Positions 1-64,000 of a stretch of DNA of 64,000 bases are shown in pieces; positions within the stretch are counted from its first letter, which is position 1; each line of letters starts with the position of its first letter. Source of the DNA: Candidatus Krumholzibacteriota bacterium (GTDB lineage: Bacteria > Krumholzibacteriota > Krumholzibacteriia > Krumholzibacteriales > Krumholzibacteriaceae). The notes under the pieces were generated by a model. The model worked only from the letters and a program-made list of their open reading frames with translations. It had not been told where the DNA came from and made no database searches. Location: the NCBI GenBank assembly GCA_016932415.1, contig JAFGCX010000006.1:1-64000 (forward strand), given 5' to 3'. A program made the translations under genes and the position numbers.

Positions 1-75
1 CGGGGCCGACGAGACTCGAACTCGCGACCTCCTGCGTGACAGGCAGGCGTTCTAACCAAACTGAACTACGACCCC
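1..75 (-). tRNA. tRNA-Asp (anticodon GTC)
   Basis: Read on the minus strand, the sequence folds as a complete cloverleaf of 75 nt. The acceptor stem GGGGTCG pairs with CGGCCCC. The anticodon stem is CCTGC/GCAGG with loop CTGTCAC, giving anticodon GTC. The T arm carries GTTCGAGTC. The discriminator base is G, as usual for tRNA-Asp. The gene ends exactly at the window edge, so whether CCA is encoded cannot be seen. It lies downstream of the nagZ-like gene with about 170 bases between them. Confidence 0.95.
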
Positions 76-245
76 GTACTAAAATCTGCAATTACTCCAG
101 CCCTGGCAAAAAATACCCCGCCAGACTGAAAAAACCAGGCAATCATACATGCCCGGAGTGTATATAAATAACAAAAGAGGCCGTTAAAGTCAACTTAATT
201 CGACCTGATTGCAAGATATCGGAAAAAGAGTGATCGCTCCCTCGG

Positions 246-1886
246 CTAGCCTCTTCCGATGAGAAGCCTTCCGGCGGTTTTCGCCGTATCTCCAGTAGTA
301 CCCATGCATGCAATGACTGTTTTCCCGGACGGGATCGACCTGGCATCCCATGGCCGCTCTCCAAGTACGATGACTGAATATTCACGCGTCAGGCCAGCGA
401 GGTTTTCGGGTAAAAGAGGTCTTCTGTTCAGCAGGACCAGCACTTTTTCCGAATCGCTCGAAGCTGGCAGAGGCAAGTACCGATATAACTCGACCGGCTC
501 CCGCGTTCGGTCGATACTTCTCCCGGCACAGGGAATAAACTCATCGCGGCCCGGCTCCCCTGCCGCCCCGAACACTTTACTCAGAACCGACACGAACTCG
601 ATCACCGGAAAGTATTCGAAATCCTTTATCTCGCCGCAGAAGACCGGCTCGACCGGTATCCCGGCACCGAAGGGAAGCAGATTCCTCTCGTCTCGCAATA
701 TAGTGACGCTCTTTTCGGCCACTATAGAGTAAACCTCATCATTCCACTCCGCGCCGGGATACTTCCGCCGATTGGGCGCGATGCGTTCTTTCATCGCGAT
801 GATCCTTTTTCTCGATTCAGATGAGATCTCCGGAAAGGTCCCTTCCCAGAACTCTTCGTCCTTGATAAGAATCGGGAGCCTATCCCTCAGCTCGCTATAG
901 ACTTCTTCGGCCGGCCTTGTGAAAAGAAGGATGTCATTTCCCGCCTCCAGTGCTGATCTTGCGACTTCAGCAGGTTTACGAGTACGGGTATGCGTCGGGC
1001 CGGCTATCTCCGATCCTTTTTTCAGCGCGGAGCAGCCTCTTCTCTCATCTGTCGGACCTGTAGGGATCGCCGTAACTCCTCTTCCGGTCAGCGCTCCGGC
1101 CATCTCCAGCCCGTCAGTGATAATAACGCCATCGAATCCGATTTCACGGCGTAGCACTCCATTTATGATACCAGGGTCGAGAGAGGCGGGAAGCTCCCCG
1201 CCGGCGGGAAGCAGATGAGCCATCATCACCGAATCTGCTCCCGCTTCGATCCCCGCGATGAAAGGAATCAAATCATCCTTCTTAAGCCCGGCGATCGACT
1301 TCTTCAGCATTGGAAGAATGACATGGGAATCACCTGACGAAGATCCATGGCCGGGAAAATGCTTAAGCGAGGTCAATAGCCCCTCTTCGGACAATATTCG
1401 TACTGCTTCGGCCACCGCCAGAGTCGTTTCAGGTCCCGATTCGGCGAAAGCACGGGTCCCGATCACAGGGTTCAAGCACTCGGAGTTGATATCCGCAACG
1501 GGAGCCGCGACCATATTGACCCCCGCTGATAGTATTCTTCCCGCGGTCTCCCTCAGCTGGACTTCGAATATGCTTCTATCTCCCTGCCCCCACGCGGCCA
1601 TCTGCGAAGGTGGTGTTCCAAGCGCTTTCGCCAGCACAGAGATCCTTCCACCTTCATGATCAGCCATTATAATCGGCGAAAGACGCGCCGAAGATCTTAT
1701 GATTTCCGACACCTCGTTTGTCAGCCTGCCGAGCTGCGCTGCATTCTCGACATTCCGGGCGAAAATTATCACTCCCGCCGGCGCCAGTCTGCCCAGAAGA
1801 TCCCTTTCCCCGTCAGTCAGTTCGGTAGCGGCGAGACCGACTACGAGATGAGCGGATAGTCTTTCAAGCAACCTGTCAATATCCAT
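246..1886 (-). CDS. Glycoside hydrolase family 3, NagZ-type beta-N-acetylglucosaminidase
   Basis: This 546-residue GH3 enzyme probably removes GlcNAc from muropeptides or GlcNAc-anhydroMurNAc during wall recycling. The NagZ signature KHFPGHG is at residues 175-181, followed by the Asp-His pair D186/H188 that serves as acid/base in NagZ enzymes. The likely nucleophile is D258 in ITDGLEM. After the nucleophile, an insertion of about 35-40 residues (around 268-305, rich in Gly, Thr, Arg and Pro) interrupts the usual link to the next helix. About 180 further residues follow the catalytic domain, making it longer than the roughly 340-residue single-domain NagZ. No signal peptide is visible, which fits a cytoplasmic enzyme. 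It is the last gene of an operon behind the SpoIID/LytB and AnmK-like genes, which supports a peptidoglycan substrate. Other GH3 specificities are possible but less likely given the KHFPGHG...DSH arrangement. Confidence 0.88.
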   Translation of the reverse strand: MDIDRLLERLSAHLVVGLAATELTDGERDLLGRLAPAGVIIFARNVENAAQLGRLTNEVSEIIRSSARLSPIIMADHEGGRISVLAKALGTPPSQMAAWGQGDRSIFEVQLRETAGRILSAGVNMVAAPVADINSECLNPVIGTRAFAESGPETTLAVAEAVRILSEEGLLTSLKHFPGHGSSSGDSHVILPMLKKSIAGLKKDDLIPFIAGIEAGADSVMMAHLLPAGGELPASLDPGIINGVLRREIGFDGVIITDGLEMAGALTGRGVTAIPTGPTDERRGCSALKKGSEIAGPTHTRTRKPAEVARSALEAGNDILLFTRPAEEVYSELRDRLPILIKDEEFWEGTFPEISSESRKRIIAMKERIAPNRRKYPGAEWNDEVYSIVAEKSVTILRDERNLLPFGAGIPVEPVFCGEIKDFEYFPVIEFVSVLSKVFGAAGEPGRDEFIPCAGRSIDRTREPVELYRYLPLPASSDSEKVLVLLNRRPLLPENLAGLTREYSVIVLGERPWDARSIPSGKTVIACMGTTGDTAKTAGRLLIGRG

Positions 1887-1975
1887 AATGATCCTGTCTG
1901 GATAAATTCATCTTTAACCGGATTTGATTATCTTTTCGGTCCTGTTGACCTGTCGAAGGTGATCCGTTCCCATAC

Positions 1976-3253
1976 CTATTGATAAAAACGCTTGATAGTG
2001 ATCCCGGGATAGTAGTGATAGAGTATCTCTTCCGCGCTGTGGCCAAGCTCGGCCATGCGAATCGCTCCTGTCTGGCACATCCCTGTCCCATGACCGTTTC
2101 CTCCACCCTTGAGATCGACCGACACTACCTTCCCGCCGGCTCGCCTGACCTCCATCTTGAACAATGTGCTTCTGAGGATCGGCCCGTTGGCAAGTCCCGG
2201 TCTCAGGACCCAGCGGATCCTGTCCCCGGTCACATCATACGATCCATTCTCTGTCGTGATCCTCAGTCTTTCTATCCGCCCGCTTCGCGATACTCCACTG
2301 GTACTGATATCTACCAGGCTGTTGAATGAAGCCACTCTTGATCCAAGCTCGGCGGGAAGGGTCTTTTTAAGGATTTTCAGAAGATCCCTTCCGGTCCAGT
2401 GTTCTTCCCACCGAAAGTGGCGCGAATCCGAGCAGAACGACTTCCCTCCCGGACTTGCCGCGTCGCGATTCCCGTAAAGATATGGAAATTGGGCTTTCCA
2501 TGGCCAGCCGACGCGGATATCGGCTGTATATCCACCACAACAGGATGAATAGTAAGCCTTGATCGGATTACCATTCCAGAGCGCAACCAGCCCCCTGGTC
2601 TCGTCGACCGCCCTTGAGGCATCGGGGTATTCTCCGCCTATTCCCTTATAGACCTGGTCCATTATCGTCGCGCGCAGGTCATACGGCTCGCCCTTTTTTT
2701 CCTCCAGCTTGCTGAGCGCGTACGAGCGTGAAGCGATCGCCTGCACCTTGAAAGCTTCATACTGGTCTTTTTTAAGGTATCCTATCTCCGATGGAAGCAC
2801 TCCTTTGATATAGTCATCAAGATCTATTATGTTGATCGCCAGTATATTATCCCGCTCTCCGCATTGCAGCATCAGGATTCCTCTGTAGACCTTTCCGTTT
2901 ATGCTGAATCCTTTGCCTCCTTCAGGCCTTATGATCAGGATCGGCGTCCTCGGAAGGCCTCGCCCCCTTTTCAAGACCTTCAGTTCACGTCCAGCTCTAG
3001 ACACAGTGACAGGCCCATCGAGAAGAAACCCGTCTGATATCGTATTGTCATCCTGCCTGCACGCTGCATTGGCCGCTCCCGCGTCTATATCGACTTTTCC
3101 ATCCGTATCGAGAATCAGGACACGGACCATTGCAGATTTCGACGAGACCGGTTCTTTCTCGACCTGACGTGAGATGTAACGGGCCGGTTCCTTTCCACAG
3201 GAGAGGAACAGGAAGAGCAGGATCAGGCTTGGGGGAAGGAAGGCCTTTCTCAT
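1976..3253 (-). CDS. SpoIID/LytB-domain lipoprotein
   Basis: This 425-residue protein starts with a lipoprotein signal (hydrophobic stretch ending LFLSCG, lipidated Cys about 19), so it is probably anchored in the envelope. The SpoIID/LytB domain runs from about residue 130 to the end. It contains DDYIKGVLPSEIG, with E156 matching the catalytic Glu of SpoIID. It also has SRSYAL, a YYSSCCGG segment in place of the usual Y-H-S-t-s-G-G, and the C-terminal GHGTGMCQTGA and HYYPG motifs. SpoIID is a lytic transglycosylase acting on denuded glycan; LytB is an amidase enhancer. The gene sits 58 nt after the AnmK-like gene and 89 nt before the NagZ-type gene. A wall lyase feeding the recycling enzymes encoded with it is therefore a natural reading. 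The ATG at 3253 is followed directly by the signal peptide. Confidence 0.88.
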   Translation of the reverse strand: MRKAFLPPSLILLFLFLSCGKEPARYISRQVEKEPVSSKSAMVRVLILDTDGKVDIDAGAANAACRQDDNTISDGFLLDGPVTVSRAGRELKVLKRGRGLPRTPILIIRPEGGKGFSINGKVYRGILMLQCGERDNILAINIIDLDDYIKGVLPSEIGYLKKDQYEAFKVQAIASRSYALSKLEEKKGEPYDLRATIMDQVYKGIGGEYPDASRAVDETRGLVALWNGNPIKAYYSSCCGGYTADIRVGWPWKAQFPYLYGNRDAASPGGKSFCSDSRHFRWEEHWTGRDLLKILKKTLPAELGSRVASFNSLVDISTSGVSRSGRIERLRITTENGSYDVTGDRIRWVLRPGLANGPILRSTLFKMEVRRAGGKVVSVDLKGGGNGHGTGMCQTGAIRMAELGHSAEEILYHYYPGITIKRFYQ

Positions 3254-3311
3254 TAGAATAGATTTCCTTTCGAAAATGGATCAGATCAAACCGGCCATCA
3301 AAACTGGTCTT

Positions 3312-3965
3312 TCAGGCGGGGAAAAAGAACTCTCCGGACAGATCGGCATTCCCGCCATCTGAATCCCTTTCGCAGGGGTCTTGCCCTTTGCCATCCGAGC
3401 AGAGCGATTCGTTGGCCAGCATCGCGACGCAGACAGCTTCGCGGGATTCCTTATCGAGACCGAACTTTTTCATCGCACCGTCCACTAGACTCTGCAGGAT
3501 CGCTTCGCTGACAGAGACCGCGGTGCCTTCACTGCCGGACAGTATGGTAAAATGGCTTGCCACAGCCACTCCGGCCATTTCGCTCAGGGCCGAAGGGTCT
3601 TCGGGAAATATCCTTCCCGCTATTTCCATGCATTTAAGACCGATAATGTCCACCTCTCCGGAATCGATATCGACTTTCTCAAACAACTCCTGGTAGAGGC
3701 TGATTATCTGGTGAAGGATCAGAAAATTGATCCCCGCTGTATCCTCCGAATCAAAGTCATCAGCAACTTCGAGAGCTTTTAACGCGTTGAGAAGTTCCTG
3801 GGGTAATGCCATCGAATGCGTTCCTTTAAGGTCGATCAGGGTATCGTTGCCATACCCGCTGACTTCGACGATGACAGCTCCAAGCCGCCCCGGCCTGTTA
3901 CCTGTTTCTATACCGACGATAAGCCTGTTCTTTTTCTTTCTTATTTTTTCCAGGAATTTTTCCAA
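3312..3965 (-). CDS. Short, degenerate AnmK-like protein (anhydro-MurNAc kinase relative)
   Basis: This 217-residue protein resembles the two ends of AnmK (anhydro-N-acetylmuramic acid kinase, normally about 370 residues) by eye. Residues 13-120 match the AnmK N terminus in layout: a glycine-rich strand, GYGNDTLIDL, LPQELLNAL, INFLILHQI and a VDIIGL segment. The family M-S-G-T-S-x-D-G ATP loop is replaced by ETGNRPGRLG. Residues about 160-197 match the C terminus (ESREAVCVAMLANESL, like the usual K-E-A-x-x-F-A-x-L-A). The central segment with the G-H-G-Q-T and G-G-I-A-N motifs and the catalytic Asp is absent. It starts with TTG at 3965 behind GGAGGT. It is the first gene of the operon with the SpoIID and NagZ genes. 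Kinase activity seems unlikely; a scaffold or sugar-binding role is a guess. The acidic, Cys-containing tail is unusual. Confidence 0.6.
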   Translation of the reverse strand: MEKFLEKIRKKKNRLIVGIETGNRPGRLGAVIVEVSGYGNDTLIDLKGTHSMALPQELLNALKALEVADDFDSEDTAGINFLILHQIISLYQELFEKVDIDSGEVDIIGLKCMEIAGRIFPEDPSALSEMAGVAVASHFTILSGSEGTAVSVSEAILQSLVDGAMKKFGLDKESREAVCVAMLANESLCSDGKGQDPCERDSDGGNADLSGEFFFPA

Positions 3966-4068
3966 GACGATACCTCCGTGTATGCGATCACCAAAGCCTT
4001 AAAAGCATTCTAGGAAAGAATATCGGAAAAGGTAAAGATATTTCTACCGATTAGTTACCGGAATCGAT

Positions 4069-4107
4069 CTGTGGAGGGATCGAAATAATGATATCTCCTC
4101 TCCACAG
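4069..4107. other. Inverted repeat after the C25 protease gene
   Basis: CTGTGGAG at 4069-4076 can pair with CTCCACAG at 4100-4107 and may extend by a few pairs across a bulge. It lies 77 nt past the stop codon of the C25 gene and upstream of the cell-wall operon. There is no T-run, so it may be a weak terminator or an mRNA end hairpin. Confidence 0.35.
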
Positions 4108-4183
4108 GAAGAGACCTGGCTCGAGCCGTAAATTCAGAAAATCGGGATATGGAATTGGGAGTTGGAGATCTTCAGAAGAAAAC

Positions 4184-7100
4184 TCACTCCAGTTTCACGG
4201 AAATCGTCTTTCTGTCTATCTGCTTTCCATCTTTCTCCATACGCAACATAATGATGTAGTTTCCATTGGCCACTCTGTTGCCAGCGAGGTCGCGGCCATC
4301 CCACCAGATATGATTGGGGATATATTCACCCTCCAGAGACCCGCTGAACTGCCCTAGCATACTCGGAGGAATCTCTATCTTCCTTATCAATCTCCCCGAG
4401 ACATTGTAGATCATTATCTTTCCTGAATCGACCGCGATATTATTCGTAAACGATATATTGGTCCCGGAACTGAATGGATTGGGAAAACTGAAGAATCCAA
4501 CTGCCAGCTCTCCACCGGTCACTTCAAAAGCGAACTCCTTGGAATATTCTCCTACCCGAACGGAGAATTCGTGGCTTCCACCGATAAAATCCCTTGAAAA
4601 AGAGACTTCCCAGTGAGTCGAATCTGCTCCGGATGGAACCGACATGACCACCTCCGATAACTCCGTTCCGTCAAGCAGCAGCAGGGGGGGCTGAGCCAGA
4701 AAGACCGGAAAATCTACTTCCAGGCGAAAATCTCCGCTCGGAGGGACCTCTCCACCGGACATTACCTCGTTATCTCCGTTATAAAACATCCTCATCCGCG
4801 TATTTATTACAAGTTCTCTCTGTCCGGCGAGACGGCCTCCTGGCCTATGGATATTGAAAGTCAGACCCCCGTCTTCAAGCGAGATATCGTATTCGATCTC
4901 CGCGTAATACCCTCTCGCCCATGTCGTCGTCTCGGACCCGATCCTTGTTATTGAAAGCTCGCCGCTTCTGTCCTCGTCGTCGACAAAAAGGGTTATCTCT
5001 CCCAGTGATATCACGTCGCTCGCTCTTAAACGAAGTCTGCACATATTTGATCTGTTCTTCGACCTCAGCGTATCTGATTCCATTTCCTGCCAGCCCTCGC
5101 CCCAGTCTGATTCCAGAATCATCATCGGTGGACCCGGATCGACCGTTATCATCGGATCACCCAGAAGAAAATATCTGTAACTTTGAAGAAACCCGTAGAA
5201 TGTCGATCCGATATGTTCTATTTCCGCCTTGGTCAAAGCCTCTCCGAGATTCCAGTGGGCTCCCGTCTCTTCCATGGCGGGTGGTATCAGATCATCCGGC
5301 GGATACTTGAAGATCGTCTCATGCAAGCGGTCAAAGAACGTCTCGTTCTGGTCAAGCAGTTCAAATCCTGAACTTGCGTAGGCGGAGACCGCCCCGGACC
5401 TCGATTTAAACAACATCTGCTCGCTGATACAATCGCCGTTCGGCCCGTCGACCGAGACGCGCGACAACTCCTGCACGATCGCGTACTGGCTGATATGGCA
5501 GCCCGCTCCAAAGAAGATAAAATTCCTGTCGGAAGTCAATTTGTCGAGATCCCTGTACTGGCTGAACATAGAGAATCCCGATTCCGTGCTTAGATGCGCC
5601 CTGTGCGCGTGCCCCTGGAACGAAAAAATCAGGGCTCCTTCATTCAACCGGGCAAGGATATATGGAGTGAAATACTCTCTCGTCGAATCTGTCACTTCTG
5701 AATAGAGATTAATCCCACTGTCCCCGATATCATGAAGGCTGTCTGTCCAGCTTGAAAGAAAAAGCCTCTGGATATCGAAACCTCCCGGAAGTGAAGATTC
5801 GATATCCTGGGCGATCCGTTCCATTCCCTGCTCGAAGTGAAGCTCTGTCGAGTGATATCTGTAATCAGGATAACCTGACCACGCGTCGTCGGCAAAGAGA
5901 ACTGTCCTTCTTCTCCACTGATCGCTCATTTTCGGGTCCTCGAACCGGTACATCTTGATAAGAAGCGCTCTCAGTTCAAGGTCTCCACCTACCGGCAATC
6001 TTCCAACGAAGACGTCCGGATAACCGCTCTGGGGCCATTCTTCATCGAGAAAAGCGTAATACTTGTCTGTCGCGATCACCTCGTCGTCATAATCAGCACC
6101 TATCACGTCGACGCTGTACGTAAATGGTGGTATATAATCGGGAGGCGTTCCCTTTATCGGGGATGGATCATAAAAGATCTGTTTGTGGTCCTCGTTTCCA
6201 TCTCCGACGAGAAGCACGAAATCCACTCCCCAGTTATCATGACCGAACCGGATAAATCTTTTGATCGCTTCGGTCGATTTCAGGCCGCCGTTGAACTCGT
6301 CGTAAATATCCTCGACATCCACCTTCAGGATCCTGAATCCCTGATCTTCCCTCCATGTCTTGTATTCGGTGAGCGCTGTCACCGAAGGTTCAAGAAAATC
6401 ACTGTGCGCTATGACAAGAGCGTCGAACGGTCCTGTCTCGGATATATGCGCCGATGGGTTATCTACCGATATCCAGTCGTTATAAATATGCCCGGCTCCG
6501 CTTCTTCCCGAGATGACAAACGATTTTTCTGTCATCGCGAGAAGATCCAGGTCTATCGAATAACTGTTTCCATCGAGATGGTAATCTGCCCCCGGGAGAG
6601 TGAGGAATAGTGGCGCTTCAGCGTCTGAAATATCGATAATAAAACCACCTGGCTCTGAAAAACCGGAAACGGTGACGGCTTGCGAAGCGATCTTGCCGGC
6701 CAGGGAGAATTCGAGGATATCGCCAGCCGCGTTGAACCCGGCGGGATATATTATCTCGAAATCATTTACGAGAAAACCATAACTCGAACTTCCCGAGATG
6801 ACCAGTTCATTCGTCCCGTCGGCCAGATAGTTAGATGGTATGCCGGTAAACTCAAGATCAAGATCTCCCGTACTGCGGAGAATTCCCGTACCTGCCGTAT
6901 TGGTCCCCGCGGAATTGCGTATCCTTACTGTCACACTCTGGTTCAGGGCACCCCAGATCGAACCTGTGAGTCTGACCGAAAGGGTAAAAGTGTTCGAAAG
7001 GTCGGGAGAATTGATCTCGAAGGGAATCACTGTCTCACCGCTTAGCGGCCCTTCAATGTAGTAAAAATCCCATTTCCCCGCTAACGTGTACCTGTTGTAA

Positions 7101-8248
7101 TATGTGTCCTTCCTATTCCTGGAGCGCGAGTCGAACAGTGTCGTCGGCATGGCAGGTCCCTGGGCGGGAGAAAAATCATCCATCAGAGTGCCCGCCTCAT
7201 CCTCCTCGAGCCATATGATATTATAATCTGTAAATGTGGCGAACTGGTCCCCTGCCTGAGCGTCATCCTTTATACCCCTGGCGTAGAAAACGACTATATC
7301 GTCTCCTTCGAAGATCGAAGGCGAGGATTGCGTGCCCTTGATTATCCGGTATGGAACGGGGGTCTTACGCTTCAGGCCCGGCTGTCCCTGGTCAAAATAC
7401 AATTTATTCAGGGAAAACCCGGTATTGGAGATTGAAGAGGACATCCCCGATGATATCAGGGAATCAGCCCTTACGGCATATACTCCCGTTTCGGGGATTT
7501 TGATCTTCAGGCGTTTTCCCGCTTCGAAAGGGACAGCATCCCTGCGGATATCTTTCGTGCTTTTTATATACTTCTCGACATCGCGGGGATTTACGAGGAG
7601 ATCATCATATATCCTCTGCCATCGCTTTGAAGCCGGCCCATCTGTCGTACTGAATGCTCCAGGCCGTTCGGTGACTCCTCCAGCGAAAGCTACCCGGACC
7701 GTCATCTTTCTGGCGATCCTGTACCGCCCCCCCGAGAGATAGACAGGGCTGACCATGACGGGAAGGACTCTCTGCCGGCTCATAAACGCGGGCGCGCCTG
7801 CTTCCAGAACGCTGATCGCTGACTCACCCTCACCCCTGCCTTCGGGGAGATAATACTCCACCCCGGGGATATCACCTTCATTTTTAACAAAACGGCCCTC
7901 TTTGACCCTCTCCAGGTTCAACTCCCCGAGATCATCACTGACGGTGATACTGTAATCTACCGACGCCTTCCCCTCCGGAGGGATCGCCACATGAAAAGTC
8001 TTTCCCGGCAACAAGAAAGAACCGGGGCGAGAGAATGAGCCGTACCCTTCAAGGACTATCCTTACGGCCCCACCTCCGGACAGTTCGATCCCGGGCTGGG
8101 GTATCTCGATCTCGAATACAACTCCTTGCGGGGAAGAAGATACAAGACGCGTGGCAGCATTCAGATGAGCAGCGCTAAAAGAGAGGAGAATCAATGTTAT
8201 CAGTAATGACCTTTGAGAGGCCGCTTTGAAGAAAATCGATTCTTTCAA
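4184..8248 (-). CDS. Secreted C25 (gingipain-family) cysteine protease, PorU-like
   Basis: This 1354-residue exported protein has a signal peptide at residues 1-31. A long N-terminal beta-rich region includes the lead-in seen in PorU proteins (prolines around a Y-Y-L-P segment and a VLPVMVSPVYLSGG stretch). The peptidase C25 domain spans about 610-960: LLVGDGNEDH, DVFVGRLPVGG, the catalytic His in FSFQGHAH (about 878) and the catalytic Cys in FGAGCHISQY (about 916). The C terminus is a FlgD/type A sorting-like domain: FPNPFSSGTNISF, IYNVSGRLIRKI, WDGRDLAGNRVANGNYI. PorU is the type IX secretion sortase that removes such domains, and it carries one itself. A plain secreted protease is the alternative. 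It starts with TTG at 8248, with AGGAG seven bases upstream. It stands alone, after a terminator and before the cell-wall operon. Confidence 0.8.
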   Translation of the reverse strand: MKESIFFKAASQRSLLITLILLSFSAAHLNAATRLVSSSPQGVVFEIEIPQPGIELSGGGAVRIVLEGYGSFSRPGSFLLPGKTFHVAIPPEGKASVDYSITVSDDLGELNLERVKEGRFVKNEGDIPGVEYYLPEGRGEGESAISVLEAGAPAFMSRQRVLPVMVSPVYLSGGRYRIARKMTVRVAFAGGVTERPGAFSTTDGPASKRWQRIYDDLLVNPRDVEKYIKSTKDIRRDAVPFEAGKRLKIKIPETGVYAVRADSLISSGMSSSISNTGFSLNKLYFDQGQPGLKRKTPVPYRIIKGTQSSPSIFEGDDIVVFYARGIKDDAQAGDQFATFTDYNIIWLEEDEAGTLMDDFSPAQGPAMPTTLFDSRSRNRKDTYYNRYTLAGKWDFYYIEGPLSGETVIPFEINSPDLSNTFTLSVRLTGSIWGALNQSVTVRIRNSAGTNTAGTGILRSTGDLDLEFTGIPSNYLADGTNELVISGSSSYGFLVNDFEIIYPAGFNAAGDILEFSLAGKIASQAVTVSGFSEPGGFIIDISDAEAPLFLTLPGADYHLDGNSYSIDLDLLAMTEKSFVISGRSGAGHIYNDWISVDNPSAHISETGPFDALVIAHSDFLEPSVTALTEYKTWREDQGFRILKVDVEDIYDEFNGGLKSTEAIKRFIRFGHDNWGVDFVLLVGDGNEDHKQIFYDPSPIKGTPPDYIPPFTYSVDVIGADYDDEVIATDKYYAFLDEEWPQSGYPDVFVGRLPVGGDLELRALLIKMYRFEDPKMSDQWRRRTVLFADDAWSGYPDYRYHSTELHFEQGMERIAQDIESSLPGGFDIQRLFLSSWTDSLHDIGDSGINLYSEVTDSTREYFTPYILARLNEGALIFSFQGHAHRAHLSTESGFSMFSQYRDLDKLTSDRNFIFFGAGCHISQYAIVQELSRVSVDGPNGDCISEQMLFKSRSGAVSAYASSGFELLDQNETFFDRLHETIFKYPPDDLIPPAMEETGAHWNLGEALTKAEIEHIGSTFYGFLQSYRYFLLGDPMITVDPGPPMMILESDWGEGWQEMESDTLRSKNRSNMCRLRLRASDVISLGEITLFVDDEDRSGELSITRIGSETTTWARGYYAEIEYDISLEDGGLTFNIHRPGGRLAGQRELVINTRMRMFYNGDNEVMSGGEVPPSGDFRLEVDFPVFLAQPPLLLLDGTELSEVVMSVPSGADSTHWEVSFSRDFIGGSHEFSVRVGEYSKEFAFEVTGGELAVGFFSFPNPFSSGTNISFTNNIAVDSGKIMIYNVSGRLIRKIEIPPSMLGQFSGSLEGEYIPNHIWWDGRDLAGNRVANGNYIIMLRMEKDGKQIDRKTISVKLE

Positions 8249-8383
8249 ACGGGTTCTCCTGTTCCCAGGGGGTTCGGCAAGCAGGGAAAAACCATATAGA
8301 TTAATATCGTTACCTTTTTATTATAACAAATCGGAAGGGCCGGTACATAGAAAATTAAGACCTGTCATTCAGTCAGATCGTAC

Positions 8384-8416
8384 AAAAAAAACCGGAGCAG
8401 CATCAGCTGCTCCGGT
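8384..8416 (-). terminator. Rho-independent terminator after the small secreted-protein gene
   Basis: A perfect 10-bp stem, CCGGAGCAGC (8392-8401) and GCTGCTCCGG (8406-8415), has the four-base loop ATCA. Read on the minus strand it is followed by a run of seven Ts (8384-8390). It ends transcription of the gene whose stop is at 8471, 55 nt upstream. Confidence 0.92.
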
Positions 8417-8470
8417 AATCTTTGACGATACCGGGAGATCCCGGTGATCATCGGAGACTTTTCAACGCTC

Positions 8471-9031
8471 TTACTCGTTGATCAGGCTCTTGATAGCTCC
8501 CCAGGTGCTCGTTTCGTTGGCGACGACGCCATCCTGGTTGAGACCGAACTTGTTAAGAGGGGTCACTGGTTCGATCGTACGAAGCGCGTCACAACCGGCG
8601 ACCTGGACCTGGGTCTCGATAAGATCGTGAGCTACGAGCTCGACATAACCTGCAACACCGTCCATCAGATAGAACGGAAGGTCGAAGGTGTAGAACCAGT
8701 CGCCCTGGCAAGGACAGCTGACCTTGATACCAGGAGCGCCATAGGGGGCACCGTCGGCAATACCCATGGCAGGGTTCTTTACGCCGGCGAGGGCTACGAG
8801 GTTCGTAGTTCCATCAAGGGCAACCTGATACTCGAGAGCCGTGACACCATTGTCACTGGGCAGACAGTATACATAGATGTGGAAGTTAACGAAAGGCGGA
8901 ACGAAGATAGCTTCCTGGACTGTCCGTCCGTGATCGGCATAAAGGGCCATGTAAGCAATGGGGCCGGCATTGGCAGCGCCTGCCAGCATAGCGAGAGCGA
9001 TAACCATCATTAATGCTTTTTTCATCTTCAA
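8471..9031 (-). CDS. Small secreted protein with W-G-A-I-K-S-L tail (paralogue 1)
   Basis: This 186-residue protein has a clear signal peptide (hydrophobic core, cleavage near AGAANA/G at residue 22). I do not recognise a known domain. It is probably a compact beta-sandwich with one CPC motif (KVSCPCQGD) and one further Cys near the C-terminal half. The middle segment VTALEYQVAL resembles VTAIEYLLLA in the neighbouring protein at 9215-9766. Both end in TWGAIKSL, so they are diverged tandem paralogues. The shared tail suggests a retention, sorting or assembly signal, but this is inference. The ATG at 9031 has AGGAG at good spacing. A strong terminator follows, consistent with high expression. 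Confidence 0.75.
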   Translation of the reverse strand: MKMKKALMMVIALAMLAGAANAGPIAYMALYADHGRTVQEAIFVPPFVNFHIYVYCLPSDNGVTALEYQVALDGTTNLVALAGVKNPAMGIADGAPYGAPGIKVSCPCQGDWFYTFDLPFYLMDGVAGYVELVAHDLIETQVQVAGCDALRTIEPVTPLNKFGLNQDGVVANETSTWGAIKSLINE

Positions 9032-9214
9032 ATTACTCCTGCTGATAAGATAATCAACTCTAAATTTAACCTACACCTCGTAATCAGGAAGATTTCGGTG
9101 TTGAGTAAAAAACAGCTTCTATTCAGTCCCTACTCATCACCTCCTCAACCCGCGGCCCTGTGGCTGGATGACTGGTTTCACTCACCCAGCCACTTTATCC
9201 GCGATAGTTCTTCC

Positions 9215-9766
9215 CTATTTGTACAAGGACTTAATCGCACCCCAGGTACCATCTTCCACAGCTATCTGGTCGAGACAGAGGTATGTCGTCAGACCTATGA
9301 TAGGGAAAGTCTCGTTTTCGGGGTAGTAAGTACCACGTAACTCACCTGATTCAGGATTGACCGTTATTAACAGCGGATAATCCGGCATAAGCTCGCAAGG
9401 TGCCACGGTTATACAATTCAACGTCGCCATTAAATCGTAACCATCGGGGAACCCGGTCATCGGTGGCCAATAGGAAATGGCGTGGCCTTCGAGAGGATCC
9501 GTCGGCGAACCGATGGAGACCTGCTGGTTCGAAGGATACTCAACGCTCTGAACCTGGAAATTGGCATCCGGAGCAAGAAGCAAATACTCGATCGCTGTCA
9601 CATAATAGTCGCTCTGCACGAGAAAAAGATGCAGCTGGAAAGATGTCAGCATGCTCGGCTGATAATGCAGCTTTCCATCTGAATACAGACCCAAAGTCGC
9701 GTCAGCAGCGCCTAACAGTCCTGGAATCAGGAGAGCAATTGCAACTGTCAGCAGTACTCTCTTCAT
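9215..9766 (-). CDS. Small secreted protein with W-G-A-I-K-S-L tail (paralogue 2)
   Basis: This 183-residue secreted protein has a signal peptide (cleavage near LLGAADA). Its function is unknown. It shares length, general layout, the VTAIEY segment and the terminal TWGAIKSLYK with the protein at 8471-9031. The rest has diverged strongly, which suggests an old duplication or a shared secretion class. Two Cys residues (NCITVAPCELM) could form a disulphide. The mature protein is rich in Pro, Tyr and aromatic residues, as in surface beta-sandwich proteins. It lies 183 nt upstream of its paralogue and 84 nt downstream of the dockerin-like gene, all on the minus strand. They may share a transcript, but the gaps leave room for separate promoters. 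Confidence 0.73.
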   Translation of the reverse strand: MKRVLLTVAIALLIPGLLGAADATLGLYSDGKLHYQPSMLTSFQLHLFLVQSDYYVTAIEYLLLAPDANFQVQSVEYPSNQQVSIGSPTDPLEGHAISYWPPMTGFPDGYDLMATLNCITVAPCELMPDYPLLITVNPESGELRGTYYPENETFPIIGLTTYLCLDQIAVEDGTWGAIKSLYK

Positions 9767-9850
9767 AATCTAACTCCCTTATTTTGCAGCCCAAAAGTTG
9801 AATGAATTCACTTCACAGGGTCGCCAGATAAAAACAACCTGGTACGCCTA

Positions 9851-10498
9851 TTAGAAGCATTCATGCAGATAATGCTCCCCGAAGAACGCAAAATCACTCA
9901 GGTTTATAATCTTGTCGCCGTTGTAGTCACAACAGTCATCGTACATTGCATCCCCGTCTGCAGTATTGTATGCATCACCGAAGATGGAGAAATCAGACAG
10001 ATCGACCTCGCCCGTGGGGATAAGGTCGGGGCTGATGATCTGGATATCGACGCATGTGACGTCGACGCATCCGGGCATATCTACGATAGTCTTGCCCTGA
10101 ATAGCCAGATAGATACCACCTGAAAGGATACATCCGCCGCCTGAGATACGGCCGGAGATCTCGGTATAACCGAACTCATCCGTAAGGGCATCCGCAGCAA
10201 AGGGAGCCGAACAGAGTGAGAGTTCCTGAGCCGGATCGCAAGCGTTCATCCAATAGTCAGTCCAGGGAATACCTTCAATCCCGTTTCCTGATGCGTCTCT
10301 GGCATAAAGCCAGATATAGTCGTTGCCATTGCCGCAACCATCATAGATCCACTCGAAATCCCCCGCGGGGCAGATCGAGACTCTCATACCTGTGCAGCTG
10401 ACACCGAACTCACTCTGACATGGGTCGACGTCACCAGCATACAGGGATGTTGCGAAAACGAGCAACAAAGAGAAAAGCAAAACTTTTCCTTTGAACAT
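9851..10498 (-). CDS. Secreted dockerin-like/Ig-like small protein
   Basis: This 215-residue protein has a signal peptide (cleavage near SLYAGD). The N-terminal two-thirds is a Cys-rich beta domain with an Ig-like DEFGYTEISGRISGGG segment, as in secreted proteins of related uncultured phyla. The C terminus has two EF-hand/dockerin type I-like segments: GEVDLSDFSIFGDAY and the better-preserved DYNGDKIINLSDFAFFGEHY. Dockerins bind calcium and cohesins; here a surface-assembly or calcium-binding role is inferred. The first segment lacks the full D-x-N-x-D calcium loop. The start ATG at 10498 follows GGAGG with eight bases between. It is the first of three consecutive small secreted genes. Confidence 0.74.
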   Translation of the reverse strand: MFKGKVLLFSLLLVFATSLYAGDVDPCQSEFGVSCTGMRVSICPAGDFEWIYDGCGNGNDYIWLYARDASGNGIEGIPWTDYWMNACDPAQELSLCSAPFAADALTDEFGYTEISGRISGGGCILSGGIYLAIQGKTIVDMPGCVDVTCVDIQIISPDLIPTGEVDLSDFSIFGDAYNTADGDAMYDDCCDYNGDKIINLSDFAFFGEHYLHECF

Positions 10499-10801
10499 CT
10501 TTTAACCTCCTAAACCTTCGAAAAGGCTTGGGACCTTAAGTTAAAAAGAACAGACGAAACGGGGGTACCACTAGCCTCCTTCCGCGGATCAATGTTGGAG
10601 ATACCTTAACTTACTCGACAATCAGAATTGTAGCATAAATATCGAATCGAAGTCAACAGTAAAGTTCGGATCAGCCCATTCGCCTCCTCCCCCTGAGGTT
10701 CTCAGGGGGAAAGGCAAAACATGCGTAACCAGCATATATAGCAAAGCATTACAATTATTAATCTGCCGATTCTGGATAGACAGCGGCTATAAGAACATCT
10801 T
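10499..10801. other. Intergenic region between RND operon end and secreted-protein genes
   Basis: This 303-base gap is between two minus-strand units. It should hold the end of the RND transcript and the promoter of the dockerin-like gene. The only clear structure is the hairpin at 10688-10710. I see no small gene or RNA gene. Confidence 0.5.
10688..10710. other. Strong hairpin without T-run, 3' of the RND operon
   Basis: TCCCCCTGAG (10688-10697) and CTCAGGGGGA (10701-10710) form a perfect 10-bp stem with a GTT loop. It lies about 90 nt after the RND permease stop. No T-run follows on either strand. It could be a transcript-end stabiliser, an incomplete terminator or an operator. Confidence 0.5.
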
Positions 10802-13800
10802 TCAATAAATATTTTTATTTTTTTTATTTTTTTCTTCTCTTTTTTCCCTTCTCCCCGCGGGAGTAAGCCTGTCTGCCATAGTATAGATGACAGGTATTAT
10901 AAAGAGGGTGAATACGGCGGAAAGAAGTACTCCGCCGATCTGGACTACAGCCATCGGAGCCCTGTATTCCACTCCAGCCCCCCCGAGAGCCTGGGGGATC
11001 ATGCCGATCGCTATAGCGAGGTTTGCCATTATGATCGGCCTGAGCCGTGTCGGACACGCTTCAAGAAGAGCTTCTTTCGCGCTCATCCCCTTTGCGCGCA
11101 GCTGTGACGTATAGTCGAGGAGCAGGATCGCGTTATTGACAACGATACCGGTCAGCATGACCATCGCCATCAGGGACATGATATTGATCGTCTGACCGGT
11201 GAAAAAGAGGGCAAATGAGGTCCCGATCAACCCGAGCGGAAGTGTGATCATAACGGTGAATGGATGGACGAAACTTTCGAGAATTGCTGCCATAACTATA
11301 TATATCAACAGGATAGCCAGGATCATCGCCGTCTGGATGGAAGCGAACGACTCATCCTGGATCTCTGCCATTCCTGAATATTTCACTATCACTCCCGGCG
11401 GGATCTCAAGTCTGCCGAGCCGCTCGTCTATGACAGCCCTTGCTTCACTAACCGTTCCGGTAGCGACGTTGGCCGATATCTGGATCATCCTCTCCTTGTC
11501 CCTGTGCAGGATCTCGGCCGCGCCCCTCTCCCTTTCGATCACGGCGATATCGGAAAGGGGGACAGAGCCCCCGCCAGGCATGCTGAAAGTGAGATCGCTC
11601 AGATATGAAGGATCCTTCCTGTCCTCGAGCGCGTACTGGACCTTGATATCGTATTCTTCTCCCATCTCGCGATAAACGCCGGAGAGCTCCCCTTCATACG
11701 CTGTCCTGAGGATCATTCCGGCAGCGGCCGGAGTGATGCCTCTCCACATCATCTGCCTTCTCCTTGGCCGTACCCTTATCTCGGGTTTTCCCGCCTTCTC
11801 ACTCGACATGACTTCTACAAGCCCCGGGGTCTCCCTGACGATCCGAAAAAGCTGGTCTCCGACGAGAGAGAGTTTTTCCTGGTCACTCGAAAGTACTTCT
11901 ATAAGAAGGTCAGCTTCGGCTGAACCGCTCTCTCCAGAAGTGGTCACCATGATCTCGGCGTCGGGGATCCCCGCAAGCGAGGGCCTGATATCATTCATGA
12001 ATTCCTTGATCGAAAGGTCCCTCTCGCTTCCGTCAATCAATTTGAGCGTTATATTCGCCTCCGCTATACTCCGCTGACCTCCGCCGATCTTCGTTATCAC
12101 TCCCTCGACATCGTCTCTCTGTCTCATCAACTTCTCGATCCCCGCCGCCACTTCAGTCGTTCTTTCGATACTCGTTCCGGCAGGAAGTTCAACAGCCACG
12201 ATCACCACATTCTGATCGACTACCGGCATGAACTCCCCCCCGATGAATCTGAAAAGGAACAGGGCAAACACAAAAATCATGAATACTCCGACAAGCGGAA
12301 TCCACCTGCGATCGAGAGATTTTGACAACAGGGATCTGTATCCTCCGGCGAGCCGTCCGTAACCGCTGTCCCAGGAGTCGGCGAATCTCGTCCATAGATG
12401 ATCGCTTGAATGGTGACTCCCCGCCCTGGCCCTTATAAGCCGCGCGGAAAGCATGGGGACCATCGTGAAACTGACCAGCAGGGATATGACGGTCGCGAAG
12501 ACCACCGTCACTCCGAACTGCAGGAAGAACCTTCCTATGATACCGCTCATGAAGGCGATCGGCGTGAAGACGACAATATTCGTCAGGGTCGAGGCGATCA
12601 CCGCGATGGCGATCTCAGAGGTGCCCTTCTCGGCCGCCTCGAATGGATCCATACCTTCCTTGACATGGCGGGAGATGTTCTCGATCACTACGATCGAGTT
12701 GGTCACCAGGGTCCCGATCGATATCCCAAGTGCCAGAAGGGTCATTATATTGACTGTGAATCCCGCCTGTTCTATCAGCAGAAAAGTCGCGATTACCGAG
12801 ACAGGCATCGAAACAGCCGCGATCAGGGTCTGTCGCCAGTCATGCAGGAATAGAAAGAGTAAAAAAGAAGTAAGGATTATCCCTATCGCGATATTGGACA
12901 TGACATCCTTGACCGAGTCCCTGACGAAGATCGAAGGATTATCGGTTATGATCACATCTATATCATCATCGAGGACACTGTCAAGCTCATCCAACACCTT
13001 GTAGACTTCGTTCGCGATCGCCACGGTATTGCCGTCCGATCGTTTCTTGATCGACAGGCCGATTACAGGTTCGCCGTTCCAGGTCGATGACTCGCGCAGT
13101 TCCTCGGTCGTGTCGAGAATATCGGCGACCTCTGAAAGAGGTATCGACTGGCCTGACGGGAGCGGGATCCGGAAATCGGCAAGCTCTGCCGGATCACTGA
13201 TCTCGCCTGCCATGCGGAGGGTCACCTCGCTTGCCCCCCTCGTTATATGACCCGCGGGGATATTGAGGTTCTGTGATGATATCACGCCGATAAGATCGAG
13301 CAGGCTCAGCCCGTACGCCCTCAGCCTCTCCGGAGCGACCTCTACCCGTATCTCTCTTTCCCTCTTTCCCGTGATCTCGACATCAGCTACGCCGTTTATA
13401 CGGCTGAAACGCTCACGAATCTTCTTGTCCGCTATCTGATAGACTTCCTGAAGAGGCCTCGGCGCCGATACCGCTATCTCCATTACCGGTGTCGAAGTCA
13501 GATCGAATTTCTGTATCACCGGATCCTCGGCGTCATCGGGAAGAAGGTAACGGATCGCGTCTACCTTCTCCTTGACGTCCATCGCGTCGAGATCGACATC
13601 TGTCTCCAGTTCAAACTCGATTATCACCTGCGACATATTCTCCATAGAGTAGGACTGCAGGTCCTTTACATTCGCGATGGTGGAAACCTCGTCTTCGATC
13701 TTCTTCGTCACCTGGCTCTCAACTTCGGATGGGGAAGCGCCGGGATAGACCGTGGTGATAATGATCACTGGAAAATCGATCCTCGGCATCATCTCCACAG

Positions 13801-13897
13801 AGAGCCGCTGAAAAGAATATATCCCCATTACGAGCATCAGGATCAGAATCATGCTTGTCAAAACAGGCCGGCGGACGAATATCCTGATCAGATTCAT
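10802..13897 (-). CDS. RND-family efflux permease (AcrB/HAE-like)
   Basis: This 1031-residue inner-membrane permease has the full RND plan: TM1 at residues 12-30, a large periplasmic loop, TM2-6 at about 335-475, a second loop, and TM8-12 at about 845-1010. It should export hydrophobic compounds using the adaptor and outer-membrane channel encoded upstream. Conserved segments include YPGASPSEVE near the N terminus and GAGVEYRAPM near the end. The TM4 motif normally G-x-V-V-D-D-A-I-V-V reads GTLVTNSIVV, so T399-N400 replace the two proton-relay Asp residues. The TM10 Lys position is N921 (GIVVNNAIL). The C-terminal tail is Lys/Glu/Asn-rich. It starts one base after the adaptor stop codon. Regulation is probably by the TetR gene at the head of the operon. 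Confidence 0.93.
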   Translation of the reverse strand: MNLIRIFVRRPVLTSMILILMLVMGIYSFQRLSVEMMPRIDFPVIIITTVYPGASPSEVESQVTKKIEDEVSTIANVKDLQSYSMENMSQVIIEFELETDVDLDAMDVKEKVDAIRYLLPDDAEDPVIQKFDLTSTPVMEIAVSAPRPLQEVYQIADKKIRERFSRINGVADVEITGKREREIRVEVAPERLRAYGLSLLDLIGVISSQNLNIPAGHITRGASEVTLRMAGEISDPAELADFRIPLPSGQSIPLSEVADILDTTEELRESSTWNGEPVIGLSIKKRSDGNTVAIANEVYKVLDELDSVLDDDIDVIITDNPSIFVRDSVKDVMSNIAIGIILTSFLLFLFLHDWRQTLIAAVSMPVSVIATFLLIEQAGFTVNIMTLLALGISIGTLVTNSIVVIENISRHVKEGMDPFEAAEKGTSEIAIAVIASTLTNIVVFTPIAFMSGIIGRFFLQFGVTVVFATVISLLVSFTMVPMLSARLIRARAGSHHSSDHLWTRFADSWDSGYGRLAGGYRSLLSKSLDRRWIPLVGVFMIFVFALFLFRFIGGEFMPVVDQNVVIVAVELPAGTSIERTTEVAAGIEKLMRQRDDVEGVITKIGGGQRSIAEANITLKLIDGSERDLSIKEFMNDIRPSLAGIPDAEIMVTTSGESGSAEADLLIEVLSSDQEKLSLVGDQLFRIVRETPGLVEVMSSEKAGKPEIRVRPRRRQMMWRGITPAAAGMILRTAYEGELSGVYREMGEEYDIKVQYALEDRKDPSYLSDLTFSMPGGGSVPLSDIAVIERERGAAEILHRDKERMIQISANVATGTVSEARAVIDERLGRLEIPPGVIVKYSGMAEIQDESFASIQTAMILAILLIYIVMAAILESFVHPFTVMITLPLGLIGTSFALFFTGQTINIMSLMAMVMLTGIVVNNAILLLDYTSQLRAKGMSAKEALLEACPTRLRPIIMANLAIAIGMIPQALGGAGVEYRAPMAVVQIGGVLLSAVFTLFIIPVIYTMADRLTPAGRREKREEKNKKNKNIY

Positions 13898-13898
13898 A

Positions 13899-15011
13899 TC
13901 AGTCAGCCTCCCCGCCCGCGATGACCTTCACGAGATCGCCGTCTTTGATCATCGACTGCCCGAATAGAACGACTTTCTCTCCATCCGATAATCCGGAGAG
14001 GACTTCGACCCTGTCGGAAGTACCAAGGCCTGTATTGATCCTCCTGAGTACTACTCTGGTCTTGCCGCCATCGTCTGTTACCAGAGCGAACACTGACTGC
14101 CCCATCTCATCCCTGATCACGCACCGGGTGGGGACCGTCAGGACTCCCTTGCGATCACCTGTCAGTACCTGGAAAGAAAGAAGGAGGCCGGGGATCAGTT
14201 TTCCGTCAGCGTTTGGGAAAAGAGCTTCTCCGCTTACAAGATGCGTCTCGGGATCTGCGGCGAGGTCTATCCTGCCGATCGATCCCTCCCCTGACCATCC
14301 GCTGCCCGCGTCTCTCCACACCGCTTTCTGGCCTTCCGAAAGAGCAATCGCCTGCCTGCTGCCTGCCTCGAAAGCGACCCTTACAGAGTCGGTACGGGCG
14401 ATCCAGGCGAGGGGTTTTCCGTTTTCAGCCATCTCCCCCTTTTCAACCATCAGGCTCATGACTACTCCGGGATGATCGGCTACCAGGTCGATCCCTTCCC
14501 TCGCGTCGCGCAGATCGCTTTCCGCTATCTTCAACGCCATTTCCGCCTGGTCGAGGGTCTGCCGCGAGACAGCACCCTCGTCGAACAGATTTCTTACCCG
14601 CCTGGTCTCCTGGAGAGTGTTTTCATACAGGGCTCTCGACCTTTCATATGAATGAAGCATCGGATTTGCCGCCGTTTTCTCGAGCCTTATCACGACATCT
14701 CCTCCCCTGACCCTGTCCCCTTCGCGCTTGAGGATATCCATCACCTGGATCGAATTCGTCGAAACGATGGGGTACTGGATGATCCCTTCGACCGTTCCGG
14801 CGATCGTCTGCCAGACCTTGATATCGCTTGTCTCAACCGGCACCACTTCGACAGGCCTGCCCTCCTTCTGGTGGATCGAACCTATACTCTCGATATCGGT
14901 GCCGCTGCTCACCGTGTTGAACCGGTAGGCAAAAGCGGCGATAATGATCAAAAACGCCACAATAACAAGATATCTCCCGTAAGACACCTTTTTCCTTTTG
15001 ACATCTTTCAT
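13899..15011 (-). CDS. RND periplasmic adaptor (membrane fusion protein)
   Basis: This 370-residue adaptor links the RND permease to the TolC-like channel. It has a single N-terminal TM (RYLVIVAFLIIIAAFAY), a lipoyl/hairpin region with GDRVRGGDVVIRLE, and a coiled-coil section including EGAVSRQTLDQAEMALK. A beta-barrel section follows, then a membrane-proximal end with VPTRCVIRDEMG and SGLSDGEKVVLFGQ. I chose ATG 15011 because the TM follows within about 15 residues. The upstream gene stops at 15014-15016, leaving two bases between. A longer reading to 15101 would overlap the channel gene and put 30 unrelated residues in front. The order TetR, channel, adaptor, permease is a normal efflux operon. 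Confidence 0.92.
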   Translation of the reverse strand: MKDVKRKKVSYGRYLVIVAFLIIIAAFAYRFNTVSSGTDIESIGSIHQKEGRPVEVVPVETSDIKVWQTIAGTVEGIIQYPIVSTNSIQVMDILKREGDRVRGGDVVIRLEKTAANPMLHSYERSRALYENTLQETRRVRNLFDEGAVSRQTLDQAEMALKIAESDLRDAREGIDLVADHPGVVMSLMVEKGEMAENGKPLAWIARTDSVRVAFEAGSRQAIALSEGQKAVWRDAGSGWSGEGSIGRIDLAADPETHLVSGEALFPNADGKLIPGLLLSFQVLTGDRKGVLTVPTRCVIRDEMGQSVFALVTDDGGKTRVVLRRINTGLGTSDRVEVLSGLSDGEKVVLFGQSMIKDGDLVKVIAGGEAD

Positions 15012-15013
15012 TT

Positions 15014-16441
15014 CTACTCGCTTTCCTTTGTCGATCTCTGAGAATTGTTTGAATCTTCCGCTCCAACAGCCAGTTCGAGACTGGCTTTTGCCATGTTGCA
15101 CGCGTAGAGCGCCTGGGCCAGCTGTCCCCTCGCCATCGTCATCGCCAGCTCCGCGTCAAGTCTTTCGACCGGGGTAGCAAGGCCATTCTTCATCCTGACC
15201 AGGGCAAGCCGGTGCGCCTCTTCGGCAAGCGCGACGGTTTCCTCTCTTCCCTTGAGAGCCATAATAGCATTCTCCAGGGCGAGAACTGAGACCCTGACTG
15301 CCATCTCCTTCTCCCTGAGAGTCTTTTCCAGTTCTATAGAAGCTGATCTGAGATCAGCCCGTGCTCTGTCTATCCTTGCTTTTGCCTTCAGCCCGTCGAA
15401 TATCGGTATCTGAAATCCCAGAGTCACCGCCGACGATCTCGCCAGATTCTTCGACTCTGGCATATATGAATCCGACCACTGGCCCTGAAGAACAAAATTC
15501 ACTCCGAGTTGTAGAACTGGATAGCGCTGGGCTCTCTCAAACCCGACGCTATGCCTTAGAGCCTGAAGCTGATGGTCAAGAGCGCGGACATGTACATTCT
15601 CGCTTCTCATAATACCGATATAATGATCAAGCCCCTCTGTCCTTTCGATTGCCCTTAGAGAATCAGTAAGTGCGATCACTGTTCCGGGATCAAGCCCGCA
15701 TCTTCTTCTAAGAAGGATGAGAGCCTGCTCGACTGCATTGGCCGCCTCGATCAGCTGGGGAGCTCTGTTCTTCAGTTCCACCTCCGCGCGGAGAAGATCG
15801 AACCTGCTGACCGCCCCTTCCCTGAACCCGGCCCTGCTGATCCGCACAGCCTCTTCTGTCTCCTGGCAGGCTTTTTCCGCTATCCGGTGGTTTTCCATCG
15901 CCAGAAGCACTGAATAATAGGCATCCTTGACCTGGAACTGAAGATAATCGGAGACGGCTGTCTTCTGATATTTCATCGCCTCTATCATCTCCCTGGAAGC
16001 GCCGATCCCCGAGGATACCCTTCCCGCCGTCCAGAGATTATATGTAAGCTGGGCTGCCGCCGAGAAATCGTTATCCTCTCCAAGCTCTATCTTCGTCACG
16101 CCGCCGAACGCATCCCCCATATCGGAAGGAAGAAACATGACCGGTTTTCTGATATTTCGCCCATACTGTCCGCTTATAGACATCTCCGGTAATCTTCCCG
16201 ATCGCGCCTCTTTCAACCCCGCGTAAGCCCCCTCGACCCCAAGCGCGGCCTGCCTGATCGATTCGTCATTCTCAAGTCCGAGCCTTATTGCTTTTTCAAT
16301 CGACAGGTCAAGCCGGACAGGCTCTTTCCCCGTCGAGGCGTCTACTTCGTCCGCCAAAGCCGGACCGGCCAGGTCCGCCAACATTATCAGAATGAAGGAT
16401 AATGGGATAAACAACCTTATCTTAAGTTCTCGAATCCTCAT
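15014..16441 (-). CDS. TolC-family outer-membrane efflux channel
   Basis: This 475-residue protein has a signal peptide (hydrophobic core, cleavage near GPALADE) and two homologous halves rich in long helices, as in TolC. Recognisable segments are LGLENDESIRQA, SISGQYGRN, AQLTYNLWTAGR, FREGAVSRFDLLRAEVELKNR, LGFQIPIFDGLKAKARIDRARADL and RMKNGLATPVERLDAELAM. It should form the trimeric exit duct for the RND pump. The ATG at 16441 overlaps the TetR stop codon by one base (TGATG) and has AAAGGAG eight bases upstream, so the two genes are translationally coupled. A TTG one codon earlier is less likely. Confidence 0.93.
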   Translation of the reverse strand: MRIRELKIRLFIPLSFILIMLADLAGPALADEVDASTGKEPVRLDLSIEKAIRLGLENDESIRQAALGVEGAYAGLKEARSGRLPEMSISGQYGRNIRKPVMFLPSDMGDAFGGVTKIELGEDNDFSAAAQLTYNLWTAGRVSSGIGASREMIEAMKYQKTAVSDYLQFQVKDAYYSVLLAMENHRIAEKACQETEEAVRISRAGFREGAVSRFDLLRAEVELKNRAPQLIEAANAVEQALILLRRRCGLDPGTVIALTDSLRAIERTEGLDHYIGIMRSENVHVRALDHQLQALRHSVGFERAQRYPVLQLGVNFVLQGQWSDSYMPESKNLARSSAVTLGFQIPIFDGLKAKARIDRARADLRSASIELEKTLREKEMAVRVSVLALENAIMALKGREETVALAEEAHRLALVRMKNGLATPVERLDAELAMTMARGQLAQALYACNMAKASLELAVGAEDSNNSQRSTKESE

Positions 16442-17085
16442 CAAAGCTCCTTTGGTGAATTATTTTTCGATTTTCCCGTTTCGAATGGCTGAAGAAATAT
16501 CCTGTCCAGAAGTTCAGCGATCTGTCCGAAAGAATCGGCGTCCCTGTCGGCAAGGACCTCAAGAAGCCTGTGCCCCGCCCCTTCGATCATCACAGCGTGA
16601 ATCTCAGGATCGATATCCGCCGAGAACTCGCCCTTGTCTATCGCCTCGCGAAGCATCGCTGCTATCTTCTCTACGTGCCCCTTCTCTGCTTTTTCAGCGA
16701 CCGCGTCAACTCTGATCCCGCCTACCTCATGAAAAAGCCTGATAAACGGGATATGATCCTCGAATATCTCCATGGCGGTCCTTAGACGGATCCTTATCGC
16801 TTCGACCGCTGGACACCCCGGTTTGATCGCCGTATCGCATCTCTCGCGCATAAGGTCGACGATATAATCTATCACTTCCCTGTAGATCGCTTCCTTTCCC
16901 TCGAAATGCGAGTAGATCTTCCCGATTGAAAGATCAGCCCTGTCAGCGATCATCTGCATACTGGTCTTTTCGAACCCGTGCCTGCCGAAGATATCCGAAG
17001 CGGCAATAAGGATCTCCTCCCTGTGCCTCTTCCTTTCCCTTTCCCGCCTGCTTAATTGACTGTCATTATTCGTGTTATCTGCCAA
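16441..17085 (-). CDS. TetR/AcrR-family transcriptional regulator
   Basis: This regulator of about 214 residues has the TetR DNA-binding domain: REEILIAASDIFGRHGFEKTSMQMIADRADLS in short pieces, then GKIYSHFEGKEAIYREV. An all-helical ligand domain with LFHEVGG and DIDPEIHAVMIEGAGHRLL follows. It heads the RND operon and probably represses it. Three starts are possible: ATG 17127, GTG 17088 and TTG 17085. I prefer TTG 17085, since AGGGAG lies six bases before it and the palindrome at 17118-17129 then falls in the leader, where an autoregulatory operator belongs. The ATG at 17127 would sit inside that palindrome and has no clear ribosome site. Confidence 0.88.
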   Translation of the reverse strand: MADNTNNDSQLSRRERERKRHREEILIAASDIFGRHGFEKTSMQMIADRADLSIGKIYSHFEGKEAIYREVIDYIVDLMRERCDTAIKPGCPAVEAIRIRLRTAMEIFEDHIPFIRLFHEVGGIRVDAVAEKAEKGHVEKIAAMLREAIDKGEFSADIDPEIHAVMIEGAGHRLLEVLADRDADSFGQIAELLDRIFLQPFETGKSKNNSPKEL

Positions 17086-17117
17086 CACCCACTCCCTGAA
17101 ACGGATATTCGTATATA

Positions 17118-17129
17118 GAATGATCATTC
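17118..17129. promoter_or_regulatory. Candidate TetR operator palindrome
   Basis: GAATGATCATTC is a perfect 12-bp palindrome in an AT-rich stretch, about 33 bases upstream of the preferred TetR start. TetR-family repressors of efflux operons commonly bind such palindromes next to their own gene. The region also lies between two divergent operons, so it could influence both. Confidence 0.5.
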
Positions 17130-17426
17130 ATAATCCGAATTATTATCCTGAATATATGCGGATTTGTGGAAGTGGCAAGTTAAAAATCGGTTTATTTTTG
17201 ACAGTTTCAGCAGCAGCTACGGTAACAACTAGGTCAAATACCATCCGTATGACAGGACGCGGCCACAAAGCCGGTTTTATGTTGCGGACATTTCTGCAAG
17301 CGGAATAAAAAAGGTCTCAATATTATTCCCGGCGCTGACGAATAGAAGTACATCGGAATCGTTGGATGATTCATGGCCGCAAGCTCTGCCTGTGGCGCAA
17401 AAATGTAAAAAAAGGAAAAAACGAAG
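17130..17426. other. Divergent promoter region
   Basis: About 300 bases separate the TetR/RND operon (minus) from the signalling operon (plus). It is AT-rich on the TetR side. I see no small gene. Promoters for both directions should lie here, but I could not assign clear -35/-10 pairs. The plus-strand gene at 17427 has AAGGAAAAAACGAAG before its ATG. Confidence 0.4.
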
Positions 17427-18041
17427 ATGAGGATACTTATTGCCGAGGATGATCTTACATCGCGGATGGTCCTTGAGAAGACCCTGGAGAAATCGGGTTA
17501 CGAGGTGATCTCCACTATCAACGGCAAGGAGGCTTTCGAGAAGCTCTCCCGCGATGATTCACCGATGCTCGCTATCGTAGACTGGATGATGCCGGAGATC
17601 GACGGACCTGAATTATGCAATCTTGTCAAAGCGCAGGAGAGGGAAAACCCGATCTATATGATCCTTCTTACCGCTAAAGATTCGACGGAAGATATTATTT
17701 CAGGACTCGAGTCGGGCGCGGACGACTATGTCATCAAACCATTCAAGAAAAGCGAACTTCTTGCCAGGATCCGGGTCGGCAAAAGGATGATAGATCTGCA
17801 ACTTGCCCTGATCAGGAAGATCGAGGAGACCCGAAAGGCAAATGAGCACGTATCGACTCTCCAGGGATTGATACCGATATGCATGTATTGCCACAAGATA
17901 GGGACTAACGAGGACGGTTGGGATAAACTGGAAAGCTATATCGAGCAGCACTCTACCGCCGAATTCAGCCATAGTATCTGTCCCCAGTGCCTTGAGGAAA
18001 AATTCCCTGAAGATGTGAATGAAGAGGAATACGTGAAATGA
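17427..18041 (+). CDS. Response regulator with C-terminal CxxC...CxxC domain
   Basis: This 204-residue protein has a receiver domain (residues 1-120) with D9/D10 in the acidic pocket, phospho-acceptor D52 (IVDWMMPEIDG) and the conserved Lys in KPFKKSELLARI. A short helical linker with coiled-coil character follows. The C-terminal module runs PICMYCHKI, then WDKLESYI, FSHSICPQC. This module is common at the ends of sensor kinases and regulators in environmental bacteria, where the two CxxC pairs probably bind a metal. No DNA-binding domain is present. It is first in a four-gene plus-strand operon with a histidine kinase, an HDOD and a decayed HD-GYP regulator. A role as a phosphate sink or partner-binding regulator is inferred. 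Confidence 0.9.
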   Translation: MRILIAEDDLTSRMVLEKTLEKSGYEVISTINGKEAFEKLSRDDSPMLAIVDWMMPEIDGPELCNLVKAQERENPIYMILLTAKDSTEDIISGLESGADDYVIKPFKKSELLARIRVGKRMIDLQLALIRKIEETRKANEHVSTLQGLIPICMYCHKIGTNEDGWDKLESYIEQHSTAEFSHSICPQCLEEKFPEDVNEEEYVK

Positions 18042-18129
18042 GACAGCCGGAAACAGACAAAAGACTTCAGCGCGGTAAAATAATCGGATTGACTGCTGGA
18101 TCCTGTCGCATCCGGTAAAATGAGGCAGT

Positions 18130-20049
18130 ATGGAATCAACAGAGGAGATCGTTCTTTTTACGGAAGAAAGTGATCTGACCCCTCGATCGGGCAGAGACGA
18201 TCGAAGTTCAGAGACCCTTGATCTGCTCCTGTATATGACGGCGGCCGATCTGATCGATAAGTTCGATTGCGATATAGTCATCGTGATGCTCACCGAGGGA
18301 AAAGACCTCGTCGTCGAAACGATCCTCGGGATCGAGGACGAAGCTCAAGTCCCCAATTCAATAGCTATCGGGACAAGTTTTTCCGGAAGTCTTGCCGGCA
18401 GAACCGAAGCGGTCATTATCGAAGATTTCGAGGAATATTCCAGGTCGATCCCTGACAATATCGAAAAGTTCTATTCCGGAACAGTCGCCTCTTCTCCCTT
18501 GATGATAGGAAACGATCTGATCGGTCTTGTCAATATCTGCAGGCATGATAGAACGAATAAATTCTCGAAAGAAGAGATCGAGCGTCTTTTTATAATCGCG
18601 GGAAGCGCCGCGCTGACGATCAACAGCCAGATGATGGTTGATTTCCAGACAAACCAGCTTAAATCGGCGCATGCTGATATGGTGGCGATGACAGACAAGC
18701 TCAAGACAGAGCTCGAAGCAAGAAAAAAAGCTGAAAAAGAGATCCATGAGCAGAACAGGAAACTGACTGACGCAAACAGCAAACTCGCCAGGATTACCAG
18801 CGATCTTGCCGAAAGCGAGGAAAAATTCCGTAATCTTGTCGAGAAATCAAATGGCGGGATCGTGATCATCGTCGACGGGATGATTCATTACGCCAACCCG
18901 TATTTTATAGAAAGACTATTCACAGAGGAATCTGAAGCCACAGGCAGATCGATACTCTCCCTCTGTACTCCCGAAGAATCGCTTCGTCTTAAAAAATACC
19001 TCGATCGGCGCGAACCATCCTGTGGCGATGAGAACGCCCTCGAGACTGTGATGGTCGACCAGCACGGAAACCGGATATACATGGAACTTACATGCGGGAA
19101 TACGACCTTCCAGGGAAAGGATGCCGTCCTTCTGTTCATTCGAGATGTGACCAGCCAGAAAAAACTGCTTCTCGAACTCCAGCATAAGGAAAAACTCGAA
19201 TCAATAGGCCGGCTGGCAGCCGGCATCGCGCACGAGATAAATACACCGACCCAGTATGTTGGAGACAACACCCGTTTCATCTCTGATTCGTTCAAAGATA
19301 TCGACTCTCTGCTTGACGAGTTCGGCGCTATGCTCGACGGGGTCGAGAAGGGATTACCGGCAGGCGACTTCATCGACCGGGTAAAAGAGACGATCGAAAG
19401 GATCGATCTTCAGTATCTGAAAGAGGAGATCCCGACCGCGATATCCCAGACGATCGAGGGGATAGAAAGGATATCGAAGATCGTTCGCTCGATGAAAGAA
19501 TTCTCTCATCCCGGAAGCAGGGATATCTCCCAGGTCGATCTCAACAAGGCGATTGAAACGACTGTGACGATAGCTAGAAACGAATGGAAATATATTGCCG
19601 ATATGGAACTCGATCTCGACAAGGACCTCTCCCCGGTAAGGTGCGTTCCGGACCAGATAAACCAGGTGATCCTCAATATAATCATCAACGCTTCGCACGC
19701 CATCGCTGATGTGATAGAGAAAGATCCGGGGCAAAAGGGAAAAATAACGATCACAACGAGCGAAACGGAAAAGAATGTCGAGATAAGGATTTCCGATACG
19801 GGATGCGGCATTCCGGAAGAGATCAGGGAAAGAGTATTCGATCCATTCTTTACGACAAAAGAGACAGGAAAAGGCACGGGGCAGGGACTGGCTATCGCCA
19901 GCAAGATAATAGTCAAGGACCATGGCGGCAAAATAACGATAGAGTCTGAAGTAGGAAAGGGAACAACTATGTGCGTACTGCTGCCGAAGTCTGCAGATAC
20001 GATCAAAGAGGATTCAATAGATGAAGAAAAAGATTCTGTTTGTAGATGA
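18130..20049 (+). CDS. GAF-PAS sensor histidine kinase
   Basis: This 639-residue soluble kinase has no membrane segment, so it should sense a cytoplasmic signal. A GAF domain spans about 35-190 (GTSFSGSLAGRTEAVII, FYSGTVASSPLMIG). A coiled coil follows to about 235, then a PAS domain at about 237-345 (VEKSNGGIVIIVDGMIHYANP). The HisKA-like box GRLAAGIAHEINTPTQY has phospho-acceptor H368. The long insert between the H-box and the ATPase is typical of the family with N-x-P or N-T-P after the His. The HATPase part shows NQVILNIIINASHAI, ISDTGCGIPEEI, FFTTKETGKGTGQGL. Its 3' end overlaps the next gene by 29 bases, so production is coupled to the HDOD regulator. Confidence 0.93.
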   Translation: MESTEEIVLFTEESDLTPRSGRDDRSSETLDLLLYMTAADLIDKFDCDIVIVMLTEGKDLVVETILGIEDEAQVPNSIAIGTSFSGSLAGRTEAVIIEDFEEYSRSIPDNIEKFYSGTVASSPLMIGNDLIGLVNICRHDRTNKFSKEEIERLFIIAGSAALTINSQMMVDFQTNQLKSAHADMVAMTDKLKTELEARKKAEKEIHEQNRKLTDANSKLARITSDLAESEEKFRNLVEKSNGGIVIIVDGMIHYANPYFIERLFTEESEATGRSILSLCTPEESLRLKKYLDRREPSCGDENALETVMVDQHGNRIYMELTCGNTTFQGKDAVLLFIRDVTSQKKLLLELQHKEKLESIGRLAAGIAHEINTPTQYVGDNTRFISDSFKDIDSLLDEFGAMLDGVEKGLPAGDFIDRVKETIERIDLQYLKEEIPTAISQTIEGIERISKIVRSMKEFSHPGSRDISQVDLNKAIETTVTIARNEWKYIADMELDLDKDLSPVRCVPDQINQVILNIIINASHAIADVIEKDPGQKGKITITTSETEKNVEIRISDTGCGIPEEIRERVFDPFFTTKETGKGTGQGLAIASKIIVKDHGGKITIESEVGKGTTMCVLLPKSADTIKEDSIDEEKDSVCR

Positions 20050-21217
20050 TGAACCGAACGTGCTTCTCGGATTGAAGCGGATGATGAGGGTCCACAGGGC
20101 GGAATTCGATATTGCCTTCGCTGAAAGCGGGATCGAGGCGATCGAAAAGTTGACGCAGGACCGGTTTGACGCGGTGATATCTGACCTCCGCATGCCGGGG
20201 ATGAACGGCAATGAACTTCTAGAGAAGATATCTGTGAATGATCCCCGAATCATCAGAATGATCCTGTCTGGCCAGTCCGATCACGGTTCGGTGACCGGCT
20301 CGATCGGAAAAACCCACCAGTATTTCTCAAAACCGTGCAACCCGGCGAAACTGGTCGAACTGATCGGCAAGATAGGCAAGATACTGGGGACTCTCAATGA
20401 CAGCGGTTTTTGCCAGTACGCGGCCATGACGGCTCCGATGCGATGTCTTCCCCGCACCCTTTCGATCCTCGAGTCGGAACTCGAAAAAAACGACCCCGAT
20501 ATCGATATCGTCAACGGAGCGATATCGAGCGATATACTCGCTTCGTCAGTCTTTCTTCAGCTTGTGAATACTGAGTATTTCGGAACGTACTCTCATATAA
20601 AAGATATCGATGAAGCTGTCTCGATAATAGGGATAGATGTAATAAAGAAAATAATCATTGATACCGGCCTGTTCGTCCCCTTCAGCGGGGAAAGCCTCGA
20701 TCTCATCGATTTCGAGGAGATCCAGGCTCACAGCAACAGATCTAGAGATATCGCGCAAAGAACCCCAAACTCAATATTCAGTGATTCGAAGCAGAAGGAC
20801 AATTGCGTCCTTGCCGCATTCATTCATGATATCGGAAAACTCCTGATGATCGATTACGATCCGGTGAAGTACAGGTCACTTATCTCGGGGATGAACGGCG
20901 ACATGTCGGCAAGAGCTGATACGGAAAGAAATATCTTCGGCTTCACGCATCAGGAGGCGGGAGACTATTTCCTGAAACTCCGCGGGTTTGGTGATGAGAT
21001 AACAGAAGCTGTGGCCAGTCATCATGATCCTGACAAAGATTCTCCCGTCTCCAGGGTCACATACTATTCCAACATCATCGCAAGGACTGAAAAAAACAGT
21101 ACGGGCCACCTCCCCGATTGGATACTGAAAGAGGTCACCGCCGCGGGACTTGGGAAATGGGCGGAGAGTCTCATCGAATCGGACGGACTGGATCCCGTCG
21201 AGGAATTGACATTATGA
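20021..21217 (+). CDS. Response regulator with HDOD domain
   Basis: This 398-residue protein has a receiver (1-120) with phospho-acceptor D55 (VISDLRMPGMNG) and K-P at the end. An HDOD domain spans about 135-340: MRCLPRTLSIL, then VFLQLVNTEYFG, AVSIIGIDVIKKIII and an HDIGKL motif followed by HQEAGDYFLKLRGF and VASHHDP. HDOD domains are relatives of HD phosphohydrolases that usually act as binding platforms. Here the H-D pair and later His residues are retained, so hydrolase activity is not excluded. The ATG at 20021 overlaps the kinase gene by 29 bases. It overlaps the next gene by four bases (ATGA). Confidence 0.92.
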   Translation: MKKKILFVDDEPNVLLGLKRMMRVHRAEFDIAFAESGIEAIEKLTQDRFDAVISDLRMPGMNGNELLEKISVNDPRIIRMILSGQSDHGSVTGSIGKTHQYFSKPCNPAKLVELIGKIGKILGTLNDSGFCQYAAMTAPMRCLPRTLSILESELEKNDPDIDIVNGAISSDILASSVFLQLVNTEYFGTYSHIKDIDEAVSIIGIDVIKKIIIDTGLFVPFSGESLDLIDFEEIQAHSNRSRDIAQRTPNSIFSDSKQKDNCVLAAFIHDIGKLLMIDYDPVKYRSLISGMNGDMSARADTERNIFGFTHQEAGDYFLKLRGFGDEITEAVASHHDPDKDSPVSRVTYYSNIIARTEKNSTGHLPDWILKEVTAAGLGKWAESLIESDGLDPVEELTL

Positions 21218-22380
21218 AACACAGAATAATATGCGTCGATGACGAACCGAATATCCTTTCCGCTTACAAGCGCCAGTTGAAAGGGAAATACGAGATCGAG
21301 ACCGCCCTGGGAGCGCAGGAAGCCCTCGGCAAGATCGAAAAATCAGCTCCGTTCGCCCTTGTAATAAGCGATCTTCGGATGCCGCAGATCAACGGCATCC
21401 AATTCCTTACGATGGTAAAGACCCGCTCGCCGGAATCGGTTAGAGTCATGATCACAGGAAATGCCGATCTTGAAACGGCGATGGCCGCCGTCAACAAAGG
21501 GAGCATCTTCAGGATACTTACGAAACCGGTCGATCCATGGGTCCTCAACAAGACGATAGAAGCGGCGATAGAACAGCACCAGTTGATAGTGGCTGAAAAG
21601 GAACTGCTTGAAGACACCCTCAACGGAAGTATACGGGTGCTGACCGAGATGCTTTCGATAATCAACCCGATGGCTTTCAGCAGCGCTTCAAGAATCAAGG
21701 GGTACGCCTCATTTCTCGCCGGAAAACTCGAGGTCGCCGATCGATGGCAGATAGAGCTTGCCGCCATGCTTTCGCATATAGGGTGCGTCACCCTCCATCC
21801 TGATACCCTTGAAAAGATATACGCTGAAAGCGAACTGACCCGTGATGAGAAGGAAGCATTTGAATCGCACCCGGAGACAGGTTGTAATCTTCTGATCAAT
21901 ATCCCCCGCATGGAGACTGTGGCAAGGATCATCAAGGATCAGCTCAGGCCCTTCTCACAGATGGGATCTGTTGATGATCCGAAGCTCAGGGATCAGGTAG
22001 AGGCTGGAGCGCAGATCCTCGGCGTTGCGATCGAATTCGACAGGTGGATAATGCGGGGCGTATCTAAAAAGGCGACTATCGCCAGATTGAAGACCAAGCC
22101 GGAGAGGTTCGATCCGGTCATAGTCGCGGCCCTCGAAGGAATCGAGACGGCTCAGTCGACATGCGAGATAAAGACTATTGAGATCAACAAACTCATAACC
22201 GGTATGATCCTCGATCAGGATGTCAGGACAAAGAAAGACCTGCTCCTCGTTGCCAAGGGACAGGAAGTCACCGCATCGGTTATAACGAAACTCCACAGGT
22301 TCGTCATAATGTCTGATATAGATGAAAAAATCCGGGTGATGATTCCGAAATATGACGAAAAGATCGCCGTCCCGGTCTAG
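21214..22380 (+). CDS. Response regulator with decayed HD-GYP domain
   Basis: This 388-residue protein has a receiver (1-120; acidic D9/D10, acceptor D53 in VISDLRMPQING, K-P near 105) of the type found on HD-GYP regulators. The output region aligns by eye with HD-GYP: SRIKGYASFLAGKL, then AAMLSHIGCVTLHPD where active proteins have L-L-H-D-I-G-K, and ESHPETGCNLLINIP. The H-H-E-x-x-D-G-x-G-Y-P stretch is missing and is replaced by IKDQLRPF. The metal-binding His/Asp are therefore lost and c-di-GMP hydrolysis is unlikely. A further C-terminal region follows. The ATG at 21214 overlaps the HDOD gene stop (ATGA); a longer upstream reading lies inside the previous gene. It is last in its operon. 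Confidence 0.85.
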   Translation: MKHRIICVDDEPNILSAYKRQLKGKYEIETALGAQEALGKIEKSAPFALVISDLRMPQINGIQFLTMVKTRSPESVRVMITGNADLETAMAAVNKGSIFRILTKPVDPWVLNKTIEAAIEQHQLIVAEKELLEDTLNGSIRVLTEMLSIINPMAFSSASRIKGYASFLAGKLEVADRWQIELAAMLSHIGCVTLHPDTLEKIYAESELTRDEKEAFESHPETGCNLLINIPRMETVARIIKDQLRPFSQMGSVDDPKLRDQVEAGAQILGVAIEFDRWIMRGVSKKATIARLKTKPERFDPVIVAALEGIETAQSTCEIKTIEINKLITGMILDQDVRTKKDLLLVAKGQEVTASVITKLHRFVIMSDIDEKIRVMIPKYDEKIAVPV

Positions 22381-22474
22381 AATATCCCGTTGAAAGAAAG
22401 TATTCCCGCGAGTATGTCCTTTCCTGGTCGGCGTGAAGACCGCTGCCTCGTGAATCGGTTTTTTAACCACAAAG

Positions 22475-23437
22475 TCATTTTACCGGATCATCTTCTTCGG
22501 GTGAGAAAAGCTTCTCCGCCCCTTTGATTATCTGCTCAGCCTTCCACTTCGACAGGAAAAACGGGTACTCACTCTGCGTGGAGACTGCAGGATATCTCTC
22601 TTCATCCCCCTCGTAAAGCGACAACGTTTGAGCTATACCGGTATTTACCGTTACTGAAAAGACCGGAACGGAAAAGTCATCTTTCTTAATATCGTTGATA
22701 TAGCTGTCGCACCTGATGCTCGCGATCGAGGAGATGATCCTCGATACAGTTGCCTCGTCGATCACGCTTCCATCCCCGCCCTGCCACTTGCCGGCCGATC
22801 CGGGAGCTTCCTCGCCGGAGTCGCCCGTACCGGGAGGAATATAGCCGGGATTCCTGATAATGTCGAAAGGCTCGCTGCCTTTGAGCACCTTCAGGGAAAC
22901 TACCTCATCCTTGTTAACAGTAAAGACTGTCTTGTCTCTCAGCTTCTCTCTGTCCTGGTCAAAAACGTTCCTGATATTTCCCTTTGCCTGATATATCTCG
23001 GATCTACCCTCGAGCCGGACGAATGTATGCCTGTTGGTCGAAGCCTTTTTACCCACTTCGACAGAAAGCCGCTTTTCCTCTCCTGAATAGACCTCGAGAC
23101 TGATCTTCTGATCATCCTCGAGGTCGTAGGTCGCGTAATTACCCGATTCTGCAACCAGAGTAGTGATAGAGAATCCTGACGCCGCTTCGATCATCCTGTC
23201 GACGAGCGATCTGTCGGCGATATATCCTTCAGGCAGTATCCTCCATTTGTCATCGTTCCTTTCGAGGACGACAGTATCTTCAGCCGATGAAAAAACAAAT
23301 TTGCTGATCTCGCCAGAAGCGGGAGGTGTTATCCCGGGAAGCTCATAATGGGTCCTGTCTTTTTTCCTTGCTATCAGAAAGACGGAAATAACCGCTATTA
23401 TCAGAATAAGAATCGAGTATTCCTTCTTTATCTTCAT
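22475..23437 (-). CDS. DUF4340 membrane-anchored protein of Gld-like ABC module
   Basis: This 320-residue protein has one N-terminal TM (YSILILIIAVISVFLIARKK) and a large extracytoplasmic region. The pattern is that of DUF4340: KFVFSSAEDTVVLERNDDKWRI near residue 50, then repeated beta units such as LSVEVGKKA, FVRLEGRSEIYQA and VFTVNKDEVVSLKV. The protein is acidic at the end. DUF4340 genes typically follow a GldG-like gene and an ABC ATPase/permease pair, as here. It is last of the operon, 19 nt after the GldG-like gene. The substrate and role of this module are unknown; links to gliding come from Bacteroidota and may not apply. Confidence 0.85.
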   Translation of the reverse strand: MKIKKEYSILILIIAVISVFLIARKKDRTHYELPGITPPASGEISKFVFSSAEDTVVLERNDDKWRILPEGYIADRSLVDRMIEAASGFSITTLVAESGNYATYDLEDDQKISLEVYSGEEKRLSVEVGKKASTNRHTFVRLEGRSEIYQAKGNIRNVFDQDREKLRDKTVFTVNKDEVVSLKVLKGSEPFDIIRNPGYIPPGTGDSGEEAPGSAGKWQGGDGSVIDEATVSRIISSIASIRCDSYINDIKKDDFSVPVFSVTVNTGIAQTLSLYEGDEERYPAVSTQSEYPFFLSKWKAEQIIKGAEKLFSPEEDDPVK

Positions 23438-23456
23438 CTTATGTCCTCCGAACCTA

Positions 23457-25643
23457 TCATCTGAACATCATCTCAATAGTCCGTTTTCTTGTTTTTCTTC
23501 TGAACCACACAGAAATACCCATCACGGCGACAAATACGGGCAGGCCGGCTATATTGAAACTCTTCACGAACGTCTTGAGTCCTCCCGAACTTTCCTGGAG
23601 AGGGTTGTACCGCTGCATTTTGCTCCGCATCGCTGCGTATTCATCCCTGCCATTGAGGTGATCGAGCACGTTCATCACAAAAGTCGCGTTGGTCGATCTG
23701 CCCGCCTCATCGAGAACATTGTTTCCCAGAAGAGCAGCTGAACCTATGACGAAAAGCTTTCCCGGCTTTCCCTTATTCACGATAACACCTTCATCCGATA
23801 TATTGCCAAAAGAGCTTTCTTCCGGACTCTCTGCTATCTGCTGTTCCTCGCCGGCATTCTCTTTCATCGGCTTTTCCGGTATTTCCCTTCCAGCGAAATA
23901 ACTTGGGAACTCCCCGCTGATCATCACAGCCATCGGAAGACTCTTCATTTCGGCAGGATCATCGGGAGGCCTGATCATCATCGGGTTCAGATCTATCCGC
24001 CCTGCCATCTCCCATGAACGTTTCGACGAGGAAAAGAGGAGATCGCCCCGAAGCCCGTTTGTAGTGAGCCTGTCTGTCTTCATCTCTACCGGTGATGAGA
24101 TCACAGATACCATCTCCTTGATATTTTTCAGGAAAGGTATTCTATCGTTGATATTCTCGTTCAAGATGATGGGAGCAAAATATATCGGCTGTGTTCCTCC
24201 GCCGTACATCTGGGGCAGTTTCTGTTCGAAACAGTTTTCGTCAAGTATATACGATTTTTTGACTTCTACGCCGTAATGTGCCAGCAGTTTTTCCAGGCCG
24301 GTATTGACTGGCCTGAAAACAGGCCCCTGATTGTAATTCATCTGCGGCTGACCTGGATTCTGTTCGATCTGCTCGAATGGATCGAGGAACAGAGCTACCG
24401 ATTTGCCCTTCATGAGAAACTGGTCGATCTGAAAAAGGTCATACTCGTCAAACTGTTCCTTGGGTCCCGCTATAATAAGACAATCTATCCCCTCGGGAAG
24501 AGGCTCTCCCCCCATGGCGACACTGCTTACCGAATAATCCTCGGAGACCAGAGCGCTGAAATTGGAAAGCGATTCCTGCTGGGGGGGCTGGTCAGGCATC
24601 TGCCTCGACTGTGAAAGCGGTACCGCCCCATATCCTGAAAGATAGCCGATCTTCTTGTTGACATCGAGGACATCGTCTATCGATTCGGAAAGCCTCTCGG
24701 GCATATTGTTCATGTCAGCCAGCTGATACTGCGTACCGAACAGTGGTATCCTCACCACATCTATGAGGGGAATCGCGAGGAAAGTCCCTTTATTGTCTAT
24801 CACGATCCCCGCGGAACCGCGCATCTCGGCGTCACCCCCCCCTCCCGGAACAGGCCATCTCAGCGTCAGGACGCCATAATCGTGCGCTTCGCTCTCATGA
24901 GCCGGATCAGCGGTCGGATCGATGAAGGTGAACCTGAGCCTGTTATAATATTTCTGGTTGAGATCTTTTATCATCGATTCGATCCTGCCCGGAATACCGG
25001 CCATATCCGAAATCCTGAGCTGGGACTGGACGCCCTGGAGCGAACTGGAAAGGAAGAGTTTTATTTCGACATCTTTTTCAAGATTGAGCAGCACGCTGAT
25101 CTTGCTGTTCATCTTTTCGATCTTCGAGGTTATCGTATATTCTAGCCCCTCTGTATCGGTAATGGATGGTATCTTGTCTATGACATCCCCATGGATCATC
25201 ACCATACCCATATAGGCCTTCTTGAATTTCACTTCATCCTGCTCGATATTCTGTATCTGGACCGGATATATCCCGTAATCCATGGCGAGCTGCTGATTTT
25301 TCTTTGCTTTCTCGCTTATATCTCCCTCCTCGGCGCTGACATCATAGAACCTGAAATTGAAATATCTGTTTGAATGAGCGGCATACTCTTCAAGCAGATC
25401 ATGCAGGTAGCGCTCGGTATTATTGTGCGGAGCGGGAAGGTCCTTGGTGAAAAAGACATTTATGGTAAGAGGTTCCGAAAGGGTGGCGACAGCTTTTTTA
25501 CTTGCTTCAGAGAGCGAATAGAGTCCGTTTGACGTCAGATCGATCCTGAAAAAAAGCGACAACCCGGCAATGTTGATCAGTATCGTGACTATAAGATAGA
25601 CGATAAACCTGTAGTATTTGGTATATCCCTTTATAGAAGTCAT
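23457..25643 (-). CDS. GldG-like ABC transporter auxiliary protein
   Basis: This 728-residue protein has an N-terminal TM at about 12-35, a large extracytoplasmic region of the ABC_transp_aux/GldG type, and a C-terminal TM (AGLPVFVAVMGISVWF). Family marks are RIDLTSNGLYSLSEASKKAV at the start (LTxNxxYSLS), NVFFTKDLPAPHNNTERYLHDLLEEYA, FTFIDPTADP and LIIAGPKEQFDEYDLFQIDQFL. An asparagine/proline-rich stretch (about 440-460) breaks the fold. I chose ATG 25643 because GGAGG lies five bases upstream and the permease gene stops at 25654. A longer reading would overlap the permease gene. Confidence 0.87.
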   Translation of the reverse strand: MTSIKGYTKYYRFIVYLIVTILINIAGLSLFFRIDLTSNGLYSLSEASKKAVATLSEPLTINVFFTKDLPAPHNNTERYLHDLLEEYAAHSNRYFNFRFYDVSAEEGDISEKAKKNQQLAMDYGIYPVQIQNIEQDEVKFKKAYMGMVMIHGDVIDKIPSITDTEGLEYTITSKIEKMNSKISVLLNLEKDVEIKLFLSSSLQGVQSQLRISDMAGIPGRIESMIKDLNQKYYNRLRFTFIDPTADPAHESEAHDYGVLTLRWPVPGGGGDAEMRGSAGIVIDNKGTFLAIPLIDVVRIPLFGTQYQLADMNNMPERLSESIDDVLDVNKKIGYLSGYGAVPLSQSRQMPDQPPQQESLSNFSALVSEDYSVSSVAMGGEPLPEGIDCLIIAGPKEQFDEYDLFQIDQFLMKGKSVALFLDPFEQIEQNPGQPQMNYNQGPVFRPVNTGLEKLLAHYGVEVKKSYILDENCFEQKLPQMYGGGTQPIYFAPIILNENINDRIPFLKNIKEMVSVISSPVEMKTDRLTTNGLRGDLLFSSSKRSWEMAGRIDLNPMMIRPPDDPAEMKSLPMAVMISGEFPSYFAGREIPEKPMKENAGEEQQIAESPEESSFGNISDEGVIVNKGKPGKLFVIGSAALLGNNVLDEAGRSTNATFVMNVLDHLNGRDEYAAMRSKMQRYNPLQESSGGLKTFVKSFNIAGLPVFVAVMGISVWFRRKTRKRTIEMMFR

Positions 25644-25653
25644 CTGGCCTCCT

Positions 25654-26367
25654 CTATTTCTTTTCCTCGACAACCAGGTGCGCGCCAAAGAGCGCGATAA
25701 AGATCAGGCTGACGAAATAAAGCAGATCCCTTGAGTCCAGGACACCCCTGGCGACATTCTGAAAATGATAATCAGCCCCGATATACTGGAAAAATCCCAG
25801 CATCGATTCGGGAAGAAAAAACAAAAGCTTGTCGATCAACGTCAGTGCGATGCAGATGATCATCCCGACAATGAAAGCGATTATCTGGTTTCTCGTAAGA
25901 GCCGAAGCAAAGATGCCGACGGCGCTGAACGCACCACCAAGAAGGATCGCTCCGATATATCCTCCGATCACAGGTCCCCAGTCGAGATCCCCGAGAAAAG
26001 CAATAAATACCGCGTAGCTTAGCGTCGGCAGGAGCATCATCGCGACAAATGACACGGCGGCGAGAAATTTCCCCGCGATGATCTCCCCGAAAGTCACCGG
26101 CAGGGTTGCGAGTATCTCGTAAGAACCCGTATTGAATTCTTCTGAAAAGAGGCGCATCGTGACTGTCGGGATAATAAAGGAAAAGATTATCGGAAGAAGC
26201 GAGAAAAAATCCCTCATCTGCGCCTGATTGTAAAGGAAGAATGTCGAGAAGAAAAACCAGCCGGTGAGAATCAGGAATACCGATATCACGATATACGCTA
26301 TCGGAGATATAAAGTAAACCTTGAATTCCCTCCTGAAGATATAAGAAAAATTTCCGGTCCCAACCAT
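25654..26367 (-). CDS. ABC-2 type permease (GldF-like)
   Basis: This 237-residue permease has six membrane spans. It opens FRREFKVYFISPIAYIVI, as usual for ABC-2 permeases next to GldG-like proteins, and has RLFSEEFNTGSYEILATLPV in the cytoplasmic loop, the classic coupling region. The ATG at 26367 starts two bases after the ATPase stop codon (26370-26372). A longer reading (to 26502) would overlap the ATPase gene. Together with the ATPase, the GldG-like and the DUF4340 protein it forms an exporter module of unknown substrate. Confidence 0.9.
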   Translation of the reverse strand: MVGTGNFSYIFRREFKVYFISPIAYIVISVFLILTGWFFFSTFFLYNQAQMRDFFSLLPIIFSFIIPTVTMRLFSEEFNTGSYEILATLPVTFGEIIAGKFLAAVSFVAMMLLPTLSYAVFIAFLGDLDWGPVIGGYIGAILLGGAFSAVGIFASALTRNQIIAFIVGMIICIALTLIDKLLFFLPESMLGFFQYIGADYHFQNVARGVLDSRDLLYFVSLIFIALFGAHLVVEEKK

Positions 26368-26369
26368 TT

Positions 26370-27305
26370 CTAGTTCTCCTTTGTCAGTTCTCTGAATATG
26401 TGTTCCAGGCTCTTCGATTCCTGCCGGTACTCGAGTAGAAGCCATTCTGTCCCTCTGATGCTGCGGTAGACTTCGCTTCGGATATCCTTTTCGGTATCGC
26501 AATGAAGGAGATATGCCACTCCATCAGATCTCGGTTCTCCCCTGCCGACCGAAGATACTCCGGCGATCTTTGAAAGTCTTTTTTCCACCTCTTCGGCCGG
26601 AGCCTGGTCGATCACAAGGTTGAGCGTGTATTCCGACATCGAAGAACGTTTGAGGTCCTCGGTGCTTCCGTCGGCGACTATTTTCCCCCTGTTTATCACC
26701 ACGACCCTGTCGCAGGTCGCTTCGACCTCGCTCAGGATATGCGTCGACAGTATGACGGTCTTCTCTTTTCCTATCTTCCTGATTATATCCCTTATATCGA
26801 CGATCTGGTTCGGATCGAGTCCCGACGTCGGCTCGTCGAGCACAAGTATCTCCGGATCGCTTATCATCGCGTGCGCCAGACCCACGCGCTGTTTGTACCC
26901 TTTCGACAGTTCATGAAGAGTCCGGTGCATAACGTCCCTCAGACCGCAGACGTCGGCAAGTTCGCTGATCTTGTCGCCCCTTGCCTTTTCATCGAGTCCG
27001 TGTATCTGCGAGACATATACAAGATAGTCATACACGATCATCTCCTGGTAGATCGGCGCGGACTCGGGGAGATAACCTATCATCTGTTTGATCCCGAGAG
27101 GGTCTTCCACCACGGAGATCCCTTTTGCCGTCACCGTTCCGGATGAAGGGGAGAGAAACCCCGTCATGATCCTCATCGCTGTGGTCTTCCCCGCTCCGTT
27201 AGGTCCGAGAAGCCCGAGGATCTTCCCCTTCTCGATCGTCAGGTTAATATGATCGAGGGCGCATAGATCGCCATAGTATTTTGTCAAATCCGTTATCTCG
27301 ATCAC
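26370..27305 (-). CDS. ABC transporter ATP-binding protein (GldA-like)
   Basis: This 311-residue ATPase has Walker A GPNGAGKTT (about 34-42), signature LSKGYKQRVGLA in place of L-S-G-G-Q, and Walker B EILVLDEPTSGLDP. A switch His sits in ILSTHILSEVEATCDRV. An extra C-terminal domain of about 90 residues follows, as in GldA and other ABC-2 exporters. It starts with GTG at 27305, six bases after AAAGGAG. It is first of the operon with the permease, GldG-like and DUF4340 genes, so the promoter should be in the gap at 27306-27517. That gap is AT-rich and includes A7T6 near 27470. Confidence 0.94.
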   Translation of the reverse strand: MIEITDLTKYYGDLCALDHINLTIEKGKILGLLGPNGAGKTTAMRIMTGFLSPSSGTVTAKGISVVEDPLGIKQMIGYLPESAPIYQEMIVYDYLVYVSQIHGLDEKARGDKISELADVCGLRDVMHRTLHELSKGYKQRVGLAHAMISDPEILVLDEPTSGLDPNQIVDIRDIIRKIGKEKTVILSTHILSEVEATCDRVVVINRGKIVADGSTEDLKRSSMSEYTLNLVIDQAPAEEVEKRLSKIAGVSSVGRGEPRSDGVAYLLHCDTEKDIRSEVYRSIRGTEWLLLEYRQESKSLEHIFRELTKEN

Positions 27306-27517
27306 AGATCGCTCCTTTCGAATCAGTTCAATCAGATATTAAACCACGCGAAAATGGTATCACTGAATCAGTTTATCAACTGTTAAAGGATACCATCAAT
27401 ATCGGTTTAGAATTATACGGTGAAAGGATAAAATAATTCCCTCCCGCCCGTCAATATTAAAAAATTTTTTTGGAAAGACCAGTGTGCTGCATGGAAAATC
27501 AGTAGAACGGCGCTTTA

Positions 27518-29143
27518 TCAGATCTCCCTTACATTGATATCGACAGTCCCGAAACTGAAACGGTAACTGCCCGCGTTGCGGATCGGCCTGTCATCCAGCT
27601 CCGACGGATCGAACTTTCTTCCTCTCCTGAGAAGGTAGTATATAAGCTGGTCATCCCTGTAGCCGATCTGTTTGATATCGTAGTTAGTCCTGATGTAATC
27701 CATGACCGGCTGGTCCTTTTTCAACCATTCACTGTCGTACAACAGTATCCACTCGAAATTATGCTCGAACTCGGCGGAGATTATCTTTTTGTAATCGTTC
27801 GGAAGAAGATTCCCCCTTTTCCCAGATGCCCACAACGTTCCGTAGAGCTGCGTCCTGTAGCCATCGAATCTATTGTCTGACGGAGAGGCGAATGATATAA
27901 ATACCCTGCCATCCTCGCTTCCATGATCCCTTATATATTCGCCAGCTATGTCGCTGCCAAGCGCCAGGACATCAAAATGCCTGTAATACCGGTTCCTCAG
28001 CGAAGGAACAGCGGCAAGGATCAGGATTATGACGACGATCGTCTTTACATGTTTCCTTTTCATCAGGTCGGTCAGCGAAGCCGCTTCGACGACGCCTGCC
28101 GCCGCGGCAAGACATACAGCTGGAAGAAAAGGCATATGGTAATAGCTGTGCCTCGTGGCGAAATCTGACAGAATGACGAAATAAACGGGCGCGGCGGCCA
28201 CAGCGCCGAGAATATATCGAGCCATCTTCGTCCGGGAGTTCATCAGGCTCCATAACAGGCCGACGCAGGCGAAAGAGAAATAAATATACGTATAATTATC
28301 GCCGACGTGCTCCCAGATCACCGGCAGCACTGCATTCCAGAACGATAATGAGAAAGCCTGCGGCAGAAAGATCCTTTCAAGAGGAAAGAGATCGTCGGAA
28401 TAGACGAGAGTCAGGCGGGTAATCACCAACCACGCCGCGACGACGATCGCGCCTGCCGCCGGCCATACTGTCTGCCTCGCAATTTTTCTCCTCTCTACCC
28501 TGTCGCCAAGGACCGCCCAGGGAAAGAGAAAAAACAGCGGCAGGACCAGGATGAGAAAAGTCCCCTTCACCAGCGCGACCGCGCACAGAGCGACAGAGAA
28601 TACAACAAGATCCCTCCCTCTGAACGAACTGATCCATCTGAGGAAGAAGAGAGTCGCGAGAAGAAGGAAAAACAAAGCGGGCGCGTCCGGCTGGATATTT
28701 CTTCCGAAAAAGACCGGGAGGGGCATGATTGCCATAAAGAATGCCGTCAGCATCGCCGTACCATCATCGGCCTCGAGCTCCCTCGCTACCAGCCAGGAAA
28801 GCACTGCCGACGCGAGCGAGAAGACGATCACGACCAGCCTGGCGATCCACAGATGGACCCCGAAAAAACTCCATATAGCGTAGTAGATCAACGGCAGAAA
28901 AGGAAACTGGGGGAAAGATTCCATATACCCTTCACCTCTCGACGTCCCCGAGTAGAGGACTCTCTTGTGGAGAAGATCTCCATGGTCGAGATACCCTTTC
29001 GCCACGGACAGGTAATGGACCTCTTTCATCGAATGATACCCGATAGGTGGATAATCGATATGGTACGCCCTGAGCAGAAATCCAGCGAGTACGATCGCGC
29101 AGAGGATAATAATGACAAGAACGCCTGGTCTGTTTCTTTTCAT
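27518..29143 (-). CDS. Membrane glycosyltransferase of the GT39/ArnT (PMT_2) type
   Basis: This 541-residue protein has about 11-12 predicted membrane spans in the first 400 residues and a soluble C-terminal part. Family features are FLLRAYHIDYPPIGYH at the end of TM1, then FGRNIQPDAPALFFLLLATLFF (the usual R-x-x-x-P-D pattern). Such enzymes transfer sugars from polyprenyl phosphates to lipids or proteins at the outer face of the inner membrane. The first loop has HSMKEVHY where many homologues have an Asp-Glu pair, so the catalytic acid is less certain. It stands between two operons with 100 and 212 nt gaps. No partner gene indicates the acceptor. Confidence 0.82.
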   Translation of the reverse strand: MKRNRPGVLVIIILCAIVLAGFLLRAYHIDYPPIGYHSMKEVHYLSVAKGYLDHGDLLHKRVLYSGTSRGEGYMESFPQFPFLPLIYYAIWSFFGVHLWIARLVVIVFSLASAVLSWLVARELEADDGTAMLTAFFMAIMPLPVFFGRNIQPDAPALFFLLLATLFFLRWISSFRGRDLVVFSVALCAVALVKGTFLILVLPLFFLFPWAVLGDRVERRKIARQTVWPAAGAIVVAAWLVITRLTLVYSDDLFPLERIFLPQAFSLSFWNAVLPVIWEHVGDNYTYIYFSFACVGLLWSLMNSRTKMARYILGAVAAAPVYFVILSDFATRHSYYHMPFLPAVCLAAAAGVVEAASLTDLMKRKHVKTIVVIILILAAVPSLRNRYYRHFDVLALGSDIAGEYIRDHGSEDGRVFISFASPSDNRFDGYRTQLYGTLWASGKRGNLLPNDYKKIISAEFEHNFEWILLYDSEWLKKDQPVMDYIRTNYDIKQIGYRDDQLIYYLLRRGRKFDPSELDDRPIRNAGSYRFSFGTVDINVREI

Positions 29144-29243
29144 GAAAAGGTTCCGAATCGGCTAAAGCGCGTATAACGAAAGCTCATCGAATCAACCTGC
29201 CGGAAATCATCGTTCATTTCGAGAGGAATATCGGCTTCGCGGT

Positions 29244-30599
29244 TCAACCGTCGATGATCCGGGCGAGCCTTTCGAGCGATATTCCAAGTTCGCCGGCTGC
29301 CAGATCCCTGTCGCCTCCAAAATGCTGAAGCGTCACAAGTACATGATCCCTTATCACCGAATCGAGTTTCCTCGATACATAAGGTTCCTCGTCAGCCGTA
29401 TCGACCGGTTCGATCCTGCCTTTGATGTAGCTCGACATCGCTTCGACCTGGATGATGTCAGATACTTCGTTGGCAACGGCGGTCTCAATTATCGTCCTCA
29501 GATCCTGTACGTTATTGGGAAAGTCATAGTTTTCAAGGACTTCGAGAAAATCATCCGAGAATCCCTTTATATCCTTTCCTGTCCTTTCGACCTCTTCTTC
29601 GAGAAAGACCTGCGCGAGCACCGGGATATCGGCTGCCCGCTCCCTTAAGGAAGGGATCCTTATCGAATTGACCATAAGGTGGTAAAGGAGATCCCTGGAG
29701 AAGGTGTCCTTGTACTCGATCCTGGTGAGATCATGCGTCGAAGATACTATAAGGCGCACGTCGGCGTTCCTTATCCTGGTCGAGTTCTCCTGGTAATACT
29801 CACCCTTCTGGATCAGGCGCTTGAGCCTGACCTGCATCGGCAGGGTCAACTGGTCAATATTATTTAAAAATACCGTTCCATGATCGGCCCTGTCAATGAG
29901 CCCGGGGTTCTCCTTCTGTGAACCGCTCCAGTCTCCCGCCTGGCCGAAAAAGAACGATGGCAACGTCTCGGGATCGAGGCTGTCCGCGTCGAGGGCGGCG
30001 AAAAGTTTACCGCTTCTCGGGCTGGCCTGATGAATCGCCCTTGCCAGAGTTTCTTTTCCAGTTCCGCTCTCGCCCCATATAAATATACTCAGATCGCTGA
30101 GCGCTACTTTTTCGGCATGGTGAAAGAGCCTAATCATGCCCGGATCCTTCGTCTTGAACGGTTCAAAAGCCGCTTCGTGGGTCAGGCTCTCCCTTGTCAG
30201 CTTTGGAGGAAGGTCGCCGATCGTCTTTTCGATAACGCTCTGTTCGATCGCCCGGTCGAGGACTTCGAGAAGCTTGTCGTCCTCAACCGGTTTGATGAGA
30301 TAATCGAAAGCTCCCAGTTTCATCGCTTTCACGGCAAGGTCAACGTCGCTTACTCCGGTGAGTATGATGACGGGGGTGTTGTCACCCTTTCCCCTCATTG
30401 TTCTGAGTATGTCCATGCCGCTTACGCCTGGCATATCCATATCGAGGATAACGACATCGAACCTGTTTTTGTCCAGAAGCGCTTCGACTTCAATCGAATT
30501 ATTTATGATGGTAGGATTGAAAAGATCCGTCTGCACGAGAAAGACCATAAGATAATTGGTCACAGCTACGTCATCATCGACTATCAGTATCTCTTTCAA
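29244..30599 (-). CDS. NtrC-like response regulator lacking GAFTGA
   Basis: This 451-residue protein has a receiver (1-120; acidic D8-D10, acceptor D53 in ILDMDMPGVSG), an AAA+ domain (about 150-375) and a Fis-type helix-turn-helix end (DRDLAAGELGISLERLARII). Walker A GESGTGKE is intact at 176-183. Walker B reads TVFLNN (242-247), with Asn replacing the acidic residues of the usual F-L-D-E. The GAFTGA loop that contacts sigma-54 is replaced by GDWSGS (about 222-227). The arginine region PSLRERAADIP is kept. It should therefore bind DNA but probably does not open sigma-54 promoters. It begins with TTG at 30599, overlapping the kinase stop (TTGA), behind AAGGGAAG. It is last of the electron-transfer operon. 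Confidence 0.88.
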   Translation of the reverse strand: MKEILIVDDDVAVTNYLMVFLVQTDLFNPTIINNSIEVEALLDKNRFDVVILDMDMPGVSGMDILRTMRGKGDNTPVIILTGVSDVDLAVKAMKLGAFDYLIKPVEDDKLLEVLDRAIEQSVIEKTIGDLPPKLTRESLTHEAAFEPFKTKDPGMIRLFHHAEKVALSDLSIFIWGESGTGKETLARAIHQASPRSGKLFAALDADSLDPETLPSFFFGQAGDWSGSQKENPGLIDRADHGTVFLNNIDQLTLPMQVRLKRLIQKGEYYQENSTRIRNADVRLIVSSTHDLTRIEYKDTFSRDLLYHLMVNSIRIPSLRERAADIPVLAQVFLEEEVERTGKDIKGFSDDFLEVLENYDFPNNVQDLRTIIETAVANEVSDIIQVEAMSSYIKGRIEPVDTADEEPYVSRKLDSVIRDHVLVTLQHFGGDRDLAAGELGISLERLARIIDG

Positions 30600-32584
30600 T
30601 TCTTCCCTTTCGCGTTTCCTCCATGTTCTTTCGCCGCCGGCAGTTTGATCGAGAAGGTAGTTCCCTCGCCAGGTCGGCTTTTGACGGAGATTATCCCGCC
30701 ATGCTCCTCTACAATCCGGAATACTATCGGCAGCCCGAGCCCCGTCCCGCCCCGAGCCCTTTTGGTCGTGAAAAACGGATCGAATATCTGCTTGAGGGTG
30801 CTCTCATTCATTCCCAGTCCGTCATCGATCACATCTATGTGAATAAAACCATCCTGCAGAGAAGTCCTCACGGTCACCGTACCCTTGACGTCATCATGCA
30901 TCGCGTCGCCCGCGTTGACGATAAGGTTTACCAGCACCTGTTCGATCTTCTGTGAGTTTCCCGTAAAGGTCGGAATATTTTCAGCAAGATCGAGCTTGAT
31001 ATCGGCCCTCTTGTTTACCTGGTTGTGGACGAGCCTCGCGCTCGCCTCTATGATAGTGTTGATATCGACCTTGTCGACCAGCAACCCCTCGTCCTTGCGG
31101 ACAAAAGTCCGAAGTCCCTCGACGATCCCCTTTATCCTGTCAGAACCATGGGCCATATCATCCACGAGAGTCATGATATGCTCCCTGAAGAAATCGTATT
31201 TGAGTCTCGCTATCTTCAGGTCCTGGTGCGCCGCCTGATACTGATCGACTATCGGCAGCATATCCTCCAGAGCCTGTTTAATTATCTTGATATTACCCCT
31301 GATAAACTGGTTCGGATTGTTTATCTCGTGCCCGATACCGCTGACCAGCTGACCCAGCGATGCGAGTTTGTCCGCCTGCTGAAGTTGCTGGTCGTACGTC
31401 TTCTCAAGTGTGATGTCCCTGTAGAATTCAAGTATGCCGTCGACCTCATGCTCCTGGTCGTAGACGGGGAGCGCCTGGACATGAGTATATTTCTCCCCCT
31501 GCTTCATCGTAAGCGTCAGCGGTCTTTTTTCCCGGAGGATTCTCGCGAGCCGGCAATCCTCGCACGGTTTGTCCCTGTCGAAGAACTCCTTGTAGCAGAA
31601 TTCTCCTGGCTCGACATTCTCCCTGTTCGTCATCACTATCCGGTGCATCTTGTCTATCAATACTACGTCATCGGGTATCGCCTCGAAAATAGTCTCAAGT
31701 CTGCCTCTCGCTTCTTCCCATCCGCCCCTTACGCGATCGAGATAGGAGTTTACGATCTTAAGATTATTTTTCTGTTCCTCTATTTCCTCTGTCCTTTCGG
31801 CGATCTCCCTTTTGAGCTCGGCAAGCCGGGCGTTGTAATCGGCCTCTTCCTCCTGCTTGAGTGTAAGCCTGTTCTTCAGCGCTTTCCTTTCAAGGGCGAC
31901 ATTGAGCATCCTGCCGATCTCATCGAGCATCTTCTGTTCTTCGGGAAGCAGTTTGAATGTATTATCAAGATATCCCGCCCGGATCTCCCCCTTTTGAGTA
32001 CTGCCCGTCCACAATTTCACAGATATATAATTATCCTCGCTCGGCTTCTGACCATATTCTACGTCCTGGTATTCCGAATAGATGATTATCTCTTCCGGAT
32101 GGAGCATCCCCGGGCCAAGGACCCTCGGCAGCCTGTTAAAGAATTCTTCTATCGAAGAAGTGACCTCTATAAGTTCAGATACATTGTAGATGCAGGCCAG
32201 TTCCTTGATCCTTTCGTCCTTTTCCCACTCTTCCTGGTTCTTGCGGCCGAGAAGGCGGCTTCCGAAAAAGATATATATCTCTCCTTCGTCGGTATTCAAC
32301 AATCCAGCCTTCAGGGGTATCGAGACGGGTTTCTCTCCCTTCGGCGAGAAGATCGCTATCCCCCTCCCGTTTGAACGGACCTGCCTGATAGCCGATCCAA
32401 ACGTCATGAACGATGATTTATCCAGTATATCGGGAAGCCTTTTGTTTATTACGGAGAGAAACAGTGGGAAACACTCCGCGAGAAGTACCTCGCTTATATG
32501 TATGATCCTGTCTTCGCCATCGACTACCATCAGGTAATCAAAGTTACCCTCCATGAAGTTTATAAGGTCCTTCGATTGAAACAT
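30596..32584 (-). CDS. PAS/GAF sensor histidine kinase with Cys-pair PAS
   Basis: This 662-residue soluble kinase has a PAS-like N terminus (about 5-110), a GAF-like part (about 125-235), a long coiled coil (about 235-300) and a second PAS (about 305-400). The second PAS contains FCYKEFF and PCEDCRLA, the Cys arrangement of PAS domains that may sense redox or bind metal. The H-box is GQLVSGIGHEINNPNQF with H419. The ATPase part includes QVLVNLIVNAGDAM, DDGLGMNESTL and FFTTKRARGGTGLGLPI. ATG 32584 has GGAGAG eight bases upstream. The gene lies 63 nt after the GltD/NuoG-like fusion and overlaps the regulator start. A role in sensing the electron-transfer state is inferred from position and Cys motif. 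Confidence 0.9.
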   Translation of the reverse strand: MFQSKDLINFMEGNFDYLMVVDGEDRIIHISEVLLAECFPLFLSVINKRLPDILDKSSFMTFGSAIRQVRSNGRGIAIFSPKGEKPVSIPLKAGLLNTDEGEIYIFFGSRLLGRKNQEEWEKDERIKELACIYNVSELIEVTSSIEEFFNRLPRVLGPGMLHPEEIIIYSEYQDVEYGQKPSEDNYISVKLWTGSTQKGEIRAGYLDNTFKLLPEEQKMLDEIGRMLNVALERKALKNRLTLKQEEEADYNARLAELKREIAERTEEIEEQKNNLKIVNSYLDRVRGGWEEARGRLETIFEAIPDDVVLIDKMHRIVMTNRENVEPGEFCYKEFFDRDKPCEDCRLARILREKRPLTLTMKQGEKYTHVQALPVYDQEHEVDGILEFYRDITLEKTYDQQLQQADKLASLGQLVSGIGHEINNPNQFIRGNIKIIKQALEDMLPIVDQYQAAHQDLKIARLKYDFFREHIMTLVDDMAHGSDRIKGIVEGLRTFVRKDEGLLVDKVDINTIIEASARLVHNQVNKRADIKLDLAENIPTFTGNSQKIEQVLVNLIVNAGDAMHDDVKGTVTVRTSLQDGFIHIDVIDDGLGMNESTLKQIFDPFFTTKRARGGTGLGLPIVFRIVEEHGGIISVKSRPGEGTTFSIKLPAAKEHGGNAKGKN

Positions 32585-32647
32585 GCGCGCAACTCTCCAG
32601 TTTGTACAGTCGGTGATCACGGCCAGAGCTCTATCGAAAACCAGAGA

Positions 32648-35600
32648 TCAGATCTTGACCCGGAACCTCTCCGTGCCTACCTCCCTGACTTCCTTCTTGT
32701 AGCGGGCGCCATGAGTCAGGGGCGGAAGAATAACGACCTTTTTCAATTCCCGGTCGACGGGAACAAGTCGCAAACCGTTGATCTGTGACTTTTTCTCGCC
32801 AGTGTTCCAGTAATACGGTTTCATACTTCCAAGAGATTCTTTTACCAGTTCATCGATCTCGATTCCGATCTCTTTCTTTATCGAGATCCCGAACTCTCCG
32901 GCCAGGGTTGACAGGATATCGATCCCCGATGATCCTGAAGGCGGTCTGACAGCCTGGGAATATTCCACCAGGTTGCCCAGGTAATCGCACCTGTGACCTG
33001 AGGTCTCGAGATATGTCGATCCTGGAAGGACAACATCGGCATATTCGACCGTCTCCGTCGCTGTCCAATCCATCGCCGCGAGAAATTCGATATTATGGAA
33101 CCATGCCGCCGTCTGATTCCATGCCAGAGGATCCTCACCGATGACCAGGGCGGCTTTGAGCTCTCCCTTTTCCAGAAGGCCGAGAAGCTCCTCCCTGCAA
33201 TGAGTCTTCGAAAGCGAAGGTTCGATCCTCTTTCTGCCAGGCATGAAAGCAGGATCAGCTCCGAGGACTTCAAGGGCGGCGCTGTTCGAAATGATCCGTG
33301 GAAGCAGAAGATCCGCCTTTTTACCGGCCGACCTGAGAAGCACGACAAGATTGGCCAGAGCTTCCATATCGCCGGAAGACTGGTCCTGCTGCCTGTCGGG
33401 GCTGTGGATGATCACCACGTTATTAGCCGTCGTAATGATCGTAGTGATCTTTTTTATAGTCTCCGTGTCGACTCCCGTCAACTCGGCGACCGTATGGGGG
33501 TCAAAATCCATCGAATCGAGGAACTCTTTCGATCCGGGGATACTGTCAAGGCTACCCCCGCCGATTAGACCGTCATCGAGCATCTGCTGGATTATCCCGT
33601 TAAACAGTACCGATGATCTTCCACGCATCGGATCGATCGTCTGTTCGGCAAGAAGCTGGTCAGTCGTGTCGAGTGTCGAATTGGAGACGATCAGTTTCGC
33701 TCCCTTGCGGACAGCCTCAATGACATCTACAGCCAGGATCAGGTGGTCCGATTCCAGGGAAGTATTGTTACAGATGATAAGATCGGCGTCGCCGATGCAG
33801 CCGCTGTCGGCTGTCGACGCGGTAAAACCGAAAGACCGGTCGAGGACTCCGTCAGGCCTGTTACTGCCAAGCACCGACAGGGAAGATATATTACCGGTCC
33901 CGATTCCTTCTCTCGCGATCCTTCCGGCGAGATATATCTCCTCGTTAGTCAATTCTGGCGACACGAAGACTCCCGTCTTGTCGGCGCCGTATTTCTCCGC
34001 GGCTTTCCTCATCCCGCTTACTATCTTTCCGGCCGCCTCCTCGATGGTGACTCTATCGGGGCTCTCCCCTTTTCTGACGCGCGGCGCGGTTATCCTTCCC
34101 TTTTTGATGAACAGTTCATGTCCAAAACGGCCGTACCTGCAGAGATAATCGCCGGCTTTCCCCGATGGTTCTATATAATATCTTGTGTCGCTCACTTTGC
34201 GCACTTTAATGGGACAGGCCAGCGAACAGAATCCGCAATGAGTCTCGACCGTGTCGGATTCCAGAGCTGCCCGACCGTTGAAGGGATATTTGACCGTAAG
34301 AGCGCCGGTAGGACATGAATCGACGCAGTTGCCGCAACTGACGCAACTCGTTTCGACCAGAGGATCGTTCATCGCCGGCCTGACTTCAGTCTTGAAACCA
34401 CGGCCGACAAGCCCTATCGCCGAGATCGGGAGGACTCTGGCGCAGGTCCTTATGCAACGGGCGCATAGAACACATTTATTCGGATCGTATATGATATATG
34501 GATGGCGTTCATCGACCTTGTGCTTTCTCACCTGTCCCTTGAACCTCTCCATATCTACACCGTATTCCTCGCCGTAGAGCCGAAGGTCGCAGTCGTAATA
34601 TCTTACGCAGCCGCAAGAGAGGCATCTATCGCATTCATGCGTATTGTCCTCGAATTCAAATCCAGTGGCGACCTCGTCAAGATTACCCTTTCTTGATTCG
34701 ACATCGCTCATATGCACTTCGTGTCGCGGACTCTCCTTGATATCACCCAGTTCGAGTCTTCCAGGTTTGCTCCAGAATTCTTTCCTTACGATAAACGGTT
34801 TTCGCGCCATCTCCTCTCCGCGCAGGAAAGCGTCGATAGCCTTTGCAGCCCTCTGCCCGTCCCTTACAGCGTCGATCACGACGGTTGGTCCGTCATCAGC
34901 ATTATCGCCGCCGGCGAAGAGTCCTTCTATGTTAGTCTTCATCGTCTCATTATCTGTGACTACGGTATTCCATTTCGTAAGCTCGAGTTCCCTGCCGGCG
35001 ACTGTCGAGACGCCATCAAGGACCGGAGCCTGTCCGATCGCGGAGATCGCGGTCTGACATGGGAGATCGAACTCTGAACCCTCCATCGGGACCGGTCTGC
35101 GCCGCCCCGATTCATCCGGTTCCCCAAGTTTCATCCTCAGGCATCTGAGCGCTTTCAATTTCCCGTTTTCGGAGATTATCCCGACTGGAGCGGCAAGCTC
35201 CATGATCTCTATGCTTTCTTCCAGGCACTCCTCGATCTCCATCCTGTCAGCCGGCATCTCATCCCTGGTCCTGCGATAGAGGACAATCACCTTGTCTGCG
35301 CCTAGCCTCCAGGATAGCCTGGCGACATCCATCGCTGTGTTACCGCCACCCACGACGACGATAGTGCCGGTGATAGGCTGCGGATCTTCATTCATCCTGG
35401 GCAGGAATTCAGCACCCGTCTCTATCCCTTCCGTCTCGAATTCTCCCTCGACCCTCATCGGCTTTCCGGCCCACGCTCCCGTTCCCAGGAAAACGGCGTC
35501 ATGCTTTTTCATCAGCTCATCGATGCTGATATCTGACCCTACGGAAGTATTGTACCTGATCTCTCCGCCTGCCTTGAGGATATGAGCGACCTCCGCGTCG

Positions 35601-36334
35601 ATGACATCATCGGGGAGTCTGTAGACCGGTATCCCGTAGCGCAGCATGCCGCCCGATCTCGGCTGGGCTTCGTAAATGACAGGTTTGTGGCCCTTCTTCC
35701 CAAGGAACCATGCCGCGGTAAGACCGGCGGGGCCCGCGCCGACGATCCCGACGCTTTTCCCCGTTTCCGCCTCACGCTCCGGCTGTCCGTCATAGACTCC
35801 AGGCTGATCGGTCACGAATCTTTTTATGGCGTTTATTCCAACTGCTGCGTCGATGTCGATCCTGCGGCAGACCACTTCGCATTTCCTGACGCAGACTCTC
35901 CCGCAGATGGCGGGAAGAGGGTTCGTCTCCCGGATCAGATCGACTGCCCTGGCGTACTGCCCCATCGCGGAAAGGGCTATGTACCCCTGGGCATCCACTC
36001 CCGCGGGGCATCCTTCCATGCATGGAGAGACGCAGTCAGCGTAATGATTGGAAAGAAGCAGTTCGAGAGCGGTCTTTCTCGAAGCGATCACCCGTTCGTT
36101 CCTTGTCTCGATCTCCATCCCCGGCGAGATCCTCGTGGCGCATGCCGGGACAAGATTGTTTCTTCCCTTGACCTCGACAACGCACAGAAAACACGATCCG
36201 TAAGGTTCAAGCTCCTCCGAATGGCAAAGAGTGGGAATGTCATCGATCTGATATTCCCTGACTACTTCCAGGATCGTCTTGCCAGGAACGGCTTCGACCT
36301 CCCGGCCATTGATAATTATCCTGATCTTTTCCAC
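32648..36334 (-). CDS. GltD-like FAD/NAD(P) module fused to NuoG/formate-dehydrogenase-like subunit
   Basis: This 1228-residue iron-sulphur flavoprotein contains, in order: a 2Fe-2S ferredoxin (1-80; LCHSEELEPYGSCFLC); a Cys-rich helical Fe-S part (CVSPCMEGCPAGVDAQGY, about 105-190); and a GltD-like FAD/NAD(P) domain (GIVGAGPAGLTAAWFL, then VVVGGGNTAMDVARL). Next come a Cys cluster (CDRCLSCGC), two 4Fe-4S sites (CVLCARCIRTC, CVSCGNCVDSC) and a molybdopterin-type Fe4S4 box (HCGFCSLACPIKV). A molybdopterin-oxidoreductase fold follows. Where formate dehydrogenases have catalytic Cys/Sec, it reads NISSLSVLGSN, with neither. The usual C-terminal cofactor-binding domain is missing. It starts with GTG at 36334. 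Beside NuoF and NuoE, it probably acts as an electron hub between NAD(P)H, ferredoxin and an unknown partner. Confidence 0.88.
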   Translation of the reverse strand: MEKIRIIINGREVEAVPGKTILEVVREYQIDDIPTLCHSEELEPYGSCFLCVVEVKGRNNLVPACATRISPGMEIETRNERVIASRKTALELLLSNHYADCVSPCMEGCPAGVDAQGYIALSAMGQYARAVDLIRETNPLPAICGRVCVRKCEVVCRRIDIDAAVGINAIKRFVTDQPGVYDGQPEREAETGKSVGIVGAGPAGLTAAWFLGKKGHKPVIYEAQPRSGGMLRYGIPVYRLPDDVIDAEVAHILKAGGEIRYNTSVGSDISIDELMKKHDAVFLGTGAWAGKPMRVEGEFETEGIETGAEFLPRMNEDPQPITGTIVVVGGGNTAMDVARLSWRLGADKVIVLYRRTRDEMPADRMEIEECLEESIEIMELAAPVGIISENGKLKALRCLRMKLGEPDESGRRRPVPMEGSEFDLPCQTAISAIGQAPVLDGVSTVAGRELELTKWNTVVTDNETMKTNIEGLFAGGDNADDGPTVVIDAVRDGQRAAKAIDAFLRGEEMARKPFIVRKEFWSKPGRLELGDIKESPRHEVHMSDVESRKGNLDEVATGFEFEDNTHECDRCLSCGCVRYYDCDLRLYGEEYGVDMERFKGQVRKHKVDERHPYIIYDPNKCVLCARCIRTCARVLPISAIGLVGRGFKTEVRPAMNDPLVETSCVSCGNCVDSCPTGALTVKYPFNGRAALESDTVETHCGFCSLACPIKVRKVSDTRYYIEPSGKAGDYLCRYGRFGHELFIKKGRITAPRVRKGESPDRVTIEEAAGKIVSGMRKAAEKYGADKTGVFVSPELTNEEIYLAGRIAREGIGTGNISSLSVLGSNRPDGVLDRSFGFTASTADSGCIGDADLIICNNTSLESDHLILAVDVIEAVRKGAKLIVSNSTLDTTDQLLAEQTIDPMRGRSSVLFNGIIQQMLDDGLIGGGSLDSIPGSKEFLDSMDFDPHTVAELTGVDTETIKKITTIITTANNVVIIHSPDRQQDQSSGDMEALANLVVLLRSAGKKADLLLPRIISNSAALEVLGADPAFMPGRKRIEPSLSKTHCREELLGLLEKGELKAALVIGEDPLAWNQTAAWFHNIEFLAAMDWTATETVEYADVVLPGSTYLETSGHRCDYLGNLVEYSQAVRPPSGSSGIDILSTLAGEFGISIKKEIGIEIDELVKESLGSMKPYYWNTGEKKSQINGLRLVPVDRELKKVVILPPLTHGARYKKEVREVGTERFRVKI

Positions 36335-36345
36335 GAGACCTTCCC

Positions 36346-38124
36346 TTATTCCTTGTAAACAGCGTCAAAGTTACAACTGGTTATGCATTTTCCGCATTTG
36401 ACACAGATCGATCCGTCGATGACATGGACCTCTTTGGACTTTCCGGTGATCGCGTCGACCGGACAATTTTTTGCGCAGATGGTGCATCCGGTGCACTTGT
36501 CCGGATCGATCATGAAATCGACCAGGGCCGAGCAACTTGCTGCCGGACATTTTTTATCATTGATGTGTGCTTCATACTCATCGCGGTAATATCTTATCGT
36601 CGAAAGGACCGGATTGGGCGCCGTCTGACCGAGGCCGCACAGGCTCGCCTCCTTGATCTGTTCTCCGAGGACAAGCAGTTTGTCTATATCTTCCGGTTCG
36701 CCTTCACCCTTTGTGATCCTCGTCAGTATCTCCAGCATCCTGAGCGTACCGATCCTGCAGAAAGTGCATTTTCCGCATGATTCTTCCTGAGTGAACTCGA
36801 GGAAAAATCTTGCTATCTCGACCATGCAGGTCCTGTCATCAAGAACGACCATCCCGCCTGATCCCATGATCGCCCCCGTTGCCGGGATCGATTCAAAGTC
36901 AACCGGAGTATAGTCAAGATGGGCCGGGATACATCCCCCCGACGGGCCGCCCATCTGAACAGCCTTGAATTTTCGCCCGTCCTTGATCCCTCCTCCGATA
37001 TTGAAAACGAGATCATGGATCGAGGTTCCCATCGGGACCTCGGCGAGACCTCCGCGGACTACTTTTCCCGCCAGGGCAAAGACCTTCGTCCCCCTGCTCT
37101 TTTCCGTTCCGAACGCCGCGTAGGCGCTGGCTCCGTTATCTATGATCCATGGCACATTGGCATATGTCTCCACGTTATTGTTATTCGTCGGTTTCGCCCA
37201 CAACCCCTTCTCCGCGGGAAAGGGAGGCCTTATCCTCGGCATCCCCCTCTGGCCTTCTATCGAGGCGAAAAGAGCCGTCTCCTCGCCGCAAACGAAAGCT
37301 CCGGCTCCCTGTTTGATCTCTATATCGAATGAAAACCCTGATTGGAGGATATCCTTACCGAGATATCCCTTTTCCCTTGCCGCCCCGATCGCGATATTCA
37401 GCCTGCGGATGGCGAGAGGATATTCCGCCCTGCAGTAGATAAATCCCCTGGACGCGCCTATCGCCTTTCCGCATATCACCATCCCCTCGAGCACTGAGTG
37501 CGGGTCACCCTCAAGGACCGACCGGTCCATAAAAGCCCCCGGGTCCCCTTCATCGGCGTTACAGACTACATATTTAATATCTGACTTGTAACCGGCGGCA
37601 AAAGACCATTTCAATCCGGTGGGGAACCCCGCCCCTCCGCGCCCCCTCAATCCCGATTCCTTGATCACGGCGATTATCTCTTCCGGCGTCATCGATCGGA
37701 GGGCTTTGCGGACTGATTCGTATCCCCGCTTCGCTTCATATTCGCTTATTGATTCGGGGTCGATCGTCCCGCAGTTTCTGAGCACGATCTTATCCTGCGG
37801 GGAATAGAATTCGGTTTCCGATCCCTCGACGGCAGATCCTTTGCCAAGCCTGAGGGCGATATGTTCCTCAAGGAGTTCACCTTTTATTATATGTCTCTCA
37901 TAGATCTCATCGACCAGTTCGGGAGTGACCTCTCCGTAAAGTACCCTTTCTTCCCCCTCCCTTATCTCGACGAGAGGCTCTCTGTAGCACATCCCGATGC
38001 AACTCGTCTGGGCAAGCTCGAACTTTCCCGGAGCGTCTGAGAGCAGTTCATTGAACCTGTCATACGTCTGCCGGGCTCCCGCGGACAGGCCGCACGTGCC
38101 CATCCCCACGATCACTTTCTTCAT
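36346..38124 (-). CDS. NuoF/HydB-type NADH-binding flavoprotein
   Basis: This 592-residue protein has the long HydB plan. A thioredoxin-like 2Fe-2S domain is at 1-115 (GTCGLSAGA, TSCIGMCYREPLVEI). The FMN/NADH-binding core follows (SGLRGRGGAGFPTGLKW, CNADEGDPGAFMDR, then GAGAFVCGEETAL). An SLBB part and a 4Fe-4S site (ESCGKCTFCRIGT) come next. At the C terminus are two ferredoxin 4Fe-4S motifs (CTGCTICAKNCP, CVKCGKCITSC). The extra N- and C-terminal modules are typical of bifurcating hydrogenases, formate dehydrogenases and related soluble complexes, and are not found in ordinary complex I NuoF. It starts with ATG and lies between the NuoE-like and GltD/NuoG-like genes, 11 nt before the latter. 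Confidence 0.94.
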   Translation of the reverse strand: MKKVIVGMGTCGLSAGARQTYDRFNELLSDAPGKFELAQTSCIGMCYREPLVEIREGEERVLYGEVTPELVDEIYERHIIKGELLEEHIALRLGKGSAVEGSETEFYSPQDKIVLRNCGTIDPESISEYEAKRGYESVRKALRSMTPEEIIAVIKESGLRGRGGAGFPTGLKWSFAAGYKSDIKYVVCNADEGDPGAFMDRSVLEGDPHSVLEGMVICGKAIGASRGFIYCRAEYPLAIRRLNIAIGAAREKGYLGKDILQSGFSFDIEIKQGAGAFVCGEETALFASIEGQRGMPRIRPPFPAEKGLWAKPTNNNNVETYANVPWIIDNGASAYAAFGTEKSRGTKVFALAGKVVRGGLAEVPMGTSIHDLVFNIGGGIKDGRKFKAVQMGGPSGGCIPAHLDYTPVDFESIPATGAIMGSGGMVVLDDRTCMVEIARFFLEFTQEESCGKCTFCRIGTLRMLEILTRITKGEGEPEDIDKLLVLGEQIKEASLCGLGQTAPNPVLSTIRYYRDEYEAHINDKKCPAASCSALVDFMIDPDKCTGCTICAKNCPVDAITGKSKEVHVIDGSICVKCGKCITSCNFDAVYKE

Positions 38125-38190
38125 TTACTGACTCCATGATTTTGTAGAAGATGCACCAGTCCACCTCGAATATATCCTCTGCCGGTGCGA

Positions 38191-38691
38191 TCACGCTGCC
38201 GATTCATCGCCCCGGGGTGATTTTTCCCTGCGCTTGTAGCTTCTCAGCAATTTTCTCAACGAGGCGGGGGTCAGTCGCCCGTGAGTATCGTCATTGATCA
38301 TGATCACCGGAGCGAGCGAACAGCAACCGATGCAGGCAACGGTATTAAGGGTAAACAAGCCGTCACCGGTAGTGCCACCCACTTCTATCCCGAGCTCGTC
38401 CTCGATTGTCTCGATTATCATCTTCGAGTTTGACACGTGACACGCTGTCCCGGCGCACGCCTTGATCACGTACTTGCCCATCGGCTGCAGTCTGAACTGG
38501 CTGTAAAAGGTGATCACTCCGTATATCTCCGACTCGGGGATACCTGTCACGCCGGAGATATAACTTATCGCCTTGCGCGGAATATATCCGAAATGATCCT
38601 GGGCCGATTGAAGCAACGGAATTAGCTCTCCCGGTTCCCCATCATAGCGCCACAGGCGGTAACTGAAATTATCTTCTCTCTGTCCAGTCAA
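38191..38691 (-). CDS. NuoE/HydC-type 2Fe-2S subunit
   Basis: This 166-residue thioredoxin-like ferredoxin has the NuoE features: LLQSAQDHFGYIP near the start, then ITFYSQFRLQPMGKYVI. The four 2Fe-2S cysteines are in CAGTACH and CIGCCSLAP. It should pass electrons within the NuoEF-type pair. I chose TTG 38691, because GAGGG lies six bases upstream and the previous gene stops at 38711-38713. An upstream start at 38742 would overlap that gene and add 17 basic and Ser-rich residues not typical of NuoE. It sits 66 nt before the NuoF-like gene. The C-terminal tail is basic. Confidence 0.93.
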   Translation of the reverse strand: MTGQREDNFSYRLWRYDGEPGELIPLLQSAQDHFGYIPRKAISYISGVTGIPESEIYGVITFYSQFRLQPMGKYVIKACAGTACHVSNSKMIIETIEDELGIEVGGTTGDGLFTLNTVACIGCCSLAPVIMINDDTHGRLTPASLRKLLRSYKRREKSPRGDESAA

Positions 38692-38710
38692 TTTGATCCC
38701 TCTGTCCTGT

Positions 38711-39697
38711 CTACTCGACCAGCTTGATGATCTTCGCTTCACGCACCCTGAGGACTCCGTCTATCTCGCTCAGTTTCGCTATGACTTTCGGCGTCCTGCC
38801 CATCGACCCGCCCGTGATCATACCGACAAGTTTCGAACCGTCTTCGATCACATCGCAGAAGACCACTTCATCGATAAAGAATACCGTCGTGAAAATCTGC
38901 TGGATCGCGTTCTTGTCTATATCCACGATGATATAGCTCGTCGTACCCGGTTGTTTTCCCGACGTCACCTGGCCGGGCTGCTTTACCGCGTCAGAATATA
39001 TCTTTACGAATTCATCGATATCCCTGTCGAGTTTGGGCCTTTCGACTTCAGCGAGAGAGGCGACCTCGATCCCTTCGATCCTGCCGATCTTCTCGTGAAG
39101 CGCCTTGATCTTTTCAACGGAAGTGGTCTGAAGAAGCACTATTATATCGAATTCTCCCCTTACCGCTTCACATCGCTGGACGCCCTCCATCTGGTAGAGT
39201 TCATTGAAGATCTCCATGCTTCTGTCCGGATCGGTTATCCTTATCGTCAGGTAAGCGCTCATCGACTCGCGCATATCCGGTTCGATCTCTTCGGCAGTAC
39301 CGGCGTTTCCCGCGTCGGTCGAACCGGGAGAGAGTTCTTCGAGGGCTTCGACAAGATCAGGTATCTCGAACGGTTTGTTTAGATAACCTGTATTCTCCTC
39401 GGAAAGGGCGGTCGCCTCAAGAGATTCATCTCCAAACCCCGTTATAACGAGAACGGGGAGTTCGGGATACTGGATCTTGATCACCTTGAGGATCTTCAGT
39501 CCGTCTATATCAGGCATGAAGATATCGGTTACCAGATAATCATATGTTATTCCCTTGTCCCTGGAAGAGTTAAGCTCATGAATGGCTGAGATCCCGTCAG
39601 GGCATGTGACTACGCTGAATCCTTCCTGCGTCAGGCCTACGGTCAGGTTCCGTCTGATCTCGGCCTCATCATCGATTACTAGTACCCGGCCTTTCAA
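38711..39697 (-). CDS. Response regulator with tandem RAM (Lrp/AsnC effector) domains
   Basis: This 328-residue protein has a receiver domain (1-118; DDEAEIRRNL, VTDIFMPDIDGLK, K-P at the end). No helix-turn-helix follows. Two RAM-like modules of about 75 residues come next: SAYLTIRITDPDRSMEIF...GVQRCEAVRGEFDIIVLL (about 160-232) and TSYIIVDIDKNAIQQIF...DGVLRVREAKIIKLVE (about 255-328). RAM domains in Lrp/AsnC proteins bind amino acids or mediate oligomers. The combination suggests a phosphorylation-controlled effector-binding protein without direct DNA contact. It starts with TTG at 39697 behind GGGAGG. It is first of the operon with NuoE, NuoF, the GltD/NuoG-like fusion, a kinase and an NtrC-like regulator, so a role in controlling that complex is likely. 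Confidence 0.85.
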   Translation of the reverse strand: MKGRVLVIDDEAEIRRNLTVGLTQEGFSVVTCPDGISAIHELNSSRDKGITYDYLVTDIFMPDIDGLKILKVIKIQYPELPVLVITGFGDESLEATALSEENTGYLNKPFEIPDLVEALEELSPGSTDAGNAGTAEEIEPDMRESMSAYLTIRITDPDRSMEIFNELYQMEGVQRCEAVRGEFDIIVLLQTTSVEKIKALHEKIGRIEGIEVASLAEVERPKLDRDIDEFVKIYSDAVKQPGQVTSGKQPGTTSYIIVDIDKNAIQQIFTTVFFIDEVVFCDVIEDGSKLVGMITGGSMGRTPKVIAKLSEIDGVLRVREAKIIKLVE

Positions 39698-40071
39698 TTG
39701 TACCCTCCCATTCTAGAAAACGCTCCGGCAGCAAACTTTTGATACTGCTTGAGTAATGATATTTATTTTCACCTGTTAACAATACAGGTCATAATATCTG
39801 TTGTCAAATTATTTCGATATATCTGAATAAGTAAATTACACCTTATCGTAATTTAAATCTTTTCACCAGGTTACATCATTATTAATACCGGCTTCCGCTA
39901 CGAAAAACCCCGGTGTCGGCTGGGATTCGCGCCGCCGGGTCGGAAAAAGATCGAACATCACTTCTCATCGGGATTAATCGCCTCATCGAGGTGCTCATCA
40001 TCTCTTGACTGGCGCGGCACAAACTGATAATTTGGATCGACTTCTATCGATTCCTTTAAAAGGTGCCGAAA
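39698..40071. other. Divergent intergenic region
   Basis: These 374 bases separate the electron-transfer operon (minus) from yidD (plus). The left half (about 39740-39890) is AT-rich and should hold the operon promoter. I found no clear sigma-54 type -24/-12 pair. Near 39908-39945 there is a GC-rich imperfect repeat with a short A-run, which is weak as a terminator. No small gene is supported. Confidence 0.4.
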
Positions 40072-40452
40072 ATGGATTTTATCTGCGCGATCCTCATTTC
40101 CAATCTCTTTTTGTCCGCTCAGGTTCAAAACGGCCCGATGAACGCTCCGGTCGACCCTCTCGAGGACTCCGGCCGGATCGAGAATTGCCGCCGCGTTACG
40201 AGCGACAGTGGCTCGACGCCGGCAGGCCTGCTCTTTACCGGATACCAGATGCTGATAAGCCCGGCGCGGGGAGGACGATGCCCGATGTATCCAAGCTGTT
40301 CGGCCTATTCAAGGATCGCGCTGTCGGAAAAAGGGCTTATCCGCGGTATGGTCTCTACGGCTGACCGGCTTTTAAGATGCGGAAATGAACCGGCCTATTA
40401 CGACCTGATCCTGACGCCGGGGGGGGTGTCGTTCTATGATCCGCCCCGTTAG
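40072..40452 (+). CDS. yidD: YidD-family protein (membrane insertion efficiency factor)
   Basis: This 126-residue protein ends in the YidD domain: LLFTGYQMLISPARGGRCP, then YPSCSAYSRIALSEKGLIRGM and DRLLRCGN. YidD is a small membrane-associated protein thought to help YidC-dependent insertion. YidD proteins usually have about 70-90 residues. This one has an N-terminal extension with a hydrophobic signal-like stretch (MDFICAILISNLFLSA), so it may be exported or anchored. The ATG at 40072 follows AGGTG with six bases between. The reading overlaps the next gene by 17 bases, so the two genes are coupled. It is not next to the usual rpmH-rnpA-yidC cluster. Confidence 0.9.
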   Translation: MDFICAILISNLFLSAQVQNGPMNAPVDPLEDSGRIENCRRVTSDSGSTPAGLLFTGYQMLISPARGGRCPMYPSCSAYSRIALSEKGLIRGMVSTADRLLRCGNEPAYYDLILTPGGVSFYDPPR

Positions 40453-41350
40453 GCGAAGGTTCGCCGGAGGATATCTCCTTTTTCTATGCCTGGCCATTCT
40501 CTCGACCGGTCTTTACGCCGGGGATGCCGAAATTACGGAAAACAAAGCTTCTCTCGAACGAAGCGGTGAATATGAAGCGGCCAGGATCCTCGCTTTCGGT
40601 GATTTTCTTCTGGGCAGGGGGGAATATTACAGAGCGATAACGGAATATTACAGAACGATCCATCTTCTTAGTGACCGATCCTCCGATCTCTCATTGAAAG
40701 CATCTGTCGGTATCGGCAGGGCGTATTACCTCGGCAGCGATTTCATCAGGGCCGGTGACTGGCTCTTCGCGATCAGAAGGGAGATCCTCTCTTCCGGCAG
40801 CAATGAGGACAGAGACCTCCTCTTCCACTCCCTGATCCTCGGCGCCAGGACCAGGGAGGCTCTTGAGATACTGGGCGAGTATGACGGCGAGGGAAGGTTC
40901 TTCTTCGCCGGCATGGCGTATGCCGCCGAGATGGACTGGAAAGAGGCGGCGGGATCTTTCCTGCGGGTCCCACCCTCAGATCTTTATCACGATAGCTCGG
41001 TATACAATACCGGGGTATGCGAGAGCGCCCTTGCCGCCGGCTCAAAAAGCCCGGCGGTCGCCGGTTTCCTGGCAATTGTTCCAGGAGCGGGATATTTATA
41101 CGCCGGGCACAAAAGAAGCGCCTTCGCTTCGCTGCTGGTAAATTCCCTCTTTATCGCCGCTTCGATACAGGCATTCGACCATGAGGAATATTTCCTTGGA
41201 GGATTTCTTACAGCCATCGGTTCGACCTGGTACGCCGGCAACATAAAAGGTTCTGTCGATTCGGCCGGAAGATACAACAGGATCGTCGGCAGGCGGTATT
41301 TCACTGGACTCTCGTTAAAAAAGGACCTGCCGGAAAGCCATGGAGACTGA
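40436..41350 (+). CDS. TPR-like exported protein with C-terminal membrane domain (DUF5683-like)
   Basis: This 304-residue protein has an N-terminal signal or TM (GGYLLFLCLAILSTGLYA). A helical repeat region with TPR-like pairs follows (GEYYRAITEYYRTIHLL, KASVGIGRAYYLGSDFI, RFFFAGMAYAAEMDW). A C-terminal membrane part of about 90 residues opens GFLAIVPGAGYLYAGHKRSA and includes FLGGFLTAIGSTWYAGNIKGSVDSAGRYN. That last part is typical of the DUF5683 family, often near yidD in related bacteria. Its function is unknown; an assembly role at the inner membrane is a guess. It overlaps yidD by 17 bases and converges with the beta-barrel gene at 41424. Confidence 0.75.
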   Translation: MIRPVRRRFAGGYLLFLCLAILSTGLYAGDAEITENKASLERSGEYEAARILAFGDFLLGRGEYYRAITEYYRTIHLLSDRSSDLSLKASVGIGRAYYLGSDFIRAGDWLFAIRREILSSGSNEDRDLLFHSLILGARTREALEILGEYDGEGRFFFAGMAYAAEMDWKEAAGSFLRVPPSDLYHDSSVYNTGVCESALAAGSKSPAVAGFLAIVPGAGYLYAGHKRSAFASLLVNSLFIAASIQAFDHEEYFLGGFLTAIGSTWYAGNIKGSVDSAGRYNRIVGRRYFTGLSLKKDLPESHGD

Positions 41351-41358
41351 CCGGCAGG
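41317..41358 (-). terminator. Terminator of the lipoprotein operon, inside the 3' end of the facing gene
   Basis: Read on the minus strand, CCTGCCGG (41358-41351) and CCGGCAGG (41333-41326) form an 8-bp stem, followed by TCC and six Ts (41322-41317). It lies 65 nt after the stop of the beta-barrel gene. It overlaps the last codons of the plus-strand gene at 40436-41350. Confidence 0.6.
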
Positions 41359-41423
41359 CTATTTATATCTTCATATATCCCTTCCGTCACCTCGGCAGCC
41401 GGCGGGAAGAGAGATCCAGGCCG

Positions 41424-42059
41424 TCAATCGAGTCCTATTATCAGGACTCCCATCAAGCTGAAATAATTATTCGTGGAAGAAGTATCTTCGAAGCCTTCGT
41501 CGTCATCACTGTCGCTACCGTTGCTGAAGAAATTCATCTGACCCCTTACTCCTATCTTCATTATCGGAGTGATCGGCATCGCTACGCCCGCGTGGATATA
41601 TCCGCCCAGCTTGTTCTCGCTCTCGAACGTCAACGAATCTTCACCGTCTGTGAGATCTGATAGGCTGTAATGAAAAAGCCCCAGTCCCGCTCCTCCGAAA
41701 ACATACGCCTTTTCCATCGCTCCGGCGTGGAGCCTTATCTCTCCGCATGCGCTGATGACCGAAAGGTCTCCCCCCGAGAGGTCGATATCCGGCGGCGCGT
41801 CCATAGCATCAAGAAATGCCTCGTGATCGAACCCCATTTTGGAGAATCCGATATTGGCTCCGACGCTGATGAATGGAGTAGCGGGAAAGAGGATCGTTCC
41901 GGACAAAGCCGGTCCCATCCCCCAGTAATCGTTAAGATCGCCGGTCGGCGCGGCGATCCCGCCGCCTATGTCGAAGTGGACCTGCGCCTGAAGAGGGCTG
42001 AAAGGCAGCGCTGCCAGAAGGCAGAAGGCCAGCGCGGCGAAGAATTTTTTTGTCACCAT
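41424..42059 (-). CDS. Small outer-membrane beta-barrel protein
   Basis: This 211-residue protein has a signal peptide (cleavage near SPLQAQVH). The rest has the alternating pattern of an OmpX/OmpW-sized 8-strand barrel: FDIGGGIAAPTGDLNDYWGMGPALSG, SVGANIGFSKMGF, ISACGEIRLHAG, YVFGGAGLGLFHYSL, GGYIHAGVAMPITPIMKIGVRGQMNFF, and a last strand ending in YFSLMGVLIIGLD. An acidic/Ser-rich loop (SDSDDDEGFEDT) precedes the last strand. It is the last gene of the lipoprotein operon and is followed by a terminator. It could anchor the lipoproteins, but this is an inference. Confidence 0.8.
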   Translation of the reverse strand: MVTKKFFAALAFCLLAALPFSPLQAQVHFDIGGGIAAPTGDLNDYWGMGPALSGTILFPATPFISVGANIGFSKMGFDHEAFLDAMDAPPDIDLSGGDLSVISACGEIRLHAGAMEKAYVFGGAGLGLFHYSLSDLTDGEDSLTFESENKLGGYIHAGVAMPITPIMKIGVRGQMNFFSNGSDSDDDEGFEDTSSTNNYFSLMGVLIIGLD

Positions 42060-42084
42060 GACCGATTCCTTCCGTTGAAGTCGA

Positions 42085-42522
42085 CTATCTCTTTTCCTTA
42101 CCCAGTCTTATATGGAACTGATATCCCACGCCCTCCTTCTTCAGGCAGAGGCGGTGATAATGAAAATCCTCATGAGGATTTATCGTCGCCGGAGTCCACG
42201 TATCGGCCGCTGTCTCGATCGTACCGCCGTACTTGTCCTTGAAATAGGTCCGTATCTCTATCTGGAGCGTTTTGCCCCCCTTGTTCCTCAGGATGATATG
42301 CGGCTCGATGAATCCGTTCTTGTCCTCGACCCATTCCTTCTGCCGCGACAGCTGCGTCGTCACCCATGTATCGAGCATCACCACCGTCTCGGAATCAAGT
42401 ACGTCATTGTGGTCCTCTGGCCTCGGCCGCGCCGGAGCGCACCCCGAGAAGGCGCCGACTGCGTATAAGACCATCGAGAGAGACGCCGCAAGCAACAGCC
42501 CCCTTACCGTTATTCTCTTCAT
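42085..42522 (-). CDS. YcfL-like lipoprotein
   Basis: This 145-residue lipoprotein has a signal with lipobox (GAFSGCAP, Cys about 27). The fold pattern is that of the YcfL/DUF1425 family: SETVVMLDTWVTTQLSRQKEW, PHIILRNKGGKTLQIEIRTYFKDKYG, and a late DTWTPATINPHEDFHYH segment. YcfL is usually encoded with LpoB and COG3014 proteins, as here. Its role is unknown. ATG 42522 follows GGAGG at good spacing; an upstream ATG at 42549 has no such site and would add nine residues before the signal peptide. It lies 10 nt after the COG3014 gene. Confidence 0.8.
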   Translation of the reverse strand: MKRITVRGLLLAASLSMVLYAVGAFSGCAPARPRPEDHNDVLDSETVVMLDTWVTTQLSRQKEWVEDKNGFIEPHIILRNKGGKTLQIEIRTYFKDKYGGTIETAADTWTPATINPHEDFHYHRLCLKKEGVGYQFHIRLGKEKR

Positions 42523-42532
42523 CGAGTCCTCC

Positions 42533-43777
42533 TTACTGTTCTTCCCCAACTACAGGTTCCTTTATCCGTACCGCGCTGACAGATCCGAATGAGTTCATCA
42601 CCAGGAGAGTCCTCGTAATATCCTTCACTTCTATCCCTTCCCAGAGGTCTCCCGTACCTGGATAGCACCACTTCTGGTCGACCCCGGAAACGGCGATAGA
42701 ATAGCTCCCCGGCATGACTGGCATGTACGCGACATGGAAAGCCCCCGGAACGGTCACCCAGTATCTCAGATCGGCATCGGTGCTTGGAGCAAAGGCGGAA
42801 AGACATGGAACCGCCTTCATCCCCTGGGAGACCATCGCTCTTGTCATCTGTTTTTTAGCTTCATCCCCCGCGCCGCCCTGGTCCTTGAAATGATCGTGCA
42901 TCTTGTCGGTGAGATAAAGGTCAAACTGACCCCGGCCCTTGTCTATCCTGATCTTCCAATCGGAAGAGGGCTGCTTGAACTCATCCCTTTTTCTGAAAGC
43001 TCCGATGAAGCCATCTGCGCTCACCTTTGACGCCCTGCCGGCCATCATGATCAGCGTCAGGCCACTGCCGCCCGTCTCTTTCACGCTGTCAAAATACCGC
43101 TGCCCTCCCAGGCTGACGATCTGCTCCTCGATCAACCCCAGGTCCGAGGTCCGGTTAAGAAGCACGTTCGACTGGTACATCCCCGCGTAAGCGGGAAGAA
43201 GGCTTTTTTTGTAATCGGCCGCCCTTTTGAAAGCGACCGCCGCGTCGTCGTACCTGCCTGTGCGAAAGAAAGCCTCACCCATAAGGTAATTGGTGATACC
43301 TATATCTCCCTGCCTCGCCATATCCTTGCTTATATCCTCTTCGAGGCTTCTTCGAAACCCCACCAGGGCGTTCTGGTAGTCCCCGATCATATAGTAAGAG
43401 AGCCCCAGGTAGAAGTAGGCGATAGACACCTCGATCGGATCCCCGGCGTATCTCTGCGACGACGCGCTCGTTAAAGCCGCTCCCGCAGTCTCGCCGGCGC
43501 TGTGCAGCATATCGGCATCGACGACGCTCGCCTTGAAACTCTCAATCGCTCCGTCATAATTGCCCTGAAAAAACCTGTATACGCCAAGGTCCCACAGGTA
43601 GAGGTTCTGGTTTCTTCCAGACTTCTCTACTTCCTTTTCGACGAGCGGAGTAAGTATCTCTTCGGCCCCGACCGGATCCCCTTTGAAATACTTGAACTGA
43701 GCCTGGGAATATGGAGCAGCGCATCCGAAAAGAAATCCACTCAAAGCGATAAGGCATAGAATGTTTATCTTTTTCAA
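42533..43777 (-). CDS. COG3014-family lipoprotein with TPR-like repeats
   Basis: This 414-residue protein has a lipoprotein signal (GFLFGCAAP). A first part of TPR-like repeats includes GDPVGAEEILTPLVEKE, GVYRFFQGNYDGAIESFKASV, FYLGLSYYMIGDYQNALVGFRRSL and GEAFFRTGRYDDAAVAFKRA. The second half is beta-rich with a RYWVTVPGAFHVAYMPVMPGSY segment and a VSAVRIKEPV end. This layout matches COG3014, usually co-encoded with LpoB and YcfL. It starts with TTG at 43777, six bases after AAAGGG. In the model operon these lipoproteins are thought to act at the outer membrane near wall-synthesis sites. A direct link here is unproven. Confidence 0.82.
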   Translation of the reverse strand: MKKINILCLIALSGFLFGCAAPYSQAQFKYFKGDPVGAEEILTPLVEKEVEKSGRNQNLYLWDLGVYRFFQGNYDGAIESFKASVVDADMLHSAGETAGAALTSASSQRYAGDPIEVSIAYFYLGLSYYMIGDYQNALVGFRRSLEEDISKDMARQGDIGITNYLMGEAFFRTGRYDDAAVAFKRAADYKKSLLPAYAGMYQSNVLLNRTSDLGLIEEQIVSLGGQRYFDSVKETGGSGLTLIMMAGRASKVSADGFIGAFRKRDEFKQPSSDWKIRIDKGRGQFDLYLTDKMHDHFKDQGGAGDEAKKQMTRAMVSQGMKAVPCLSAFAPSTDADLRYWVTVPGAFHVAYMPVMPGSYSIAVSGVDQKWCYPGTGDLWEGIEVKDITRTLLVMNSFGSVSAVRIKEPVVGEEQ

Positions 43778-43795
43778 ATCAAACCCTTTCGAAAA

Positions 43796-44395
43796 TTACT
43801 GCATCCAGCCCTTTTTAGAACTCTTTCTAATATCCTCGTTCGCGATCCATACAACGGTATTCCGTTCCGTATCGACAAGGCGGAGCGAAAGCTTGTAATA
43901 CCTCTGGTCGACGCTTCTCGTGTTCGTCCTTATCGATGTCAGTTCGCCTGTCATAAGAAGGGTCACTCCGGCGGCGCGTCCGAGTTTTGTCGCCTCGTTC
44001 TGCGAGACAAGCCCGTCGGCGGCAAGCTGCGCTTCCTTGATCGTCTCATCGAGAAGCGCCCTGTCGACGAATTCGAACGTGCCGGCCCCGCTGTTGATTA
44101 TCGCTTCCATGATCTTCTCGCCGAACAGCGCGTCGGTGTTCACGTATTCCGATGTGCTGTTGACTATGGGAAGAAGAGAGATCGTGACCGGCTTGTTATA
44201 GCGCTCTATAAAAGGCGACGCGAGAAGCTCCTCTATTATCGAGTTGGCAAGCAGCTTTACGTCAGTGTCGCTTACCCCCCTGGTCATATCGTCGACCTGG
44301 TCGGTTCCCACGTAACGCGAGGATCCTGAACACCCCGTCAGGAAAAAGACCGCGAGCATGAGAGCCGGAATGACGGTTCTGGAAAATTTATTCAT
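43796..44395 (-). CDS. LpoB-like lipoprotein (penicillin-binding protein activator family)
   Basis: This 199-residue lipoprotein has a signal with lipobox (FFLTGCSG). It has the LpoB/CsgG-like fold pattern: DVKLLANSIIEELLASPFI, then KPVTISLLPIVNSTSEYVNTDAL, FEFVDRALLDETIKE, GRAAGVTLLMTGELTSI and YKLSLRLVDTERNTVVWIANEDIRK. LpoB stimulates PBP1B in enterobacteria. In distant phyla the family is broader, so the partner cannot be assumed. I chose ATG 44395 because GGAGGAG is just upstream and the lipoprotein signal follows directly. It lies between the CsgG-like and COG3014 genes, with 18-22 nt gaps. Confidence 0.86.
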   Translation of the reverse strand: MNKFSRTVIPALMLAVFFLTGCSGSSRYVGTDQVDDMTRGVSDTDVKLLANSIIEELLASPFIERYNKPVTISLLPIVNSTSEYVNTDALFGEKIMEAIINSGAGTFEFVDRALLDETIKEAQLAADGLVSQNEATKLGRAAGVTLLMTGELTSIRTNTRSVDQRYYKLSLRLVDTERNTVVWIANEDIRKSSKKGWMQ

Positions 44396-44417
44396 CAAAC
44401 TCCTCCATATCGATAGA

Positions 44418-45083
44418 TTAAAATTCACCGCTGAGGTCATCAGCTATCGCCTTACAGATATTGACGACTGCTTCATCAAAAGTGACGCGCGGATCGAACC
44501 CCGCCGTCACCGACCTGTAAGTCTTCGCCCACTCGACTGATTCTCCCTTTACCGTCATCAGTCTGAGATTCGCCACGACCGTTACAGATCCGAGTTTTCG
44601 ATTGCTCGAATTCGTATCGGCTATGTATCCCGAAAAATCGCCGAAGAGCACCTTGTCGAGTCCCCTTTCAGTGGCATCCTTGATAATCTTTTCGTGGTCT
44701 ATATGCCAGGTAAGGTCCTTGAACTTGATCGCGTCATCGGCAAATGTCAGGGTAGGCGATGAGATCACTCCTCCGGACAACCAGGTGTGGATCGAGGTCA
44801 CAGTCACCTTTCTGTCTTTAGTCATCTCGTCGAGAATCCTCACCGTCTCATTCGATTCGAGCGGTACTTTGTCGATGACAGAGACTTTCCTGAACGACCC
44901 GAGAAGCGTATTGGTCAGTTCGGTTCCGGCAGTCGACGATACGGTATGCGCTCCCTCGATATTCTCATAGATGTACAATCCTATCGAGCCCGCCTTCTCT
45001 CCTGCCCTTGACAGGCCCGGAATCATCGCGGTCAGAACGCACACGATCAACACAAGCCGGCATAATCGTTTCAGATCACGCAT
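44418..45083 (-). CDS. CsgG/LpoB-like exported protein
   Basis: This 221-residue exported protein has a signal peptide (cleavage near GLSRAGEK). The rest has the alpha/beta pattern of CsgG/LpoB-like proteins: GSIGLYIYENIEGAH, TELTNTLLGSFRKVSVIDK, then GLDKVLFGDFSGYIAD, GSVTVVANLRLMTVKGESVEWAKTY and FDEAVVNICKAIADDL. Unlike its neighbours it lacks an obvious lipobox Cys, so it is probably periplasmic. The ATG at 45083 follows a run of Gs (AAGGGGGG) that can serve as ribosome site. It is the first gene of the operon; its promoter should lie in the 190-base gap before the ATPase gene. The function is unknown. Confidence 0.75.
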   Translation of the reverse strand: MRDLKRLCRLVLIVCVLTAMIPGLSRAGEKAGSIGLYIYENIEGAHTVSSTAGTELTNTLLGSFRKVSVIDKVPLESNETVRILDEMTKDRKVTVTSIHTWLSGGVISSPTLTFADDAIKFKDLTWHIDHEKIIKDATERGLDKVLFGDFSGYIADTNSSNRKLGSVTVVANLRLMTVKGESVEWAKTYRSVTAGFDPRVTFDEAVVNICKAIADDLSGEF

Positions 45084-45276
45084 TTTGCCCCCCTTGTTAC
45101 AAAATTGAGTTCTGCGGCCTATCTTATCAGCAGACGCAGCCAAGTCAAGGGAATTTCAGTTACAAAGATATTCGATTGTCTTTTTATATTTTTATCTCAT
45201 CCCATCGCTAAAGTTCTCACTGGTTGACTAAATACAACTTATCCGGTAACGTACCCTCAACGAGGAGCGTAATGTC

Positions 45277-48072
45277 ATGGAAAAAGTTGAATATTATCGC
45301 ATGAAAACAAGTGAAGTCTTCACCTCTCTGGGAACGACGGAAAAGGGCCTGGATGGCGGTGAGGCGGATAGCCGGCTCGCTGAATACGGACCGAACGAAC
45401 TCACCGCCGATATCGGCATGCCGAAATGGCTTCTATTCCTTTCCCAGTTCAGGGACCTGCTTGTCATTGTCCTTATCGTTGCGGCGGCGATCTCTTTCGC
45501 AATAGGCAGCTACCGCGACGCCACAGTCATGGTGATCATAGTCCTTATAAATGCCGGGATCGGTTTCGCCCAGGAGTACAAGGTGACAAGAATACTGGAG
45601 AGCCTCAGGAACCTTATAGACTCTCCCGCCAAAGTGATACGCGGCGGCGAGTTCGCTGAACTGCCGCAGGACCGGCTCGTCCCCGGGGATATCATTCAGC
45701 TCGAAGCGGGGGACAAGATACCCGCTGACGTTCGAATATTCGAATCATTCGACATGCGGACCGAGGAATTCGCCCTGACCGGCGAATCGATGCCTGTCGG
45801 CAAGACAACGAAAGCAATCGCGGCCGAATCAGTGATCGGGGACCGTGAGAATATGGCGTTTACGGGAACGACCGTCACATCGGGAAGCGCCAAGGGTATT
45901 GTAGTCAGGACGGGAATGAATACCGAGATGGGAAAGATCGCCGGTATGACGGAAGCTACGGAAGATCTGCCCTCTCCTCTTGAACGCGAGTTTACCGGCC
46001 TGGCTAGGCTCCTTACGATTACAGTCGTTGTCATAAGCTCGATCCTCTTCGGAGTGGCGATGTGGCAGGGATTCAGTTTTCTGACGAGCATGATCTACGC
46101 CCTCGGCATCGCTGTCGCTATGGTTCCACAGGCGCTTCCGGCCCAGGTGACTGTCGCCCTTTCCACGACGAGCAAGCGCCTGGCCGATCTGAACGCTGTT
46201 GTCAAAAACCTTCCGTCGGTCGAGACACTCGGATCGACCAGCGTGATAAGCACCGACAAGACTGGTACGTTGACGAAGAACGAGATGACAGTGACAAAGA
46301 TCTGGTTCGAGGGCAGGCAGTTCAAGATGACCGGCACCGGTTATAAACCGGAAGGCCACATCCAGGATGACTCGGGAAAGGACCTCGATCAATCTGAAGT
46401 CGACGCGATAGAGATAATGATGGACGCGGCAACGATGGCATCGAACGCCGAGATCCACCAGCCTGACGATGACCACCCGGGATGGTACCCGGTGGGCGAT
46501 CCGACAGAAGCGGCCCTCGTTACGATGTCGACGAAACTCGGCACCCGCTCCCCGACAGAGGACGAGGAAAACCCCGAACTCCAGGAATTCCCTTTTGATT
46601 CAGAGCGAAAAAGGATGAACTCGGTGCGCCAGTTCGGGGATAAATTGCAGCTCGCGATGAAAGGCGCGCCGGACAGCATCCTTTTAATCAGCCGCTTCAT
46701 ATATCGCGGAGGAAAAGCCGTACCGATCACAGACGAAGACAGAAAGACGATAATCGCGGTTTACGAACAGTTTTCCAGGGAGGCGCTGCGCGTTCTCGCC
46801 ATAGCCTATCGACCCCTCGACTCCGATGGCCGCGACTACACGATGGAAGAGGCCGAAAAGGATGTTATATTTCTCGGCCTTACAGGGATGATCGATCCTC
46901 CCCGCGATGGTGTCAGGGAAGCATTCACCCTCTGCCATGACGCTGGAATCAGGACTTTCATCATGACTGGCGACCACGCGATAACGGCCCAGGCGATCGG
47001 CGACCAGATAGGCCTGTCCGGTTCAGGCGATAAATCGCCTACGATAACAGGGAGTGAGCTGAAGCAGATCTCCGATGAGCAGCTGGCTGTCCTGATGACC
47101 GAACACAATTCGATCATATTTTCCCGGGTCGATCCGGAAGACAAGCTTAGGATCGTCAGCCTTCTCGAGGATAACGGTGAAGTCGTGGCCGTTACCGGAG
47201 ACGGAGTGAACGACGCTCCGGCGCTCAAGAAAGCCGATATCGGAGTCGCGATGGGAAGGATCGGCACTGATGTGGCAAAGGAGGCGTCGGAACTTGTCCT
47301 GCTTGACGACAGTTTTCCCACCCTTGTCGAAGCTGTCCGCGAAGGGAGGACTATTTACAGGAACCTGAAAAAAACAGTCCTTGCCTCGCTGACGACGAAC
47401 CTTGCCGAACTCTTTGTAGTCCTTCTCGGACTCGCAGCGGTAAGCATGCGGGGCTGGGCGATCCCGATCCTCGCCATCCAGATCCTCGCGATAGACCTTC
47501 TCGCCGAGATAATGCCCCTGACCTTTCTTACCTATGATCCTCCGACCGAGGATATCATGAGAAGGCCTCCACGCAACCAATCGGAACATATAGTAGGAAA
47601 ATGGTCTTTTCTCGAGGTTGTTCTTTTCGGACTGGCGATAGGCGCCCTTTCGTTCGTGAACTACGCGCTCTTCATGTCCAGGAGTGGAACGGTTTTTTCT
47701 GTCGACGCTCCCGGATCGCTCCTCTACCCGACGGCGACGACAATAGCCTACCTGACAATCGCCTTCTGCCAGTTCGTCAATATATTGTCACGCCGTGACG
47801 AATCGAGGTCGATCTTCTCGAAGAATTTCTTCTCCAACAGGATACTCCTCTATTCCATCCTCGGTTCGATCGTCATCACGCTGACTGTCATCTATACGCC
47901 GATCGTCCAGGACTTCCTCCAGTTCAAAGGACCAGGAGTCGTCGACTGGATCTACATCCTTGGAGCCGCGGTCGTTTATCTTGTGATATTCGAGACGATG
48001 AAGATATTCAAAAGGATGCGGCGAAAGGAGATCGCCCGTGACAATGCCGCCGCTGAAAGAAAAGCGGCGTAG
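45277..48072 (+). CDS. P2-type cation-transporting ATPase with altered ion site
   Basis: This 931-residue pump has all P-type motifs: TGES (about 172), phosphorylated D327 in DKTGTLT, KGAPD (about 465), GDGVND near 645, and ten expected membrane spans. The N terminus (TSLGTTEKGLDGGEADSRL, then YGPNEL) and the four C-terminal spans are those of calcium- or sodium/potassium-type P2 pumps. In TM4 the usual P-E-G-L-P reads PQALP (284-288). By eye the TM6 site reads AIDLLAEIMP in place of the calcium-pump W-V-N-L-V-T-D-G-L-P. The ion may therefore not be calcium. It starts with ATG after GAGGAG. A TTGACT 48 bases upstream is a possible weak -35 element. A terminator follows. Confidence 0.92.
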   Translation: MEKVEYYRMKTSEVFTSLGTTEKGLDGGEADSRLAEYGPNELTADIGMPKWLLFLSQFRDLLVIVLIVAAAISFAIGSYRDATVMVIIVLINAGIGFAQEYKVTRILESLRNLIDSPAKVIRGGEFAELPQDRLVPGDIIQLEAGDKIPADVRIFESFDMRTEEFALTGESMPVGKTTKAIAAESVIGDRENMAFTGTTVTSGSAKGIVVRTGMNTEMGKIAGMTEATEDLPSPLEREFTGLARLLTITVVVISSILFGVAMWQGFSFLTSMIYALGIAVAMVPQALPAQVTVALSTTSKRLADLNAVVKNLPSVETLGSTSVISTDKTGTLTKNEMTVTKIWFEGRQFKMTGTGYKPEGHIQDDSGKDLDQSEVDAIEIMMDAATMASNAEIHQPDDDHPGWYPVGDPTEAALVTMSTKLGTRSPTEDEENPELQEFPFDSERKRMNSVRQFGDKLQLAMKGAPDSILLISRFIYRGGKAVPITDEDRKTIIAVYEQFSREALRVLAIAYRPLDSDGRDYTMEEAEKDVIFLGLTGMIDPPRDGVREAFTLCHDAGIRTFIMTGDHAITAQAIGDQIGLSGSGDKSPTITGSELKQISDEQLAVLMTEHNSIIFSRVDPEDKLRIVSLLEDNGEVVAVTGDGVNDAPALKKADIGVAMGRIGTDVAKEASELVLLDDSFPTLVEAVREGRTIYRNLKKTVLASLTTNLAELFVVLLGLAAVSMRGWAIPILAIQILAIDLLAEIMPLTFLTYDPPTEDIMRRPPRNQSEHIVGKWSFLEVVLFGLAIGALSFVNYALFMSRSGTVFSVDAPGSLLYPTATTIAYLTIAFCQFVNILSRRDESRSIFSKNFFSNRILLYSILGSIVITLTVIYTPIVQDFLQFKGPGVVDWIYILGAAVVYLVIFETMKIFKRMRRKEIARDNAAAERKAA

Positions 48073-48097
48073 CCAAGCGCCAGAGCGCTCTTAATAA

Positions 48098-48138
48098 AAT
48101 AACGGGCCGGGAGTCATATCCCGACCCGTTATTTTTTC
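48098..48138 (+). terminator. Terminator between converging genes
   Basis: AATAACGGG-C-CGGGA (48098-48112) pairs with TCCCG-A-CCCGTTATT (48119-48133), with one mismatch and a six-base loop. A T-run follows on the plus strand. It ends the ATPase gene, and with A-rich sequence on the other side it can serve the facing C69 gene too. Confidence 0.85.
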
Positions 48139-48211
48139 TCTCCGCCTTCTTACCTCGAACTGCTCCGGCAATCAAGGTCGGATGATGGCTCAACAATCCA
48201 GCTACTCCGGA

Positions 48212-49840
48212 TCATTCGCCCTTTTCAAGTTCAAGATACCTCAGGTGGTCTCCCGTTTCATCGACGACCTTCCTGTACCACGATTCGGGATACCCCGGAT
48301 GGCTGACATTTCCCAGCTCGTCCTTGAGGTTTCCGTCCATATATTTTACAAGAAGTTCCTCACCGAGTTTGCGCCAGCGCTTTACGGTGCCATCGGCTGC
48401 TGAACATGAATAATCGGTGAGATAATCTATCGCCAGTCCTGGAGACTGCTCGTAGAGGGTGAGAGCAGATTCGTCTATCCTTTTCTGGTCTGCCAGATAC
48501 TTCCCTTCCAGGTCCCTCTGGACGACCTGTATATCGGGGATGATCTCGCTGTAGCGCGAGTAGGCGTAATTCGAGACCCAGTTGAACACCCAGAACGCTG
48601 AATCCCACGAAAAATTGTTAAAATCAGCTGTTCCAACGGCGTACGATCGGGGGATCCTGTTTATTCCGCAATAGATCGGATTATAGACTGTGCTGTAGGT
48701 GTCATCGACTCCGAACCAGATCACTCCGCCAACCGGTCCCGGCATCCAGGATCTGGCCTGTGTTATGAATGAGAATCCCGTCTGCTGGGTCGATGTCGCC
48801 CTTTCGTTGAGATATTCGACATCGTCCACTTTCCAGGTAAGAGGCCTCCACCTGTACGGACACGAGTATGGCCCGCCGCCGACATCTTTCGTCATGTCAA
48901 ATTCTGTCCCTTCAAAATGATCGCGCATGAATTCCATCATATCGTGGACCGATATCTTCCTGTCAGGTTTTATCCAGAGAGGCATAGGTTCGGCTCCGGC
49001 CACTCCCTTGACATAGTCGATCGAAAGGTTCATCGATGGCGCGGCGCGGTTGAACATCGCGTAAACCCGCGCTTCGCAGAATCGCAGCGCGCCGTAATCG
49101 AGAGGCGCGTAGGCGTCGGTGAAGCTGAAATCCTTGTCGGACCCTTCGTAATAACCCATTTCCCGGGCAAAGTCGATCACATCGGGGGCGTAAAGGCAGT
49201 TCTTTTTGTCTTTCAGTGGAAACTGCCTGATCCTCGCCTGGTTGGCATGCGCCGATATATATCCATCAGGGACTTTTCTGGCGACCCAGACCGCTCCACT
49301 GTTACCGGCCACCTTGCCGATAAGGTCCATGAACCAGACCTCTTTGGGATCGCATATCGAAAAAGACTCGCCCGAGCTGGCATAGCCGTATTTCGCGACA
49401 AGGCTCGTCATGACTTCTATAGCCTCACGGGCTGTACTTGCCCGCTGGAGAGCGAGAAACATCAGGCTTCCGTAATCTATTACCGCTGTGCTGTCACGAA
49501 GCTCCGACCTTCCGCCCCATGTCGTCTCCCCTATAGAGACCTGGTGCTCGTTCATGAATCCGACCACCGAATAGGTGTGTTCGACCTGGGGGATCTGTCC
49601 GAGGAATTTCCCGGTATCCCACTCGTATATATTCATCATCGTCCCTGGAATATGATCGCGGGCGGGCCAGTAATATAATTCGCCGTACAGGACATGAGCG
49701 TCGGCGGCGTACGAAATCATTGTTGAGCCGTCTGTAGACGCCCCGGCAGTTATAAGAAAATTAGTACAGGAATATGAAGGGGTGCCTGCCGCCGGCACCA
49801 GAACGATTATGGTGATCAGGAATAAAAAGACCTTCTTCAT
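48212..49840 (-). CDS. Secreted C69-family dipeptidase
   Basis: This 542-residue enzyme belongs to the C69 (PepD-like) N-terminal nucleophile hydrolases. The signal peptide ends directly before Cys25 in SYSCTNFLI, which should become the catalytic N-terminal residue after cleavage. Further marks are ASTDGSTMISY, VVGFMNEHQVSIGETTWGGR, SFSICDPKEVWFMDLIGK, and YISAHANQARIRQF, then YYVWFGVDD-like WFGVDDTYSTVY. These enzymes cleave dipeptides with broad specificity. ATG 49840 is chosen because GGGAGGTAA lies eight bases upstream and the signal peptide follows. It faces the ATPase gene, sharing the terminator. The gene appears monocistronic. Confidence 0.88.
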   Translation of the reverse strand: MKKVFLFLITIIVLVPAAGTPSYSCTNFLITAGASTDGSTMISYAADAHVLYGELYYWPARDHIPGTMMNIYEWDTGKFLGQIPQVEHTYSVVGFMNEHQVSIGETTWGGRSELRDSTAVIDYGSLMFLALQRASTAREAIEVMTSLVAKYGYASSGESFSICDPKEVWFMDLIGKVAGNSGAVWVARKVPDGYISAHANQARIRQFPLKDKKNCLYAPDVIDFAREMGYYEGSDKDFSFTDAYAPLDYGALRFCEARVYAMFNRAAPSMNLSIDYVKGVAGAEPMPLWIKPDRKISVHDMMEFMRDHFEGTEFDMTKDVGGGPYSCPYRWRPLTWKVDDVEYLNERATSTQQTGFSFITQARSWMPGPVGGVIWFGVDDTYSTVYNPIYCGINRIPRSYAVGTADFNNFSWDSAFWVFNWVSNYAYSRYSEIIPDIQVVQRDLEGKYLADQKRIDESALTLYEQSPGLAIDYLTDYSCSAADGTVKRWRKLGEELLVKYMDGNLKDELGNVSHPGYPESWYRKVVDETGDHLRYLELEKGE

Positions 49841-49988
49841 GTTGCCGTTACCTCCCGGGAAGTTGAATATACCGTCACCTCTACTCACTCATACCATACT
49901 ATAATAATCCGTGATCAAAAAAGCGAATCCGCGAAGCTGGAAAATGAAAAGGGCGGACAGCCCAATGAGAATTCCTCTTCAGGGCCGA

Positions 49989-51173
49989 TCAGTGATCGAC
50001 CATCTTTTCAAGACGTTCCAGGGCCGATTCAAGCTCCTTTCTTGTGGTGAGATCGTTCTCTGAATCGATAGCCAGCCTGATATCCCCTGTCGCCGCGGTA
50101 TATTCCTCTTCAGCAAGGGTCTTAGCCGCGAGGGCTCTTACCTCCGGTGACCTGTCTCTAAGCATCCCGACAGCCCATCTTATGCCGTTGCGATACCGTT
50201 TTTCGACGAGACTTCCGAGAGCGTCGATCCTTGCTCGGGGAGATCCGGCGAACAGCTTCCAGAAAAGCTCCATCTCCACTTCATCGTCGTGCATGATCTC
50301 GCGATCATTCAGAGACACCCTGACCACATCGGGAGAATAGGGAATAAGCTCGCGGCGGGCAGCCCACCTTGCCATCCTCGGGACGATCCATCTCATCCCG
50401 GGTGTCGATTCGGGATGTCCGGCGCAGGCAAAGACTCTTCCCTTCCCCGATTCAGCGCAGATGAGAAACGCTTTTCCCGCGGTAATACCTGAAGGCGCGC
50501 CTCCGGTATGATGCACATCGCTTTCGTTTACCGCCAGGGTGGTGAACTTTCCCGCATCGCTTTCGGGCGATACGACGAAAAGGGGACCGTCATGATACTG
50601 GATAAATCCTGACCGGGAACCGCACATCTCTGGAAATACAGAGAGCCCCTCCCCCGTAAACGACACCCTTACCAGGGCGCTTCCGCGCTTGTCATGCTCC
50701 CTGTCGACAGTATCGGCTCCGATCAGCGAAAGAGACGGATATCCTTTTGAATCTGAAAGAAGATATCCCCCCGCGCAGATGCCCACCGCTCCCTTTCCCC
50801 GGCTGATCACAAATTCCCTGATCCGGTCATGCGAGAGCGGGCCTATGCTGTTACTCTGCCTGCTTCCGCTCCCCCCCGGGAATACTATGACATCGATGCC
50901 GTCGAGGATCCCCGAAACGATCTCCTTAGGGTCTACCGTTAAGACCTTTATACCCGGATCGATCCGCAAAGCCTCAACCGTCTCGATCACGCAGAGTTCG
51001 CTTGCGCCCTGCCCGCAATAGACGCCGGCGACAATCGGCCTGTCATCTTCGGAAAACCTGCCTGTATTTTCAGCCCGCGCTCTGTCTTCTCCTGCTACGG
51101 ACTGTGATATCGCCGCCGCAAGAATAAGGAGCATACAAACAGCCAAAAATGACTTTCTCGATCTCATTCTCAT
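49989..51173 (-). CDS. BPL-N (class I amidotransferase-like) protein with HEAT-like repeats
   Basis: This 394-residue exported protein has a signal peptide (cleavage near SQSVAGED). A class I glutamine amidotransferase-like domain of the BPL-N type spans about 45-280: VAGVYCGQGASEL, then VIVFPGGSG and KGAVGICAGGYLL, with a Cys at the nucleophile place. His residues appear in FACAGHPESTPGMRW. The end (about 305-394) is helical with HEAT-like repeats (LFWKLFAGSPRARIDALGSL, DRSPEVRALAAKTLAEEE). BPL-N proteins are found in many secreted proteins without known reaction. It starts ATG 51173 just after the terminator of the upstream gene. Confidence 0.82.
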   Translation of the reverse strand: MRMRSRKSFLAVCMLLILAAAISQSVAGEDRARAENTGRFSEDDRPIVAGVYCGQGASELCVIETVEALRIDPGIKVLTVDPKEIVSGILDGIDVIVFPGGSGSRQSNSIGPLSHDRIREFVISRGKGAVGICAGGYLLSDSKGYPSLSLIGADTVDREHDKRGSALVRVSFTGEGLSVFPEMCGSRSGFIQYHDGPLFVVSPESDAGKFTTLAVNESDVHHTGGAPSGITAGKAFLICAESGKGRVFACAGHPESTPGMRWIVPRMARWAARRELIPYSPDVVRVSLNDREIMHDDEVEMELFWKLFAGSPRARIDALGSLVEKRYRNGIRWAVGMLRDRSPEVRALAAKTLAEEEYTAATGDIRLAIDSENDLTTRKELESALERLEKMVDH

Positions 51174-51222
51174 TCGTCCTTTCGATATGACACCCTACAA
51201 AAGTGCGCTCCTTACGATCCAA

Positions 51223-51257
51223 GAAAAAAAGGGCAGATGCATAATAACATCTGCCCG
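51223..51257 (-). terminator. Rho-independent terminator after the lipoprotein gene
   Basis: A perfect 9-bp stem GGGCAGATG (51231-51239) and CATCTGCCC (51248-51256) is followed on the minus strand by seven Ts (51224-51230). It ends the gene with stop at 51286, and separates it from the BPL-N gene. Confidence 0.92.
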
Positions 51258-51285
51258 CTTTATACTCAACTGTCAGAATCGTCAT

Positions 51286-52353
51286 CTATTTATCGCACCA
51301 CGTAGAATCACCGCCATCGAGATGCCACGGCACCGTTATGATCCTGTCGGAGGCTTCAAAATAAACTCCGCCGTATGTCCATCCGGAAAGGGTCGCGATC
51401 GTGTCTCCGTACGCTATGCCTGTCTTGTATCCCCGGAAATGAAAAACGAGATCGATGTCTCCGTCAAGATCGACATCTTCCTCATGGCGTTTCATCCCGT
51501 ACTTGTTGAAATGTTCTTCACTAGCTCCGAGAGGGCCGAATTTCACTGTCGTATGATTGACCTCGGTGGCGTCAAAACACCCGGTTGAAAGTATCGCGAC
51601 CGGGATCACCCCATTCATCTTTTTGCAATTTACCGGATTTCTGTCGCTGCCAGGCTTGATATCAATTACAACATGGCAACTGTCCTCGACATGACTGGTA
51701 TAGACTCCCCAGAACTCTAGGTACATGCAATCTGAGGAATCGGCCCGCGCGGCAGGGACACCGTAATAGCCGGTTCCGGTATTCATCACCTTGAAAAGAA
51801 GAGTATTGATACCTTCGGCAAAGAGATCTTCGTCGTCGATATCAAATTCCCATATCTCCCTCACACCCGGCTCAGACGGGGAGTAAAGATCGATCTGATC
51901 GATAAAGATGCCGTTCAGGAAGATCTGGGCCGCGTCATCGGCAATGACTGAGAGTATCAGATGGACATCTGTAAATCCTGCGGGGAGCTCGAAATATGTC
52001 AAAAATTCAGCGGTACTGTCTTCACGGGAATGCGTCGTTATCGCAAGGGAGGGAGAATCTGGATCTCCAGCCTTCTCACAGGAACAGCTCACCGAATCGC
52101 TGCCTCCTCCGATAAGAGCGCTGATAAAGGCCTGCCCGCATGCCGCTCTGACTGAGACAAGAGAATCGATCCCGCCGCATACTCCGTTGCCGCTGAATAT
52201 ACTCACCGTATCGATAAGGACGGAACCAGGAAGATCTTCCGTGACCGGTATTTCTACGGTATCGACCAGGCCGGTACCATTCTCACACCCGGCGATCAGT
52301 ATGATCGAGACCGAAATGACGAGATTGATAAATAACACGCCGCGCCTGATCAT
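51286..52353 (-). CDS. Lipoprotein with beta-sandwich and I-D-I-K-P-G-S domain
   Basis: This 355-residue lipoprotein has a signal with lipobox (IAGCENG, Cys about 23). The middle (about 110-225) looks like a carbohydrate-binding-type beta sandwich: FLTYFELPAGFTDVHLILSV, DDAAQIFLNGIFIDQI, GINTLLFKVMNTGTGYYGV. The C-terminal domain opens with VVIDIKPGSDRNPVNCKKMNGVIPVAILS, written in pieces: IDIKPGSD, GVIPVAILST, FDATEVNHTTVKFGPLGA, then EDVDLDGDIDLVFHFRG. This domain is widespread in secreted proteins of environmental bacteria, often as a single late module. Its role is unknown; the D-x-D-x-D run suggests calcium binding. It is monocistronic and ends with a strong terminator. Confidence 0.78.
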   Translation of the reverse strand: MIRRGVLFINLVISVSIILIAGCENGTGLVDTVEIPVTEDLPGSVLIDTVSIFSGNGVCGGIDSLVSVRAACGQAFISALIGGGSDSVSCSCEKAGDPDSPSLAITTHSREDSTAEFLTYFELPAGFTDVHLILSVIADDAAQIFLNGIFIDQIDLYSPSEPGVREIWEFDIDDEDLFAEGINTLLFKVMNTGTGYYGVPAARADSSDCMYLEFWGVYTSHVEDSCHVVIDIKPGSDRNPVNCKKMNGVIPVAILSTGCFDATEVNHTTVKFGPLGASEEHFNKYGMKRHEEDVDLDGDIDLVFHFRGYKTGIAYGDTIATLSGWTYGGVYFEASDRIITVPWHLDGGDSTWCDK

Positions 52354-52507
52354 GAAAATCCTCCGGAACCATCTTTATTCGAATTGTATCCAGGGTCGAT
52401 TCATCTACCATTCTACCATATTATCAGGCTGCGGGTCAATCGGACGATACAGGACAGAGACTGCTTCCCGATCTTATCGATAATATTTGATGCTGCCGGA
52501 AAATGTT

Positions 52508-55198
52508 CTACCTCAAGAGAACAGCTTTTCGAGTGAATAGATGATCTCCCGCCCTGTACTTTATGAAATATATCCCTGATGAGACATCGCTCCCGCTTTC
52601 ATTCTTCCCATCCCATTTTGCCGTGTATCTGGATGGTTCGTGCTCGCTGTCCACAAGCGTCCGGACCCTTTGCCCCTTCACGTCAAAGACCGCGATTGTC
52701 ACGTGGGTCTGTTCAGCGACTGAATATCCAATTACGGTGGCCGGATTGAAAGGATTCGGATAGTTCTGATCCATTCCGAAGACCAGAGGCGGATTATCAT
52801 CGTCACCGGTAAGGGTGACGTTGACGGAAGCTCTTATCGAAGCCATCTTTTCGGGAGCCGATTTGCCATGCTCGACCCATGAATTATAGAGATCCTGGCC
52901 CGTGCTGTTCGTCACATTCTCGTCACGAAGAAACTCGACGTATTCCCTTGTGGTTGTCTGGTAGAAAAGAGTCACTATGACCGAATCGCTCTCGAGAGGC
53001 AGGTTGTAGGGAGTAATATCCCAGTACTGCCCGTCCTCATATTGACAGGCTACCGCCGGAGATTGTATTTCCTCGAACGCGGTATTCGTGAAACCCCTCG
53101 GAGGGATCCTGTTATCGCTGTAGATGGTGTCATTAAGGACAAAATGGAACGATTTCCCTTCCGGAAGGCCAAGAGCAGAAGCGAGTGATGGACTGAGCCC
53201 TGGATGTATCTCATAGATCTTGATCCTGGGATCTTCAATCAAAAGAGCTTCAGCATAGTCGTATCTGCCTGATTCATAAATGGTCTGACCAGTCACGTCG
53301 AGCGCCTTGATATTGATCCAGATCCTTCTTCCCTCGGGATATCCCGAAGGTAACTTGTGAGCGGTCTCATTCGTCACCTTAACCGAAATACCGAAATCTT
53401 CCGGGATTACTTCAAGAGTCGCGGCTTTTTCAAGCATCGATCGCGCTCTGGTCACCGCGTCATTGAGCTGGGCTGCGTCTACCTCGTCGGGGAAATAATC
53501 AGAAATCATCTTCGGAATAAAAGTGTTCCCTCCCGTGAGATCATGAAGCGCCAGGTCTGCCCTGTCGTTGACGCCGGTCTGGTTAGCCCCTTTCGCGTAG
53601 ACATCCCTCATATGGCAATCCTGGCATGAAGAGACTATCCCATCAGGTTTATTGCCGGCGAACTGGGGAGCAAAGACTCCGGATGAAGCATATTCACTCA
53701 TTTTCCATTCACTGTAGGTCCTCTCGATCGGCATCATATTCCTGATCGACATATCCGGGTGTTTTTCATCGAATCCGGATGGCGTATAATCATCTGACGA
53801 GGTTTGAGTGAAAACGGGGCTGCTTACATCATGGCATGTACCGCACAGGTCCCCGGATCTGTGTATCGGCGACTCGACGAAATCATGACTCGCCTCGGCA
53901 TCTGAATATGGACCTCTCTTGACCGGACCGGGATCATTGATGAACTGGCCATTACCGTATTGCAGAGGTAGCGGGTCGACAGTCGCGAGGACTCCGACAT
54001 CCGCCTGAGGACTGACACCCTCTTTATAATCGAAGTCGACTATCCGGTGGCAGAAATCGCAATGGACTCCATGCCTGTCCCTGACAGTCAACATCTCGCC
54101 GCTTGTATCGACCGATCTGCCCTCCTGCCAGCCTCCGGGGAAATGACACCTGATACAAAGGTCGCCGACCGAAGGCGCGTCCTGTTCAGCAACCGTCATG
54201 CAGGCGAGGAAGAGGGGATCACGGGCAGCCTGGCCCATCATGCTTCCCCTCCAGTTGTACCACGGTTCAGCTTCCGGATCGTAATTGCCATGGCATGTGG
54301 CGCATGAGATATCGGGATCTTCCAGTATAGCTCCCTCGTGAGGCTGCGTGCCGGGCATCTCCATATCCCTGAGGGTCGATGGGACATACCCTGCCGGAGT
54401 CGCGGTTATGGAAAAATCTCCAAGGCTGAAATCCGAACCCCGATTTCCCGCGTTGTCAAAGGCTTCGACCTTTATCCTGTTCGATATCCCCGGATAGTTC
54501 GGCACAAACCAGGAGAACCCTGTTCCCGTGGGTTCATTGCTTCCGACAGGAACGAAAGTCGTACCACCGTCGTCGGAATGATAGATATTGATATGCGATA
54601 TTCCACTTGGGTCATCGGCGGTAAAATTAACCGAATAATATGATCCTGCCTGCATCACCTCGGCACCATCCGGATCAATCAAGTCTACCGACGGAGATAT
54701 CGTATCGGTAGCTCCCGACGGGGTCAGATAGGGTATGATATCGGCGATATCCACATTCAGTACGTTGTTCCTGTTTCCTTCGTACAGACCCGGGAATGTC
54801 GGTGTATTTGAAAAATTGACTATATCGCCAGCTTCTATATAGTTTTTGTACCCGTCGGAATCCGAATCAAGATTATGGGCGGCAAGAATTGCCTCCTCAT
54901 TGCTCAAACCGTTATTAAGACCGATCTCGACAGCCAGTCCATACGGATTCCTCTGCCCTCCCCCCCCGAAATCAAAGTGGCAGACCCCGCAATGTCCGCT
55001 GTTACTGGGCAGATTGTCGAGCGCCGTTCCTTCCGCCGCGGGATAGGTCGAAAAGAAGGTCTTTCTGATCGGATTTCGGGCTTGAAGTTCCGATCCTGGA
55101 GTGACCATCGAGACCACGATGAATAATATCACAAGGGCAAGTCCAATCCTTGCCGCGAAAAGTGAATCGGAGAAACATAGCTTTTTCACTTGAATCAT
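52508..55198 (-). CDS. Secreted six-haem cytochrome c with type A sorting domain
   Basis: This protein of about 896 residues has a signal peptide (ARIGLALVILFIVVSM, cleavage near ELQA). The first haem motif is CGVCH, followed by a calcium-type DSDSDGYKNY part and an Ig-like domain (VEVMQAGSYYSVNFTADD-like). Five more haem motifs follow: CATCH, CIRCH, CDFCH, CGTCH and CQDCH. A beta-rich region comes next. The C terminus is a canonical type A sorting/FlgD-like domain: NYPNPFNPATVIGYSV, VFDVKGQRVRTLV, WDGKNESGSDVSSGIYF. It is therefore expected at the cell surface, where it could carry electrons. Starts at 55213 (ATG), 55198 (ATG) and 55189 (GTG, with GGAG nine bases upstream) are all possible. 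Confidence 0.88.
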   Translation of the reverse strand: MIQVKKLCFSDSLFAARIGLALVILFIVVSMVTPGSELQARNPIRKTFFSTYPAAEGTALDNLPSNSGHCGVCHFDFGGGGQRNPYGLAVEIGLNNGLSNEEAILAAHNLDSDSDGYKNYIEAGDIVNFSNTPTFPGLYEGNRNNVLNVDIADIIPYLTPSGATDTISPSVDLIDPDGAEVMQAGSYYSVNFTADDPSGISHINIYHSDDGGTTFVPVGSNEPTGTGFSWFVPNYPGISNRIKVEAFDNAGNRGSDFSLGDFSITATPAGYVPSTLRDMEMPGTQPHEGAILEDPDISCATCHGNYDPEAEPWYNWRGSMMGQAARDPLFLACMTVAEQDAPSVGDLCIRCHFPGGWQEGRSVDTSGEMLTVRDRHGVHCDFCHRIVDFDYKEGVSPQADVGVLATVDPLPLQYGNGQFINDPGPVKRGPYSDAEASHDFVESPIHRSGDLCGTCHDVSSPVFTQTSSDDYTPSGFDEKHPDMSIRNMMPIERTYSEWKMSEYASSGVFAPQFAGNKPDGIVSSCQDCHMRDVYAKGANQTGVNDRADLALHDLTGGNTFIPKMISDYFPDEVDAAQLNDAVTRARSMLEKAATLEVIPEDFGISVKVTNETAHKLPSGYPEGRRIWINIKALDVTGQTIYESGRYDYAEALLIEDPRIKIYEIHPGLSPSLASALGLPEGKSFHFVLNDTIYSDNRIPPRGFTNTAFEEIQSPAVACQYEDGQYWDITPYNLPLESDSVIVTLFYQTTTREYVEFLRDENVTNSTGQDLYNSWVEHGKSAPEKMASIRASVNVTLTGDDDNPPLVFGMDQNYPNPFNPATVIGYSVAEQTHVTIAVFDVKGQRVRTLVDSEHEPSRYTAKWDGKNESGSDVSSGIYFIKYRAGDHLFTRKAVLLR

Positions 55199-55357
55199 CT
55201 CCAGTCGGATCATCCTTTTATTGCAATTACGCGGAAACATCCGGCATGACGGTAATATATAAATGATAATTGATATCACTTGAGAAATAGTATCATATTT
55301 GCGGAAATAATTCAATCCTCTTGATCACTGACCTCAAGAAAGGTTTGCCTGACCATA

Positions 55358-55684
55358 TCACTTCTGCCAGACGCCGTATCCCTTGCGCCGGAGTATCCGG
55401 GCCAGCTCGATCTCCATTTCGCAGGCGTCGCGATATGACAGAGGATTATATTCTTCGTAGAGGAGCGGGCAAAGTCTTATTCCGAACCGGCGCACATACC
55501 GGTTCGATTTGTAACCGGCAAGGTGGTTCTCAAATCTTTTTTCGGGATCGAGTCCGGTCATGCCTACATAGAGGCACTTCATCCCCTCTTTATGCCCGGG
55601 GTTTTCATTACTGAACTTCTCATCCCTGAGTATTTCATCGCTCAGTTCGATGACATAGACGTTATGGTGTTTCTTTCCTCTCAC
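55358..55684 (-). CDS. GIY-YIG superfamily protein
   Basis: This 108-residue protein has the GIY-YIG pattern: NVYVIEL (residues 8-14), then CLYVGMTG (37-44), DPEKRFENHLAG with a conserved Arg, RYVRRFG, and an EMEIELARIL segment with the expected Glu. The family includes structure-specific endonucleases and small proteins of unknown role. It starts with GTG at 55684, two bases after the ABC-F stop codon (55687-55689), with only a weak ribosome site. Translational coupling with ABC-F is likely. No other nuclease partner is nearby. Confidence 0.82.
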   Translation of the reverse strand: MRGKKHHNVYVIELSDEILRDEKFSNENPGHKEGMKCLYVGMTGLDPEKRFENHLAGYKSNRYVRRFGIRLCPLLYEEYNPLSYRDACEMEIELARILRRKGYGVWQK

Positions 55685-55686
55685 TG

Positions 55687-57546
55687 TTACCGCGCCTGGT
55701 CGTCAAGCTTTTCCAGCGACCGCCTGAAAAATTCCCTCTGCTTTTCCAGCTCGACGCTGACAGATTCAAGCCTGTCGAACGATTCATCGATCTCGGTCCT
55801 GCACCTGTGAATATTTCTTGAGATCGCGGCAATTGCTTCAGCTTCCCCCTCGCGCGAAGCGCTGGCGATCTCGGAATGATAATCTTCCATCCGCGCTTCA
55901 GCCTCTATGATCCTCTTTTCCAGCTCATCGAAGAGCCTTTCCAGCGGCTTTAATATCCTGTTCTTTTCCCTGTTTATCTCCTGCCTCTTCTGCCTGATCT
56001 CTTTCCTCGATTCGGATGTCCTCTGTTTTTTTTCTTCCCCTTCCGGCAAGGGCGGCACCCGTTCTTCCTCCCACCCTCTTGTTTCAAGGAAACGCTCATA
56101 CGAACCCTCGAATAGACCGGCGCATGATCCCTGGAATACGATGAGCCTTTCGGCGAGACCATGCAGAAACATCTCGTTATGCGTCACCATAATTACCGCG
56201 CCCTTGAAATCTATCAGCGCCTCGAGCAGCGCGTCGCATGATTCCATGTCCAGATGGTTGGTAGGTTCATCGAGAATAAGCAGATTGACCGGAGTCGCTA
56301 TTATCTTGCCGAGCATCACCCTGCTTTTCTCTCCTCCGCTGAGGACCCTGATCTTTTTCAGTGCTCCATCCCCTTCGAACATCATCATCGCGCTGATATC
56401 CCTGGCCTTCTGTTGACCCGTCTCGGGATTCGAGATCATTATCTCGTCAAGGACAGTCCTTTGATCATCGAGACTAGATGTATTTGCCTGTTCGTAGAAG
56501 GTGTATTCCACCGTTGGATTGAAGTTTATCTCCCCGGAATCGACCTGAAGGTCCCCGGCAAGCGTCCTGAGCATCGTGCTTTTTCCTTTTCCGTTTTGCC
56601 CTATAACGCATATCCTGTCGTAAGGCCCGACCGAGAAAGACAGGTCGGAAAAGAGGGGCTTCGCCGGATCGAAACCGAAAGATATCCGGTCGACATTCAA
56701 AACCGGTTTTCCGTTGAACAGTCTGGACATGAAAGAAAAATCGAGATCCCTCGCTTTTTCGAGTTTCTCGAGTTTCTCCTGTTTTGCCAGAGTCTTTATC
56801 CTTGATTGGACCATATTGGCAAGCCGCGCTTTTGCCCTGAATCTCCTGATGAATTCCTCGGTTTTTTTCCTCTTTTTTTCATCGTTGATACGCGTCTTTT
56901 CGTAGACCTCTTCCTCCATCGCGAACTGCGAATAGAGTTTTTCAGTATTCCCCTTTATCTTTCTCAGAGTCTTGCGGTATATCCCCATCGTGTGCGTCAC
57001 GACATTATCCATGAAAGACCGGTCGTGAGTGATAAGAATAAGCTCTCCGTGCCAGCTTCCAAGGAACCGGGTCAGCCATCTTATCGAAGTTATGTCGAGG
57101 TAGTTGTTCGGTTCATCGAGCAGGAGAAGGTCGACGTCCCTGACAAGGACCTTCGCTAGATTAAGCCTTACCTGGAACCCTCCGGAGAGTTCGCCTGGCT
57201 CTTTCTTCATATCTTCTTCGCTGAAGCCGAGACCCGCCAGGACCTTCTCCACCTTCCAGAAATGGTCTTTTTCCCGCTCGCTCAGACCTCTGCACCCTTC
57301 GCGAAGAACTGAACTTTCAGTGAATTCCGTCTCCTGGTGGACATAACCGATAGTATATCCCTTTGGAATCGTGATAGTCCCGGAATCGGCCTCTTCCTCC
57401 CCGCTGATCAGCCTGAAAAGGGTGGTCTTTCCTTCCCCGTTCCTTCCCACCAGCCCGAGCCTCTCGCGCGTGTTCAGCTTGAAACCCGTTTCTCGAAAGA
57501 GTTCCTGCGTGCCATAGCTTTTTGATATGCCGTCTACTATGATCAT
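55687..57546 (-). CDS. ABC-F family ATPase
   Basis: This 619-residue soluble protein has two ABC domains. Walker A motifs are GRNGEGKTT and GQNGKGKST. Signatures are LSGGFQVRLNLAK and LSGGEKSRVMLGK. Walker B motifs are LLLLDEPNNYLD and LLILDEPTNHLD. A charged linker (about 210-280) lies between the domains, and a C-terminal coiled coil (about 520-619) resembles that of Uup and YheS-type proteins. ABC-F proteins act on ribosomes, and some give antibiotic protection. The specific subfamily cannot be settled by eye. It starts with ATG 57546 and is followed two bases after its stop by the GIY-YIG gene. Confidence 0.93.
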   Translation of the reverse strand: MIIVDGISKSYGTQELFRETGFKLNTRERLGLVGRNGEGKTTLFRLISGEEEADSGTITIPKGYTIGYVHQETEFTESSVLREGCRGLSEREKDHFWKVEKVLAGLGFSEEDMKKEPGELSGGFQVRLNLAKVLVRDVDLLLLDEPNNYLDITSIRWLTRFLGSWHGELILITHDRSFMDNVVTHTMGIYRKTLRKIKGNTEKLYSQFAMEEEVYEKTRINDEKKRKKTEEFIRRFRAKARLANMVQSRIKTLAKQEKLEKLEKARDLDFSFMSRLFNGKPVLNVDRISFGFDPAKPLFSDLSFSVGPYDRICVIGQNGKGKSTMLRTLAGDLQVDSGEINFNPTVEYTFYEQANTSSLDDQRTVLDEIMISNPETGQQKARDISAMMMFEGDGALKKIRVLSGGEKSRVMLGKIIATPVNLLILDEPTNHLDMESCDALLEALIDFKGAVIMVTHNEMFLHGLAERLIVFQGSCAGLFEGSYERFLETRGWEEERVPPLPEGEEKKQRTSESRKEIRQKRQEINREKNRILKPLERLFDELEKRIIEAEARMEDYHSEIASASREGEAEAIAAISRNIHRCRTEIDESFDRLESVSVELEKQREFFRRSLEKLDDQAR

Positions 57547-57605
57547 CCCGGGATCGATCCGCCTTCATCGTTCAGGTCGCGTCAGTTCTGAATACAGAAC
57601 AGCCC

Positions 57606-57641
57606 TGCCGGACCATCTGTGTTTTCACAGCTGGTCCGGCA
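57606..57641. other. Long hairpin between pilin operon and ABC-F gene
   Basis: TGCCGGACCA (57606-57615) pairs with TGGTCCGGCA (57632-57641). Inside, CTGTG/CACAG forms a second stem with a TTTT loop, giving about 15 pairs with one mismatch. It lies about 90 nt after the stop of the pilin operon. No T-run follows on the minus strand, so it may be a Rho-assisted end or a stability element. Confidence 0.55.
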
Positions 57642-57733
57642 TCATTGAAGTATATAGAGATATGCCACTGAATTCAATCACGCTGAGAACAAATGGAAAA
57701 AATCCCAGCAGGCTTTTCCGCGCCGCTATGCCT

Positions 57734-59077
57734 CTACCAGAAGTTACGCGACAGATCGGTAGAGGGATCGATCTCGTTCCACGCGATTTTTTCCACCTGC
57801 CCCGTAGTCGGAAAAGCGGGAGGAGGCGTATCCATCAACCTGCTGTCATAGTTGTAGTCTTTGTTATACCCGGTGCTTATACCGTAAGACCCGAATGTTC
57901 CGACAGCACCTCTCTGCTTCTGTATGATCCCGCCATAGACGACCAGGTCGCCCCGCGGGCTTCCTGAACTGTAGTTCTCGACTCCCCACGACGTATCGAG
58001 AGCCATTATAGCCGCCATGACGGTCTCGTCAGCAGAGTCGCGGTTCGCCGTATTGTCAGCCATCGTCACGTTTCCTTCCGCGACAAGCCCGCAGAGGTCT
58101 GTCGACGTCGGATCGGTCCTCGGATCGGTATCATAGACAAGATTGTCGGTTATGAAGATATCCCCGCTGCACCCGACAGTGACCTGTCCCTTGATCCTTC
58201 CCTTGACCTCTGCCCTTCCGGAGACATAGATGACGCCATTGGCGGGATAGCTCATGTCGTTGGTCGTGCCACCGATCTTCACCCTGAGATACGGATTGCC
58301 CCCTCCATCGACCATAAATTCAATCGCGACCGGATTCCCGGTCAGCGCAAGCCCTCCGCTCGCTGTAGCGGCGTTTAAAAGCATGCTCGTATCGGTCGGA
58401 AGGTCTATGCGTGAGGCATTGAGAGTCAACCCCTTGTGAAACTGCGGGTCGTCCTGGGGAGGACCGCCATGATAATAATCAATATCGGCTGCCGCGCTTG
58501 ACGCTTCACCGTAAAAATCGGGGTTTCCGTATATATGCATCTGGTCATTCGTATGGACCGGGCCATGAAATTCATCATTCTCGTAAAACCATATAGTCGA
58601 TCCGCTCGGAGATTTTTCCATATCAGAGAAATAGGCGTACCTGGAAAAATTCTGCTGTCCCACCTGTACCTGCAAAACCTTCGATATACCTGTTCCGTTA
58701 AGAGTCGCCCGCACCGTAGCCATTACAAACCGCGACGGATTCCCGGTATTGGAATCGAGAGGATCGAGATAGACCGTCACAGTCCCCTTGCCATAGAGAT
58801 CGGCTTTGTCATAGAGTTCGACAGGCTGGTCCTTGTTCGTCCCGGAACCGGTAAACGGCACTGTCAACTCACTGAGGTGCCGCAGGCTTTTTTCCACTCC
58901 CGCTTCGGCAAGATAGAATACCTGCTTGTCAAGCATCTCGTTCGAAGCGAGCTGCGTCTCGTTGACTGACAACGAGCTGAGGCCGAAAGCTATCCCGGTC
59001 AGCGCCACCATGATAAGGATGACGATCACGAGAGCCGAGCCCTCTTCGTTTCCGCCGTTGAATCTGAATATACTCAT
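57734..59077 (-). CDS. PilX-like type IV pilus assembly protein
   Basis: This 447-residue protein has one N-terminal hydrophobic segment preceded by a short basic/acidic start and GSALVIVILIMVALTGIAFGL, then LSVNETQLASNEMLDKQVFYLAEAGVEKSL. This is the PilX-type start, where the prepilin is not always cleaved. The rest is a large beta-rich extracytoplasmic part with a GNVTMADNTANRDSADE segment and a NNYN-like end. DUF4900-type domains often occur here. It is the last gene of the minor-pilin operon, 26 nt after the PilW-like gene. I chose ATG 59077 over GTG 59083, because GAGAG lies five bases before it. Confidence 0.82.
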   Translation of the reverse strand: MSIFRFNGGNEEGSALVIVILIMVALTGIAFGLSSLSVNETQLASNEMLDKQVFYLAEAGVEKSLRHLSELTVPFTGSGTNKDQPVELYDKADLYGKGTVTVYLDPLDSNTGNPSRFVMATVRATLNGTGISKVLQVQVGQQNFSRYAYFSDMEKSPSGSTIWFYENDEFHGPVHTNDQMHIYGNPDFYGEASSAAADIDYYHGGPPQDDPQFHKGLTLNASRIDLPTDTSMLLNAATASGGLALTGNPVAIEFMVDGGGNPYLRVKIGGTTNDMSYPANGVIYVSGRAEVKGRIKGQVTVGCSGDIFITDNLVYDTDPRTDPTSTDLCGLVAEGNVTMADNTANRDSADETVMAAIMALDTSWGVENYSSGSPRGDLVVYGGIIQKQRGAVGTFGSYGISTGYNKDYNYDSRLMDTPPPAFPTTGQVEKIAWNEIDPSTDLSRNFW

Positions 59078-59103
59078 ATCCACTCTCTTTCCCGCGGCTA
59101 ACT

Positions 59104-62100
59104 TTACGGAGTCGCGGCATTTTCCCTTACTACGACATCATCGATATTCCAGCCGGAATATGCCGAACCTCCATCAGTCTTCAACCTGAACCTGATCGCT
59201 ACATCTGCCTCTCCATCAGCCCATTCCGCAATATCGAGTTCGACGAATGTCCACTCATCATCGGTTATTTCAGTCGGATTCCGCCAGATCCTCGTCCATG
59301 GGCCGGCTGTGCCGGCGATGCTTATATATATGCTCGCCTGGTCATAGGCAGGTGCTTCGATATTGAGCCACCTGTAGAACTGAAGTACGACATTCGAGCT
59401 CGATGAACAGTCGATCGCTCCCGAAGGAGTTATGAGTTCGTTATCGGTATTATTCTTATACTGGCCATTCCACCCGTCTTCACCGAGATCGTTTCCGTAG
59501 CAGTAATTTCCCGAATGGGCAGAGGCAGGATCATCGTTACCGTTATTTTCTCCGCCTTTTCCGGCGGGAGTCCCTCTCTGCCAGTCGTCCTGCGTCCTCA
59601 GCATGTTGTGAGTCCACCCCTTGTCGCCCTCAAAATCGTCCTCGAAGACGATATACGACGAAGCTTCCTGACAGATCGAGAATACGGGACCGAATACGTT
59701 GGAGTTGACCGATTCCTCTCCGCTCGTCTCCACCGCCCTCACTGAATAATAATAGGCGACTCCGTCCAGCGGAGGATCGAGGCCGAAGAGTTCGTCATCT
59801 GTGAAAGTGTAGCTGACAGATCCCACAGCTGTTATCTCACCGACGATGTGATCGAAAGCGCCGATAGCGCTCTCCTCCCTGTATATCCTGTAAACGATGA
59901 CATTGTCGGTGCAATGTCCGTCATCGGCAGACCTGTCGAAGACGACAGTGATACTACCGCCCGCGTCGACCGGCGTATCATAAGCTGAAGTTATCCTCGG
60001 AGCTCCCGGCTCTCCATCCGACATCGTGTACCCTTCATTGGACGGAGAAGATTCCCTGCTGTTATCAGAGTCGTAGGCTGTAGCCTGATAATAATAGAAC
60101 TCTCCGATAACGGGAGGATCTGATGGATTCGTTGAAGGTCCATCGACAAAGAGATACGTATCAGAACCGGTCGCCTCTACTTCTGCGATCTGGAAGTATC
60201 CTCCAAATTCGACCTTCCGGTATATACGGTAGTAGTCGACAGACCCTGCCGGGGCTATGTCCTGCGGGGCGTTCTCGAAGGTGACGTTCACCGAACCGGT
60301 CGCGTCGCAAAGGATATCGTTGGCAGCGAGATTCTCCGGAGGATCGAGTTCCGTATTTCTCAATGGCACACCGGTCATCTCGTTGGACGGCACTTCCGAT
60401 CCCTCGAAAGAGCGCGTTATCACGCGATATGTATATTCGGCGCCTCTCGTCAGATCAACGTCGATATGGCTGAAGCTTGTCCCCTCGTCCGGCAGGCAGG
60501 CAAAAACGGGAGTCCAAGCAGGTTCAAATATCGACTTACGTTCCACTATATATCCCGAGACGACAGCGGGAACGCACGCTTCAGATGGAGATTCAGCCCA
60601 TGTAAGGACAAGTGATTCTCCCTCGTCATCAGGATAATCGAAGACATTTGTCAGCTGGCACGCCGAGACATCGCCGGCGCCCGAGTAAAAGACTCCTCCA
60701 TATTCATTCGAATTCACTGACGGGATCGTGTCAGGCGCGCCGCTGAGCGCCCTTGCGACATAATAGTAGTAGTTGTTCGCCTCGGGAGGCTGTCCGGCAA
60801 GGTTGCCTGCCTGGCTGTCGAGGAAATTATAGTATTCAGATCCGTCGGCATTGATTATTCCGACGAGAGTCTTTGACAGGATCCCTCCACCACCTTCGTT
60901 GCTGCGATAGACCTCATACCGGTCGACAAGAGTACTCGCTCCGCCGAGATCATCGATCGACCTTTTGACGACCACCGTTACCTCATCAACGTTGTCGCAG
61001 GGAGTATCAAAAGCGTCGGTAATGACTGGCGGGTCCGGTCCATTCGGAACAGCCTGGACTGGCCCGGCTATATTCGACATCACAGATTCCTGCGGCCGGC
61101 AGTCCCACGCGGTGACGTAATAATAGTACGACGTACCGATCTGCGGCCCTCCGGCGGGGGAGGACGCGTCATCTACATAGACATAGGAAGAGATACCCTT
61201 TGGCACGCTCATCCCGATACATTCCCATTCCGACATCCCCTCTATCCTGCGGTAGACGTTATAGCTGGTAAGGTCCTCTTCACCGCCCGATTCGTCGAAC
61301 GAAGCGTCAAATCCAAGGGTTATGCTTTCACCGGCATCTTTTGGAGTATCGACGGCGGTAAGACTCGATGGCGCTCCGGGGGGATTACCGCACGCGTGAA
61401 GGTTGGCGCTTCCCGTTCCGACATTCCTTGGACGGATCTTGCTCGTCATCGTCACGGAGCGATAGTTGCGCGGAGCGCTCGGAGCGCTGTGGCGCCCTGA
61501 ATACCCGGCCTGCATGGTCGCCGACTCCGCTTCAATAGTGACCTGGACCTCGATGATCCTGCTCAGCATATTCTGGGAGACAGGCGTCACCGAGGCGATC
61601 TCGGCCTGGCTCAACCGGCCGTCGCCATTATTGTCGCCCCAGAGAGTGATCACTCCGGTACCTGAATAATCACCGTAATATTTGAAAACCGGTTCTGGAA
61701 ATGTCCCGTCGGGGTAGTTGTTCCTTCCGCGTATCCCGGAGGCGATCATATCCTTCTTGTATCCGTTCTCTTCCCTGTAGATCGCGTAATCGTCGGGATT
61801 CTGAGTAATCGTATATACGTCCGTCGCGTCGACGATACCGTTATCATCATGGTCGAGAGTATACCTGATCGTCTCGGCATTATTATTATACCTTGAAAGG
61901 GCGCCGATACTCTCTCCGGGCAACATCCCCGGAGTATACGACGTGCCATCGCTGAGAGGGACGCTCTCGCTCGTACTCATCCCCTGGACTCCATTGATCC
62001 CCGATGAGATATCGGCATTGAAGATCACCTGGTATGGAGCAGCGTCGATAAAAACCGGCTGCCCGTTAAAATCGTCAATGTTCAATCCCGCGAGCCTCAG

Positions 62101-62292
62101 ATCCTTCTGCATCGTCTCGAGCGCGACTCTCCCGTTCTGCTGAGCGTCGATATAGCTGTTTTCCGCGTCAGACGCCTTCTTCTGAGATATCAGAACGCCG
62201 TACGCTCCTATGATAAGAAGCCCTACCACGAGCAATCCTATCATCATCTCGACAAGGGTGAACCCCGATCTGCTGTTTCTTTTTTTCATCAT
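59104..62292 (-). CDS. PilW-like prepilin fused to Fn3-like repeats and a lectin-like end
   Basis: This 1062-residue protein begins as a class III/type IVa prepilin: RSGFTLVEMMIGLLVVGLL, with cleavage after Gly and E5. A PilW-type region with QQNGRVALETMQKDLRLAG follows to about 290. Five repeats of about 100-120 residues come next, each opening with a D-T-P/D-Y-P-x-D-x-G-x-S pattern (DTPKDAGESITLGF, DTPCDNVDEVTVVV, DYPDDEGESLVLTW, the shortened ILCDATGSVNVTF, DTPVDAGGSITVVF). Fn3-like YNVYRR, YEVYRS and YRIYRK strands occur in each. The last about 180 residues form a MAM/lectin-like domain with DDFEGDKGW and WNIDDVVV. Minor pilins are at the pilus tip, so this could be a built-in adhesin. 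No PilY1-like gene is in the window. Confidence 0.86.
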   Translation of the reverse strand: MMKKRNSRSGFTLVEMMIGLLVVGLLIIGAYGVLISQKKASDAENSYIDAQQNGRVALETMQKDLRLAGLNIDDFNGQPVFIDAAPYQVIFNADISSGINGVQGMSTSESVPLSDGTSYTPGMLPGESIGALSRYNNNAETIRYTLDHDDNGIVDATDVYTITQNPDDYAIYREENGYKKDMIASGIRGRNNYPDGTFPEPVFKYYGDYSGTGVITLWGDNNGDGRLSQAEIASVTPVSQNMLSRIIEVQVTIEAESATMQAGYSGRHSAPSAPRNYRSVTMTSKIRPRNVGTGSANLHACGNPPGAPSSLTAVDTPKDAGESITLGFDASFDESGGEEDLTSYNVYRRIEGMSEWECIGMSVPKGISSYVYVDDASSPAGGPQIGTSYYYYVTAWDCRPQESVMSNIAGPVQAVPNGPDPPVITDAFDTPCDNVDEVTVVVKRSIDDLGGASTLVDRYEVYRSNEGGGGILSKTLVGIINADGSEYYNFLDSQAGNLAGQPPEANNYYYYVARALSGAPDTIPSVNSNEYGGVFYSGAGDVSACQLTNVFDYPDDEGESLVLTWAESPSEACVPAVVSGYIVERKSIFEPAWTPVFACLPDEGTSFSHIDVDLTRGAEYTYRVITRSFEGSEVPSNEMTGVPLRNTELDPPENLAANDILCDATGSVNVTFENAPQDIAPAGSVDYYRIYRKVEFGGYFQIAEVEATGSDTYLFVDGPSTNPSDPPVIGEFYYYQATAYDSDNSRESSPSNEGYTMSDGEPGAPRITSAYDTPVDAGGSITVVFDRSADDGHCTDNVIVYRIYREESAIGAFDHIVGEITAVGSVSYTFTDDELFGLDPPLDGVAYYYSVRAVETSGEESVNSNVFGPVFSICQEASSYIVFEDDFEGDKGWTHNMLRTQDDWQRGTPAGKGGENNGNDDPASAHSGNYCYGNDLGEDGWNGQYKNNTDNELITPSGAIDCSSSSNVVLQFYRWLNIEAPAYDQASIYISIAGTAGPWTRIWRNPTEITDDEWTFVELDIAEWADGEADVAIRFRLKTDGGSAYSGWNIDDVVVRENAATP

Positions 62293-62312
62293 GATCCATC
62301 TCCAGCGTTTCT

Positions 62313-62750
62313 TTACAGGTTGATATCCTTGAACCGGCTTATGCTCGATTTTAATTCAACGTTTCGCACCCTGTCCGCCTGCCGCCATTCGACTCTCACC
62401 GTGATTTCTTTCATAACGCTGTTTCCTACGGCGTTCAGCGAATCGGAGATAGCGACAGTCCTTTTGAATATCCTGTACTCCGGATCGGCAACGTTTACCT
62501 GTTCGAAATCTTCACTCGGAAAATTAGTCGAATTGATCGCGCTGTATCTGATCGAACCGATCACCTCTTCCATTTTCTCATGTGCGAGGTTGGTCGCTAC
62601 CACGGTATGTTTTGAATTCATGTTGGCATGCATCGCCCTGAACATCACCCTGCTGAGACCGAGCACGCCTATAGCGAATACTGTCAGCGCGACAATGACC
62701 TCCACGAGAGTCATTCCTTTTTGCGACCGCGGCAAAATCTTGTCAAACAT
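62313..62750 (-). CDS. PilV-like minor prepilin
   Basis: This 145-residue prepilin opens with QKGMTLVEVIVALTVFAIGVLGL: cleavage after Gly, then Met in place of Phe and E5. It is followed by RVMFRAMHANMNSKHTVVATNLAHEKMEEVIG, which is the PilV pattern. The end is a small beta part with EITVRVEWRQADRVRNVELKS. ATG 62750 follows GGAGG; an upstream in-frame reading to 62801 overlaps the previous gene and is not needed. It lies 20 nt after the GspH-like gene and 20 nt before the PilW-like gene. Confidence 0.88.
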   Translation of the reverse strand: MFDKILPRSQKGMTLVEVIVALTVFAIGVLGLSRVMFRAMHANMNSKHTVVATNLAHEKMEEVIGSIRYSAINSTNFPSEDFEQVNVADPEYRIFKRTVAISDSLNAVGNSVMKEITVRVEWRQADRVRNVELKSSISRFKDINL

Positions 62751-62769
62751 ACCGTCCTCCAGGCGTTCT

Positions 62770-63366
62770 TTAATCATAATTCGGTCTCTGGACCGATACA
62801 CTTCCGGTCGATCTCCTTACGACCATCATTCTGTCTGTCCCTTTTTCCTGCTGGCGAAATTCGAGCTCGGGCATCACGAATATCAGGCCTTCCTCATTCG
62901 AGGAGCCGTTCGGATGAAAGATCACCCTTGGCGGACTACCCGAGAACGTCACCGGTTTTGTGACGTAAGCTCCCTCTTCATCGGTAGAACCGGCGATCAT
63001 CCCGAATACCTGGCCGCTTGGAAGCTGGTAAGGTCCGTAGACCTTCTCTCCCGCGTCGGCCCTCCCGTTGCCTCTCGCTGTCGGATCGAAACCGCCGCTC
63101 GCCGGATCGCCGTTACCCCCGCCATCATCGTCGAGTATGATCACATTCGAGCGATCGAGATCGAAGAAGACTATATAATCATTTTTTTCGTGAATGGCGC
63201 TGCTGCGCGCTTTCCTCAGCGCTCCCATCACTATTCCCGCGGCATCTTTCGATTGATGTCGCCTGAGAAACTTTATCAGGGGTGGAGTCGCTACCGTCAT
63301 TACGATCCCGAAGATCGAGATAGCTACCATCATTTCTACCAGGGTAAATCCATAATTTTTTTTCAT
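62770..63366 (-). CDS. GspH/FimT-like prepilin
   Basis: This 198-residue prepilin opens with NYGFTLVEMMVAISIFGIVMTVA, with Gly/Phe cleavage and E5. It has ALRKARSSAIHEKNDYIVFFD, the GspH/FimT pattern. A Gly/Asp-rich loop (DDDGGGNGDPASGG) and RVIFHPNGSS (the usual late F-x-P-x-G) follow. It is the first gene of the minor-pilin operon. I chose ATG 63366 because a short basic leader precedes the pilin helix and GAGG lies upstream; a reading to 63399 is possible. Confidence 0.88.
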   Translation of the reverse strand: MKKNYGFTLVEMMVAISIFGIVMTVATPPLIKFLRRHQSKDAAGIVMGALRKARSSAIHEKNDYIVFFDLDRSNVIILDDDGGGNGDPASGGFDPTARGNGRADAGEKVYGPYQLPSGQVFGMIAGSTDEEGAYVTKPVTFSGSPPRVIFHPNGSSNEEGLIFVMPELEFRQQEKGTDRMMVVRRSTGSVSVQRPNYD

Positions 63367-63794
63367 CTTTCGATCCTCTTCGCGCATCTGTTTTCTCATC
63401 AGACAAAACTATTCGTAATGAGTGCAAACGCTTAAATTGTGCCATATTCGATTAAATCATAACTCTCACTGACCATTCATGTTATCTCTGTCGTGACACA
63501 CTCTGGGACAATCAATACTTCTCAGAATGCAACCAGTTATTGCATTTGGAAAGGTGTAAATAGCATAACAACCTGTTAAACAATCAGTTATAACAAGCAA
63601 ACATAAGGTCTGATACAGCGCTATAATGTGTCACAGGGTACTATTCGGAATTATTATTGACAGGGGAATAAATAGAAATACTCACTCATATTGTGGGGAT
63701 AATTCCCCACATCGCCGGGACATCCGCTTTTCAGTGTATCATGGCCGGTTATCCAGCTATTCCCGGAATTCTTCCTGAGAAGCCCTGGTTCCCA
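63367..63794. other. Upstream region of the minor-pilin operon
   Basis: These 428 AT-rich bases hold no supported gene. They should contain the pilin-operon promoter and the 3' end of the neighbouring secreted-protein gene. GTGACACA near 63493 and TGTGTCAC near 63628 are an inverted pair about 130 bases apart. A strong palindrome lies at 63692-63711. Confidence 0.45.
63692..63711. promoter_or_regulatory. Palindrome T-G-T-G-G-G-G-A / T-C-C-C-C-A-C-A
   Basis: Two perfect 8-base arms, TGTGGGGA and TCCCCACA, flank the four bases TAAT. It could be an operator for the pilin operon or a hairpin at the end of the upstream transcript (81 nt past its stop at 63795). The missing T-run argues against a simple terminator. 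Confidence 0.4.
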
Positions 63795-64000
63795 TCAGCG
63801 GACAAGTATCATCTTTCTCGTAATAGACACCTTGCCGCCATCGAGGCGGTAGAAATAAACTCCCGAACTGACCTTGCCGCCGCCGGTGTTGGTTCCATCC
63901 CATTTTACCTTGTGCATCCCGGCCCCCTGCGGAGAATCGACAAGTTTTTTTATCAATCGTCCCTGGACATCATAGACTATTATCGAGACAGAAGACTGGC
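63795..64000 (-). CDS. C-terminal end of a secreted protein with type A sorting/FlgD-like domain (partial)
   Basis: The stop codon is at 63795-63797, and the reading runs off the window edge. The 68 visible residues match the end of a type A sorting domain: SIIVYDVQGRLIKKLV, then KVKWDGTNTGGGKVSSGVYFYRL and ITRKMILVR. The same end is found on the six-haem cytochrome and, in a looser form, on the C25 protease. The main part of the protein lies outside the window, so the function is unknown. It lies upstream of the minor-pilin operon on the same strand. Confidence 0.85.
   Translation of the reverse strand, partial: QSSVSIIVYDVQGRLIKKLVDSPQGAGMHKVKWDGTNTGGGKVSSGVYFYRLDGGKVSITRKMILVR

Follow-up and report, generated by a model that had tools for sequence, protein, structure and literature searches.

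A short C-terminal tag on exported proteins of Krumholzibacteriota and other candidate phyla, and a PorU-like C25 peptidase encoded beside it, suggest a surface-sorting route that has not been described

Two neighbouring genes in a stretch of DNA from a Candidatus Krumholzibacteriota bacterium (64,000 nucleotides, hereafter the window) raise the question of whether a shared protein ending is a sorting signal or the conserved end of one protein family. Both encode exported proteins (Table 1), one ending in ETSTWGAIKSLINE and the other in EDGTWGAIKSLYK. The original prediction, made from the letters alone, was that the two differ through most of their length and share their last eight residues, as expected of a C-terminal signal for sorting or surface attachment by an unknown dedicated process. 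The octapeptide TWGAIKSL is real in both proteins but is not their last eight residues, being followed by INE in one and YK in the other. A DNA pattern for the shared block occurs twice in the window, against 0.03 occurrences expected from shuffling. BLASTP shows the proteins to be distant homologues (E=1e-5 across the N-terminal 69 aa), and a family alignment places both in the IGLYxD family, the largest tagged family of the fetched loci. Because of this homology the pair alone could reflect common descent and is no proof of a tag. Tagged protein 2 gave a low-confidence AF2 model, in which the tail forms a helix that follows a stretch of low confidence; a fold search with the model of the window protein was uninformative.

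Table 1. Coordinates of the tagged genes and the conserved cluster in the window
Feature	Position	Strand	Basis and remarks
Tagged exported protein 1, IGLYxD family	8471..9031	(-)	186 aa in the ORF list, with translation probably starting at the ATG at 9025; signal peptide, tail, family alignment
C-terminal tag WGAIKSLINE, preceded by ANETST	8474..8503	(-)	End of tagged protein 1
Tagged exported protein 2, IGLYxD family	9215..9766	(-)	183 aa; ORF list, signal peptide, tail, family alignment
C-terminal tag WGAIKSLYK, preceded by IAVEDGT	9218..9244	(-)	End of tagged protein 2
Exported protein with dockerin-like calcium-loop C-terminus (DYNGDKIINLSDF)	9851..10498	(-)	First gene of the conserved cluster; no Pfam match
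PorU-like C25 peptidase, candidate tag-processing enzyme	4184..8248	(-)	1354 aa; signal peptide, C25 domain, FlgD_ig C-terminal domain
Conserved 217-aa protein, encoded after the C25 gene in several genomes	3312..3965	(-)	No Pfam family
SpoIID-domain protein	1976..3253	(-)	Pfam SpoIID; conserved gene order
GH3-family glycosidase, NagZ-like	246..1886	(-)	Pfam Glyco_hydro_3; conserved gene order

The ending is not confined to this pair. In the 3.1 Mb genome the DNA pattern for W-G-x-I-K-x-L has 15 matches, compared with one for the reversed control. Each of the 15 is in frame and lies 8-12 residues ahead of the stop; the proteins have a signal peptide or hydrophobic N-terminus and are mostly unrelated to one another. 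A simple count puts the chance of 15 such in-frame C-terminal placements at ~10^-40. The two neighbours are not unrelated, and it is these genome-wide matches that decide the matter. Two further tagged genes with variant ends adjoin each other on contig C37. The strict pattern is present in 69 of 80 genomes of the phylum, and W-G-x-[IVM]-K-x-L-Y has ~503 matches versus 4 for the reversed pattern in 78 Krumholzibacteriota genomes (sum of rows). The motif search in this genome and its relatives, proposed with the original prediction as a check, was positive in both.

A scan of 84,980 genomes used a stricter pattern that ended in the stop. Those matches that were read lie at tagged C-termini; wherever the gene is complete an N-terminal signal is present, and the rest are cut by a contig end. 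By their record titles, the matches listed come from Eisenbacteria, Krumholzibacteriota, Latescibacterota, Cloacimonadota, Fermentibacteria, Coatesbacteria, Zixiibacteriota and UBP1. Among the matches listed, the tag is found across Eisenbacteria, Krumholzibacteriota, Cloacimonadota and other FCB-group candidate phyla. The phylum list rests on these titles, some of which are probably wrong. Records under the titles Fibrobacter sp. IMS_BF, Gemmatimonas sp. SW.020 and Latescibacterota CS4-C107 (G070, G069 and G079; loci L088, L109 and L098) have SprA coordinates identical to those of genomes grouped in the window's phylum, so their titles are probably incorrect. In Cloacimonadota the tag was seen only on a single family of orthologous exported proteins (SIYDIQFT..., probably related to nucleases; loci L097, L123, L149, L156). 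A tagged, diheme-like CxxCH protein is encoded beside purA at six loci (L014, L031, L032, L036, L037, L223), an arrangement kept in several genera.

The fetched loci supplied 232 unique tagged proteins, from which the motif [VTI]-[PAG]-[VTA]-E-x-x-[TS]-W-G-x-[IV]-K-x-L-[YF]-[RK]-end was derived, with a rough consensus of PVE-x-x-TWG-x-IK-x-LYR. The lead-in [VTI]-[PAG]-[VTA]-E-x-x-[TS] occupies positions -7 to -1 before the W. The W and K were required by the search pattern. Elsewhere in the 232 tails, G is found in 222, L in 210 and Y in 183 (otherwise F), with I, V or L before the K, and R or K followed by the end. The W is nine residues from the end in 167 of the proteins, and near the C25 gene discussed below it can be replaced by F, as in SFGAVKGRF. 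Taken as a helix, the tail is predicted to be amphipathic. In the AF2 model of an Eisenbacteria tagged family, a well-folded beta domain (pLDDT 78) is followed by a low-confidence linker and then the tail helix. No tail contains a transmembrane segment, and only 3 of 232 have even a weakly hydrophobic 17-mer. A loose lipobox pattern matches nine of the 232 proteins, about one of which looks like a lipoprotein on reading. The tail itself is covered by no Pfam or NCBIfam model in the tagged proteins searched, and a literature search on the motif, or on a C25/T9SS system in these phyla, found no description of the tag. A covalent Trp-Lys cross-link of the kind in streptide-type peptides was raised by the W-to-K spacing and has no support here.

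Tagged cytoplasmic proteins would have refuted the original prediction, and none were seen. The 232 proteins, like the 15 of the window genome, have a signal peptide or hydrophobic N-terminus. There are 29 tagged ORFs without a detected signal peptide, of which 21 are cut by a contig end and 8 are unresolved. The tagged proteins of the fetched loci fall into ~100 homology families, 73 with a single member, and profile comparison of the IGLYxD, GLNLAW and beta-helix families shows that their cores, without the tail, are not homologous. Pfam domains on tagged proteins include beta-helix, NosD, lamin-tail, FG-GAP, NHL, nidogen-like, thioester, laminin-G and CBM96, among others. NCBIfam matches include choice-of-anchor J and V, PEP-CTERM ScyF, MYXO-CTERM MXAN_6652 and rhombotarget A; several tagged proteins sit in families whose other members bear PEP-CTERM, MYXO-CTERM or GlyGly-CTERM tags. 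The FlgD_ig signature WDG..G is present in 0 of 232 tagged proteins, and no match to TIGR04183, CHU_C or FlgD_ig was obtained on them (NCBIfam, and the 25 of 37 Pfam families listed). One beta-helix family has WG-tagged members and one relative with a FlgD_ig C-terminal domain instead of the tag. Sequence evidence thus establishes the tag itself and shows that it is confined to exported proteins, moves between unrelated domains and excludes the T9SS-type C-terminal domain. The tagged protein at L233:8160-9965 (-) joins a BlaR1/M56 membrane peptidase to a laminin-G-like domain with the tag at its end; an inner-membrane part is odd in a surface protein.

What might read such a tag? The gene directly downstream of the tagged pair encodes a protein that matches Pfam C25 (E=2e-60) as well as FlgD_ig. 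It scores 166 bits against the NCBIfam PorU model (NF033707), under the cut-off of 420. The closest solved structure is PorU 6za2 (144 bits, versus 56 for the best gingipain chain), and the C25 catalytic pair, His880 and Cys917, is invariant in nine orthologues. A C25 of this type was found in 25 of 25 genomes, one each in nearly all and two in G006. A genome was considered testable if it had at least 1 kb of sequence upstream of this gene. Same-strand tagged genes, one to six each, lie upstream in 20 of the 22 testable genomes, the nearest at 98-400 bp in most, ~1 kb in G007 and 2.3 kb in G085. None were found upstream in G074, in the partial and distant G001 or at the second G006 copy. Outside that set, tagged genes lie upstream of the C25 in G084, G117, G089, G107 and G093, and at 1.5-6 kb in Eisenbacteria G082, G087 and G114; several other C25 loci, some on short contigs, have none upstream. 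A co-occurring protease was the other thing to look for, and the search found one.

The tag-linked C25 is distinct from canonical PorU. The latter adjoins PorV in 14 loci and tagged genes are near none of them, whereas no PorV was found near the tag-linked C25s. Tag-linked C25s score 146-203 bits against the PorU model, versus 542-566 for the three PorV-linked ones that were scored. In a tree the tag-linked C25s form a clade apart from PorU with support of 100/100, and when fragmentary, long-branched rows were added the two labelled groups stayed on opposite sides. On such evidence the conserved linkage of the tag to a PorU paralogue is demonstrated. Part of the linkage within the phylum is shared descent, and in Eisenbacteria the genes are more loosely linked; probabilities calculated for the linkage assume independence and are not counted as evidence here. 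The linked C25 might also work together with the IGLYxD proteins without reading the tag. The C25-linked tagged family of Eisenbacteria is not homologous to that of Krumholzibacteriota (three genomes). No clear C25 of the window type was found in the tag-bearing genomes of Cloacimonadota (G113, G127, G129), Zixiibacteriota (G086), Coatesbacteria and Fermentibacteria; in those genomes a different C25 must do the work, or else the pairing is wrong.

The common tag and the recurrent neighbouring PorU-related protease suggest that these bacteria sort surface proteins by a route not described before. The best explanation, to which we give a probability of roughly one half, is that the tail is a short sorting signal processed at the surface by a dedicated PorU-like C25 sortase. 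The signal would comprise ~16 residues, the lead-in P-V-E-x-x-[TS] and an amphipathic helix W-G-x-[IV]-K-x-L-[YF]-[RK] on a flexible linker. The tagged protein would be exported by Sec and its mature domain would then fold; the tail would be recognised at the outer membrane and the protein placed on the cell surface, where the C25 encoded next to the window pair would cut the tail off. PorU cleaves the signal of T9SS cargo and joins the cargo to A-LPS (PMC7463736). It is by analogy with PorU that the C25 is proposed to cleave the tail and, probably, to join the trimmed protein to a surface acceptor. Passage through the outer membrane would most likely use a T9SS-like SprA translocon and one of many PorV-type shuttles. 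Recognition, cleavage, acceptor and route are all inferred, and there are no cleavage, localisation or binding data. The original idea of a sorting or surface-attachment signal for an unknown dedicated process is supported, since the tag is confined to exported proteins, occurs on unrelated domains and is linked to a protease, though its role in sorting has no experimental proof.

A first rival holds that the tail is a minimal T9SS signal. SprA and a PorV/PorQ shuttle would read it, canonical PorU would do whatever processing there is, and the linked C25 would be merely another surface protease. Nearly all tag-bearing genomes encode SprA and an expanded PorV family. By Pfam, SprA is present in 34 of 38 genomes of the phylum and in 42 of 50 tag-bearing genomes of many phyla. 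The PorV family has 11 copies in the window genome and 6-18 copies in 16 of 16 genomes; the window genome also has 72 FlgD_ig domains. Flavobacterium johnsoniae uses different shuttles for different C-terminal domains (PMC12618676), and some tagged proteins come from genomes in which no second C25 was found. Against this, tagged genes lie near the second C25 and none near the PorU-PorV loci, and the known signals of T9SS are not short helices but domains that fold and span 70-100 residues (PMC11285876). The T9SS-rich Bacteroidota have no match among the matches listed from the 84,980-genome scan, an absence that is suggestive only. We regard this explanation as unlikely, though it survives better than the other rivals.

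The SprA of the window genome was located with a profile of local SprAs (G000:C10:328661-335104), which finds SprA in 30 of 32 genomes, the match in G011 being weak and to another protein. Independence from T9SS, considered when SprA seemed absent from UBP1 and Coatesbacteria, was rejected because that absence is an artefact of the Pfam model. At most of six SprA loci (L251, L252, L253, L254, L255, L258) sprA adjoins a gene for an exported protein resembling glutaminyl cyclase (M28 type), and then come rimP, nusA and infB, an order kept across several genera. SprA is not beside tagged genes and PorV only once, and a general search of the neighbours of tagged genes found no recurring partner.

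The rest of the cluster bears on a second rival, in which the tail is a non-covalent docking helix. An envelope or surface-layer receptor would bind the W-G-x-I-K-x-L face without cleavage, and the dockerin-like protein and the C25 would belong to the same assembly. The predicted amphipathic helix on a linker fits this idea, as does the dockerin-like gene that opens the Krumholzibacteriota cluster, found at the same place in G024 (the sister species of the window genome), G018, G017, G021, G025 and G033, with a similar gene in G005. The tagged Eisenbacteria family matches cohesin-like beta-sandwiches in a fold search; the match is weak (TM by query ~0.35), and no receptor gene recurs next to tagged genes. 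Docking without cleavage is a still less probable reading. At the other end of the cluster, where the window has its genes at 246-3965 (-), AnmK-like and MurQ-like genes lie in other genomes, which suggests a link to peptidoglycan recycling.

Short hydrophobic C-termini are known protease degrons. The tail might similarly be a periplasmic retention, chaperone or degradation signal, for instance for a C-terminal processing protease, and the tagged inner-membrane M56 protein would fit. The fixed W-G-x-I-K core with 1-6 trailing residues is unlike a free-carboxylate degron, and the tail is borne by dozens of structural and adhesive domains, which leaves this explanation little room. Common descent, in which the tail is the conserved end of one domain family, draws on the homology of the window proteins and the size of their family, and is already refuted by the ~100 tagged families and the non-homologous cores.

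We return to the reading of a short signal with its own C25 sortase. A bolder form of it remains tentative: that FCB-group candidate phyla run two parallel sorting lines, the T9SS domain with PorU and the short helical tag with its own PorU-derived sortase, and that the second of these, in Krumholzibacteriota, assembles an array on the surface, with cohesin-like tagged proteins anchored there to receive dockerin-like partners from the same cluster. The cohesin/dockerin-like surface assembly is itself speculation. With the motif, surface or secreted proteins, most of them now hypothetical, can be recognised in genomes from several uncultured phyla, and the candidate enzyme placed beside it makes the pair directly testable. 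If the reading is true, this would be a sorting system outside the known pairs of tag and enzyme, in which a T9SS sortase was duplicated and given a new and much smaller signal.

The putative system may be compared with four kinds of known systems. LPXTG proteins and their sortases likewise pair a short C-terminal sorting motif with a cysteine transpeptidase, and C25 too uses cysteine. However, the tag lacks LPXTG, a transmembrane helix and a positive tail, the bacteria have two membranes, and the linked enzyme is a C25 and not a sortase. MYXO-CTERM with myxosortase and GlyGly-CTERM with rhombosortase likewise have a short C-terminal tag and one enzyme for dozens of cargoes (PMC11980579, PMC3237569), and some cargo families are common to them and the present tag (MXAN_6652, rhombotarget A). 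Their architecture of motif, transmembrane helix and basic end is missing from the tag.

A genome pattern of this kind also led to the PEP-CTERM/exosortase system (PMC1569441), whose tag has many copies per genome on diverse exported proteins that have little other homology. In the logo of 232 proteins the tag has neither the PEP motif nor the architecture of transmembrane helix and basic end. Exosortase was rejected as the partner of the tag, since only 15 of 38 genomes have it and the tag-rich G074 does not. The window genome does encode one at G000:C7:153232-153996 (L241), so a PEP-CTERM-like line may coexist there.

The T9SS C-terminal domain (TIGR04183, CHU_C or FlgD_ig-like) and PorU resemble the present pair in combining a Sec signal with a C-terminal signal on many unrelated domains and in their link to a C25 peptidase of the PorU family, and SprA and PorV are encoded in tag-bearing genomes. 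The tag and the FlgD_ig domain have not been seen in one protein. They differ further in that the tag is of ~16 residues with a short helix, against an Ig fold of 70-100 residues, and in that the linked C25 forms its own clade apart from PorU and under the curated cut-off.
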